Both the position numbers and the translations under genes were made by a program. Below are positions 1-64,000 of a DNA stretch of 64,000 bases, one piece after another. Origin of the DNA: Monosiga brevicollis MX1 (lineage: Eukaryota > Opisthokonta > Choanoflagellata > Craspedida > Salpingoecidae). The notes below the pieces were generated by a model. That model searched no databases and was not told where the DNA came from. It worked only from the letters and a program-made list of their open reading frames with translations. Location of the stretch: positions 34,579-98,578 of the forward strand of contig NW_001865047.1 of the NCBI RefSeq assembly GCF_000002865.3. The letters are read 5' to 3'. Position 1 is the first letter of the stretch. Every line of letters begins with the position of its first letter.

Positions 1-702
1 GCTGTGCGCGCATAGGCCCGCTGGGCCGTGTCCCCCGAGTGTTGAGCTTGAGTGTGGATCAGGCTGCCCAGGGCGCCGGTCGTCTCGGCCGACAGTCGGT
101 TAATGACAAATGTCGTCATCCAGAAGGTTGCGGCGTGTCGCCACGTGGCCACCCCCAGCTTTGGCCGATGCAGGTACGTGGTCATTTGTCGACGAAATGC
201 CGCATAGATGGTAGCTGGGCTGACCATCGTCTGCAGGGGCGCAATGTTGAAGAGCAGGTGGCTGTTGTTGTAGTGGTTTCGAGCGTCCCGGACCTCGCGT
301 CGCAAAGTCATCGTCTCGTCGTGGCTCATGTGGTCTTCATCCAGCTCGTCGTCGAGGAAATCTTCGTCGTCCTGCTCGGCATTGTGAATGCCATTCTCGT
401 CGTCGGGGGTTTTCAGGCTGCCCCGCTTTTGCAGCCAGCTGCTCAGCATGTGCTCCAGAGGCTTGCACAGCAGCAAATACATGAATATCAGCGTGCTGAT
501 TTCCTGGTCCATGTATCGAAAGGTGTGCTGTTCGTTCAGGGACAGCCAGTAGGTCTTGCTCACGCGGGTCAATATGGAGAGCTGCTTCTCGGCAAAAAAC
601 GCGGCTCGTTGCCGTCCCACGCCATTTTTATAGAACAGCCCTTGATACACAGAGGCTCGTGGCGGCAGACCTAGTCAAATTCAAACAGGCATGAGTGGCG
701 CG

Positions 703-735
<33 letters not shown>

Positions 736-1913
736 AGCCTGATTCCAATCGTACCTCCGGCAATGTGCGTGTAGATGAGGGCTAGCTCGTTGAACCTGCA
801 CACATATAGGAGCCATGTCTGCACCCTGTCCTCTCGAAAGGTCAGCTCGCCACTGGGCCCATGCTCCGTTTGGATAAACTCTTGCCGCAGACTCGGGGTC
901 TGGCCAATGTGATCAAACAGCGCGTTCTCGGCTGGACTGCCATGGCCCACCCACCAGTTCTTGACCCTGTTGGTCCAATCCTCCTTCAATCGCAGCCGCT
1001 CATAATCTTTCTCGTAATCTTTCCGCAGGCGTGAGTCCAGCAAGAGGTGCTTGTCCAATATTTCCGTCATGTCTTTGCGCATCTGCTCCAGCGCAGCCCC
1101 AAGCTCCTCCACATTGAGCTCAATGCCTCGACAGACAATGGTGCGCAGCGTCTCGTCCGTCACGTCGCCATCGGCTCGGATATCGACGTCGACCCCAGCC
1201 TGCCCCTCGGCCATGCTCGCTGTTCGTGCCATGCTCGTACGCTGGCTCAAGAAATGCACCAATCGCCTGGGCTGCATATACGGCCTGAACTCGTTAGCCA
1301 CTGACCACGACTCATTCTTGCCACGGCGAAGCAGAAACAATTTGAAAACGTACAGCAGTCCGGCGGGCGTCGTGGTCCACTGCCTGATGTCCTGCAGGAT
1401 GCCGCTTCCTTTGGACATGGCCATGCACAATAAGAAAACGTTGACAAAGTGCACCTTGTCGTTGTCAAAGAGGCTCAGCTCCACCTCCACCAGGGCCAGC
1501 CACAGGGACGTCAGGGGATCGACCAGCTCTTTCTTGGTCATTCCAGCGTCCAGGCCCGCCCTCAGAGCCACGGTGGCAGCAATTACCTCAGGGCCACGGC
1601 TGGCAAGCACCTGGCCCAGAAAGCTCGACGGATCGGGGGCTGGCATGGCCTCCAGCAGCAGCAAAAATTGGACCAGGCGTGTTCCAAGACTCAGGTACCT
1701 GCTGACGGTTTGCGGCTGTACTTGCCGCATGGGACGATGCTGATACTGCCCTTCGTTGTCGTCAAACAGACGCGTCACCGCAGCGGCGGCCAGGCCCTGA
1801 TCCGAGAGCTGCTCGTAGGCCGTCCAGAATAGCTCGTGCATGCCCGACTCGAGGAGTGCCGACGGGTTGCAGTGGCCCAGTTCGACCATGCGTTCTGGCT
1901 TCACGGTTGCCAT
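1..1913 (-). CDS. Recombinase-like protein resembling fungal telomere-linked-helicase N-terminal regions (3' end outside window)
   Basis: Two exons are visible: 1913-755 and 670 to the window edge, joined through an 84-bp intron (754-671, GT-AG) that holds a run of about 32 T on the coding strand. The phase-1 junction restores a Gly codon. The first 385 or so residues are helical with no named domain. The second exon carries a block around WRHAATFW followed by QHSGDTAQRAYAR. Fungal proteins encoded with RecQ-like telomere-linked helicases carry a similar WRH plus HS-x-x-TA-x-x-YA block, distantly like a tyrosine-recombinase C-terminal half. An acidic insert (DDEDFLDDELDED) lies between. I infer, but cannot see, that a helicase or catalytic module follows to the left. 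The start is the first ATG (1913) after an upstream stop. Other readings: an orphan DNA-binding protein or a decayed DNA element. The gene structure is fairly secure; the family call is weak. Confidence 0.55.
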
Positions 1914-2144
1914 CCAACCGAACCACTTTTAATAGCTTTGCTGCTCTTTCACGACCAGCAGCCATACCAAGCTCATAATTGCATAGGAACTCAGCTTGAC
2001 CCACCAATGCCCTGTCTCACTCGGGATTACAAAGCACCTTCGTAATAGCATGCATGTCAATTCATCATCCACGCTCTTGTCGCACGACACCCTACAAGCA
2101 AACAGGAAACAGAAACTGGCAACAGGTCAACAGCAAAACGTATC

Positions 2145-5100
2145 CTAATTGGCCGTGTAGTAGACCACCAACTCAGGATAGATTTGCGTATTGTCAAACA
2201 AAATGATCTCGCGGCATTCCCCCGGCGGCGTGGCAATCACCGAGTCATATCTAAAGAGACACAGCAGGCGGGTCAATAGACAACCAAAGGCACTCTCTAG
2301 CACGCGAAACAACGGGTCATAGCTCAACGCACCGCTCGTTGTTAGGTGCATCAGGCAGGAGCTCAGGGGCCAGTGCACCGGGCGGAGGTGATGGATGAAC
2401 AAAGGCATGGCCCAACAGTGCTCGTGTGATGATGAGCATCCGCTCATCGCTCGGGCCAAGCCGATTCAACCGACTTGGCGGGTCGGTATATCGGTGGCTC
2501 TACATTATGATAAGCGCTCATGAGAATACGCAGTAGCGACAGCAACACAGGACAACCGCTCAATGAGCACACCTTGCTGGGATGGTCTGCCAAGTAAACA
2601 CCAAGACCGAATCGGTGTCCAGCGCTGCTGCCGGCAAAGCGATAGTCAAGGCCCAAGCGCACAATCTTGTCGCGCAACATTGCGTCAGGGGAGATGCCGT
2701 GGAGCAGCAGGCGCTCTTGACAGGATGCATCGCGAAGCAAGGCTGGACAGCCCGAAAACGCATCTACTGTGGCCGTTTGAAGCTGCGTGCAATGCTCCTG
2801 GTTCGTGATGCGGTGCAGCATCTCCCGTCGCTTGGCGCTGTAGCGTTCCCACAGCACGGGGTTTTGTACCCGCTCCACCCGCTGCACCTGAATGTTAGCT
2901 GGCCCTTGCCCATCAATGCTCAGCTGCTTCAGCAGCTCAGCAACCTAGTTGCACGGTACATCCGAATCAGACTTCATGCTCAAATAAGCATTGCATCAAC
3001 AACGAACGCACCTCTGGGATAAGCTCGGGTGAATTGCGCAAAACTTCAATGGCTGGCCCGGCATGGGCGGCTACAGGTCGTTCTGCAATCTGCCGGCCGC
3101 TCAATAGGCTCGGCCGTTGTTTCGGATCTGTTGCAAGCAAGGCGCGCGTTTCCTTGTACAGTTCGCTCGTCGAATCGCACATCTGCATCAGAGACGCCAA
3201 AGTGAGTTCCAGTCACACGAGAGGCGCGGTTGGTTCTTCGTTGTGGGTCAATAGGTATCGCACTATCACCGACCTCAGTAGCCAGATGCGGAAAGCTGTA
3301 GACACCATCTCCCGCTGATAAATTCCATGTGCATCGATTCACGACCTCATCGCCCCGTGACTGAGCAGGTGGCACCGTTTGTGGGAACATGTAGGTGTTG
3401 TAGACAACGCAGCCGAAGGAAAAGGCATCTTGTGCTGGACGCGCCCCCACTCGACCCATTCCAAATAGCACTTCGGGTGCCACATAGCCCGCCGTGCCCG
3501 ACGATGCAGTGGCCGTGCATGGTAGCATGGTGGCTTCAGCGGCGGCTTTGGCAATGTCAAAGTCCCCCAGCCGCACGACAGGTTGGTCCTCGTCACCGTC
3601 CAGCATGACATTGCTCAGCTTGACATCCCGATGCACCAGGCCCTTGCTATGCATAAACGCCAGGGCCGTGCGGAGCTGAGTCATCAGACTTGCAATCACG
3701 GTCGAGGTGGCCAGATGGTGCGCCCTACCGAGCCACTGCTGCAGATCCCCCTGGGTACACCATGGCTGCACCAAGTAGGCGCTGGGGTGGCCACTGTGTA
3801 CGTCCACGAGCGCGCCAAGGACCGGAATGATGTGAGGGTGCTCAAGCTGGCGCATGGCGCGCAGTTCGCGGAGAAACGTCCGACACTGATCTTGTTTGTG
3901 TTGCTCAGCAAGTGCATACTCCTTCACAGCCAAATCTTGCTCAGGCCGATTCGGCAGTGCTGCGCGGGCTTTGTACACCTTGTGATTCTGGTTGTATTGG
4001 AGAGACAGCTGGCCCAGGCTGGAAAGCGTCAAACCCTGGCCTACTTCGGTCATGGCCTCCAAGATCAGACTGGCTGGAAGGTCGGGACCAAGCACTGTGC
4101 GGAGCCGCGCTCCCAGCGTGCTCTGCTCAGGGAGCAAAAAGACCAGCAGCGCTGGGAAGTGTTGGTGCAGCAGCTGGGCGAGCTCTGCGACGTGGTCCAC
4201 GTGTGGCTGATTTGATAATTGTTGTCGTAAGGTATCCAGCCGCCCCTTCTTCTCTTGGAGCTTGTGTTCGAGGCTTGGACGCACATCTTCAGGCAGTTGT
4301 TGTAATACCGCACTGATAGTTTGAATCTCGGTCTGAAGTTTGGTTAGTTCCTCGTGGGCAGCAACCGATTCATCATCAACGCCTTGAGTCAAGCTGTTCA
4401 CATGACTCATGCACGAGGTCAACACGGAGAGCGTCATGGCCTGCCAGTCGATCATGTCTTGCATCTGCTGCGCCAGAGCTTGCGACTCGTGGTGCACAAA
4501 CGCCACGTACCAATCCTGATGCTCATAGTCTGGAGGTGGTTGCCACTGAGCAATTTGCTCGAGACCATTTTGCTCGAGCAGGCTCAGCTTCTCGTGAGCT
4601 TGGCACAGCTCCTCCCAGGCCTCCGGCAATGCCTCGGCTGGCGGCGGTGCACTCGCATCCACGCATTGCGCGCACTGCCGTAGCGTCTCCATGCGATGAA
4701 TCGTGTCGGTGGTTCCCGCTCTTGCCACGGCGCCCAGGGCATCGATCAAGGCCAGCACGAGGCGCTTGAGGTTGCTGTTGGCGCTGGTGAGCAGCTCTTG
4801 ACGCTTGGGTTCCACGCCGCTCAGAACGATGACTTTGCTCAGGGCCGCCGCTAGGTCGGTGGTTGGCGTTTTGGGCGCGATTACTGGCGTGGTGGGTGGA
4901 GCAGGGCACGCTGCCAGCACGGTCTGAAGTTCGAGAAGCACCGGCTGCAGCTCGAACCCAGTTGTGGCATCATGCAGCTCTTTCAGTATTGATTCTAGGT
5001 TGTCAGTGTTGGGGTCCAATTGCTTCAAGCGGTTGCTCAACGCTTCGGGCGCTTCCAGTGCCTGTTCAAGTGCGTTGAGAGCCTCGGTAATGATCGCCTG

Positions 5101-6952
5101 AAAGGCAGCCCAGTCAATGGCCGGAAACTCTGGTCGAGCTTTATCGATGGTCCTCTGTATATCCGCAATCACCGTTGCAAGATTGGGGTTTTGTTTGGCG
5201 GCACCGCTGATAAAGGCATCGAGGTGGGGGAGAGGATGGGTGTTGCGCGTGGGCAAGAGGGGCCTGAGCCAAGTGTCCACCGCCACCACAACAGAGGCCG
5301 TGGTCTAATGGAGGGTTGAGTGGTGCCATTGGTCGTGATTAGGTTGGATGAGGCCGTGGGGATTGGGGCAGTAAATGCATTGGGAAAGCAAGATGGGGGA
5401 GCAGGCTCACCTCGAGGGTGGGGGTGGTGGGCAGAGACGGCAGCCAGGCGGGAGGCGGTGCAGGTATGGGCGGAGCGAGGGATGCGGGTAGTTGTGATAG
5501 GCGAGCCTCGTGAGCAGCAAACACGGGCTCCAGCTTGTCGCCATGCCCGCATTGACGTCCGACATCGAGGGGCGTTTGACCACCCTGAGAACATGTGATT
5601 TGAGCGTGTGAGGTGGGCAGCGACGCGAGGGCTGAGTTGGGCGACGTACATTTGCTTTCTCAGAACAAAAGCAAGGTGACAATGCTTTAAAGTGTGCTTA
5701 AGACGCCAGGCGCGCGAGTGGTGTGCAAATAGAGCGGGCAGGTAGCAGGGGTCCGAAAGGAGGCGCGCTTGGAGAGAGAAAAAAATATAAAAGAAACGGC
5801 GCATGTGCCGGGTGCAAAAGTGAAGGCACGGCCACCGAAAGCCGCTTGGGCGTGCGAGAGAGGCAGAGGCGTGATGGCAAAGGGTGGAGTGGTGTGCCCG
5901 GATGGATCAGAAAAGGAGAGGACGGCAGGCGGAAGAGACCAGCGGGGCGCAGGGAGCATCGACAACGGGCAGACGCAAAGCGGGGAAGAAGAGGGATAGT
6001 GGGAAAGAAGAAAAGAAGCCAGGGGGGGAGAAAGGACGCGCACGGGTGGGTAGGGTGTAGCGGAGAGGAGGGACGGGGGCAAAGGCGACGGGCAGCGGGA
6101 GCAGGAGCAGCAGTCATAGGGGGGTAAAAGGGGGAAGAGAGAGGTACTGTACTGACGTTGGTCTTGGCTTTAGCATCAACACCGTGCTTCAACAGCATCT
6201 CCACCATCTTGACATGACCGTTATAGCAGGCCCTGTGCAGTGTTGTCCAGCCATGCTGTGGGATGATGCATCAGCATGACGTACAGCTCCAGCATCATCA
6301 TCATCATCATCATCAATATCATCATCATCATCATCATCATCATGGGGTACAGGTGTACCATCATAGGGGGGTAAAGGGGGGAAGAGGGAGGTACTGTACT
6401 AACCCTGGCCTTGGCTTTAGTATCAACACCGTGCTTCAACAGCATCTCCACCACCTTGGCATGACCCCTACCGCTGGCCCAGTGCAGTGGTGTATCGCCA
6501 TCCTGTGGGATGATGCATCAACATGACGTTCAGGTACAGCATCATCATCATCATGTGGTCCAGGTGCACCATCATAGGGGGGTAAAGCGGAGAAGAGGGA
6601 GGCACTGTACTGACGTTGTTCTTGGCTTCAGCATCAGCACCGTGCTTCAACAGCATCTCCACCACCTTGTCAAGACCGTATTGGCAGGCCCCGTGCAGTG
6701 GTGTTTCGCCACCATACTGTGGGACGATACAAACATGCAGGAGATGTCCCATGTTATACCATAACGTCACCCCATCCAGTGACATATTCTACCAATATCA
6801 CACAACATCATACCAAACAGCATACGTACCGTATCTTTGTATTGGGCAGCATTTCGTATACGTTGTTGGTCCCAACTGGTCAACAGCTGCAGCGCCTCTT
6901 GTGGATCTGATGAATCGCACGCATAGTACAGCTGCCTTCCGTCATCACTCAT
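2145..6952 (-). CDS. Ankyrin repeat - protein kinase - PARP catalytic domain fusion protein
   Basis: Ten exons keep one frame: 6952-6830, 6716-6615, 6502-6404, 6255-6157, 5584-5411, 5304-3274, 3182-3012, 2944-2573, 2499-2333, 2250-2145 (1147 residues). Residues 1-170 form ankyrin repeats, each 33-34-residue repeat one phase-0 exon (e.g. GGETPLHGACQYG). A helical, coiled-coil-prone stretch follows (about 205-620). The kinase spans about 624-905: Lys660 in LAVKEY, HRDVKLSN with Asp759, DFD (780-782) instead of DFG, APE 808-810 and a subdomain-XI Arg in DPKQRPS; the glycine loop is poor. The PARP catalytic domain fills the C-terminus (about 945-1147): His1015 in LLHGIS, Tyr1050 in FGLGVYLAD and Glu1127 in REIILFDN, the H-Y-E triad expected of PARPs able to make polymers. 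Tankyrases pair ankyrin repeats with PARP but have no kinase. The fusion is supported by continuous phase. The longest intron (6156-5585, 572 bp) is the least certain join. Confidence 0.85.
5700..6156. repeat. Purine-rich intron repeat shared with 9740-10040
   Basis: The large intron of the ankyrin-kinase-PARP gene (5585-6156) holds a purine-rich stretch with no exon I can support. The same blocks, in the same order, recur at about 9740-10040 inside the next ankyrin gene (for example GGCAGAGGCGTGATGGCAA against GGCAGAGGCGCGATGGCAA, and later GCAAAGCGGGGAAGAAGAG-like blocks). The two introns therefore descend from one ancestral intron. The protein-like readings of this stretch are low-complexity and are not taken as coding. 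Confidence 0.7.
6293..6342. repeat. ATC trinucleotide microsatellite in an ankyrin-gene intron
   Basis: An almost pure (ATC)n tract lies in the intron between two ankyrin exons of the kinase-PARP gene. A shorter version (about 6540-6555) sits at the same place in the neighbouring intron, so the exon and its intron were duplicated together and the tract then expanded in one copy. Confidence 0.85.
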
Positions 6953-7570
6953 GGTAACGGTATCTGTCTCCGCTTCACAATCCCGCTTCAAACCGCTTTG
7001 CTTGCTTCTCTATCCACCACTCATGAGCCCCCTCCAAGTACAACTCGTCTGACAATCCCAAATTCTGGGATTCGACAGGCGCGCGCCGTTTCCAAAACGG
7101 CAGCCGGTCAGCGGGCTTTTTGCTCTTCTCTGCCTGGTGCACCAAACGACCCAACTTTGGCCAACAGTTCTCGATGACAGTTGCGAGGACAGGGTACTTG
7201 GTTGCCCAGCGCACGTTGTCGACTGTGAGGCGAGATCAGTGGCCTCACCATTGAAAGCAAAAAAAATGGCAGCAGTGCTTTCAATCAAAACGATCTGGCG
7301 TCGCCGCAAGGCCCCGACCAGAAGAGTCCCGTGACAAACAGAAGCAATCAGCCACCACGCACACACAAAGCAAGACCCATCAAGCAGCCCTCCGACGCCG
7401 ATGACGATACCAAGACTGCTGCCAAAAAAGGGCACCACCACCAAAAGGAAAAAGGCAACAGCAAGAAGCAAGAAGAAAAATGCAAAACAACATCCACACC
7501 TAGATAGAGAAAAAGTCATTGCAAGCAGAAAAGGAGCACCCAAGAACAAAACCAAAAAGCCGTTCCAAGG
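6840..7570 (-). repeat. Ankyrin-gene upstream segment, copy A
   Basis: This stretch covers the first exon and upstream DNA of the kinase-PARP gene. It is clearly related to 10048-10720 and more distantly to 16330-16840. Shared blocks include TCATGAGCCCCCTCCAAGTA and GAGGCGAGATCAGTGGCCT-like sequence. On the minus strand a splice-acceptor-like site is followed by VDNVRW and about 70 open codons, but the reading frame is not kept between copies. I therefore treat it as duplicated promoter or 5' leader rather than a proven exon. Confidence 0.75.
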
Positions 7571-9088
7571 TACCAGTCACACAAAAAGGACGTTCGCACC
7601 ACACTTGAACTACGTCACACAAGGGAGAAATTGAAGATAATGAACCACACATAAATATCAATAGCACCACACCTCAATGATCAAACCCAACCCCAAACGG
7701 CCAACGGCGGCAACAAGGGCAGCGGCAGCCAGGTGATATGCCAGTCGGGCTTCTGGACGACTGACGATCTTGAACAAACATACCAGATTATCACCCCATT
7801 GACTACCTACCACGCGGCCTTGGCCCGCGATCCCACCCCTTCTCAGGTGTGACGTCCCGCCCACCCATACCTCTTCAAGCTCCCGCCCACCCTTGCATGC
7901 CTCTGCGGCCCCCCCCTTCCTCTGACAAGAATATTTCTCTCTCTTCTTTTTGGTGTTCTGTTCAGAAAGTCAAAACAACAGTCATACAAGCAGATTTCAA
8001 AACGCCGTCAAACTTGAACGTACAACATGTACTGCCCCTTTGCCAGCGTCTGACTGCTTCCAAGCACGCTGTAGACTGTAAGGATGCTGCTTGCCCGTTA
8101 TGAGCAGCTTCCAGAACACCGCAAACTGGGGCTTGTACGTGCACAAGCACCGCCTCGTTGGCAGCCAGGGCATTACAAGCCCGCCGGCTATCCGAGACAA
8201 TCCCTCCAGTCATATCACCCCGCCTGGATGCCGGCGACCATTTCTGATGGCGAGCCTAGATTCCTGACAACTGAAACGAGCGGCCAGGTCAGATTCTCGC
8301 AGAGCAAGTGCAGCCCAGATCCTGACAGAGCGCCCACACCATTCAATGCCTCTGCCAGAAAAAAAAAGTATTTGAATCAAAATTTAATGTTCATGGCTGC
8401 TGAAGTCCCCCTATATCGGTTCGACACATTAAGCTGTGACACATGCTTCAAGCCACGGGCTACATGACGCATCCCAAAGTCGTAATATCGTAATACAGCA
8501 TCGAACGAGCCGGTACGGGAAGATTTCACTTTGAATCCGGAGTTGAGGAGCAGCAGCCACGTGATCGTGCGCTTCACGCTCGTTAGCCAGTTGAGAAGTT
8601 GGTCAGTCGGTTGGTCGGACGAGTGCGAGGCGTGTTTACATTGTTGGTGCTTCTTGCCCTCCTTCTCGTGGTTCTCATATTTGCGCTTCCTCTTTGTTTC
8701 TCCTCAAGTGAGCCGGAATGTCGTGGCATCACCATCAGTATGAGCCGTTCAGGCAATCATTGGAGCAGTGTATCGACGCCCGTCGGTCTCGCAGAATAAT
8801 TTTGGCAACCTTGAGTTTCATCGCTGCTTCCAGCTATGCCTTGATACCTTGACGACTGTCGAGGCATTGGTTGTCGATGCCTTCCCTCGCGTTGATCACT
8901 TCTCTTCAAAGCGCCTCTTGATCCAGCCGCACACAGGCACTGTATGGCGATCTTCATGCATGTTAGTCTCCCAGCGCGTCTGCAGGCGACGCGAGCATTG
9001 CCTCGAAGGCTCGCTCTGATGCAGGAATTACACATAAACCACTCTTTTTGAGGAAATAAAATTAGGCCAACCACAAGCGTCAGCCATT
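7571..9088. other. No recognisable gene
   Basis: I see no conserved protein in either strand. The left part (to about 8050) continues the duplicated upstream segment: blocks around GTCATACAAGCAGATTTCAAAACG recur near 10735 and 16735. The remainder is moderately GC-rich DNA with only short open stretches lacking family features. Confidence 0.6.
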
Positions 9089-10161
9089 TTAATTCGTAGG
9101 TGCAGCTTGATTGGCGGCCGTTAGAGCAGCCACGCGGTCACCAAGGGTTTGTAGATCTCGGATATTGAACAATTGAGGATCCACGCGCCAGCCGACGCTA
9201 CAGAGAACAGCAGCAGCACACCGCCACCGTCTGACCTGCTCCGCATGAAGCAAGCCTTGAACTGGCGCCATGTTGAAAAGTCTGATGAGAACAAGTCAAT
9301 GCGAACAATGACATGGGAATCAGGTTCGCACCATTGGGATTTGAAGTTTGGTAGGAGCAAGGGGCACGGCTTGCGCGCAATAGCTCTGCAACCAGCTGTA
9401 ACGTGACACAGATTCATCGGTAAGCCAGCTTGCCTCTGCAACCAGGACCACAAATAAAAAAAGAAAGGCCCACCTCCAGCTCGATGCGAGCCTTGCAAAG
9501 CAGCAGATTCAAGGGTCGTGCACCCAGCTACCACAGCAGATCATCAGGCATCAGTCGCAGGTGCAGCAGAACAGCGAGAAGTACGGCATCGCGGTGAACA
9601 GCTTACACGATCTCTCACATCCGGATCGGCACCGTGCCGCAAGAGTTTGTGGATGCTCTCTCTGGCAGAGAAGGGAGCGCAGGCTAGATGGAGTGGCGTT
9701 TGGCCGCGCTAATTATGATCAATTTTTGGAAACATGAGGCATGTTTTCGTTTTTTTTTTGGAAGCGGGCGTGGGTGGGTGGGAGTGAGCGTCGAATGTGC
9801 CGGGGTAAAGCTAAAGAAACGCCCACGGAAAGCCGTTTGAACGCGCGAGGGAGGCAGAGGCGCGATGGCAAGAGATGGGGTAGTGCTCGGTTTCAAGTCA
9901 CAACATCAAGAAAAAGGAGAGCGAGGACGGTGGGCGGAAGCGACCAGCAAGAAAAAGGGCGGGGGGCATGGAGCACCGACAAAGCGCGGACGCAAAACGG
10001 GGGAAGAAGAGGGATGGCGGGAAAGAAGAAAAAAAGCCAGCACTTTTGTATTGGGCAGCACGTCGAATACGTTGTTGGTCCCAACTGGTCAACAGCTGCA
10101 GCGCCTCTTGTGGATCTGATGAACGACATGCATTGAACAGCTGCTCCCCATCAGCACCCAT
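9089..10161 (-). CDS. Short ankyrin-repeat gene, paralogue of the kinase-PARP gene's 5' part (possibly decayed)
   Basis: Exon 1 (10161 to about 10045) encodes a near copy of the first exon of the kinase-PARP gene (SSDPQEALQLLTSWDQQRIR). Further exons keep frame: 9708-9607 (RGQTPLHLAC, HGADPDVRD), 9527-9474, 9395-9332 (LVAELLRASRAP) and 9261-9089, ending in a tail with SVGWRVDP. The last two exons match the end of the third ankyrin gene, including a 64-nt phase-1 exon in both. The trouble is the exit from exon 1. After QYK the sequence jumps straight into DNA homologous to the big intron of the first gene, and no phase-0 GT donor is available before a stop. This looks like an internal deletion that removed several ankyrin exons. 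It is either a recent pseudogene or a gene with an unrecognised donor. Confidence 0.55.
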
Positions 10162-10720
10162 GGTAACGGTATCTCTCTATTCACCATCCGCTTCAACCGC
10201 TTTTTTGCTTCTCTAGCCACCGCCAATCTCATGAGCCCCCTCCAAGTACAACTCGTCTGACAACCCAAAATTCGGACTAGGCTCGCGCAGTTTCCAAAAC
10301 GGCAGTCGGTCAGCGGGTCTTGCTCTTCCCTGCCTGATGCAACAAACAACTCACCTTTGGCAAACAGTTCTCGGTGACAGCCGCGAGTCCAGGTGTACTT
10401 GGTTGCCCAAGCGCACGTTGTCGACTGTGCAGCGAGATCAGTGGCACTTAAAAAAAAAAAAGTGGCAGCGATGCTTTCAACCAAAAACGCTCTGGCGTTG
10501 CCACAAGACCCCGACCAGGAGAGTCCCGTAACAAGCGCAAGCGATCAGTCACCACGCACACAAGCAAGACACGTCGAGCAACCCGCCGATGCCGACATCG
10601 AGACCGATGCCAAAGAGGGAAAAAAGGAACAAGAGGTTCAAAGCAAAATGGTAAACGGCATAAGCCGACGAAGAGGGAAAATGCAAAAGAACAAACACAT
10701 TTCACAACACCTTCAAACTT
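10048..10720 (-). repeat. Ankyrin-gene upstream segment, copy B
   Basis: Close relative of the segment at 6840-7570. It covers exon 1 and the upstream DNA of the short ankyrin gene. Several small insertions and deletions separate the two, so any reading frame in the upstream part is not conserved. Confidence 0.8.
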
Positions 10721-12409
10721 TTTTTTCGGTCATGCGAGCAGATTGCAAAGCGCCGGCAAACTGGAACTTGTGTGTACACTTGGACTGCCTTTTTGCCTGC
10801 CATGAACGCTGAAAAGCATCCCAAGCCCTTTGGCCACCCCAATCCAACCCCTCCGGCTATATCAAACCTATTCCCATTCAACTCACGTTCAGGGCCTAAC
10901 AGATCGTCCATGCCAATCAGTACTGGGTAAGCACGCCGAGCTCGGGGGAGTCTCACAAACATTGCCTGCTCTCCTCGTGGACCTAGTGCTCGCTTTTACA
11001 CTACCTTGTATTCTTCGCTGGAAGCGTCCTCAAGACTCGGCAGCCAGAGCCACCGCAAGGGCAGCCAAAACAGTCAGCACCATCAGCCCCGTCACGAGGA
11101 TCTCGAGCCGCATCAAACTCGCTCCGGCTCGCGCAAGGAGAAGCGGAGCAAGCGCGAGCACTAAAAGGGCAAAAAAAGCACAAGACACCTATCATTGCGA
11201 GCGTGCCTCGCGCTTGCACCAAAACCTTTTCTCAAATGCCCAACTGGCCGGCGAGCGTGATGAGCACAATGACGTGATTTCTTTGCTGCTCAAAGTAGCA
11301 GCTGTCCCGACTCCGATATCAAGGCGCTGTCTATACATGCTGTCTCAGTCAACGCTGGATCGATCTCTTGTGATGTCATAATGCCAGTATCACAGTCAAA
11401 TGCGTCGAAATAGATTGAGGAATTGAGGGCCGATCGTCGCCCGCCGGCTTCTCGGCGGCGCTCTTAAGGCTGAGCTAGCGCCTCTCGCGCAGCCGACGAT
11501 CCATAGCTTGCGACACCATGACTGGCTTGGACAAGGCTTCCTCAATTACGCCTACATACAGCTCGGCGATGACGTCGTCAATGTCATCGTTGGCATCAAG
11601 TCAGTCTCAACCTCAAGATATATTAGAGGGCCCACGGGCACCTACCCCTGGATGCTGGAGTTTTTGACCCGAGACGATTGGATGACCACGTGCTTTTGGA
11701 CCACTTGCTGCACGCCGGTCTGTCCCTTTGAGGTTTTGCTTTTTTGAATATCAACCTCCACGCCTGCCAGCTTTGTCAGGCCGGCGCCGTTGATAACCTT
11801 GACGAGGGCAACGAATCCCCCCCCCCCCTCCCCCATTTCCCTGACGGCCAGATTGGAAGCGGTAGGAGGAGTACGATCAAAGCCTACCCCGTCCAACTTT
11901 TAGATGGCCGAGTACAATGGGGCGTTGTTGTCTGGCTTTGAACGTTGGCCTGGAAGAGCGCCCCGACAGGCGCCGGGGCGAGTCACTGCACCTCGTCCAC
12001 AGATGTTACTTGAGAGGCGGTTTTATGAGCAGGATCAATGTTATTCTTTCCGCAATAGTTCTCAAGCGTGAGGTACTCGTCGGTAAAAGCAAATAAAAAG
12101 CCGGACGATGCAAATTGTTACAACCTTGACCGTGGCTTCCTTGGTAGAATTCACCCCCATCTTTATGGCCATCTTTTCTTCCATCTCCACATGGCAAGGA
12201 CTACCCGACCCTTTGCGTACATCAAGCCGCAAGCAGAAAAGTTGCGTCGATTTCACAACAAGAGCAATGCACCAGAGCAGCAGATTGTTGTTCCTGAGTT
12301 TCAGCACACTTGACTGTTTGAACGCAAATATCGTCGCTGCTTCGTCATGCATCAGACATCAATTGTTGCGCTGGGGCGTTCCTTGAACAAAACTTGTGTC
12401 ATCACAGGA
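10721..12409. other. No recognisable gene
   Basis: Open stretches of up to about 180 codons exist on the plus strand (10830-11381) but show no domain, no conserved splice structure and no homology I recognise. A run of C (about 11819-11829) and short inverted GC blocks near 11430-11480 are the only marked features. It may hold the remains of another duplicated copy. Confidence 0.5.
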
Positions 12410-15400
12410 TTAGGCTCGAAAGCATCGCGTGAGGATAGAATGCAAATCGTGAAACGCACAGTCCTCAAAGGCATTTGGCTCCATGCGCCATCCAGCACTA
12501 AAGAGGATACCCAGTGATGCCTTGCAACGCCTGTTTTTCTCGGCCAAAAGAACGGCTTGGGCTATCGTCAATCGATACCGTCGTGAGGAAAACACATAGC
12601 ACGAGCGCGGACAAGTGCTATCCCACCTTCTGGATTGGAGCTGTGGTACGTGCCGGGCTTGCGACTGGCACAAAGCAATCTGATGATCAACTAAATAAGG
12701 TTGAAAACAGAAGCATTCAATAAGTGAGACAGGCCATTGGGAATGAGGCCTAGTTGTTGTATCTCTAACCTGCTGATTAGTCTGCGGGCGACTGAGTTGA
12801 TAGCTGAGTGGGCTTTGATTTGTCTAAGATGTCAAATAGCATGGCTGTAAGTGAGACTAATTGACTTAAAGAAGATGAGCGAAAAGCAACATGATCCATC
12901 ACAAACGCTTTTAAAGCGCGGGTCAGAAAGTAGGCTGATCAAGCACGTTTGGTGCCACTGGAAGCAGCTTGCGACAAATGAGCAAAAGAAGGCTGTGGTT
13001 TTCAACTCGTATCCAAGTTGTTGCGGGCTAACCTCGTTCAGTGCATCCGCATCTACACCATGATTCAGAAGCATGTCCACAATAGCCAGGTGCTCAGACT
13101 GTGAAGCAACATGAAGTGCAGCCACCATTTCCTGTCAAGTCGCCCAAATCGAAATATCCACTTCTGTGAGCCTCGTTCTCAAGCATATCCACACGCAATG
13201 CCCAAAAGGGTCTGCTTGAAGGAAAAGGGTACAGCTCAAGGGCACATGCGTACGTACGAAAAAAAAGAGTATTCAGGTAAAACTTACCTTGCTATGAGCC
13301 TTCAAGCCAGCGTCATGCGTTAAGAGCATCTCCACCACCTCGGTACGACCATCAGAGCATGCCTTGTGCAATAGTGAACAGCCAAACTTTGTGGCCGATT
13401 GAATGCAACCAACAGCATAACGAAACATAGTTTGAGACATCCAAGTACACCATGGTCGGCTAGGCTGGCTGTTTCAAACACGAAGTGTGTTTGAAAAAGA
13501 TAAAGGCCGACGGACCTGGTCTCTGGCGACAATATCAGCCCCTTTCTTCATCAGCACCTCCAGCATTCCCACGTGGTTATAAACATAAGCACAGCACAGT
13601 GGCGTGCAACCAAGCTGAAGACGAAATGCCGTCGTGGTCGCCGGAAAGCACACGCGCACAGCCTGGTCAGTTGTACGACTGTCGCGCAAAAAGAATACAC
13701 ATGAAAAAAACCGAGATATAGCTAACGTTGCTTTTGGCTTCAATGTCGGCGCCATGCTTCAGCAGGGTCTCTGCCACCTTCACGTGATTCTTATCGGCAG
13801 CCACATGCAACGGCGTCATGCCAAACTGTGGGGTGGCTTGCATGCATCAGCAACGTGTCACAAGCGTACATCATAGTCAGATGTACAGGCCCACGCACTC
13901 AAACGCAAGAGCAGGACACAGAGAATTGCTAACTAGCCTCATTCTTGGCATCAATATCAGCGCCACGGTTCAGCAGGGTCTCTGCTACCTCTACGTGATT
14001 CCTCAGGCAAGCCTCGTGCAATGGCGTGTAGCCATACTAAGGAATTTAGCATTTTTGTCAGTTCTACAGACTGGCACACTCAAATCCCACTCAATAAAAA
14101 GAAGCAGAAAAATAGTGTCTTGCCTCCTCCCTGGTGTCGATATCAGCGCCATGCTTCAGCAAGGTCTCTGCGACCTCAACGAGATTATTTATGCAAGCCT
14201 GGTGCAACGGCGTGAAGCCATACTAAGGAAGATAGCATTCAGTTAGGTTGTACACGCTGGCGCACTCAAAACGCACCTGCGGACCTGCGGACCTGTGGAA
14301 AGAAACAGAGAAATGCTGACTTGCCTTATTCCTGGCTTCAATATCAGCGCCTTGCTTCAGCAGGATTTCTACCAGATCCACTTGATTATGTAAGCAAGCG
14401 TAGTACAATGGCGTGTTGTCATTCTGAGGGATTCAGCAAGACACAACACACCACGCATGTACAGCCTTGTTAGTTTCACAGTCTGGCGTACTCAAAACAC
14501 ACCCAACAGAGCAAAACACAGTGAAGCGCCAACTAACGTTGTTCTTGGCTTCAATGTTAGCGCCATGCTTCAGCAAGGTCTCTGCCACCTCAACGTGATT
14601 CCTATTGGCAGCCACATACAACGGCGTCATCACCAAACTGTGGAGTGGCTTGCATGCACCAGACATGTATCACAAGCGTACATCATGGTCAGATGTACAG
14701 GCCCACGCACTCAAACGCAAGAGCAGGACACAGAGAATTGCTAACTAGCCTCATTCTTGGCATCAATATCAGCGCCACGGTTCAGCAGGGTCTCTGCTAC
14801 CTCTACGTGATTCCTCAGGCAAGCCTCGTGCAATGGCGTGTAGCCATACTAAGGAATTTAGCATTTTTGTCAGTTCTACAGACTGGCACACTCAAATCCC
14901 ACTCAATAAAAAGAAGCAGAAAAATAGTGTCTTGCCTCCTCCCTGGTGTCGATATCAGCGCCATGCTTCAGCAAGGTCTCTGCGACCTCAACGAGATTAT
15001 TTATGCAAGCCTGGTGCAACGGCGTGAAGCCATACTAAGGAAGATAGCATTCAGTTAGGTTGTACACGCTGGCGCACTCAAAACGCACCTGCGGACCTGC
15101 GGACCTGTGGAAAGAAACAGAGAAATGCTGACTTGCCTTATTCCTGGCTTCAATATCAGCGCCTTGCTTCAGCAGGATTTCTACCAGATCCACTTGATTA
15201 TGTAAGCAAGCGTAGTACAATGGCGTGTTGTCATTCTGAGGGATTCAGCAAGACACAACACACCATGCATGAACAGCCTGGTCAGTTGCACATGCTGGCG
15301 TACATGAAATGATAACATTATACTTTTAGCAGCAACAAAGAAGGGCAAACTTGCCTCGTCCTTGTTCTCGATATTAGCGCCATGCTTCAGCGACATGGCC

Positions 15401-15450
15401 ACTGCTTCGATGCAATCGCCAAAGCAAGTCAAGTGCACTGGCTGAATGAA
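12410..15450 (-). CDS. Multi-exon ankyrin-repeat protein with higher-order exon duplication
   Basis: Fourteen exons are visible: 15450-15355, 15235-15137, 15034-14936, 14848-14750, 14637-14538, 14423-14325, 14222-14124, 14036-13938, 13825-13727, 13614-13516, 13386-13288, 13131-13033, 12690-12627 and 12561-12410. Most internal exons are exactly 99 nt, phase 0, one 33-residue ankyrin repeat each (e.g. [26 protein letters not shown]). Four consecutive exons form an 812-bp unit present twice. Exon 14637-14538 is 100 nt, one base longer than its sister (13825-13727), and would break the frame. The C-terminal exons ([17 protein letters not shown], then SAGWRMEP) match the short ankyrin gene. Seven introns appear to start with GC. 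The true first exon was not found; a weak candidate lies near 15923-15720. Ankyrin arrays bind protein partners; no catalytic domain is seen. Confidence 0.75.
13866..14453 (-). repeat. Tandem duplication unit, copy 1 (period 812 bp)
   Basis: Almost identical to 14678-15265 through both exons and introns. The encoded repeats are identical residue for residue. The flanking exons (13825-13727 and 14637-14538) are also paired at about the same spacing but have diverged, so either the duplication is older with recent gene conversion of its core, or only the core was copied recently. Confidence 0.9.
14678..15265 (-). repeat. Tandem duplication unit, copy 2 (period 812 bp)
   Basis: Second copy of the block at 13866-14453. 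Only isolated substitutions separate the copies near the borders, such as CATAGTCAG versus CATGGTCAG at the left edge. Confidence 0.9.
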
Positions 15451-15979
15451 CTGCGATTCTTTTTCAGCATGTCACGTGAATGCAGTTTGCATGAGCACAA
15501 GTGAGTTGTTCGTCCCCTAAAATAAGCATCGACTCACACAAAACCCAGTGTTGTTGAAATTGGTAGCAGATCAAACGTGCTTCAAATCTAGTAGCGCCTC
15601 TGTTCTACGTGAATCGGAAAAACCACTCAAAAAAATCATGAACAGCTTCCCCCCCCATCGGAGAATCTCAGCTAAAGTGGCCCAGATGAACTTGCTTTCG
15701 AGCTGACGAAGCACCAAAACTGCTAAGAAGGATACCTGGCGACAAGCCAAACGCCTAGCAGTAAAAGAAAGCTGTACCAAAGAGAACAACATGTGCAGAA
15801 CAAACCACTCCAAACCCCGTCCTCGTCCTCGACTCGAAATTCCGCTTCAAAAATGCCACTCGAGACCGTGGGAAATGACGATCTAAGGGATCTGTGCGCC
15901 CAAAATAGACGATGACGTTTCAATCTTCTGTTTTAAGAAAAAGGCATGTTTTTTGTGGATCAATAGATTCCTTTCAAGC
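15451..15979. other. Probable 5' part of the large ankyrin gene, exons unresolved
   Basis: The minus strand holds an open stretch from an ATG at 15923 (MKRHRLFWAH) with a GTATCC donor-like site near 15735, and a second open stretch (15720-15571) after an acceptor. Neither shows an ankyrin motif and I cannot tie them to the first sure exon at 15450. Confidence 0.35.
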
Positions 15980-16210
15980 ACAACTTATCGGCTTTAGTAA
16001 TTACTAAAAATCGAAAACGAGTGTAACTCGATACTTACTGAAGTTTAGTAAGTGATGGCAAATATCGGTCAACCCAAGCACTTATCTATCTGGATTTACT
16101 AAAGAGGCATCGATAAGTTCGAACTTATCAAGAGTACTTATCGTTTTTGATCGTTTTCGATTACTTATCGATTGCACTCCTCACATCAGAAAAAGCACTT
16201 ATTTTCGATT
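15980..16210. promoter_or_regulatory. AT-rich cluster of ACTTATC motifs and perfect palindromes
   Basis: Within about 230 bp there are five direct copies of ACTTATC and one inverted copy. There are two perfect palindromes: TTTAGTAATTACTAAA (15993-16008) and GATAAGTTCGAACTTATC (16112-16129). Further TTTAGTAA/TTACTAAA half-sites lie between them. The stretch is much more AT-rich than its surroundings and lies upstream of the large ankyrin gene and downstream of the fibrinogen-like gene (both minus strand). It could be a transcription-factor array or a replication-related site. No factor is assigned. Confidence 0.5.
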
Positions 16211-16329
16211 TTCACGAGCCTTGGAAGGAATCTAATGCCACATGCCGCTTGGGCGCTGCATCGCAATGGCATCAAGCAGCACTAGCAGCACTACGGCCCT
16301 CGCCGAGTTGAGGAAGTACGAGGTTTCCA

Positions 16330-16840
16330 CCAGCTTCATGGACGCTCAAGCCCCCTCCCTCTTCCTATTCTGCGCCAAACGACTCACCTGGCCAACGGTC
16401 TCGGGTGACAGTTGCGAAGGCAGATATACTTTGTCGTCCAAGCGCACGCTTACGTCTGTGAGGCGAGATCAGTAGCCTTACAATAAAACCAAAAAGTGGC
16501 AGCGATGCTCTCAACCAAAGCGTTCTGGCGTTGCCACAGACCTCGACCAGGAGAGTCACGTACCACGCACGAGCGATCAACCACCACACACAAAGCAAAA
16601 CACGTCGAACAGCCCGCTGACGAGCATGAAAAATGAAAAATGCATTGATTGACATGGGATGTTCAACCTGTTTTTTTTTTTTTTTTTTTTTTTCAGGAGG
16701 GGTTCATGTTGTTGTGACGTCTAAAAATCGTCAAAACGGTCATACGAGCAAATTTCGCTATAAAACTGACACATCGGGGAACTGTACTCGACGTTGTGCG
16801 CCTGCCGCTTCCCGTCGAGGAACCTTCTCGTACACAATGT
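16330..16840 (-). repeat. Ankyrin-gene upstream segment, copy C (most diverged)
   Basis: Shares blocks with copies A and B, including GGCGAGATCAGTAGCCTTAC-like sequence, the CGACCAGGAGAGTC block and the GTCATACGAGCAAATTTC block. No ankyrin first exon is recognisable next to it. A T run (about 16671-16694) interrupts it. Confidence 0.7.
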
Positions 16841-17053
16841 GTGTGTTCAATTACCGGATTATCTGTACGGTCCCGCTGACCATATGTGACATTAAATTTT
16901 TTTTCTTTTGGATGTTTCCCATCCTGTTTTCTATCGCTTTCTCCTGTGAGAGAATTGCGACCGCTTTACTGTTTCAGCTCAAGTTGTCTTTCAATAGTAT
17001 TTCACAAAGAGACGGGGGGTGATTGGAACAGTCCCACGAAAGAATACAAGCCT

Positions 17054-20000
17054 TCATTGTCGGCGTACGAAGATGGCGTGCGAGTTCCAGTTCGAAACGT
17101 TATCGTTACTGAATCCCCAGTTGTGGGCATTGATGGCGTAGATATCGTCCCCCGAGACAACCCCAGCGTAGCTAGATAAGTGAAGCAAAAGCACAACATT
17201 CAGGTCAGCACATGGTTTTGAATCAGTTCACTATGTCACGTAAACAGAGCAGGGCGTTGAACATACCCAGCACCGAGGCCACCGTTTGTGAGACAGTTCG
17301 TGCTTGAATGAGGCTGTAAGACACCCCAGCCCACGATGGCACCAGCATAGCCTGAGTAAAGGTTCCCGCAACCTGCGATGGCTGTGTAAGAGATGGTCTC
17401 ATCGGGTACAAACATGCCAAATTTTGTGTTGGCACACTCCACATATAAGCCGTTGTTAATCGAGGTGCTATCCAGGTTTGCAATGCCACCAAAGAGCTTG
17501 GCACCATCGGTGACGGCCTCACATTTGTAAATCACGCTGTGCAGCGAATCATACTGCGTTGGATGACGCCAGCCAAGGTTCTTGCTCGGGTCGTTGACCG
17601 ACCGAATCATCACATCCGAAAAAGGCACACCGACATAAGCTGGGCCCAACGCATTGATGTCAGCCATGGTTTCCGTGCTCCCCACCAGGCTGGCATGACG
17701 CCAGGCATCCCAATTTTTGCTGTTGAGCGTGGCGTCGTTGCCCTTGACAATGGCCACCAGCGTCCAACCGCCTGACTCAGTCGTCTGCGCCACAGTGTAA
17801 CGTTATCTTAATGCCAAGGTTCAACAAGTGCCATCGCAAGTTGAACCGGAACGTACCATGTCGCAGTAAACCTTGCTAGAAAACAGTGAGTCTTGGGCCC
17901 GGTTGAACAGCCAGTAGCTGCCGGAGGTGGTCTGTCCAAACAGCTGCTGGGCACTCCGGCAATCGGAAGCCGCAGCCAGCTCACTGGATCCGTCTCCACC
18001 CATGTCCGTCACGCTGCCTTGAGTAAACTCGCACCAAACCTAGGTCGGGCCCGAGGCCATCGTGAAGGACATCGTGTCAGTTATATCTAACCATGAGTTC
18101 TTCGATGATGGCAATTAGCGCCGCAGCAGTTGATGTTCTCTCACCTGCACCGGCGTGGCTGCCAGTGTCCGACGTAGCCAATATTTGCCAGAGGTGGTTG
18201 CTTGAAACTCAAAAGCCAGCTGCTCACACGAAAGACCAGCCGTCGCTGCGGTGCTTCCGTTGCCGGCGTTCCAAAAAGCTGATATGGATACACGATCTGG
18301 CAAGTGGCGAACCCAAGCACCGTGGGCCTTGAAATTGGCCACTTTGGCGTTACCAGCGCCCCACCAGTGTGCGTTGATGGCGTACAAATGAGTACCGGAA
18401 GAGACGTCTACATACCCGCCTAGCAAAGAGCCGAAGGAGTTGTTGAGATAAATGCTTGTTACAAAGTGATTGAGCAATGGCTGTGTAAAACCGAGAGAGC
18501 GTCGCACGCAAAACAGCACGAGCTAGGCGGTTCTGCAACGAGCAAGATATGACCCAACGCGCAATACGACAAAGAGGGGAACACAACATCAAATGCCAGC
18601 CTGTATCACTGACCAAACATGCCAAAGTTTGTCAGACAATGAACGCGGATTCCATCATCCGAACCATAGGTCCGAGTACCGTTAACAGCTATGCCGTATC
18701 CAAATACACCAAGGGCATGGTTGCGATTGGCACCGCTGCATCCAAAACGGGTATACGAACTTGTTCCCGTCGTGTCTGGTACCAAGAAGCCATAGCGCCG
18801 CTCAGCTACTGCGCTACACATGCGCATGCTAGTAATGAAATCACCGTCGCCGCTTCCCCAGTACTCCAAATCAGTGGGTGAGCCTGCAAGCAGGATCCCG
18901 TTGTCGCGGAAACGGCACTCGTTCACGATGACCTGGGTAGATGGTTCAGTGCTGGGCATGTGATAGGCGAGTAATCGTGTTGGCATGGCAAGAGAGCGAA
19001 TCATCACGTCCTCCACTTCCGCCGAGTAGTAGCCGGTTCCTAAGCCGTTTGCGTCTGCGGTATCGAAAATTTGATTCAGGTACACGCCATACTTGAGGTT
19101 GCGCCAGTTGCGTGAGTTGAGGGTACCGTCGAGCGCGCCTGATTTGGCCGTCAACTCCCAACCACCACCAAGCGACTTTTGATCGCAAAACACTTCGCGA
19201 GCTTCGTTGTACTTTGTATCCCACACCCAAGCACTGGTACTCTTGAGGGCGGCATGGGGAAAGAACATCTTGATGTGGCTGCAGCTGCGTGACCAGCGCT
19301 TGGCAGTGGTACCGTCTGAGCCCAAGCTGACTCCGGCGGCAGACATGTCACACCACACTGGCATTGCTTGCCCGGGTCCAGGTGTCTCATCTGTTCAGGC
19401 GCCGTCCGGGAATGAGAAGATCCAAGATTCACAAACAAACAACCGAACAAACCAGCAATCCACCCCTGAGCAAATTTAGGTCCAAATAATGGAAAAAGAA
19501 CAGGCACTCACCAGCAAAGATCCATCGCAGGCCCGAGTCGGAAAAACCAAAGCGCTCCTTGATAGTCTGGCACGACAAGCCAGCCCGAATCTTGCTTGAG
19601 CCGTCCCCACCCCAACTCACGGGCGCGTGGTCACGCAAAAAAACACCGTGAGAATTCCACGCATTTGTGTAATTGTTGCCGGCACTCCACCTAAACCGCA
19701 CAAACACCAGAGGAAACACTTCAGGGTAAGGCTTTTTGTGGCAGCTCAAGCGATGAATGGTCATTTTGCCTCGAGTTCACCACGCAAAAACGAGCAGATA
19801 CAAATATACCAGTGAGCATTAAGAGCATAAACATCATCTCCACTTGAGCCGGGCCTAAGGCTGTAACCCGAACCGACGCCAAAATTGGTGACACACTGTT
19901 TGCATCAGGAAGTGGACCAGAGATGAGATGCAGAGCGAAATTGCTGGATAGCATCGCAATGACACCAAGCGAGGTGCGAATGTGAGCAAACCTCAAAAAT

Positions 20001-20813
20001 GTTATCACGTTGAGTATCCGTATCTTGCACCGTGGGACCAAGGGAGGCCGGGATAGCAGCTCCAACCACCCCCAGCGAATGCCCGGTGACGATTGAGGGG
20101 CAACCTAGGTAGCCCGAATACTAGGTAAGACGGCATGTTGAGAAATCGTCGTGTTATGCAGCATGAGTGCGTTCGCAGGTGGTCGTAATATCGAAGTGGA
20201 GACGACGCAGCTCAACTCCAGACTCACATTCAAGGCGGTGGTATCGCCCAGCAACATGCCATATTTGAGTCGAGTGCAGCCCCGGTAGTGGTTGTTGCCG
20301 TAAGGGGCACCTGATCAAAACAGCAACATGGCATACCAGGACAGTGAGCACCCAACTCAAGTCGAGTGTCACCCTTATTGCAGCCGCTGCATATCCAAGG
20401 ACCGGCACGGTTGCGAAACTGACCTGGGTAGTCGAGATTATGCACAGCACCAAACAGTAGCTGGCCGTCATCGACGGAATTACAGGCTCGAACAACACTC
20501 CTCAAATTAGCATGTTGGGTGGGGTGGCGCCAGCCCATGTTGCGATCCGGAGCGGTCAGCGAGCGCACCATGACTAAAAAAGACCACGGGGCATGAATAG
20601 AACGGTTTCGGAAGGCCAGTCTGTCGAAGCGTATAGAAAGGACGAGACGCTGAGGTGCGCATTGTCCTGGTTGGTGCCTTGCAAGTATCAGACTCACCGT
20701 CGGTGAACGGCGTGGTGCTATAAGCAGGGCCAAGCGCATTTTCGTCGCTCAAGCTAGCAGTGGATCCGATCTCGTCGCCATCGCGCCATCTGAGAAAGTA
20801 GAAACGAAGCAAC

Positions 20814-20845
<32 letters not shown>

Positions 20846-21936
20846 AGATTTGGCTAGGTGAATGACCAAGCTCAAACAGACAATCGCAACGCTCCTTCCA
20901 CGCGGAAACCGTGACTTGATTTACGTACTGGGCAGTGTTGAGGCCGTTCATAACTGCGTCCTGGCCCTTGACCTTGGCCACCAGCGTCCAGCCGCCGCCT
21001 GATTTTGATGAGCAAGCGGTGTCGCGAGACCTCACGTGAACATGTCACACTTCATCCCAAATGCAAAAGCAAGTCGGCGTGATGTACCTTCCGTCTCCAT
21101 GTCGCAATAGACTAGGGCGGGCAGGGCGTTTTCAGCTTCGATCCAGTAGACACCACTGATATGAGGCGCGCGCTCTGGAAAATACTGCAGGATCGAACTG
21201 CAGGACACGGCCGGCGAAGAGGAGCTCGAGCCCGAGCCAGTGAATTGGCCATCAAAGACGCAATACTCCTGGACTTTAGTGTTCGTGGCATCAGCTGCCA
21301 ACCATATCGAGTGACCCATGCACGTGAGACATTTGGACGAGTACCACAACAGCACTGACTGCCGTCAACAAAAGAGGGAGGGCCGGTGGGCAGTACGCAC
21401 TCGGGTCAAGATTGAGGCCTGCGTTGATCCAATAAAGCCCACGCTCGGTGTGGGTGCGTTTGAAGAAACGCTGCAACATGCCACAACTCACGGCGGGCGC
21501 GTGAACGCTGCCGTCACCACCGGCAGAAAAGCGCGAAGCAGATTGGATGCAGTACTCCTGGTGGAGCACTTCGCCCTCTCGCTGAATCCAATAGAGGCCA
21601 TCTGTCGTGACGGCCACACGCTCGCACCCGGCCGCGGGCAAGCTCGGAGTTATACCGCCTGCGTATGCAAAGCTGAAATCAGTCCGACGCAGACGGCGGG
21701 AAAGACCAACGCTATTCAATTTCAATACCTAGTTGTGTGCGTAGCTCTGATAGCTCTTGGATCACGTCGATCCCATTCAGCAGAAGACGTGCATGACCAC
21801 CCTTTGATGAGCTGTTGATAATGAGGTTCCCGTCCAGATCGACCTCTATGATGGCCCCATCGCTGGCCAAAGCAGTGTGAACCATTGCCTGGTCCATCAC
21901 CACAAGCAGACTGCACACAACCCAAAGCAGCTTCAT
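17054..21936 (-). CDS. Secreted protein with three tandem fibrinogen-like (GGGWTLVA) modules
   Basis: The start at 21936 gives a signal peptide (MKLLWVVCSLLVVMDQAMV) followed by a short helical region ending at a GT donor (exon 21936-21729). About two cysteine-containing linker exons follow (DGLYWIQ, GVYWIEA, VYCDMETE). Three modules come next, each with GGW followed by a WTLVA-like strand: GGGWTLVAKVKG near 20998, GGGWELTAKSG near 19160 and SGGWTLVAIVKG near 17784. Each runs through NALGPAY, GWRHPTQ, LFGG, a CLTN cysteine and an INAHWW segment. Module 1 is split over many exons (20998-20929, 20789-20698, 20573-20424, 20310-20228, 20120-19992 and others). Module 3 is almost one exon (17784-17267) plus the last exon 17171-17054 ending NSHAIFVRRQ. 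The pattern resembles fibrinogen-related or intelectin-type lectin domains, so extracellular glycan or bacterial binding is likely by inference. Exons of module 2 are only partly placed. Confidence 0.75.
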
Positions 21937-22099
21937 GGCAACCTGGCACATCAATACTATCATCACGGGGAAGGTTCACATGTCAAAAAAAAAAAAAAAA
22001 AAAAATCCGTGTGGTTGCACAAACACAAAATTGACATTTGGATGTTACATGGATGGATGGATTCTTTTTTGGAAACTTCTTCCTGCTTTTAGAAAGGAG

Positions 22100-22640
22100 G
22101 TTTTGAATTTTTTTTTTCTTCTGATCCCAGGCGCGATCCTCGGCCCCTCAGCTCGGATGTGATGCCTGTTGTCAAGCACAGAGGTCTACGCCTAGACGCA
22201 GCGCGCGGCGATGATCGCTGTTAGGCTTCCTTGGGGGCAGCCGCAAGGGCTGCAGCAACGTCGACATAGGTTCTGCGAACAAAGTGATGCAGCTCGTTGT
22301 CCATTTCAGACTCGCAGCCAAACGTCTGTGTCTCTAGATCGCTGCACCATGCGTTGTCGCCGGGTAGCTTGTTGATCTGGTAGTGCACGCCATTCCAAGT
22401 ATTGATGCCGTGAAAAAAGCGAAAGTAGAGGTTGGGGGGGTTGTCCCACACGCCGGAAGGGACCTTGGCCCGACGAATATCCATGATGAAGAACGAATCC
22501 TCTGATTTCCCTTGGGCGCGGTATTGGATGGGCGCCACAGTAGGGGTCTTGAAGACCATCACCGTGCCCTCAATACCGAAACCGCTTTTCGCTGAGCAAA
22601 AGGGACCAAGACCAAGGACAATGAGAACGATGGCAGTCAT
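22100..22640 (-). repeat. Source copy of a duplicated glycosyltransferase 3' end
   Basis: This segment (last exon, 3' flank and the end of the preceding intron of the gene at 22221-23656) reappears at about 27655-28190 with high identity, in the same orientation. Confidence 0.85.
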
Positions 22641-23656
22641 GCAGGCGGGGAGGAAAGGGCGCTCGCATTCGGCACGGAATTGGCACGCAGGGTTCGGTGA
22701 TCGGTGTGGCACGCACGGGCATAAACGTAGCTGCTGTTCTTGGCAAAAAAGTAACGAATTTGAGACTTGATGGTCATGGCGTGCTTGTGCTCGCTTGCCA
22801 TCTTCTCTGCCTTTAACCGCATGTATTGGCGCTCGTGCCAGTCTAATGAAAGGGGGCCACGGGGGCAAAATGATTAGAGGCAAAAGGCAGAGAAGGGTGG
22901 AGCGGTGGAGCGGCGAGGGATGAGGGGGTGAGGTGGAGCGCAACCACGGAGGAAACGAAAGAGGCCGGAGACCGAGAGCGTCAAGGGGCGTGAACAAAGG
23001 CAACAAACAACCAGGCGATCCGTACCGTCGTCATCCCATTGCACCCATACACCGCCCAGGGGCACGGCGTTGATGCCAATGTTGCGCAAATCGCCCAGCG
23101 TATATCGACCAGGCTCAATGCGCACCTCGACGACGCAATGCGGGGGCTCGCTCATGATGCCGGGGCTCGCCTCGGACAGCCAAGCGGCGGGCGGCCCGGT
23201 GAGGGTGTAGTTGGGCGAGTCGTTGATGACAACGAGAACCTTGCGAGCGGCTGATTGATGAGCAAAAGAGAGCATCGAGTGCCGGGCAAAGTATTCGTGG
23301 GCCTGATCCTTGCCCGTGATCATGAGCGCAAACATGGTGGGGTGGGTCGGGGTTTCCTCGTAGTTGGCCGCCAAGGCTTGTTCCGGCACAATCTCAAGCT
23401 TTGGAATGGCGCCCTCCTCCCCTGGCGCGGCAGGCGCATATTTGATGGAGAAGCGCACGGAAGGGCAGTCTGAAAAGCTCACGGGGGCATCCGGCACCTC
23501 GTGAATCTCGCCCATGGCCGGACGGTGCCAAATCGCGACTGACACCAAACCCAGCCAGACCAGCCTCGCCCTCAAGCCCACCCGTACAGCACGTCCCATC
23601 CCGCTCCGTCTCCCTATCACCTCAAACAACACGCTGCCAGACACATAAAATGACAC
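22221..23656 (-). CDS. Type II membrane glycosyltransferase, GT-A fold
   Basis: Three exons keep frame: 23656-23026, 22842-22717, 22591-22221 (375 residues; a second ATG 19 codons in is an alternative start). An N-terminal hydrophobic anchor (LVWLGLVSVAIW) suggests a Golgi type II protein. The core has the family-2-like order: MITGKDQAHEYF, then RKVLVVINDS, then GRYTLGDLRNIGI and the metal-binding WDDDDWHERQ, which is formed across the first intron. The last exon carries EGTVMVFK, the DSFFIMDIRR region and NGVHYQINKLPGDNAWC. The acceptor sugar and donor cannot be told from sequence. Its last exon and 3' flank have been copied to 27655-28190. It is the first of four glycosyltransferase-like genes between 22 and 30 kb. 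Confidence 0.75.
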
Positions 23657-23712
23657 CTAACACAACGTCGTCAACGCCGCCAACGCCGCATCACACACAC
23701 CATGTGAGAAAC

Positions 23713-23720
<8 letters not shown>

Positions 23721-23746
<26 letters not shown>
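23721..23746. repeat. AG dinucleotide repeat, followed by CT-rich stretch to 23945
   Basis: (AG)n at 23721-23746, then an AT-rich spacer, then repeated CTCTCTCTCAACAA-like units (about 23845-23945). This is the spacer between the divergently transcribed glycosyltransferase genes ending at 23656 and starting at 24130. Confidence 0.85.
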
Positions 23747-23749
<3 letters not shown>

Positions 23750-24129
23750 TAGCAAAAAAGGTTAATCTCTCTCTCCTCATATTTGCGTATCTAAACTCCT
23801 CTAAAATTGAACCGTGCTCTTCAAAAATTTGTACATGTATCTATCTCAACATCTCTCCTCTCTCTCAACAACTCTCTCTCTCTCTCAACAACTCTCTCTC
23901 TCTCTCTCAACATCTCTCTCTCTCTCTAAACATCTCTCTCTCCGCAGGCCCCGCTTCCACGCGTCAAGCGGCGAGGTGTGTGGTGATGACGGACAGCTTG
24001 GGGACCTGACGTGCAGCCGAGCCGTGGTAGGGCGGTCGAGAGAAGACACCATTGAAGGGACAGCTTTGGTACATGTGGTTGGGTCGAGCCCGCTGGATGG
24101 AGAGGTCGGGGAGACCTCGGCCTGGTGCC

Positions 24130-25257
24130 ATGAGTGTGGCACCGCGACAGCTTGCCCTCGGGGTGTTTCTGTTGGGTCTGTTGTTCTTGTTCTACTTGAT
24201 CCCGGGACCGGCGCCGTCGGCGCCCTCGAGTAACCCGGGTACGTGTGCCGCACAGACGGTCTGGTCCCCGCTCGCTAGGTGACCGTCTGCCACGTCTGCG
24301 CGCTGATCGTTTGTTCCTTGCCGCCGTGTTGGTATCGATTGCGTGCATGCGTGCGTGCGTGCAGAAGCAGAGCGGTGGTCGGTGCGCGGTCGAGCCGTAT
24401 CGGAGGAACTTCACATGGTCTGGGCACCGCCCCGGGCGACTCACAGCAAGGACGCCTGTCCACGTTTGCCACCGGCCGCCTGCACCGAACTGGCCAAGAA
24501 CTTCAGCTTGGTGGTCCCCTCTTTTATCGCGTCTGCCGACGCCACCGCCACCTGGCTGCGACACACGCTAGAGCGCCTAGGTCACAGCCTGGTCACCCAG
24601 GAGCGGTATTGCCCGGCCGAAGTCATTTTTGTGGTGGCCGGCGTTGACACGAACGAACAAGCCAATACTGTGCGCGATTGCCTCACACGCACCTTGACTG
24701 CCAGTCGCCTCCCCTCGGCCCTCACGGTCCTCACGCGCCCCGGAGTTCACTATGCCGGCGCCAATCGCAACCTGGGCGTCAACCACGCCACTCGCCGCTT
24801 TGTCATGCTTTCCGATGACGATGATTCATGGCACCCCCGCCGAACGCTCTACCTGGTAAACGCGGTCACCTCCGACACCATCCTGCTCACGCACAACTTC
24901 TACATCACCCGCCGCAACCTGCAGTGGACCCCCCTTACCTGGGACATCAATGCACCACCCGCCTACATCACTCGGGCCAACACCGAGGTGGCCTTGCGTC
25001 CTGCCTGTGCCGAGCCGCGCTGCGCCTTTGTGCACCACGGGTATCCCACGGTGCGCCGGGATGCTTGGCATTGGACGCCGGCCCGGGAAGACTTGGCACG
25101 GGGTCAGGATGTCGACTTTCTTCTTCGCCTCTACCATTACTGTGAAACGCATCTACCCTCGGGGACCGAGTTTTACCGCCACATCAACGCCTCCCTCCTC
25201 GTCTACTACTACGACTGGAAGCATCCAGCCTTTTATGTCGAAGAGCCTCTGGCTTAA
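24130..25257 (+). CDS. Type II membrane glycosyltransferase, family 2-like
   Basis: Two exons, 24130-24238 and 24365-25257 (333 residues), are joined in phase 1 through a 126-bp intron ending in a GTGC repeat. The N-terminus has a strong membrane anchor (LALGVFLLGLLFLFYLI) and a short Pro/Ser stem. The catalytic part shows NFSLVVPSFI, AEVIFVVAGVD, HYAGANRNLGV and the metal site MLSDDDDSWHP, then REDLARGQDVDFLLRLY and HINASLLVYYYDW. The order fits GT-A family 2 enzymes. A close paralogue lies tail to tail on the other strand (25676-26809), sharing the R-x-G-x-H-x-AGANRN block and the HINASL ending. Substrate unknown; Golgi location inferred. Confidence 0.8.
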
Positions 25258-25675
25258 TTTCATCCCCCTGCCATTTCTCCTCGCTCTTGCAACCCCCCCC
25301 TTTCCTCCCTTGCACTCGTGCAGTGTGAACACGGAGACAGTGTCTCAGGCGAGAAATTGGAGGGGGAAAGGGGCGACGCTGCGTTTGATTTCCTTCCGGT
25401 CCATCTTTTCTCACCCCCACCCCCCTTTGTATCTGCCTCGTTTCCCCGCTTCTCACATGAAATAATAAGATCTTGATCTTGCTTGATATCAGAATCTGAT
25501 TACTCTTGTCTCTCTTGTTGTTCAAGACTAAGGTTCAATTGGGGGTTCACTCGGACCGCCTTTGTTGTTCTGAAATTTCACAACCCAGGCGTAAGAGTCC
25601 CCGAGTTAATGCACATGCCAATCAAAAACACTAAACGAGTATAATAGACCGCATCTCGGCACCAATCGCAAAAGG
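25258..25675. other. Convergent intergenic spacer
   Basis: Lies between the 3' ends of two paralogous glycosyltransferase genes. It holds C-rich and AT-rich stretches and no recognisable gene. Confidence 0.6.
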
Positions 25676-26809
25676 CTACGCGGACAGGGGATAGGCGATA
25701 TAGACGTGACGAAACTGCCAGTCCGCAAAATACGCAATCAAGGACGCATTAATGTGGCGGAAAAACTTCGTGTCGGCCGGCAAGCGAGCTTCCCAATATC
25801 GATAAGCTCGGACAAGAAACTCTGCATCCTCGCCCAAGCGCAAGTCTTCCCGTGGTCGTGTGGCATTCCAAATGCTGCGGCGCACGACCGCATGCCCGTG
25901 ACAAGCATAATAGCAGGCAGGCCTCGAGCAATTTGGACGAATTAACCCCAATCCCGTATTGGCGTGGTCAATGACAGTCGGCGGCTCGATAAGGTTCCAG
26001 TTGGCTGGTACCCAAGGCGAGTTGCGCTGCACCAACAGAAACGTATGCGTGAGGATCAATGTCTCCTCATCCACAGTGTTGACCAGGTGCTCCATCTTGT
26101 GCGGGTGCCACATATCGTCGCCGTCAGAAAGCACGATAAACGGGCGAGTCGCCGCGTCTGCCCCTGCGTTGCGATTGGCCCCAGCAAAGTGTATGCCGGG
26201 CCGCACTAGAATCCGCAGCTCAGAAAGTATCCTGCTCGCCTTAAAGGCCTCCCGCAAGCAGCTTCGAAGCTCGGTCGCCAGCCTGTGCGACGACACATTA
26301 GACAAGACAAAGATGACCTCGGCTGGGCAATACCGCTCTTGGTTTGCAAGACTTTGCACAACCCGCTCCAAGGCCGTGCTTGGCCAAGTGCTTTTTGCCA
26401 TTGAATCTTGATCAATGTGTGCTGGAATGACCACCGAAAACTTCTCCGCGACCTTCGTGCATCTTGCACGACGCACCGGTGGGCATGTGCCACGGCGGAT
26501 CCGAGATGCAAACCAAGAGACCCCAATTTCCTCAGCAAATTCAACCCCGACTTTCCTCCAATATGCAGCGGCTGCTTGCGACAGCATGAAAACACACAGG
26601 CGCAGGTGAGACTCTGACTCAACAGACATTTGCTGGGTGCTTCCCCACCGCACGGAACCTCACGCACCGGCATCTGGTGTTGGCACCACCACCTCCTCCA
26701 CCACCGGCGGCTCGTCTTCTTTTCCCATCAGCATCCAGGTAAAGACCACGCCAAACAAGAACAGCAACATGATCTTGCAAATACCCTGCCGTAGCGATCT
26801 CCCCTCCAT
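25676..26809 (-). CDS. Type II membrane glycosyltransferase, family 2-like (paralogue of 24130-25257)
   Basis: Exons 26809-26668 and 26613-25676 (359 residues) are joined in phase 1 by a short 54-bp intron. The N-terminal anchor is IMLLFLFGVVFTWML. The catalytic region has EKFSVVIPAHI, AEVIFVLSNVS, HFAGANRNAGA and VLSDGDDMWHP. The acidic metal motif differs from the neighbour's (DGDD instead of DDDD) but keeps the D-x-D spacing. The ending HINASLIAYFADW matches the paralogue. Exon structure (short anchor exon, phase-1 intron, one large catalytic exon) is the same in both, so they arose by inverted duplication. Substrate unknown. Confidence 0.8.
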
Positions 26810-27654
26810 TTCTGTCAGCTGCAAGAGCAGAGAGAGAGAGAGAGAGAACAAGCGCGCACAGGAGGGGAGGGCGAACACATTCAGTTGAGAGCCAAAAAGT
26901 AACGCGGTTGGAATGGGGGATAGGTGGCCACATCGAGGTTTGCCGCTGCATATAAGTTCCTACCTCAGACCCAGATGCTCACCCGGGGATTTCTCTCTTC
27001 CCCCCCAGAGCCAGAGCTGGGAGTGTACCCCCCGCTTCCGGTCAAGTTCTCCTCTCGCTTCCTTAACTTCTCTCTTTTTTATTTTTCTTTTCTGATGACT
27101 TGCTCAAAAATCTTGAGATCCACGAGGGTATGCCCCCGTTTGCTTATTCTTTTGTTTCCTGTTGTTACATGTGGTAGTTCTGCTATTTCTTTATTTCTTT
27201 GCTTTTTTTCTCTCATCTCTCTCTCTAAATCTCTCTCTCTAAATCTCTCTCTAAATCTCTCTCTAAATCTCTAAATCTCTCTCTCTTTCAAGGCTAAATC
27301 TTTCACGTCACTAGTGTGAAGGCTAAGGTTCAAGGCGCAATGACGTCTATCATCACAGCAGCACGACATCCGTCGACGATGTCGGTTGCTTTCCCCGACC
27401 GCACGCAAAAAGCAGGCCACGCCAAACCAAAAAAACAGCAATACAATCTTGATGCCGATGCCTTGCCGAAGCGACCTCGCAGAACCTATGGTTGTGTCAC
27501 ACAGACATTTCAGCGTCTGCGACTCTTGTCTCCTTCATTTCCCCCGCCCGCCCCCCTCAGTCTCCAGTCAAATGCCAAATCAAATAAAACGTGCGTCATG
27601 CCGAAACAAACCCTTGTTGAAATCGTTCAATTCCCATGAAAAAAACGAGCTTTG
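26810..27654. other. Intergenic stretch with CT-rich repeats, no gene seen
   Basis: AG repeats (about 26829-26847) precede the glycosyltransferase start. Units of the form TCTCTCTCTAAA repeat at about 27213-27290. A plus-strand open stretch around 27316-27655 has no family features. Confidence 0.6.
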
Positions 27655-28220
27655 ATTTTTTTTTCTTCTGATCCTGAGCGCGATCCTCAGCCCCTCAGCT
27701 CAGATGGGATGCCTGTTGTCAAGCACAGAGGTCTACGTCTGGATGCAGCGCGCGGCGATGATGGCTGCTAGCTTTCCTTGGGGGCAGCCGCAAGGGCAGC
27801 AACAACGTCGGCACAGATTCCGCGAACAAAGTGATGCAGTTCGTTGTCCATTTCAGACTCGCAGCCAAACGTCCGTGTCTCAAGATTGCTGCACCACGCG
27901 TTGTCGCCGGGCAGCTTGTTGATCTGGTAGTGCACGCCATTCCAAGTATTGATGCCGTGGAAAAAGCGAAAGTAGAGGTTGGGGGGGTTGTCCCACACGC
28001 CGGAAGGGCCGGTGGCCCGACGAACGTCCGTGATGAAGAACGAATCCTCTGATTTCCCTTGGGCGAGGTATTGGAAGGGCGCCACTGTAGGGGTCTTGAA
28101 GACCATCACCGTGCCCTCGATACCAAAACCGCTTTTCGCTGAGCAAAAGGGACCAAGACCAAGAACAATGAGAACGATGGAACGGGCGCTTGCATTCGGC
28201 GGGAGATTGGCGGGCAAGGT
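27655..28220 (-). pseudogene. Truncated copy of the glycosyltransferase last exon
   Basis: Minus-strand sequence from about 28140 to 27768 encodes the same C-terminal part as the gene at 22221-23656 (EGTVMVFK, DSFFITDVRR, NGVHYQINKLPGDNAWC) with a few substitutions and an intact stop. The intron just upstream is also copied, including the acceptor CTCAG. The exons with the membrane anchor and the DDDD metal site are missing. Just to its right (28300-28430) lies a fragment like the leader of the neighbouring family-2 gene (compare 23950-24030), so it looks like a chimeric, non-functional duplicate. Confidence 0.75.
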
Positions 28221-28299
28221 TCGGCAAAACGCTTCCTCAAACCTACACGCTTCCTCGCAATCTAAAACTGGTCTTCAAACGTCTTGAAGCCTGACTCTC

Positions 28300-28430
28300 A
28301 ACATCTCTCGTCGTGCGTCACCTCTCCAAACGCCCCTCGTCAAGCGGCGAGGTGTGATGGCGGACAGCTTGAAACCCTGACGAACATCTTGAAAAGCTGA
28401 CGCGCAGCCGAGCCGTGTGGAAGGACGCTG
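28300..28430 (+). repeat. Fragment related to the upstream region of the family-2 glycosyltransferase
   Basis: Shares GTCAAGCGGCGAGGTGTG, GGCGGACAGCTTG-like and GCAGCCGAGCCGTG blocks with 23950-24035, in the same orientation. It adds a second duplicated piece next to the truncated exon copy. Confidence 0.7.
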
Positions 28431-28559
28431 GGATGATTCACCATCAGCTTCAATTGCCCAATTCGACCTTTTCTTCCGGTACTTTTGCATCATCATTGCG
28501 TCATCGTCAGCAAAAACAATACGCTACATTAGTACATGCGGTACACGGCACGTACACGC

Positions 28560-28612
28560 ACACGACACACACTTACACACTACACACACTTACACACTAC
28601 ACACACACACAA
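28560..28612. repeat. ACAC-rich simple repeat
   Basis: CACACGACACACACTTACAC-type units repeat irregularly just upstream of the GT25-like gene. Confidence 0.85.
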
Positions 28613-28709
28613 GTGTGCACCGGGATGAAGATTGCATCCAACTTTCCAATTGTCCCAAAACGCCGTGTCATCTGAACGCACGACGACGTGATTTAAATCA
28701 TCCGGCACG

Positions 28710-29780
28710 ATGCGTGTCGCGCGCCATACGATTGCAAGTGGCCTGGTCGGGGCGCTCGTGATGTGCCTTGCCTTTGAACAAGGCCTGGCACAGCGAGTAT
28801 CGATTGGCGCCGGCTCGTTCAAAGCTAGTTCTGGCCCCTCCATTAGCAGTTCCTCCGTCAGTCAAGCAGCTCGGGTGACCCTTTGGCGGGAGACTCTTTA
28901 CGAGAGTCGAAACCGAGGCAACACGACGCACGGTGCTCCTCACAACTGGCTCTACCACTACGTTGACTGAATCGTCGTCGCCACCCTGCCGGAGCGGCGA
29001 GCCCACGCCGAGGCTATGCTTGACTGGCTCAACGTTGACGCCATCCTCTTTGACGTGTGCACAAAGGCCGACTTGCTCCGCCTCAACCTCTCCGCAGCTG
29101 AGCGGCGTTATGTGAGCCTGCTCGATAAGAAATCCAGCGGCCTAGGCAAGCTCGCCCTCGTGCACACCAAGCGCAACATCTTCATGCACGCCCTCAGCCT
29201 GGAGACCGAGCGCCTCTTGTTCTTTGAAGATGACGTTCGCATTGAGGCAGCCAGTCCCCTCTCCATTGTGGAGCAGATTGTTCACCTATGGCATTCGCTA
29301 CCACCGCGCTGGAACTATCTCAACCTGGGCCGCTGCTTGTCTTACTGCAACAAACAGCGCTCATTGGGCAGCGGCTTGGTTCAAGACCTCATCAATCTGT
29401 GCACCCACAGCATCGTTCTCGACCGGACGGCCATGTCCAGCTTGTTGCAAGTGTTTGCGAATTACCTCTTACCCATGGGCGACGATCTGCTTCTGGCGCA
29501 CTTGACCTCTCGAGGCGCTCTCATCAACATCGCTAGCGATCGGCCAGTGTTTGACCAGGACCGCTTGCACATCACAAGCACACTTCACCTTAATGGCTCC
29601 CCGGAAGCGCATCTGGCACCTGATACTTGTGCCAACCTGCCGCTGCAGCAAATCTTTGCCCGAAACTACCACCTCCTTCACGAGCACTTTGAGCTCGCCG
29701 ATCCCACCGCCACCAGGCAGACCGTTCCCTCTCTGGAAAACATTTTCCGCCCCCTCATGTCAGAGGACATTGTTTGGTAG
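28710..29780 (+). CDS. GT25-like glycosyltransferase interrupted by one in-frame TGA
   Basis: A single-exon gene of about 357 codons. The N-terminus is a signal peptide or anchor (SGLVGALVMCLAFEQGLA). The conserved part has IVVATLPERRAHAEAML, the LPER-type start of family-25 enzymes, then KLALVHTKRNIF and the acidic site LLFFEDDVRIEA, then LNLGRCLSYC. Exactly one stop, TGA at 28968-28970, lies in the same frame between HYVD and IVVATLPER; codons on both sides remain open and family-like. A CGA-to-TGA change would explain it. No intron can remove the stop without also losing the LPER motif. It may be a young pseudogene, a strain variant, a base error or read-through; I see no evidence for a selenocysteine element. 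Family call moderate. Confidence 0.65.
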
Positions 29781-30256
29781 CAACAGCTTACCCTCCCACT
29801 TGTAGTTAGGTTGGCCCATAGCTCCCCGTCCACCGAGCTCTAGTGTGTCACCGCGTCATGTCTGCTGCTGATACCGCCAATGTCCCTCCCGCCAATCTAG
29901 ACGCGCACCTGCATGTTTTCTTCAGCGAGGGCAAAATACATGACCCCTCTGTAATGCTTGCATTGTGATCATGAGCGCTTCAAGAACCAAAAACAAAAAA
30001 AAAAAAAAAAATTGAAGCCAGCTTTGACGCCACAAACCCATTGCTTGAGCCGCATGATATGATACTCACAGACGCATGCCTGGATGTTTGAGGGCAAGCG
30101 CCTCAATCCATCACGCACGCCAATGCGGCTGCCGAGCCTGGGCGTAACACTCTGAGATGGATTCTGATGCTAGTGAGACTCGCTGCGTGCGCGGCATGAG
30201 GGTCAGAAAAAGAGCGTCTTCAATACAAGTACATGGATTGGATGCCGTCCTCCAGC
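29781..30256. other. Intergenic, no gene seen
   Basis: Contains an A run (about 29995-30010) and otherwise mixed sequence between the GT25-like gene and the 3' end of the PIG-S gene. No conserved coding sequence on either strand. Confidence 0.6.
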
Positions 30257-31589
30257 TCAAGCGGATGGCCGCTTTCTCCGGAGGAGAGAGAGGATCGCAA
30301 ACAAAGCCGGAAGAAAAAAAGGTACATAGATGGCATATTTCTGGTCTTCTGGAAAGAGATGAAGATCGTGCATGGCGGGGTTGCTGTATGCCAACTCTAG
30401 TCAAACCGGGCACACAAGCAAAATGGGGAAGTGGCTTGAGCTGAAGGTACAACACTGGAGAAACAGCACATGATCACTACAGGTACGTCGTACCGGCCGC
30501 TGCCAGGGCTTGAAAGGTGGCTTTGAGTCTTTCATTCAACGAATTGGACGGCTGATTGGCTTGAGTCAGGTAAGCCACGGCCATTTCTGCCTAGCTCCGA
30601 CACAACAAAAAACACCCACACAGCAGCAGGCATCATACCCGTCATGAGCGCCGAGATGGAGGTGGGGCGTATGGTCAGAGAATAGTGACAGCAGCACACG
30701 ATCCAACCTGTCGCTGAAGGTCCAAGGGTATATTCAGATTACTGATGGAGTCAACCTCCTCAAGAAGTGCAATCAGTAAATGGCGGCTGCGTGCGCGCGC
30801 CGCATGCGCCATGGCCAGGACCAGGGCGGCCGGGCCGAGATCCACCGTGGATGAGCGCCACAAGTGCTGAAGAGCCCCAAGGCTTGCAAGTCGAATTGCC
30901 TCGGATTCAAAAGGCTGCTGACAGCTGGAGGTGGGCACTGTCACGGGCTCGTAGCAGGCCTGGGCGTCGTCCACAAAGACCGACTCTTGCACCGTTATGG
31001 GCAGCGGGGCCAAGCTCGCCTCCAGCTGCCGCAGAATCGTCGAGTTGACGGGTGGGAGGACCAGTGGACAATCTTTTTGCCGAAGCGAGACTACGATGGC
31101 GCTACAGGGCCGTGCCGTCCCGCTACGCGCCCGCGCCTCGAGAGCCGAGAGCGCACCGCGGCTCTCGAGTTGGCCCAATCGCAGCTGGAAATCCAAACCA
31201 GGACTCGCAGCCTCAGCCCCCGCCGCGGTATGCAGGTGCAGCAAAGCGTCATCAGAATGAGAGCTTGGTTCGGTGGGGAGTTTGACGTTCCAGCGCGCCA
31301 AGGCCAGAGCCAGTCGCTGAAAGTGCTCTGGGGGCAGCGTCTGGTTCTCGCTCCCATTGCCCATGAACCACGGCAGCGACAGCGGGGTCGGCGCCGTCAC
31401 CCGAAGCTGCTGAATGGCGGCAGCAGGCAGATCATGACGCACCGGAGACGTCACGACCCACCAATAAGGCACATAAAACAAGCAAGCCACTGCCAGCGCC
31501 ACGAGCGTCGCACCGCGATGGCCTCCCTCCTCAGTCCGTGTCGCCGCCATTCCGAACCTCCTCCTTGACATGGAATAAAATGCTGACAA
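30257..31589 (-). CDS. PIGS: GPI transamidase subunit PIG-S (short form)
   Basis: Exons 31589-30708, 30590-30494 and 30396-30257 keep frame (372 residues). The N-terminal membrane segment and following motif (CLFYVPYWWVVTSP, then HDLPAAAI) match the LPLWWKTT...YRA-LP start of PIG-S. The last exon gives ELAYSNPAMHDLHLFPEDQK and IYVPFFLPALFAILSLL, matching the family's C-terminal FFDPS...LYFPDDQKFAIY segment and second membrane helix. The region around ISNLNIPLDLQRQ fits the ISNIVIKDDV stretch. PIG-S is part of the endoplasmic reticulum complex that attaches GPI anchors. Human PIG-S is about 555 residues, so the luminal middle is much reduced here. Several ATGs lie close together near the start; the first is used. 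It shares a divergent promoter region with the GRXCR-like gene. Confidence 0.8.
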
Positions 31590-32402
31590 TATGATGATGA
31601 GAAGTTTTATGAATGATTTACATCCAATGTTAACAATGTTGTGTGTAAAAATTATTCGCGCTTAACATTACACGTACACGTCATAAAAGTTTTAACAACA
31701 TGGACTTTAAAGTTTTATCAATCCGGATACACTTTGAAACTTTAAAAGGCACACGAAGCCAGCTGGCACTTTTCCCCTTCTCTAGTGCAGCGTAAAGAGC
31801 GTAAAAATTTGTTTATCGTCACTGGCTTCACCTTCAACAGGTTCGACCTCGTTCTGCGCGCGGGCGGATGTGTGTGGCAAAGGGCAGCGCACTGCGCGGC
31901 CTGATGGCCTCCACTCGCGTCCTGCCATGCATCTGCCTGAGACACGGGTCTTGTCTTTCATATCTCCTCAGGGAGTGTGCCTGACTTTTGCAGCTGATGC
32001 ACTGTTGTTGCTTCATTCTGGACATCGTTTTGCGACATTCCTGCCTTGCTTCCTTCTGATTGCTTCTTTGACGCCCACTCGCAGGACGGACTTGCTGCCG
32101 AGCTCGCGTCGCTCATCACGCCGCTGCTTGACCAGGCTTGGTAAAAGCTTGCGTGCGCTGGGAAAGCAACTCCAGAAGCTTCACCCCTCCCCCTCCCCTC
32201 TTTTTCCAAGTGCCTTCCTTGGCTGCATTCTTTGTTCCGCCCTTGCAAGCAAGCCATCCCCTGTAACTGTCCGGCCTTCAAATCGACGAAGAGCCAGGCT
32301 TCTTGCGACCCTTCCGCATCGCCACGCCCCTTTGGCAAGCCGACTTTGTGTGCGAGCTGCCGGGCCTTTGTGGGAAGCACGGTCTGTGCATTTACCCCCA
32401 GC
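31590..32402. promoter_or_regulatory. Divergent intergenic region with repeated AAGTTTTA motifs
   Basis: Separates the PIG-S gene (minus) from the GRXCR-like gene (plus). The PIG-S-proximal 170 bp are AT-rich and hold AAGTTTTA at least three times plus an inverted GAAACTTTAAAAG-type copy. The rest is GC-rich and probably 5' leader of the plus-strand gene; its open frames lack family features. Confidence 0.45.
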
Positions 32403-35237
32403 ATGGCGTCACAACCTGGGGCCGCTGAAGTCCGGCGCCCACCAGCTCGCCCCCCTCGTCGTTCCAAAGCCCCTCGCGAATCTGGCGCGTATGGCTTTTT
32501 CGACCCTAATGCCCTTGCAGCTACCCAAACGCAGGCACCAGACCTGTCCGCCCTCTCTAGACCCGCTCCCATTCCTGAGCCAGAGCCCGACGAGTCACCG
32601 GCACCCCCCACACCACCCCGAGCCCGAATGACCTCCCAGGTGGCCTCCCAACCTCTGACCATGCCCGCCCCCAACCCTAGCCCATCGCATCTCTCCCAAG
32701 ACCCCATCTATGCCACCGTCGCCGATCCTCACGAACCAATAAATCCAGCCCTGACTTCCCCGGCCCCAGATTCAGCCTCGGCCCAACCCAGCTCTAACCT
32801 GGTGCCAAATGGGCATCCTGCCGAGCCCACCCCCGGAGCCCCAGGCCGCGCTGACAGGCAAACGACCAACTCACCGTCGCCCAGCACGCCCCGTTTCATG
32901 GATCCTGGTGCCCCCAGTCCAGTAACCCCGCATACTGAAGCACTTTATGCCTCCCCTCTTCCAGCCACACCTCCACCGCAACACGAGCCCATTCCCGCGT
33001 ACAGCCATTCCCCCGCGCCTCAAGTCCAAGAATCGACTTGTAGCACACCGGTCGTGCAAACTGACCCGCCCACTACCACGCCTGAAGCCGTGTCATCCGC
33101 TGCCAATCCCAACACGGCTGAAGCCAGCCATGACCCCGCTTCGTCGGTCGCTGCGGATGCTTCGTCTGAGCCACCCACGCTTGCAGACGCTGTCAAGCAT
33201 GGTGATGCCACCATTACTGCCGGTAGCAGCCATGTTGAAGCTCATGCAAGCACCGACACGAACCAAGGTGAAGATGATGCAGTTGCTGAAGAGGCTGAAG
33301 AGGATGCAGTCGCCGACGAGGATGCAGTCGCCGACGAGGATGCAGTCGCAGACGAGGATGTTGTCGCCGATCTGGATGCCATTGCGGATGCAGCTCTTGC
33401 CGAGGACGAGCAGCCCGATGACAAGCCATTTCTAGTCACCACCACTACCATTAACAATGAAAAGCCACCGAATGGCCCCCTCACCACGTCGCCTCCCCAC
33501 GATGATCACTCGGCAGACCTCGTGCGGATGTCCACCGACAACACGCGCCCCGCGTCTGAGCACGTTTTGGAGTCGCCGTCTAAAGCCCATGCCGAGCCAG
33601 AGCCGCAGTCCGAGCCACAAACAGAGACCCTCAAGACAGAGACGACGCCGACGACGACGCCGACGACGCCTGTCGACCCACCCACAGTCCCTGGACCCGA
33701 ACCTCCTGCCGACCACGCCTCAACTGAGCATTCTTCCGAAAATAAAGCTGCAACAGCCGCAACTCCGACGGCAGAGACTGCGACCCAAAATGTTGTTTTG
33801 CGTCGGACACGCACTGCCCCGCCCTCAGCCTCGGCCGCCAATGCCGCCCCCGCCAATGTGGCAGCAGCCGAAAGCCCTGATATGATTGTTTCACGTCGTG
33901 GTACCGTCGTGGGCAAACGAGGTTCCATCGCTGATCTGCGTGCTCGCTTCACGCAAAGGATCGAAGAAGCAGGCACCGTCTCCACCCCGCCACCAAATCG
34001 CAATGCTGCTCGCAAGCTACAAGAAACCGACGACGCCTTTGTCTCGCGCCGCGGCTCAGTCATGCTGCAAAAAGGCGTTGTCAACAAATGGAAGGGCCTC
34101 TTTCACCGCAAAGCCCATAACCTGGTCAATGGGCCCTCGCTTGCCGAGGAACTTGCCGAGGTTAGTGTGTGCGGGTGACATGGCCAACTGCTCGCACACA
34201 ATGTTGTTAACGTTACGCACTCGTCTCCACTTTTGTTTCCACAGAAAGAACGGGAACAGGGTGAGCGCCTGGGTGGCAAGCTTGTGGTATACACCACAAG
34301 CGGTTCCACCGTTCGCGAAACCTATGCCGACTGCCAGGTCAGGGACTGCCTGGAATGGCTCTTCAATGTCATGGCCACCCATCAGCCTTGGCACGTGTGC
34401 TCCACACCTTGACGGTTTTGTCGGTCTTGCAGAAAGTCTTGCGAATCTTGCAAGGTCATCGATTCAAGTTTGAAGAGCGGGACGTGCTGCTCCAAAAGGC
34501 GTATCACCGTGAACTTTGTGAGCGGCGGTCCAAAGATGCCACCGTTCCGCAGGTTTTTCTCAACGGCAAATACGTGGGCGTACGTACATCACTGCCTCTC
34601 GCTCTGGCTGGTTTCCTTCGTTCTCCCTTTTTTTTTTTTTTTTTCCTTCCATTCCCTTGGCTGCAGCGCATCGCAGCATGGCTCAAACCCGCCTCCAATG
34701 TTCTCAGAACGCAGACGCGATTGAGAAAATGAACGAGAACGGCAACCTCGTCATGCTCCTGAATGGCGTTCCAGTACGTTTGGGCTGTTGCGCGAAAGCA
34801 TTCCTTGCTTCTTCAAAATCCTATTGAACCGCGGTCTGCCGCCTCGTCTTGTGTGACCAACTGTGCTTTTGAATTTTCCAGCGTTATGCGCAGGGTGAAC
34901 GGCCCTGCGAGACGTGTGCAGGCCGAGGCCTTGTCATTTGCGATTGGTGTGGAGGTGGCAAGAGCGTAAGTACATTCGTTGTGTGTTTCTTCACAACTTC
35001 TTGAGTCTGCTTCCCTCGTCACTGGCGCTCGTGCCTGTTCTTTTCTCTTATCGTGGCAATCAACTTTTCTCCTCATCTGTTGGTTTGCTTCTGCTTGATT
35101 TAAACCGGGCACCGGGTGTGCGGTAGAGTGTCAAATCACGCTTCGGACAAGAGCTTGTCAAGCTCAAGTGCACCGTGTGCAATGAGCTTGGCTTGCAGCG
35201 CTGTCCAGACTGTACGTCGGAAACCTCTGAGGCATAG
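32403..35237 (+). CDS. GRXCR-like protein: disordered N-terminus, glutaredoxin domain, C-terminal CxxC zinc-binding repeats
   Basis: Six exons: 32403-34160, 34245-34337, 34433-34579, 34708-34773, 34882-34965, 35127-35237 (752 residues, all phase 0). The first 540 residues are Pro/Ser/Thr-rich and disordered, with an acidic tandem repeat (ADEDAVADEDAV, about residues 300-325). SRRGTVVGKRGSIADLRARF precedes the folded part. The glutaredoxin-like domain begins KLVVYTTSGSTVRETY and continues with KVLRILQGHRFKFEERDV and VPQVFLNGKYVG. The usual CPYC active site is absent, as in the GRXCR/plant CC-type-like family. The tail has paired CxxC motifs (CETCAG, CDWCGG, CTVCNELG, CPDC), a probable zinc site. 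Animal GRXCR1/2 act in actin-rich stereocilia; a link to the choanoflagellate microvillar collar is speculation. Confidence 0.85.
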
Positions 35238-35501
35238 CCAATCTTCTTAAGAGCCAAAATGCCGGGCCTTTCTATCTTAATTATCATGTCAGGCGGTGTC
35301 CCCGGTGCCGTTTCTGTTTTTTTTTTCTTTGCGTCGAGGTACAGCAATAATTGACCTGCTAAGTACGCGATGTCGGCGACAAAGCTGCTTACGATCCTTC
35401 AATTTGCCGACGTCTGCCGGCCAGCCCTGCATACAGCTCGTGCGTGGTAAAACAGCGAGATGTGTTTGCGTCACATTTCACTCCCAACACCTCGAAACGC
35501 T

Positions 35502-38008
35502 TTATCCGTACAGTGCCGGCACTTGCTCTCCAAACTCAGCCGAGGCCTATACCGGGCCCACATGCACACGCACGCAGAATGAAGCGGGAAGCAGCACGGC
35601 ATAGCCCTCGCAATTCATAACAGGCCAAAATGAAATTACCCAAAGACGTACCATCGGCCAACGGCGACGAAGGACCTCGAGAATGGCAGGTGCCGTCCCT
35701 CGATCCCATTCTCGGCGCACGGCCTCTGACAGCTCGCTTCGTGCCAGCCAGTGGCACACACCACATTCTTTGTAGGGCAGACAACATTCACGGCACACTT
35801 CGCTGGTGATCGGGTTGCGGGCTCGAAAGTTGGGAGGATCCTTTAAATGACAGTCACGGCAACGCCACGTCTCATCCGCGGGCAGCTGGAAGTTATGCTC
35901 CATGGAACCGTCTGGATGGCACACGACCAAGTATTCTGGCTTGCCATCAGAGTTGGTGCGCGTCTGCAAAATTGTCTACGTGGACCAAACGGGCGGCATG
36001 TGCGTTTGTTGAGCTCTTACAACAGCAAGCATGTCCCACAGCACACGAAGGGAAGTGCAACCCACTTTGATGCGACGGGCACGATTGATATTCTCTCGTT
36101 CCTGCTCCGCCTCGGATAGTTCCGGGGCCGCAGCTCCACCAAAAGGAAACAGGCCAAGTCCTCGGACTCGCACGATACCTCGGTCTGCAAACAATAAAAA
36201 CAAAACAGTTGGTTGCCCGCCCAAGACGTGCGTCAGGGTCTTGCTCGGAATACAATTCTTGCCCTGTCTCTCCACTCAGGCGCCAGGCGCCTGAGTTTGA
36301 CTTAATCTTCAGGCCAGAACGACTGATTTTCAGGACAAGGCGACATCATGCACCTCGCGTGTCAAGGCCGTTGTAGTGCCAAAAGCGATACCCTTGGGGA
36401 TCTTGGTTCGAGGCGCGCCAGGCCCGGGCTTGCTCCTCGGCCTGATGCTGCGCCTTGGAGGCAGCCAGAGCTCGCGCCATCTCCTCGTCCTCGAGACTAT
36501 TGGAGTTGGAAGCGGGCTCTGGCTGATCCAAACTTGCTGCGATGGCCCGCTTCATCTGCTCGTCAAAGGAGAGCTGACTGGGTGATGCAGGTTGGGGCGT
36601 CTCCACGGGCATGGCCTCGTCTGCCTCGAGAACCTCCTTGCGTTCCGCCCATGCGACGGAATAGTGTCCGCCCGCTGTGTTGAACATTCAGTTAATACAC
36701 GTGGGCCGTATGAGTCGCGGGTCTGCTCACAGGTGCCGGCAAGAGCACACCATAAAACGGATACGTTGATCCCCCAGACAAACCATGAATGACCCAGACG
36801 GGCGAAAGGGGGTTGAGAAACAGAGGGGCAATTTCGTATGCCTCTTGATTGGTGATAAACCCCACTTTAAGCAAGGAACTATATTGCAGCCATTGATCGA
36901 CATCCAGCTACGTCGCAGTTGAGTTGGCCATGAGTTTGGCGGGAAATGGCGGGGCATGAAACACAGGGATCGAGCCGGAGGTAGCGCATTGCTCTTCAGG
37001 AGAGAGAATAAGCACTGACTGAGGAATGCGCTTCATGGGTCAGGAGAAGATTCATCAGACATTGATCGGCACAGGCGTCCTCGTCAATCAGACTGCTAAG
37101 ACCGCCACCGGCTTGGGCACGAACGTCCTCAAGGCCGGTGGTGAGGATGGCTGAGTACAGAAGAAGGGCCAGACCACCAGGAGCCCGAAATTGGGGCAAG
37201 TGTGATTGAACGAGATGCACAGCGAGTTCGCGGCTCTGCACCATGTAGTGCAGTGGCTGGGCTGTGCGAAACCATTCGCGCGAAGGGCTCTGCATGTCGT
37301 CATCTCCGTCCAGGCTCATGGACATGCCCCGTTCCTGCGCAGTTGGTTGGGAGCAGAGAGGACAGATCAGTCAGTGTGACGTTCTTCCAGGTCTAAGGGT
37401 CCGGAGTGGTCTCGGCTCGATTAGGGCTGACCGCATGGGCCAGACACACCTGCGCGTCGGGATCGGCCAGAATAAGCTCGGCGCGCCCGCTTTCATTCCA
37501 AAGGCAGCGCACAATGGCCTCGGTAAAGGCGGCGTCGGCCTCCTGTGGAGTAGCGGCAAACAAATCGATGCCTAAAGTATGCTGCAGGTGTTCTATAACA
37601 TGTGCTTGCACAGCGGCCAAGACGGCACAAGGGCCTACAGGACGGGTGGGGATGGCAGCAGTCGGCACAGTCAGAGCCAGTGTCTTGCGAGCATTCCCAA
37701 AGGTTGGACAGGATACAATTGGGAGCAAAGGGCGAGGCTTGCTCCTTCAAAAGGATGTGCAGTGCGTCCCTACCATTGGCATGCTGGGCAAAGAAGACGG
37801 GGCTTGCACTCTGAGCTGCCGTCGTCATTTCAAAGCCCTGCTGAAACCAAGGACCCTGAGCGCGGCCAGCTGCAGCAGCATCGTCGGCGTTGGCCCAGAT
37901 AAAGTTATCCATCTGTAAAAATTGCTCTTTCCCCAGCGGCCCAATCATGGAGCTGAGCACAAGCCCCTCCAGCAGCTCTGCCTCCGTGTCCATCTCATCC
38001 GGCTCCAT
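35502..38008 (-). CDS. MINDY-family deubiquitinase (MINDY-3/4 type) with UIMs and C-terminal zinc finger
   Basis: Exon 1 is 38008-37774. Its phase-1 junction to the next exon (from 37634) builds HANGPCAVLAAVQA, the MINDY catalytic-Cys motif. Exon 37334-37020 gives FRAPGGLALLLYSAILT and CADQCLMNLLLTHEA. The next exons give VGFITNQEAYEIAP, PVWVIHGL and, after a splice, GGHYSVAWAE with the catalytic His. Two ubiquitin-interacting motifs follow (DEQMKRAIAASLD, DEEMARALAAS), then FWHYNGL, the C-terminal block seen in MINDY-3. The end carries TWRCRDC...CRECCLPYKECGVCHWL, a zinc finger like that of plant and protist homologues, then VLRRRWPM and a short last exon ending ALYG. MINDY enzymes cut Lys48-linked ubiquitin chains. 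Internal exon ends between 36.3 and 35.9 kb are approximate. Confidence 0.85.
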
Positions 38009-38089
38009 GACGCCGCCTGCCCCAGGGCATGTACAAGCAGCCAACCTCGTTTCACTGTTCCACCGACCGGACTGCCGCACACACACTCA

Positions 38090-38111
38090 CACTCTCACTC
38101 TCTCTCACACA

Positions 38112-38166
<55 letters not shown>
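38090..38166. repeat. ACTC/CT simple repeat
   Basis: Irregular CACACTCTCACTCTC units run into a pure CT tract (about 38110-38166) just upstream of the MINDY gene start and downstream of syntaxin-5. Confidence 0.95.
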
Positions 38167-38171
<5 letters not shown>

Positions 38172-38545
38172 AAAAGCAAAATCTGCGAAAAGGATCAGAT
38201 CATGAAATTCAGTAAAAAAAGTAAAAGACTTTTTTTTTTCTGACGGACTGCTCGTGATGGGCCATCTCTGATGGATTTTTTTTTGGATAAACGACAGGAC
38301 CTGCATCATCATTCAAGGGGTTGGATGACTGACACGCACTCGCTGCCATTAGCGGCAGACACGGAGCACACAACAAGGAGAGGCTAAGGGTGAAAGAAAA
38401 GAAGGAGGGGGGGACTCAGGGACGAGCAACTCGATTGGAAGTGGTGCGCAGATTCTTGACCAGCGGTGCACCGAACAAAAAGGCAACGTGGGACAAAAAT
38501 AAGCAGGGTCCAAGAGGAGGTGAAACAGGAAAACAAGGTGGTTGA

Positions 38546-40046
38546 TTAAGCTAAGACAACGACGAATAGGATGAAGAAGACCAGCAGCACGCCAAAGATT
38601 TTGAACATGAGCATCCGGTTGCTCGTCAATGAGTTGTAGTATGTCACCAATTCCGTGTGCGCTGCCTCGACGTTCATGCTCTACATTGACCACAACCAGG
38701 TCGGACGAATGATCAACAGGTGCCTTGGTCACAGGGTTGGCACGCGTGCCCTGTCTCGAAACTGAAAACTGAAGCACGTGTACTTTGATAGGTTGGCGAG
38801 GGGGCGAGGTGGGGGGGGGGGGGGGGGGGGGGGCCAAGGCCCCCTTAANNNNNNNNNNNNNNNNNNNNNNNNNNNNNNNNNNNNNNNNNNNNNNNNNNAG
38901 ATCGATGGCAACGTCACCATTGCCATTGCCTGGGCCACCCGCTGCGCTGTCACCGTGTTGCTGCATGGCCTGCTGCGTGCTCATGAGCGTGGGCATGTCG
39001 GACATGCCGCCGGCGCCCATACCGTCAAAGCCCTTGCCGGAGAACTCTGACCGGCGTTGCCGGGCGGCTTTCAGATTGGCGGTTCGTTGCTACGACAAAG
39101 GGGCTTGATCAGCATCGAGTCGGGACACAGTTGTGCCATGGGCGCGGCATCCCAACGCGAGGTCGGCAGCCACCTCACCTCAAGAGTCTTTTTGAATTTT
39201 TCCGTGGCTGACTTGAGGCGCTTGTTTAGCGACGTGACGATGGTGTTGTGGTGCACCTGCGCCATGCGTGCGAGGGGTGGAAAGAAAATTGAGAAGAGAA
39301 TCGCGATGCGGCGATCGGAGAAGAGACGGAGCACTGAGATGGCCAACCTTTTTGTGTTCGCTCCAGCGATTGTTTTCCTTCTTGACGTGCTCCTGCAGCT
39401 TTTTAACCGCCCTAGAGAAAAGTCGGAACGGTGGTGGCGTGTCCAACGTCAAGGAATCGAGGGTTTCCTCAAACCAGAATGTGCTGCTGGCAGGCACAAC
39501 ACAACGGGCCGACCGCCCAAGACAGAAGCACCGCGACTCACAAATTGAGTTGCCCGAGCTCCTCTTTGATGATCGAGGTGAGCTCTTGAATTTCTACGGG
39601 CCGGTCTCCAAACATGCCCTTGTTCTGAGATACTGTGGTTACGCACCAACATCGTCCGCAGAGAGGAGGATGAGAGATATCGCAGAAGCTGCACAAATCG
39701 GGCTGGTCAAGCAGAAGGAAACGCACGGAGCTGGAGCTGGTGCAGTTTGTTGTGACATTCTGTGATGCCTTTGTTGATGTTGCTGCACACCGAAAGGGGC
39801 CAGGTCAGGACGGTGAGCGGTAGTGGGGCACAGAACCACTCAAGCGCCAATCCACTCACTTGGCTGTGATGAACAACTGGGTCTTTGGTCGCTCCTCCTG
39901 ACGGCCACCCTGGGATGGGGTACCAACGAGCAAGGCAGTGAGGGATTGGAGCATGGGCAGGCGGGAGCACGGAGTGGCATAGATCTAACCACGCTGGCAC
40001 GAAGAGCCTGGACAGTAGCCTGAAACTCGCGACTCCGGTCCTGCAT
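38546..40046 (-). CDS. STX5: Syntaxin-5-like Qa-SNARE (SNARE core missing in assembly gap)
   Basis: The start at 40046 gives MQDRSREFQATVQALRA, matching the conserved RDRTQEF start of syntaxin-5. Further exons give the blocks GMFGDRPVEIQELTSIIKEE (near 39600-39545) and KSATEKFKKTLEVR (near 39240-39180), then the Gly/Asn-rich linker ending GNGDVAID just before the N gap. After the gap come MNVEAAHTELVTYYNSLTSN and the C-terminal anchor FKIFGVLLVFFILFVVVLA, stop at 38546. Syntaxin-5/Sed5 is the Qa-SNARE of ER-Golgi transport. The Q-SNARE heptads that should lie between DVAID and VEAAH are not found in 38700-38848, so they must lie in the gap at 38849-38898, which is therefore wrongly sized. Head-to-head with the epoxide-hydrolase-like gene. 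Confidence 0.85.
38849..38898. other. Assembly gap of 50 N
   Basis: Exactly 50 N, a conventional placeholder length. A long G run (about 38810-38833) next to it explains the break. It sits inside the syntaxin-5-like gene. Confidence 0.99.
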
Positions 40047-40796
<750 letters not shown>

Positions 40797-42177
40797 ATGG
40801 TGGCACGATTGGAGTACGAGGCCTCAGGCCCGGCCGTCGGCAGCGCCAAGTATCGCCGTACCGTGCTGTTCCTGCATGGATGGTACGTGGGTTTCAGCCT
40901 GGCTTTGTAATGGCATGCATGGCCTTTGCCAGTGTCTTTTTTTGTACGAGCGAGAAGTGTTGATCGTGGCTGGGTGTGTGAGGCGTCTGGTCCTGTGAGG
41001 GGGCGTGGCATCGGGACTCACCGCGGTGTCCCCATGGGGACGGCGGCAACATTGGTGGTGGACGACGTTAGGCCCGACAATGCCAGCTTGTGGGATCCAA
41101 TGGTGGCTCAGTTTGAATCTGAAGGCTATTATTGCGTGCGCGTTCACTACCCCAACGCCAGCGGCCACGTTACCCTGCCATGGGGCCTTGACTTTGACCA
41201 GGTAGGCCGAGTCCAGAGCGGGGTCTCTGTTTGGAGATGGTGCATGCCCACTCTCAGTGTGTATTGGCAGCATTCAGGCAATTCTGGCAGGTGTCCTCGG
41301 GCCCTCACGTCCGATCTGCATGTCTACTCGCCGATTGCTGTCCCCAGATGGCAGACGCGCTCCACGAGCTGATTTCGCGGCCCGAGATCGCTCAGGGACC
41401 CGTGGATGTGGTGGGCCATGACTGGGGTGCCGTCTACACGTACTCACTGGCTGGCAAGTATTCCGACTCGGTGCGCCGAGTTGTGACTGTGGACGTCGGC
41501 GCCATTGTTGGCCAACCCCCACCGCGCGCCGCCCTCTTCGTGCTTGCCTATCAATGGTGGTTGACAGCAGCATTTTTGCTGTCCAAGCTGCCCCTTCTTG
41601 GCGTCTCCATCAGCAAAGTCATGACGGGCCTCTGCGCCTCCTATGTCAAGGCTCCCCATCAAGGTTCCTGGCAAACGGGCCTGATTGATTTCCCCTACTA
41701 CTATGCTTGGAAGGGGATTCTCTTTGGTGGCCCTTTGCCGGGTCTGTTGCGCAGCTTTGACCTGGCACGTCATCCCACCCTGTACTGCTACGGTGGCAAA
41801 AAGGTGGGTCTCCAAAGGGCTCCTTCGCATGCCCCCATTGCGGCGCCGATGCACATGAAGAGTCTTTTGTTTGTGTGCGTCCCCTGCAACAACCACGCGC
41901 TCTCGTTCACCGGCTTGGCTGGTGTGACGCTTTGCCTGCCTCGCACAGCCCTTCCATTTTCACGCCCCCAAGTGGATTCGTCTTGTCCAAGAGCAAGCCG
42001 ATTGCGAGGTGGGTCCATTCTGCATCCGCAACCTGGGCCCCGGCTTCTTTTGCGGCCCTTATACTTGTATCGGGGGGAAACTGGCTGTAGGTGCGTGAGT
42101 TCAACACAGGACATTGGGTCACGGTTGACGCAAGCGAGGACTTTGCATCAGCGGCCCTGGAGCACCTCAGCAAGTGA
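40797..42177 (+). CDS. Alpha/beta hydrolase, epoxide-hydrolase type
   Basis: Five exons: 40797-40882, 41072-41201, 41348-41803, 41949-42008, 42091-42177 (272 residues, frame kept throughout). The oxyanion-hole motif HGWPDN is formed across the first intron. The nucleophile elbow reads VVGHDWGAVYTY: Asp in GHDWG is typical of soluble epoxide hydrolases and haloalkane dehalogenases rather than a serine lipase. The catalytic His is likely in NTGHWVTVDASEDF at the C-terminus. A lid region with YYYAWKG and hydrophobic helices (WWLTAAFLLSKLPLL) lies between. Small (about 270 residues), without the N-terminal phosphatase of mammalian EPHX2. No signal peptide seen. Substrate unknown. Confidence 0.85.
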
Positions 42178-43376
42178 GCGCCCATGTCCATGACACCCTG
42201 CCGTTCCGAGCAGTCTGGTGTCTGAGGAGCGCGAGGCCCGGTCTCGCCTGGTCCCCTTCTGGGCTCATGGAACGCCACCTTGAGTGGAGGTGGCGAATTG
42301 ACGTGTTCTCGGCATCCCCAACGTTCCACTTCACAATAGTAGCCGACTTTGCTGGGTGCCTTGCCCAAACACCCCACTCCCAAGAGGATCATCTGCACAT
42401 GGGCCAGGATCCTGGCCACACACACACACACACACCCACTCATCGGCGAGGCATAGGTCGCTGCGTTGACCAAAACAGCAACTCATCACCTCAATCCCGG
42501 TCGAGACTGGAAAACTTCAAGGAGACTCGTGCCCGCTGAACCTTCCAAAAGTTGTCGTGGATGGAAAACATGCTCAGAGAAACACGCGTGGGTCTTGAAA
42601 TATATTTTTGCTATGTTTTGACCCCCGTTGAATTTGAATAGCGCATAACCACAAAAATCTTTCCCATCTGATTCACTTTTTGTCCACGAGCCGACCGTCA
42701 CGGTACGCGCGTCGCTCTCCCTCTCTCTCTCTCTCTGTCGCGCCGCTCGCTCTCGCTGGCTGTTGCGTCGAGCGGCAGCCCGTGTGATTCCAAAAGGGCA
42801 GCCAGGGTGTGCTTGGAAGATGATTCAAGGAGATACGTTTCCATCCACACATTACTATCCATGATGAAGAGGGAGCTTGATCATTGTCGACGCTGCGTTG
42901 GGCGCACCGCTTACGACTTGCGATGACCGGCGCCTCGAGCCGAGCTCGTGTGCTGTTGGCGTCGTGAGCTCGTTTCGGCCAGGGCAATCATGGGCCAACC
43001 GTGCATGTTCATGCCTCTTGACCTGTGGTGTATGCTGAGGATGATGGAAACGTGATCATGGGTAGCTGGGTCGGGGCAAACGGGTCCGCGGGGTCGTGCT
43101 TGCTCGAGCCAACTCGACCACGAGCCTGTGCATCCAACCTTGTGAAGGCTCGGCTTTGCCAGGCATCCCTCTTCCTACTCTCCCGCCTGTCTTGACGCAG
43201 CGTCGGCAACATTGATGGTCAAACAACACACATACTCATACATGGCAGCCGTCAGATGTTTCTTTCTTGTACAAACGCGTGTGGACTAGCATCTGGTCAC
43301 ATCATCTGGTCACATGGCTTTGCATCGCAACCCCGGCTTGCTCACCTGGCTCTTTCACTCTGTGCGCTTCCTCTCG
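42178..43376. other. Intergenic, no gene seen
   Basis: AC repeat at about 42417-42435 and CT repeat at about 42717-42736. The right end is probably the RPL19 promoter, with a 12-13-bp direct repeat (ATCTGGTCACATC) at 43291-43315. Minus-strand open stretches (to about 100 codons) show no family features. Confidence 0.55.
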
Positions 43377-43435
43377 TATGTCGTGCGGTCGGTTGATTGC
43401 GATAACGTGCGGTTCATGATCTTCAACTGTTTTAG

Positions 43436-44173
43436 ATGGTTGTGCTGCGCCTTCAGAAGGTGTGTAGCTTTTGTTGCTTTTTGCCAACTTCTGTTAATTG
43501 GGGACTGCCTTGTCTAGCCTGTGCAGATCGAGTGGCAAACATTGTTGGGTGTCACCTGCATGCTCATGTGGTTTGGATTTTTTTGTTTTTTGCATTTTCA
43601 ATCGTGTAGCGCTTGGCCGCTAGCGTCCTCAAGTGCGGCAAGCGTAAGATTTGGCTTGACCCCAACGAGACCCAGGACATCTCGCACGCCAACAGCCGTC
43701 AGCAAGTCAAGAAGCTGATCGCGGATGGCTACATCATCCGTCAGCCTCAGGTCGTGCACTCGCGCTCGCGTGCGCTCCGTCACGCCGCTGCCGTGCGCAA
43801 GGGTCGTCACACCGGCCATGGTAAGCGCAAGGGTACCGCCAACGCGCGTATGCCCGTGAAGGTGCTCTGGATGCGCCGCCAGCGCGTCCTTCGTCGTCTT
43901 CTCCGCAAGTACCGTGCCACGAAGAAGATTGACAACCACCTCTACCACGAGCTGTACATGCGCAGCAAGGGTAACGTTTTCAAGAACAAGCGTGTCCTGA
44001 TGGAGTACATCCACAAGCGCAAGGCTGAGGACTCTCGTAAGAAGCTCCTCTCCGACCAGGCCGAGGCTCGCCGCCAGCGCGTTCGTGCTGCTCGCGAACG
44101 TCGTGCCGACCGCGTCCAGAAGCGCCAGCAGGAGCTCATCTCCGAGGCCGTCAACGCCGAGAAGAAGAAGTAA
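43436..44173 (+). CDS. RPL19: Ribosomal protein L19 (eL19)
   Basis: Exons 43436-43459 (MVVLRLQK) and 43610-44173 give 195 residues, the usual eL19 length. The protein reads [57 protein letters not shown] and [20 protein letters not shown], then a basic coiled-coil tail ending EKKK. The ATG is the first base of its exon, right after an acceptor (TTTTAG). A probable leader exon ends at a GTATGT donor near 43377, so the 5' UTR is spliced. Codon use is strongly biased to CGT/CGC, AAG and GTC compared with neighbours, as expected for a highly expressed gene. Component of the large cytosolic ribosomal subunit. Confidence 0.97.
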
Positions 44174-44560
44174 ATGGTTGGCTTACGGGCCCGTGTGTCT
44201 ATGGTCGGGGTTTCATGTTACCAGGACGTGGTGCGATGCCTTGAAATGGATGCATTCTCACAGACTTGCCACCCTTTTTTCTCCTTCACTTTACACTCCT
44301 TCATTTTCCCATTTGCTTTGCATGCACAAATATCTTTTGGTTCTTTTCCATCATGATCCACCACAAATAATTGCTCCTGTCACATGGGGTATTGCAAAGA
44401 GAGTCAAACCACCGCGAACTTTTTTTTTTTTTTAAGAAAGGGTTTGGGGATTGGAAACGGCACAAGAACGCGTTGCAAACAGCATGACCAACCATAGCGC
44501 GCGCACAAAGGAGAAGACAAGCAAGCACTCCCAACGGGAGCGCATTCGCAGCGAAGCAAT

Positions 44561-45640
44561 CTATGCCACCTCAACGCTCTCGACGACGCGACTGACGGTA
44601 AGGTGGCAGACGTTGCCAGAAGCCTGCAGGAGATTGACGATTTCATGGTGCTGAAGTCCACTCAGCTCATGTCCATTCACCTCCACAATCTAAGCAATGA
44701 TGACGGTGACCACAAGGTCGCAACAAAGTGATATGGTGACCAATTTGTGTGAGCAACACGTTGGATCTTTTGACAAAAGTATGAGAGCAGGGAAACGTAG
44801 AAATAATTCTCAAGGTAATCAGCCAACACACCTTGTCCCCGAGCTGGAGACGACCATCCTTCTGAGCTGTGCCGTCGTCCAAAATTGAGGTGATGTACAC
44901 ACCGTCATCACCTTCCTCAACCGGCTGGTCCACGCCACCCACGATGCTAAAGCCGAGGCCCTGGAAGTTGGTTTCCAGGTCAATTTGCAGAAGCTGCTCG
45001 GGGGCCTCGTCGTTGGCTGGCAGACGAGCCAACTTGAGCGTCACGCTGCCGGCACACGCGCGCAGCACATCCACCACCTCGCCATGGGTCAGGCCTGTTA
45101 GGCTACGACCGTTCACTTCCAGCAACTAGGCACAAAACAAGGTACCACCCCACGTTGGTCAGGCATTCATGATTGTGTAGTCAGGAAAATATGTTCGCCA
45201 AAACGTGGTGCAATGGGCCTGAACCCCCAAGAACTGACCTGGTCGCCAAACTGAATGCGCCCATCAATGCCAGCAGGACCGTCCACGGTGATGTCGCTGA
45301 TATAAATGCCCTCGTCTCCCGGCTCGATGCAATCGTCCGTGCCACCGGCGATGAAAAAACCGAGGCCCTTCTCTGGCGACTTGTCCAGAGTGATGACGAG
45401 AATGTTCTCCTCCATATCTTGTTGAGACGCTATGTCGTCCGTCATGCGCGACACCACCATCTTGATGCTGGCGCCACACGATTGAAGCACGTGGACAGCT
45501 TGCTCGTGTGTCACATTTTCCAAATCTTGACCATTCACGTCCAAGATCTGAAATTCGTGCGCGGCAAAGCCTCCAAAATGAGAAAAGGTCGAGCGGGCCA
45601 GCCTTGCACATGTCATTGCTGGTAGGAGGATATTAAAAAA

Positions 45641-45681
<41 letters not shown>

Positions 45682-48600
45682 CAACAAGTCTCGATGACTG
45701 CGCGGCTGACCTTGTCACCACGACGAAGACGGCCATCACGATCAGCCGAACCACCCGGAATCACCTATCACACGCACACACAAGTTACATGAGTGGATGA
45801 TCGAACAACGCCGCTGGTGACCACGTGCAGGTGTGACTCCTGAGGTGGTTGATAAATCTGCCACGCTTGGTCCCCATCATTCCCAAACTTATGCCCAACC
45901 CTTCATGATTCATACACCCAGGCATCCACCTCAAAGTTCTTCATCAAAAAACCCGGTTCGTTCAGCGCACCTGAATGACGTAAATGCCGGGGTCCGAAGG
46001 GTCCGAGGGGTCGTCGAGGCCACCGGCAATGCTAAAGCCGAGACCGCCGGGGCCCTTGGCAAATTCAATCTCCACGACCTCCTCGAGTGCCGCATTGCGC
46101 AGCAAGACGAGGTCAGCGCTGGCCATGTTGAGGCGCAGCGCATCCACAGCCACCTGACGGGGAACCGCCTCCACGTCAACGCCGTTGATCTTCAACAGGC
46201 GATCACCTTGCTGCAACCGACCGTCGGCAGCGGCTGCCCCATTTTCCACGAGGGAGCTGACGTAGAGCCCGACATCACCCTCCATGACGGGATCCTCGGT
46301 GCCTCCGGCAATGCTGAAGCCAAAGCCTTCGGGACCCCGCGCCAGCGTGACATGAACAAGCTGCCAACTGTCTGGCGAAACGGAATCATCGTCGTCGAGG
46401 CCACGCTCAACCACCAGCTCGCAGCGCTCTGTGACGCCTTGGAGGATGCGCACGGCTTCGCCATGGGTGATGTTCCACATGGAATGACCGTTGACCGAAA
46501 TGAGCTTGTCGCCCATTTGCAGGCGCCCATCAGCAGCTGCCGACCCATTTTCCAACACGGCCGTGACGTAAACGGCAACATCATCCTCCTCAATGGGGAT
46601 ATCGGTTCCGCCTGCAATGCTAAAGCCGAGGCCAGAAGGGCCCTTGGGAAAGGCGATTTCCAGGAGTTGAGGTTGCTGTGCTTGGTCGTGTTCGGCTTCA
46701 GGGCGCGCAGTAGTGGGGGCACCGGCCTCGACTGCGGCCTGTCGCCCAATCAGCAAGGTGATGGGATCACCGGCGTTGGATAGGAGCTCGACGGCGCGAG
46801 CGTGCGTAATGTCCTCCGTGGAGGCGCCTTGCACAGCAAGGATGGAGTCGCCAGCCTGCAAGCGACCGTCACTGGCCGCCACCCCTCCGTCGATAACCTC
46901 GGTAATGTAGAGGCGCGTGTCGGTGCCATCCGTGGGCTCGTCCACGCCGCCAGCTACGCTGATCCCGAGGCGCTGGCCGTTCTTGTGCAGCACCACTGTA
47001 AAGGTAGTCAGGTCGGCCGATGCCGACTGAGCGACCAGGGTGGGTGTACTGTCCTCGATGACATTGGAACTGACCTGTTGCTGAGTTGTTGCATGAACTT
47101 CAGTGGATGATCGGGGCGCGTCAACCACGGGGACACTGTGAGTGGCTTGCGCCGGTTTCAGGGTAACTTCATTGACCACGTCCATAGTCTCCATGTTGGC
47201 GTGGTTGGAAAGGCCTGAGGCACGCCGAACCACCGAACCCGACATGGAATCAGAGCGCAGTTCAAGTCCATTTTCACGAGAACGGCCCCGCAGGTTGGCA
47301 ATGGTATCAGCCATGAGCTGCTTCTCGACTTCGTAACCTTCACGCTCGGCCTCAACCTCGGCCTTGACGGTGCTGAGCTCGCGGCGACTGGCACGCAACT
47401 GCGCCTCGAGAGACTGCACCAGTGATTCTTGATGAGTGGCATGACGCTGTGTAGCATCGAGCTGGCGAGCAAAGTCTTGCACAAGCGCCACGAGTTCGGG
47501 TACAGAGAGCTCTGATAGGGCGCGTTGAGATAGATCGCGTTGGCTGTTGTTCGTGGGCGCATCGGCATTCAGGGCGGCAGACGAGGCCGTCTCAATCATG
47601 TGCATCAGGCGCAAGCTGGCCGAGGATGCCGCCGTATCCTCCGATCGCTGACCACCATCGAAAAGGATCATGAGGGGAAACGATAACACCAGGGATCCAG
47701 GGGCGGTGCGATGGAACGTGGTGGTGGCATCGAACAAACCTTGGAAGAGCGGCGTCGGTGGGCAGGGGCTCCGCTGGCGGTAGACATGCGCGGTTTGGCG
47801 GGTGAATCGGGGTCTGTGGCGTTGGCGCTGGCGCTGGACTGTGCGTCGCCGTTGATTTCAGCCAGACTATTCTCCTGAATTTCGTCCTGCGTGCCATCGG
47901 TGGTGCTCTCGGCCAGGGCAGCGACGCGGTCCCACAGGGAAAGGACCTTGCCCGGGGCAGATTGGACAGCAATTTCGTCCATGGCTTGGAGAGCAAATTT
48001 GATCGTCTCCAGCTCGTCGAGTAAAGCGTTGGTGTCCCGGGTCGCCTGGAGCTGACTGTACTCGGCAGCCAGGTCAGAAGCGGTGAGGGCCATTTGCTTT
48101 CTCATCTGTTCCATTTGGCCCTTGCATTGCTCGAGCTCCTTCTGGGCTTGACCGTGAGCCACTTCGGCCGTGAGCTTGCCAATCTCCATGTTGGCAGCCT
48201 TGCGGCGCTCCTCGACCAACTGAGAGCGCAGCTCAGCTACAGTGCTCTCTGTGGCGCGGGCTTGTGCCGAACCTCGGCGTTCGATTTCGCTAAGCTGGCG
48301 CTGCAAGCGCGGCGCCTGTTGCGGTGAAGCGGGATTGGCCGTCGCTTGGCTGACGGGCCATGAGCGAGCAGCAGAGTAGTACGCGAGGTTATTGCGATAG
48401 GATCGAGCAAGAACAAGAGCAAGAGCAAGAGCAAGAGCGTGAGCCGAGCAGAGACCCAAACAAGACCAGCTGGGTGCAAGCAACGGGACGGAAAGAAAAA
48501 AAAAAAAAAAAAAAAAAAAAGACAGACTGGCCGCCCCACCAAGCAAGCCAAAATTGTATTGGCTGGACTTGGTACAGGGAAACCGAATCCGGTACAATGG

Positions 48601-49199
48601 TGCATGGTGCAAGTGAAAACGCACCTGGTGAAGGACATGGTGCGACCGTGAAAGGTCTGAATGTCTGTCTGGCTGGGGTCAAGGCGGGTGGCGCGTTCGA
48701 GGGCATTGATAAAGGGGGATGCATCGGGCTTGCGTTTGAAGTGAAAGGCGTAGGCAATGTTGGTGTTAGCCGGGGAAGAAGTGGAGGGACCATGGTTGCT
48801 GGGTCTTGGCGAGTGTGGGCCGCGGACTGGCTGACTGGAGACGATAAAGGCAAACTTGGCGCCAATAACGGCAATGCTGGAAATGTCGGCAAGGGGGATG
48901 GCCAGAGCTTGGCCTCCACCCCGAGGCGCAGCCCGCAAGACCCCGTCCTTGGGAGCAAGGGTGAGGTGAAGGTCTTTGGAGAAACCTTGGCGATCCTCCT
49001 TTTTGCGGCTCTTCTCAAGCAAAAAGTCGGCGACCCAGGATTGTTGCTCAGATGCCTCCTCATCCACGACCTTGGTACCAAGAAACTTGACGGCCACGTC
49101 CTTGAACTCGGTAAAGCCTGGATGGCGCATAGGCGAGTGTAGCGTCATGTGACCGAGGCAGAGCGGAAAAAAAAGTTTTGGGCGTGAGACCAGAGGCGT
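44561..49199 (-). CDS. PTB - coiled coil - six-PDZ scaffold protein (5' end lost in gap)
   Basis: Reading leftward from the gap, a PTB/PID-like domain (FKDVAVKFLGTKVVDEE, AYAFHFKRK) lies at about 49110-48620. A coiled-coil exon follows (about 48340-47742; LQRQLSEIERRG, ELRSQLVEERRK) and continues in the next exon from 47669 (QSLEAQLRASRRELSTVKAE). Six PDZ domains follow: carboxylate-loop-like blocks LGISVAGG, LGFSIAGG, FGFSIAGG, LGFSIAGG, LGFFIAGG and LGFSIVGG. Each has a DGRLQxGD turn and a VNGxxxxxxTH helix. The last three PDZ domains are split by introns at the same place, just after GDK/GDQ. The last exon is 44689-44561, ending RVVESVEVA. Multi-PDZ scaffolds organise membrane receptors and polarity complexes. 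The combination recalls Mint/APBA (PTB plus two PDZ) but has more PDZ domains. N-terminal exons are in or beyond the gap. Confidence 0.85.
45638..45679. repeat. A run followed by AG repeat in a PDZ-gene intron
   Basis: About 15 A followed by (AG)n, in the intron that splits the fourth PDZ domain of the scaffold gene. On the coding strand this is CT then T, i.e. a long polypyrimidine tract. Confidence 0.95.
48496..48521. repeat. A homopolymer in scaffold-gene intron
   Basis: About 26 A (T on the coding strand), preceded at about 48408-48442 by AAGAGC-type hexamer repeats. Both lie in the intron between the PTB part and the coiled-coil exon. Confidence 0.9.
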
Positions 49200-49810
49200 N
49201 NNNNNNNNNNNNNNNNNNNNNNNNNNNNNNNNNNNNNNNNNNNNNNNNNNNNNNNNNNNNNNNNNNNNNNNNNNNNNNNNNNNNNNNNNNNNNNNNNNNN
49301 NNNNNNNNNNNNNNNNNNNNNNNNNNNNNNNNNNNNNNNNNNNNNNNNNNNNNNNNNNNNNNNNNNNNNNNNNNNNNNNNNNNNNNNNNNNNNNNNNNNN
49401 NNNNNNNNNNNNNNNNNNNNNNNNNNNNNNNNNNNNNNNNNNNNNNNNNNNNNNNNNNNNNNNNNNNNNNNNNNNNNNNNNNNNNNNNNNNNNNNNNNNN
49501 NNNNNNNNNNNNNNNNNNNNNNNNNNNNNNNNNNNNNNNNNNNNNNNNNNNNNNNNNNNNNNNNNNNNNNNNNNNNNNNNNNNNNNNNNNNNNNNNNNNN
49601 NNNNNNNNNNNNNNNNNNNNNNNNNNNNNNNNNNNNNNNNNNNNNNNNNNNNNNNNNNNNNNNNNNNNNNNNNNNNNNNNNNNNNNNNNNNNNNNNNNNN
49701 NNNNNNNNNNNNNNNNNNNNNNNNNNNNNNNNNNNNNNNNNNNNNNNNNNNNNNNNNNNNNNNNNNNNNNNNNNNNNNNNNNNNNNNNNNNNNNNNNNNN
49801 NNNNNNNNNN
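49200..49810. other. Assembly gap of 611 N
   Basis: Unresolved sequence inside or at the 5' side of the PTB-PDZ gene, bordered on the right by AC and AG repeats that probably caused the break. Confidence 0.99.
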
Positions 49811-49811
49811 A

Positions 49812-49879
<68 letters not shown>

Positions 49880-50037
49880 ACACACATCACGTCAGGGCTC
49901 ATTCACAGCGCCTGCCACTGCCGCTGCCATTGAAACCCTCTCACACACACTCTCTCTCTCAAGCTCTCTCTCAAGCTCTCTCTCTCTCTCTTAAGCTCTC
50001 TCTCTCTCTCTCAAGCTCTCTCTCTCTCTCTCTCTTT

Positions 50038-50083
<46 letters not shown>

Positions 50084-50160
50084 GTGCGTGCGTGCCTCAA
50101 GCTCTCAAGCTCTCTCAAGCTCTCTCAAGCTCTCTCTCTCTCTCTCTCTCAAAGGGGATC
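49811..50160. repeat. Compound AC, AG and CTCTCAAG repeat block
   Basis: (AC)9, then (AG)n to about 49878, then after a 50-bp break a long run of CTCTCTCTCAAG units (about 49950-50150). The unit resembles the CTCTCTCTCAACAA repeats near 23.9 kb, so a genome-wide satellite-like motif is possible. Confidence 0.95.
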
Positions 50161-51261
50161 TTACCTCTCTCTACAACAACAACAACACGAAAAATGATAA
50201 AAGTCTTGACTACACACCTCACGTTGCCTTGATCTTCATCCTCGCGCTCCTTCTTCTCTGTTTTCTTCTTTCTTTCTTTTCGGGTGTATTTGTCTGACAT
50301 TGGGTGAAATAAATCTACTTCAACTGCAGATTAGACAGCATGAACCAAATCTTTCCTCCCCAACGAATCTTCACAAACAGCACTCTTCGCTGCAATAACT
50401 CATCCATACATTTGTCATTGGTCAGCATTCTTGAGACGCGCCAGCTGCACACAACACCTGTTATTTGGGTTTAAATTAAAGAGGTCATTTAGTCTTAGTT
50501 TCACCGGTACACCAGAAAAAAAAAAAAAAAAACGGCAGCGCCCCTCTTCCAGTGCCCCTCGGTTCTGCCTCTGCCTGCCTTTGATGTCAATGTACCCGGC
50601 CTCATGCCTCATTGCATCTCGGTGCTGTTTGGATGGGCATACTCCCGCTACCGCCGCGCGTCTCTCCTTGCAGCCTAGTCCTTGTCCTTGTCCGCTGAGC
50701 TGGCACTGCAAACAGGTACAGTACACCAGACATAGGTACCCCCACGATACGACTGACTGGCTCCTTCCTCACCCCCAACAGACATTGCGCGATCCCCGTT
50801 CACCCCATCCCTTCCTCCCCTCGCGCGCCTGTCTGACCCGACCCAAATGCAGTCAGCTCGTGCAGTTTGAGATTCGATAGATCTACCTGGTATGGATGGC
50901 CAGGCAAGGTGTCACGGTGCCTGCTGTTGACAATTCTTTCCTGCAGGCTGAATTCTCGATCCCGCCCGCTCGCTCGCTCGCTCGCTGCCTTACCAGCGAC
51001 TCTGCATTCATCGGTGCCTCTGGCCTGGCTGCCAATTCTGAAAGGACGAGTTACCGATAGCTGCCTTCCCCTTTGGTCGCTCGAGCCCGCCAGACAAATT
51101 CGGTGCGTCACTGTGGACCCTCCGGTATAGCTCGCCGTCTCTGCCGTCTTCTCTGCCCCCGCCCCTCTTCCTCTTCCACCGCCGTCTCTGATTGATCTCG
51201 CCGCTCGCAACACCCATCGCCTCACCTCTAACCGCCACTCCCAGCCCCAGCTCCCGGCAAT
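50161..51261. other. Intergenic, no gene seen
   Basis: Upstream region of the NACHT-WD40 gene. It contains an A run (about 50517-50532) and a CGCTCGCT repeat near 50968-50985. The pyrimidine-rich stretch before 51262 is probably the leader. Confidence 0.55.
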
Positions 51262-54200
51262 ATGAGTGGGCGGCCTTCGCGGCCCTCCCTCTTGGTGCGG
51301 CGTCACACTGGAGGCATGGGGTCACGTCGAGTTTCCAACGTCGCTACGGCAACTACCTTCCGCGTTCCCATCCTTCGCTGTGCCATCGTTGCTGGTGCCG
51401 GCTTTGAACGCGAAATGGACATCCTCGCCACGACCATCCTCCCCGAGGTCACCCAGCTGGCCCGAGCCCATGGCATTGATGTCAGTACCATTCCTTCTTA
51501 CCCCAATGTGGACATGATGCCTTTCTCACACATTTGGCCGTCCCTTTCATACACGCGCTGCGACCCACCGCCCCTGATCTTACGCTCCTCGCCCCTTGTT
51601 CCCGCCCTCCACGCCTTCTCCACCAGGCGCAATTTGATCTTTGTGCCCTTGGCGTGGGGCCCGGCGCCATGGCAGACCCTTACTACTGGGACGACTGTAC
51701 TTGGCTTGTGCGACACCATCACAATGCCGCGCCAGCGTCTCTCAACCTCTTGCTTCTCTCCAACGAACGTTACGGCGCCATCATACCCCCGGCCACCGTG
51801 GCTCAAACCCTTTTTGAGATTGTCGTTGCTGAATCCACCAACGCCGCCCTCCTCAAGGAATGGTACATCCTTGACCCCCTCACACAGCAGTACCGCCTCC
51901 ACCGCCCCCAGTCCCGCTTCCCAAAATTCCCTGCCGATAAACGCCAGGCCGAACAGTGGGCTGCCATCGCCACCAAGCTTGTCACTGCCTTCACTTCCGC
52001 ACTGACCACTGCCAATATCAGTGCCGATGAACGCCACCGCTTTGATTGCTCCGGTAGGGCAAATTCTCCCCCACTTCTCTGGCAGCACCTGCATGCACGC
52101 TCCACCTCTCGGTAGCACGTCTCGGTCGACCTGCCACACGCTCGCTTCACCTTGCGCCCCATGTTTACTCGTACCCAGGTTTGCACCGTTTTGCCCATGA
52201 CTCGGCACTGCATGTGCCTGAAGGCAAGGCGGCTCCCAAGCTCAAATGGATCTCCCGACTCATTGAATGCGAGTCAGAGCCCTCAGCCAAACAACAGGCT
52301 GCCGTTCCCACTTGGTTTGACGCGTCTGGTCAGGTCGACGACCCCCTGCGTCGCGCCCGCCAGCTAGATTACGAGCTGGATCAAGGCACTCTCGCCGCCG
52401 ATAAAACTCGCTTCCACGTTGAGCTCTCGGGTGAAGACGCGGCCCAAGACGCGGCAGCCATAGAGGATTACCTGGGAGATTGGTGCGCCCACGTCACCTC
52501 CCTCCTGACCGACGCTATTGAGAACATCGCCGCGGACAAGGTCTGTCCTTGTATTCCACTGCACTGCAGAAATAGACGCACCCACGCCCATGCCAAGCCC
52601 CTGCCTTTTTATTTTATTTTTTTATCTCTTGTTCCTATTTTCCCTTTGACCTGTTTCGTCGACTGACATCTGGCTTCTCCGTGATTTTAGGAGAGCATTG
52701 CACTGGCTGGTCAGCTGGAGTCACTTTTTTACAGCCGCATGCCCTTGCATTATCAAGATCACCAAGGCTTCGGCGAAATGCTAGGTCGTTTGGAAACCTT
52801 CATGACCTTCTCCCGCGAGACTGCCGAATCCATAGCCGACCAGGTGCCCCATATGATTTGCAAAGCCGCATGGGGCAACCTACTCGTGCACTGGCTTGAC
52901 CTGCTTTAGGTTGCGTGGCATCTCACCGCGCACCGCTTGTATCTGTCTCGTTTAAATGATTGTCAGATTCTGATTGTCCACGGCAGCGAGGGAACGGGCA
53001 AGACCTCGCTCGTGGCACGCGCTCAACTGGCGCTGGAAACTGCAGGTCGGGGTGCCGTGCAGGTTGTGAGGTCCGCTGGTCAAGGCTTTCCCGCCCCTGT
53101 ACACACCTTGCGGTCTTTGCTACGTTCGTTGAACGCGGAGATTGCGGCCGGCTTCCGCCGAGAGGCTGCCGGTATCACCGCCAATCTGGAAAACGATATT
53201 GCCGACCAGGAACGCGTGATTCGGGAGCTTGAGATGCAGGTGGAAGCCGAAGGTGGCGACGATGAAGCACAGGTTGACCCCGCCGAATACGAACGTCTCG
53301 CCCTCCTCAAGCTTGAAAAGCGCCAAGTGACTTGCGTTCACGACAGCCTTCAAGATCTCACGCGTGAACTCTACGAGGTGAGCCTTCCAGGGATCGAAGC
53401 AAGCGCTGAGTTTTCGTTGCTTCCGCCATTGATTGCTTTCCTTCCTCTCTCACTCTCTCTCAAAACGTCGTCTCTGTTCTTCACCCCTTAGCGCATGTCC
53501 CTGGCATCAATTCGACGCCCCCTTCTCATCATTCTTGATGGCTTGGACCAAGTGGACAATCAACCGCTCGTCTCCCAGCTCAAGTGGCTGCCAGCTGAAC
53601 TGCCCGATTATGTCAAGCTCGTCATCACGTGTCGGCCGGGCGAGCTTTTCAATGAGTTACGTGGGCAGTTCATGCATCCTGGCTGCTACCTCGAAGTACC
53701 TGATACTCTTTCCACCGAGTTGGCCCAGGACCAGTACACATCGCTACTGGCGTTCCACGGCCTCGCCTCGCCTGACGAGACAACTGCCAAAAATCTGCAC
53801 AACCTGGCTCGTCGACTCGCTTCGCCGGCTGCCTACCCCCTCTTGGTCCACCTTGCCCGCACCACCACTTGGCTCAATGAAGCTGCGTGGTGGAAAGCCA
53901 ACAGCAAGGCCACCTTGGTTGATATCGCTGTCCTCATTCTTGAAATGCTTGAGGCACGCTGCGGCAAACACCTCGCTGCCTACACCATGGTCATGCTTCA
54001 GACCCAGCCCCAGTTACCGGGCATGACCATCACCGACCTTTGTGAACAATTGACGATGCAAGATCGCGTGTTGGAGGAGCAGGCGTCGCTGCAAGCTGGT
54101 TGCGCTGGCGTGGCCGCTGTCCCCGTGATGAGCCTCCACCGCTTCATCCGGCTTGCAGGCCCCTTGCTCTTGCATTCGGGCTTGCCCTCCCAATATCGCC

Positions 54201-57200
54201 TCGCGCATTCCTTTGTTGCTCAGGCCGTGCGTCAGCGCTACAACGTTGACGCCCAGATGGCCGAGCATGTTGTTCTAGGACGAGCACGCTGGCTTTGTAC
54301 TGAGCACGACTCCCCCAATCTGTCCAGCCTCGCGAAGCAGAGTCATCTTCTGCTCACTTCCATGCCCACCGAACGCCTTGTCACAGCACAAGTCCTGACC
54401 TTTGAAGACGAGCGGGCCCCTGTGCTTGAGATCGAACGGAATACTTCCGTCATTTTCCTGCGTGGCCGCGCACTCGCTCAAGCGGGCCGTTGGCGCGATG
54501 CCCTACACAAGTGCTACTGTGACCTCAAGTGGTTGGACGCCCGCATCAATTTGGCTCGACCCATGGTGCGCATATTCAACTCCCTGACCCTTTGCTCACA
54601 TCACACATGCGCGCCTATACACATCAACTTGCAATCCCTGATGCTGCGTGCAATTTTGTTTTTGAATCGCGAACCAATCCACATTTAGAATCTCGTTGAG
54701 GAACTGCAGGATTTGTTTGCGCTTGAACCACCCGCCGTGGTGGTGGAGACCTTGCAGGAAATCATGGCCATTTGCAAAGGTCTGGCGCCTGACCCCGAGG
54801 GAGATGTCCACGTTCCTCACGTGGTGCTCCAGCATGTGCGACCACTAACGGACGCCTTGTCTACGCTGCGCGCGCTGGCTGCCGAGAGTGTGGGGGCTGC
54901 TCCTGGCAGCTTATGGCCCATCGCCCCTGTGGAGCTCATGCCCGAGCAGCTCTCGCCCATGGTATATCACGCCAAGGAATGGCATGCCTGGTGGGCTGGC
55001 TATGCCCAGCCCAACGTTACGACCAGCGGGACAGCCCCCAGCCTGGTCGCTACCTGGCTGCAGGCTGGCCGGCGAGAGGTGGTGCGGATTTTTGATGCCA
55101 AATCGGGCATGCGTGTGGGCCAGTTTGACCTGGACCCCATTCCAAAACCGCCACACATGCGCGAGGAGGACGACGATGAGGACGCTGCCTTTGGCGTTGT
55201 GGGGCTGGCCTTGGGCGGCACCATGCAGCTGGCCGTGGCGTGGTCGAATGGCACCATTCGCTTCTACAGCGTCCCCAACGGAGAAGAGGTTATGGCACTG
55301 GACTTTGAGATCCCTGTCGTTGAGATGGCCATGAGTGCGGATGGCAGCACTTTAACGGCATCGGATGGCGAGACTGTGGGTATCTGGAACCTGACGTCAG
55401 GCGAACAGGTGCTGGAAACCAAAGACTATCCTGATGTTAGCGCTCTTGCTGTCTCCGCGGACGGCGCTGTTGTGGCAGTGGGTCGCGGAGCTGGACTTGT
55501 GACCCTCCTCAACGCGCGCAGTGGCAAAAAGCTACAGGAACGCAAGGTACCTTCGTTGCCGGACATTTTGGCCTTGGCCATCTCAGCTGATGGCCAGAAG
55601 ATTGTGGCTTCGAGCACGGCATCAGTGGTTGTAGTTACTGATCGTCAAGGCACGGAGCTGCATAGCCACCGCCACCCAGGGCAAATCGATGCCGTCGCCA
55701 TTAATAACGAGGGCACGCATGTTGGCTCCGTGAGTGGTGGCGACGAAACCGACCAACGGTAAGCTGTAGCTTTGGGCCCTCACCATCCCCCTACCCATCC
55801 AGATTCATCTGCAGCCATGCTTTGCCAACCAGGACTTGAACGTCTTTGGGGTTTCGGTGCTGACCATGGTCTCTTTGCTTTGTGGGTGACCAGGGCCCGT
55901 GTCTTCGAGCTGTCGAGTGGTCGGCGCTTGGTTTTCCAGGGCCACACGGGTGACATCAATGCCATCCAGTTTTGTGCTCCGCTTGGCCAGCCCGCTCTGT
56001 TAACCAGCGGACACGACGGCACCATTCGAGTATGGGATCTGGATGGCAGGCCCTCCGCGCACAATCCGGCGCACGAGGACGGGGTTGATCTGTTGAGCTC
56101 TGGGGCAGACTGCGTGCTGTCGGCGTCCGCCACGTGGCCTGAGATTAAGTTTTGGAACGCGGACGGGCGCTGTATCGTGACCAATCATTTGGATGAGAAA
56201 CTGACAACCACTGCAAGCGAGGGCATCACCCGCGGCGGCGTGATGATGGGGCGCAAGGACGATTTTGCGCTGGCAGCAGCTACGCACGGTCGCGTCTGCT
56301 CCTACGCAGGGCCGCCTTTGTTCCAGGAGTTGCAACACGACACGCTGGCTGGGGCGGCTTTTTTTAGTCACTTGGCTGTATCTGGTCAACCTCTCGTGGC
56401 GGCTGCAACGACCGAGGGCCTGGTGCTGCTGCAACCCGACACGCTGAAGCAAGTGCGCAAGGTCCCGCTGAATTTTGCGGGCCAGGTGGTGGCAGTGGCC
56501 TCCTTACCAACAGACAAATTTGTCACCGTTGCCACCGAGGGCAAGATGGTGACGTTTGACATGGAGTCGGGGCAAGTCCTTAGCGCGTATGACCGCGACG
56601 TGCGGGGCGATACAGTCGTGGCCCTGGACATGATCTTGCGCTCAGGTGCACCCTGGATTGTGTCTTACAGTGAGGGCAGCGATAGCGTCATCTTGCGCAA
56701 TGCACTCCGCACGGAGGACGAGGTTGGCCTGGACGGCGAACATACGACATCGGTGGCGTGTTCGCGCGACGGTCGACTGGCCGTTGTGGGCTCGGCACAA
56801 GGTGGTTTCGTGGCGTGGGACCTCGAGGCCGGGGCCGACGCGGGCTCCCAGCCCAACGCGCATGACGGTGCGATTGACTGCATGTGTCTGACGGAGGATT
56901 CCAGCATCCTAGTGACGGCCAGCGACGACGGCTGTGTCAAGGCATGGTCCGTGAGCAACGGCTACCAGCTGTTGAGCACTCAGGCTTTCAACTCGCCCGT
57001 GACTTGTTTGACCATTCTGAATGGCGCCGCCACGGTGGTGGCTGGTCTGCGCGCAGGACAGCTGGCTTTCCTGCGTCTGTCGCCAGCGCCGGCCGTTGGT
57101 GAGGGCAAGTGGGGGGCTGAAGATGCACTTGCCACAGGCGCGCGAGTGCGCTTGCCGACCCTGCCGGCAGCCGCAGCGCCCTCAATGCGCAAAAAGCGCT

Positions 57201-57427
57201 CAAGCTCGGAGTTGCCACCTGCCGGCAAGGCCAAAGATAAGAGCGAGCGTCGCGATTCCAGCAGCGCCGCAGCCTCGAAGAAGAAGAGCATCACCGATCC
57301 AGGTGCGCCCTCACAGCCCCGCTCATCGGCAGAGGAGCCAGTCTCTGAAAGTGCGCCGGAAGGCACCGGCAGCGATTCGAGCAAGGAAGCTGCCCCAGGG
57401 GGCAAAGGCTGCTGCTTGATCATGTAA
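51262..57427 (+). CDS. NACHT-WD40 (STAND, NWD1/TEP1-like) protein with C-terminal CaaX box
   Basis: Exons 51262-51480, 51627-52053, 52179-52540, 52691-52843, 52910-53377, 53492-54565, 54689-55758 and about 55801-57427 give roughly 1800 residues. The N-terminal part (EREMDILATTILPEVTQLAR, then LLLLSNERYG and LKEWYILDP) resembles the region before NACHT in NWD1-type proteins. The NACHT P-loop is HGSEGTGKTSL (near 52985) and Walker B is LLIILDGLDQVD (near 53525). Winged-helix-like and helical repeats follow. WD40-type repeats (SADGSTLTASDGETVGIWNL, HTGDINAIQF, DGTIRVWD, DDGCVKAWS) fill 54.9-57.1 kb. The tail is Ser/Lys-rich and ends KGCCLIM. CLIM fits a CaaX prenylation signal, with an adjacent Cys for palmitoylation. 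The junction 55758/55801 does not phase cleanly (donor phase 2, all acceptors phase 1), so it is uncertain. Such proteins act as oligomerising signal switches. Confidence 0.8.
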
Positions 57428-58277
<850 letters not shown>

Positions 58278-61151
58278 ATGGGCGCCAAACGGGGCTTCGC
58301 CTCAAGCAAGGACCTGAATAGCGCTGCTGTTCCGGTTCGTTGGGATCGCGCCCTGATTTAGCTTTCAATCGTTTGCCTCCATCTCCTCGTTTTTGGTCAC
58401 TTGGCTGTGGGCTCACCCCGGGTTCCAACCATACCTCTGTGCTCCTGTATCTCGCGCCGGAAACCAGGTTGGCAAGCGCGTCAAGAAGACCAAGGCCGGA
58501 GTAGAGCATCCTGCTGCCATCCCAGAAAATGCCCAAGTCCCTGCCGAGCTTGCCTTTGCCCGTGTTCTGGCAGCCAATGAGCAGCGCACGCGCATGAAAG
58601 CTCTCAAGAAATTTACCGAATGGCTCGTGGCCCGCCAAGCAGCTGGTGAAGGTATTCAAATTCCGACCCGTCGTCCTTGCATCAAAAGCCTTCCACCCAG
58701 TCCCGGCCATCTTGCTCTTCCCCCCCCCCCATCGCTGTCACGTCCAACCTCTTTCCATTTCTTATCACCTTTTCCTTTCCAGTTGTTTTCTTTTCCTTTT
58801 TTTTTTTTTCCTTTTTCCTGGTTTGCGAGGTTTGCGAATGCTCTTTCCCCCTTTGCGTCCCCTCACTTCGCTCGCCATTTTGCCTCCTTTGTCTTTCCGC
58901 CCAGAATGCGATGATATCAGTAATCTCAAGCTTTGGGAGGGCCTATTCTACTGCATGTGGTTCTCTGACAAGCGCCCTGTCCAGCAAGAACTCGCTGAGA
59001 ACATTGCCAAAATTACCCTGCAACTCAAATCCAACCACGGTACGCATTGGAAGTCTGAGGATTCCCTCACACCAGGGCACACAGACATTTTGCTTCGTCT
59101 GCTTCAACCGCTCCTGTACAGCCGCTCGCACTGATCGTGCCCATCCGCTCTACGTTCTAGCCTTGGCGTTTGTTCGAGGCTTTTTCACTGTCATGCAACG
59201 AAAATGGCAAGGCATCGATCACCTCCGGTGGGCATTTCTCGCCTTCGTGTACGCATGCAACCACACTTGCACTGGCGCTTATAGCAATTCGTGCTATCTT
59301 CTGTGCTCCGTTTCGCAGACTGAACAAGTACTACGTTCTACTCACAGAAATGTTCGTAGCTCTCATCCATTGGGCCAAGGTAAGTTCCAAAGCCAAGATT
59401 TTCTCCTGGAACAAGACGCTGTACCACTTGCAAGAATAGCTTGTTCGCTCATGCGTAAATGCTGATAGATGGACGACTACAGCGACGAGGCTGTGCGGGC
59501 CGTGGTCGACTTGCTGCTGGAGTGCCCCATGAACTTGACCCCCACCGCTGAGCGCCCTGCCGGTATCGCCCAACATCTTTGCGAGACCTTTTACCGTGCC
59601 CTGCGTCGCTTGCACACCCCCGCCGACCCGGTGAGTGTCTGTCATCTTGAAAACTCTTCCAATCTTCAGGACCTGCACCGGTCTCACGACACACTGCCCC
59701 CCTTGCTCAGATGCCGATGAACGCTTTCATGCCCCTGCTTGAAGTGTTCTTGGGAGCCCTGCAGTATCATCGCAGTGTCTCTGTGCTCAAGCGCGTGGCT
59801 GAGGCAGTGTTGCTGGATATGCCTTCAATCCACCTCGATGAAGACACGGGTGCTTTGGTGGCAGACCTTGATCCCCAGGTCGTGTGCGACCGCCTCTTTG
59901 AGATTGCAGCCGAGCCTGACACGTTCCAGCGCAACCGAGAGCAAATTTACAAATTTCGTTCGAGGTACGCTTGCCAGGCAACCAGGCTGGAAATTGTGTG
60001 CTTTTTTTGGCCGAGTGTGACGCGTGTGCTTGGTCATTTTATTGTAGCTTCAAGTCGGTATATGCCGAGCATGACATTGAGCTGTGCGACCCCGAGATTG
60101 TCCTGAGCGCTGACAATGAAGATGAGGCAGAAGATGGTGAAGCACCTGAGCAAGATGGTGAGGGCATGAACGATGATGAGGAGGAGGACGATGACAATGA
60201 CGAGGATGACGAGGATGACGAGGATGAAGACGATGAGGACGATGATGAGGAGGACGACGACGACGACGAGGATGAAGAAGAAGCACAGGCGGCGATTTTG
60301 GCTCAACTGATTGCGCAGAAAAAGAAAGGTCAGAATAATCAGAAAGCTTCCAAGAAGGCCAGCCCTAAAGCCAGTCCAAAAGCCAGCCCAACAGCTAGCC
60401 CAAAAGCCAGCCCAAAAGCAACCAGCAAGTCTAGTCCAAAGGCGAGCTCCAGCGTGTCCGAGAAAAGCAGCACAGGTTCCAAATCGGCCAGCCCCAAGGC
60501 CAACGCGCACGCCAAATCAAACAAGAGCCCGTCCAGCAAGAGCCCGTCCACCAAACCTGAAGAGCCCTCCACCCCATCACTGTATGTTGACGCGTGCCTC
60601 GGGCAATCCGAGCTGACAGAATCCTGATGGTGTTCTTGTGTTCTTGTGATTGGATGTGGCTTGGTCTCCTGCGAAATGTCATGCGTGCTGATTCACCACG
60701 CCGACCTCTTAGGGCCTCGCCGGCTTTGAAATCGTTGCTGCGAGCAACCAAAGCCAACACCAACAGGTCAAAGGTTTGTCCCATTTGCCCACTCCGTTCT
60801 TGGTGGATGGCTCCTTACGTCGCCCGCCGACAATTCGCACATGCTACTTTGAACTAAATTGAAAACTCATATTTTTGGTGCTACATGACTTGACCACCAC
60901 AGGGCACACCACGTAGCGAAACTCGCGTTCGCTTTATGCGCCGTCAACGACTGGGTATGTACAACCGTGTTTCTCAATCACACCACTTGCCAACAAAGCC
61001 ACCCCTGGTGCGCCCCTCATTCAAGCCTCCTGCCCCGTTCCCAGCGTATGGTATTCACGACTCTCCAGCCACCGTGGGTCGGCAAGCCCGTAAAATTGGT
61101 CGCGTCAAACCCCACAATCTCATTCCCGCTGCGCGCCCTGTCACGCGATGA
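58278..61151 (+). CDS. RRP1: Ribosomal RNA processing protein 1 (RRP1/NNP1/Nop52)
   Basis: Eleven exons keep frame: 58278-58334, 58468-58651, 58905-59039, 59161-59227, 59319-59379, 59469-59630, 59711-59964, 60048-60581, 60713-60773, 60903-60954, 61045-61151 (557 residues). Family blocks: ELAFARVLAANEQRTRMKAL, LKLWEGLFYCMWFSDKRPVQ, VMQRKWQGIDHLRLNKYYVL and MPMNAFMPLLEVFLGAL. A very acidic stretch (about residues 340-380) is followed by a Lys-Ala-Ser-Pro repeat tail (KASPKASPKASP), typical of nucleolar proteins. RETRVRF-like sequence (SETRVRFMRRQRL) matches the short C-terminal motif of RRP1 proteins. It acts in the nucleolus in 60S subunit assembly. The fourth exon's acceptor could alternatively be a few codons downstream. 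Confidence 0.88.
60121..60290 (+). repeat. GA-rich trinucleotide repeat encoding the acidic tract of RRP1
   Basis: Repeated GAT/GAG/GAC codons (e.g. GACGAGGATGACGAGGATGA). In-frame and part of the RRP1 coding exon. Followed at about 60355-60420 by AAAGCCAGCCC-type repeats encoding the Lys-Ala-Ser-Pro tail. Confidence 0.9.
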
Positions 61152-61467
61152 AGCGCTACCGTGCTATATCAGCGGGATTGTCAATCATGAGGAAAATTTG
61201 CATCTTCCTGTGCTCCCGAACGGAAGGCTGGAGAATTGGATTAGGTGTTTGTTCTGTCTGACCCGTGAGTCCATGGTGACGTAATTCATGAAAGATTAAA
61301 AACCCCGAAAAAAATGAATCAAGACAATCTGTCGCATTTCATCGTTGGTGGCTTTATTTAGAAATCTTCGATTCGCGCGCAGCGCGCTCTCTTCTTCTGG
61401 TGTTTGCCAGCCTTGCCGCCATGCAGGCGTTTGAAAATCAACTCTCAACAACTTCTGAGACTTGAAT

Positions 61468-63918
<2,451 letters not shown>

Positions 63919-64000
63919 CTAGAATGGGGCGCAATCGAAACATGAGGCCTCGGTTTTGTAGATGCTGTGTGTTTGACCAAAGCACAGAGGGAGGCGGTCG

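Follow-up and report, generated by a model that had tools for sequence, protein, structure and literature searches.

Ankyrin repeats and a PARP catalytic domain are found together in several described proteins. The tankyrases (PARP5a/5b, PARP clade 4) have N-terminal ankyrin repeats, arranged in five clusters, and a C-terminal PARP domain with an H-Y-E triad. Two clade 1 PARPs, Dictyostelium ADPRT3 and Caenorhabditis elegans PME-5, also carry ankyrin repeats and PARP in one chain; the sections consulted describe them with WGR and PRD domains and name no kinase (PMC2964712, PMC4245714). The ankyrin-TKL kinases of protists and plants have ankyrin repeats ahead of the kinase. One such Phytophthora kinase carries 15 ankyrin repeats, and the main text of that paper does not mention PARP (PMC3019232). 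For Monosiga brevicollis, the part of Perina 2014 that we consulted reports ankyrin plus PARP and does not mention a kinase (PMC4245714). A family with ankyrin repeats, a kinase, and PARP was not described in the searched portions of the literature (including PMC2964712, PMC4245714, PMC9688111, PMC7641849, PMC3482391, PMC6040629, PMC8195603, PMC3019232, and PMC4038475).

We analyzed a 64,000-nucleotide stretch of the M. brevicollis genome (the window). On its minus strand, ten exons from 6952 to 2145 are predicted to splice into a single 1147-aa frame, as the initial annotation had proposed. A mechanical search of the GT/AG choices at the nine junctions bore this out: it gave 16 open chains of 1112 to 1150 aa with an identical domain set, and the 1147-residue model is one of the 16. 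The introns are GT-AG and in phase 0, with the last one in phase 2. The predicted protein has, in order, ankyrin repeats, about 410 aa with no known domain, a protein kinase, and PARP. In a domain search, Ank_2 (8.4e-26), Pkinase (2.7e-36), and PARP (1.8e-9) were each matched above the Pfam cut-off.

Exon 1 (6830 to 6952; minus strand, as for all features below) begins with the ATG at 6952 and encodes the N-terminal part, with the Ank_2 match starting at aa 8. A first exon like it was found in 7 of the 17 fetched paralogous loci. Exons 2 (6615 to 6716), 3 (6404 to 6502), and 4 (6157 to 6255) each encode one ankyrin repeat, of 34, 33, and 33 aa, respectively. Exon 5 (5411 to 5584) contributes the last, partial repeat and a proline-rich hinge (aa 142 to 199). 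Exon 6 (3274 to 5304) encodes the middle region (aa 200 to about 612) and continues through most of the kinase as far as aa 876, and exon 7 (3012 to 3182) encodes the end of the kinase C-lobe and a linker (aa 877 to 933). A 67-nt intron (2945 to 3011) separates the kinase and PARP exons. PARP is encoded by exon 8 (2573 to 2944; first half, aa 934 to 1057), exon 9 (2333 to 2499), and exon 10 (2145 to 2250; C terminus and stop).

The Lys, HRD, and APE elements named in the initial annotation were found at Lys660 (LAVKEY, 3922 to 3924), residues 757 to 759 (3625 to 3633), and residues 808 to 810 (3472 to 3480), and the kinase also has Glu679, Asn764, and Asp780. Five catalytic residues are kept in 16 of the 18 sequences compared; the kinase of locus L018 is degenerate, and Asp780 is lost in L029. 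DFD (residues 780 to 782, 3556 to 3564) stands in place of DFG, and the Asp in third place occurs in 17 of the 18 sequences. The glycine-rich loop of the window kinase is poor, and this feature together with the DFD motif makes its activity less than certain. For placement in a kinase group such as TKL, the best PDB matches, compared without a tree, are mixed (TYK2, FAK, ULK1, and StkP). In PADLOC the exon-6 protein was matched by 34 families; the best 25 of the 34 all lie in the kinase part, and we take these matches as general kinase likeness.

The PARP domain scored 37.8 bits against a Pfam cut-off of 26.7. Its triad is complete, as first annotated, with His1015 (2701 to 2699), Tyr1050 (2596 to 2594), and Glu1127 (2210 to 2208), and H-Y-E is kept in all 18 sequences. 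Among PDB sequences, and without a tree, the closest were PARP12 (3.2e-8) and PARP15 (5.7e-7), with PARP14 also ahead of the weaker tankyrase-2 (2.6e-5). Animal clade 3 PARPs mostly lack the catalytic Glu, and Glu1127 aligns with an Ile of PARP12. The window protein resembles clade 3 in PARP sequence but differs in having a kinase, and macro, WWE, and zinc finger domains were not found in its Pfam search. The earlier comparison with tankyrases holds for the ankyrin repeats and the C-terminal PARP. However, a SAM domain was not found in the window protein (20 Pfam families at E values up to 1), a middle region plus kinase of about 700 aa lies between ankyrin and PARP, and the repeats are encoded one per exon, three of them whole. 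Since SAM was not found and PARP is closer to PARP12/15 among PDB sequences, we rejected membership in the tankyrases.

Both catalytic domains are under purifying selection, with a median dN/dS of 0.137 over 60 kinase pairs and 0.173 over 39 PARP pairs. This test used 15 of the 18 sequences (without L018, L026, and L029) and only pairs with dS of 0.02 to 1, whose median dS was near 0.8. We consider it likely from these sequences that kinase and PARP are both active enzymes, and phosphorylation and ADP-ribosylation may then be coupled in one enzyme.

No recognized domain was found in the middle region in the Pfam search of the window protein, and its best PDB profile match, to a 78-residue chain, reached an E value of only 0.0081. 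Across 12 members, Pfam matches to this region were scattered and weak, the best (0.00057) coming from a single member, and a single-sequence fold prediction was unusable (mean pLDDT, 41.7). The region is presumably helical.

Sequence matching the middle and kinase part of exon 6 occurs at 50 loci of the M. brevicollis genome (57 of 70 rows used, leaving out 13 weak kinase-like rows). At 45 of the 50, a PARP exon lies within 1.5 kb 3' of the kinase, a pairing that used 53 rows from among the 205 PARP-exon matches listed. The five remaining loci match only to query positions 235 to 540 of 669 and therefore end before the kinase end. By these matches, the window gene is a member of a dispersed multigene family of about 45 predicted genes (among the PARP matches listed). 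This membership goes beyond the initial annotation, as does the hypervariable binding face of the ankyrin repeats. Repeat-exon numbers are uneven among members. On contigs of known length, 17 of 37 loci are no more than 60 kb from a contig end, a zone that holds 12.6% of the sequence. A neighboring gene family is also found near contig ends.

The ankyrin scan counted a repeat only where exactly 99 nt separated AG from GT/GC. The variability tests used 80 of 94 repeats (77 after duplicate removal in the pair test at 90% identity or more); 4 repeats of L018 were left out, as were 10 repeats of another ankyrin gene that the window holds. The five binding positions, those of designed ankyrin proteins, were fixed after the entropy table had been inspected. 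Position 24, partly varied in designed ankyrin proteins, was omitted and changes little in these repeats. In 14 disjoint pairs, the nonsynonymous difference in binding-face codons was 0.49, against a synonymous difference of 0.14 over the whole exon (3.6-fold), and the flanking introns differed by 0.10. In mean change, the five positions were equaled or exceeded by only 9 of 237,336 five-position sets, a count that includes their own. Inside the binding-face codons, the nonsynonymous and synonymous differences were 0.50 and 0.31, only 1.6-fold (p 0.04; 15 disjoint pairs, 9 within one locus, of which 5 are in L013). They were 0.44 and 0.30 in the ten closest pairs (p 0.26), 0.100 and 0.056 in 8 disjoint pairs with at least 90% exon identity, and 0.598 and 0.558 in all pairs without a similarity limit.

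NLRs and similar proteins are repertoire-type intracellular immune receptors. The window family would resemble them in its working, with a variable repeat array, a conserved signaling part, and many dispersed copies. It differs in that its output enzymes are a kinase and PARP in one chain; a NACHT/NB-ARC ATPase (20 Pfam families at E values up to 1) and LRRs were not found in Pfam searches of the window protein. The best reading of the sequences is that of a recognition family in which an ankyrin array that is diversifying may be linked with two enzymes. We suggest that the ankyrin array would bind a ligand, which would differ between members, and that binding would release or cluster the middle region. 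The kinase would be switched on, probably in trans by neighbors, and PARP might then modify its own protein or a nearby target. The output may be a defense or stress signal, as in other repeat-plus-enzyme receptor families. Here we infer ligand binding, cellular location, order of activation, activity, and a role in recognition or immunity; nothing in this evidence ties the family directly to immunity. Overall, a family of single-chain ankyrin-kinase-PARP receptors with this mechanism is the best explanation and somewhat favored, and a role as recognition receptors, taken by itself, has slightly less than an even chance. It is a more tentative proposal that M. brevicollis has about 45 (among the PARP matches listed) recognition receptors of a previously undescribed kind. 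In these, exchangeable ankyrin repeats, encoded one per exon and diversified at their binding surface, would connect through a presumed helical switch to a kinase and PARP on the same chain, and a single recognition event would lead to both phosphorylation and ADP-ribosylation.

Alternatively, the protein might be a tankyrase-like targeting scaffold whose array picks endogenous substrates for modification by the kinase and PARP in housekeeping signaling, and repeat variation would then reflect substrate choice instead of defense. Tankyrases select substrates through their ankyrin clusters, and the catalytic domains here are strongly constrained. However, the copy number (about 45 among the PARP matches listed), hypervariable faces, uneven repeat numbers, and enrichment at contig ends fit a recognition repertoire better than housekeeping, and we regard the scaffold as unlikely, at roughly one chance in four.

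An explanation of the hypervariability that we hold equally unlikely is relaxed constraint, with gene conversion homogenizing introns and framework codons, in place of diversifying selection. The raised synonymous difference in binding-face codons and the modest excess within those codons are consistent with it, and dS is unequal between domains in the two pairs inspected (window-L013 and L022-L023), a sign of conversion. But conversion would homogenize the variable codons too, unless selection held them apart, and the rarity of five-position sets that match the change at the binding positions also argues against it.

A subtelomeric repeat family spread by recombination, largely decaying and without a role in the organism, would account for the loci and the neighboring family near contig ends, and some family loci are truncated or carry stops. 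However, the low dN/dS of both enzymes (medians, 0.14 to 0.17) at a median dS near 0.8 and the absence of stops in the 17 compared loci make this very improbable. As for origin, no relatives of the exon-6 protein were found in viral contigs, and none by a PARP-exon profile in viral contigs or a prokaryote genome collection, in scans that were seeded from short conserved peptides and would miss distant relatives. On these scans, we rejected a viral or prokaryotic origin.

That ankyrin, kinase, and PARP belong to one chain, as first annotated, is strongly supported by the comparison of paralogues. We aligned 17 loci, leaving out the other fetched PARP loci (L009, L010, L012, L016, L024, L031, and L032) because they had no kinase or PARP match to the window protein. 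In all 17, kinase exons are followed by PARP exons, and introns fall at aa 877, 934, and 1113; one locus (L026) has a frameshift. In each of the 18 sequences, retention of either kinase-PARP intron would disrupt the reading frame or introduce a stop. Introns at aa 142 (or within one residue) and at 200 were found in 13 of the 14 loci compared (without L018, L019, and L029), which ties the ankyrin exons to the rest of the gene. In the variable hinge before aa 200, the aligner placed a frameshift in 4 of the 14 (L011, L015, L022, and L023), perhaps because hinge length differs. Ankyrin matches are present in 16 of the 17 loci; L018 has them on both sides of the kinase, and L019, which contains a sequence gap, has none. 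A model that fuses two or three adjacent genes, with kinase and PARP made separately, might draw on one extra piece behind a family member on C9 (kinase end and PARP, without the rest) and on five further PARP pieces about 2 kb behind other members (among the PARP matches listed), but PARP follows all 45 merged loci that match to the kinase end (query position at least 648 of 669; PARP matches listed), the conserved phase-0 introns before aa 934 are 64 to 120 nt and leave little promoter space, and no PARP exon starts with ATG in any of the 18 sequences, so that we give this model hardly any credence and rejected it on the conserved frame and introns at the kinase-PARP junction and at aa 142 and 200. 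The ankyrin array, middle region, kinase, and PARP are thus very probably one predicted protein from one spliced gene.

If expressed as predicted, this protein would unite two major enzymes of protein modification in a single molecule, and an organism closely related to animals would have about 45 copies of the arrangement (among the PARP matches listed). Should the ankyrin diversity prove to be under selection, the family would be a genetically defined candidate for the discrimination of microbes or viruses by a single-celled bacterivore, standing outside the NLR and Toll families, and repertoire-type immunity before animals would become a directly testable question.

The initial annotation had placed ankyrin repeats, a protein kinase and a PARP catalytic domain in a single frame through ten exons, and this was borne out. 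The minus-strand gene from 6952 to 2145 has GT-AG introns and encodes 1147 residues. A Pfam search of the predicted protein, the check suggested there, recovered the ankyrin repeats (Ank_2, 8.4e-26), the kinase at aa 651 to 902 (2.7e-36) and the PARP domain at aa 947 to 1065 (1.8e-9). The ankyrin exons carry one repeat each, of 34, 33 and 33 codons, in phase 0. Pfam and PDB profile searches found no recognised domain in the ~410 aa between the ankyrin repeats and the kinase, a middle region predicted to be mostly helix by a single-sequence model of unusable confidence. The first exon (aa 1 to 39) recurs 3 kb upstream, at 10045-10161 on the minus strand, as an 82% identical copy with no 99-nt ankyrin exon detected between it and the gene; this copy may be an alternative start or a relic.

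In this genome (39.5 Mb, 57 contigs), a Munc18 exon agrees with the Monosiga brevicollis UNC18 chain 2xhe_A of the PDB at 46 of 47 residues (85.7 bits, vs 50.8 for the next chain). We searched the genome with the middle-kinase exon (5304-3274) and obtained 70 matches, of which 57 were merged into 50 loci spread over 27 contigs and 13 weak kinase-like rows were omitted. By the PARP matches listed, 45 of the 50 loci are followed on the same strand by a PARP exon no more than 1.5 kb away. The other five end before the kinase end, because their match reaches only query position 235 to 540 of 669. Judged by these matches, the window gene is a family member and not a lone fusion. Seventeen loci with PARP behind the kinase were fetched, and aa 200 to 1147 of the window protein were aligned to them with a purpose-written spliced aligner. 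All 17 share the introns at aa 877 and 934 (both phase 0) and at aa 1113 (phase 2), and the one at aa 1058 is kept in 14 and placed at 1065-1067 in three. Across the aligned region there are no internal stops, and a frameshift occurs in one locus, L026. L018 and L029 aligned poorly over the middle region, where L017 has an additional intron and L019 a sequence gap.

Retention of the intron before aa 877 or aa 934 breaks the frame or adds a stop in all 18 sequences (the window gene and the 17 loci), and in none does the PARP exon begin with ATG. In 13 of 14 loci tested, the ankyrin exons are linked with the middle region by introns near aa 142 (at 141 in L014 and 143 in L017) and at aa 200; the remaining locus, L026, has a sequence gap. 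In L011, L015, L022 and L023 the aligner placed a frameshift shortly before aa 200, within the variable hinge. Conserved introns and frame support a predicted chain that unites ankyrin repeats, middle region, kinase and PARP.

L028 (G000:C56:11100-20900) has a pair of first exons, with three detected ankyrin exons after each, ahead of a single middle-kinase-PARP part. Among the matches listed, a complete member is followed after ~2 kb by a second PARP piece in L037 (2246-3206, or G000:C9:9345-10305) and at C14:166868, C7:96516, C9:44726, C9:104117 and C9:76296; the L037 piece, the one of the six examined in sequence, includes the kinase-end exon. L009 (G000:C53:839400-848500) has ankyrin and PARP matches, and none to the middle region or kinase of the window protein. 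It is maybe the ankyrin-PARP protein already noted in the literature: the two domains occur together in M. brevicollis, and the combination arose several times (Perina 2014, PMC4245714). The accessible part of that paper does not mention a kinase in the ankyrin-PARP chain, and in that of Citarelli 2010 (PMC2964712) "kinase" occurs twice, in the reference list only. The literature searched, which excluded preprints and most subscription papers, held no account of an ankyrin-kinase-PARP family. The family may be described elsewhere; the genome's predicted proteins became public in 2008.

Both enzyme domains are well preserved. Lys660, Glu679, Asp759, Asn764 and Asp780 are all retained in 16 of 18 sequences, the exceptions being L018, which is degenerate (HGH, GFE), and L029, with Ala at 780. 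At the third place of DFG, 17 of 18 sequences have Asp and L018 has Glu, and APE is PPE in L020. The window kinase reads HRDVKLSN, the serine/threonine form; its best matches among PDB sequences were mixed. The PARP triad (His1015, Tyr1050, Glu1127) is intact in 18 of 18, even in the distant member L018 (G000:C37:10500-20300) with its degenerate kinase, and the nearest solved structures to the window gene's PARP are PARP12 (3.2e-8) and PARP15, then PARP14 and tankyrase-2. Among pairs of 15 sequences with dS <1, median dN/dS was 0.137 for the kinase (60 pairs), 0.173 for PARP (39 pairs) and 0.269 for the middle region (42 pairs). Unequal dS across domains, as in the window-L013 pair (0.41 in the middle region vs 0.10 in PARP) and the L022-L023 pair (0.13 vs 0.03 in the kinase), suggests gene conversion or an exchange of domains.

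The scanned sequences hold 0 to 12 one-exon 99-nt ankyrin repeats each (none detected in L019, L021, L023 and L026), 94 in total, of which 80 were kept. Over the 94, entropy exceeds 3 bits at repeat positions 1, 3, 8, 11, 12 and 33 and is low at framework positions. High entropy is expected at such surface positions in any ankyrin repeats, and we therefore compared nonsynonymous with synonymous change. The five tested positions (33, 1, 3, 11 and 12), which are varied in designed ankyrin proteins, were fixed after the entropy table was known, and position 24 of those proteins was omitted. In 14 disjoint repeat pairs, selected for flanking introns at least 75% identical, the nonsynonymous difference was 0.49 at the five positions vs 0.095 at other codons; the synonymous difference was 0.14 over the whole exon, and introns differed by 0.10. 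The nonsynonymous difference at these positions was 0.298 vs 0.098 in 20 disjoint pairs with exon identity of at least 80%, and 0.100 vs 0.056 in eight with at least 90%. Only nine of 237,336 sets of five positions, our own among them, reached the mean of the chosen set in the 20 pairs. Weighing against this, the synonymous difference within the five variable codons was 0.31, leaving a 1.6-fold within-codon excess (p 0.04 in 15 pairs, both repeats coming from one locus in nine of them; p 0.26 in the 10 closest). With all pairs and no similarity limit, too, the evidence is weaker: the same codons gave near-equal values (0.598 vs 0.558). Together these comparisons are good but not final evidence of diversifying selection on the ankyrin face. 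Another ankyrin gene in the window (13131-15235, minus strand, ten detected repeats) contains three repeats that are each present twice, 812 bp apart and identical in protein sequence, likely a recent internal duplication.

Thirty-seven of the 50 loci are on contigs with known length, and 17 of them sit 60 kb or less from a contig end; such zones make up 12.6% of the sequence of these contigs. Contig ends may also arise where the assembly breaks at repeats. The neighbour of the window gene (681-1913 and 3-650, minus strand) has no Pfam domain over the cut-off. Its 681-1913 part has 15 relatives with 64-93% identity over most of its length. All six relatives on contigs with known length are within ~13 kb of an end, and three further ones lie no more than 30 kb from the start of a contig. 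The neighbour probably belongs to a subtelomeric gene family; by eye, remnants of it also lie between the complete member and the second PARP piece in L037.

A variable repeat array, a constant signalling part, many dispersed copies and conserved enzymes are, by analogy, the pattern of a recognition repertoire. We suggest that the ankyrin array would bind a ligand, that binding would free or cluster the middle region, and that this would activate the kinase and then PARP. Several primate PARP genes are fast-evolving, read as conflict with viruses (PMC4038475), and in animals a role as invader sensors has been proposed for ankyrin repeats linked with effector domains (PMC8195603). From these PARP and ankyrin parallels we infer that the ankyrin-kinase-PARP family may have an immune role.
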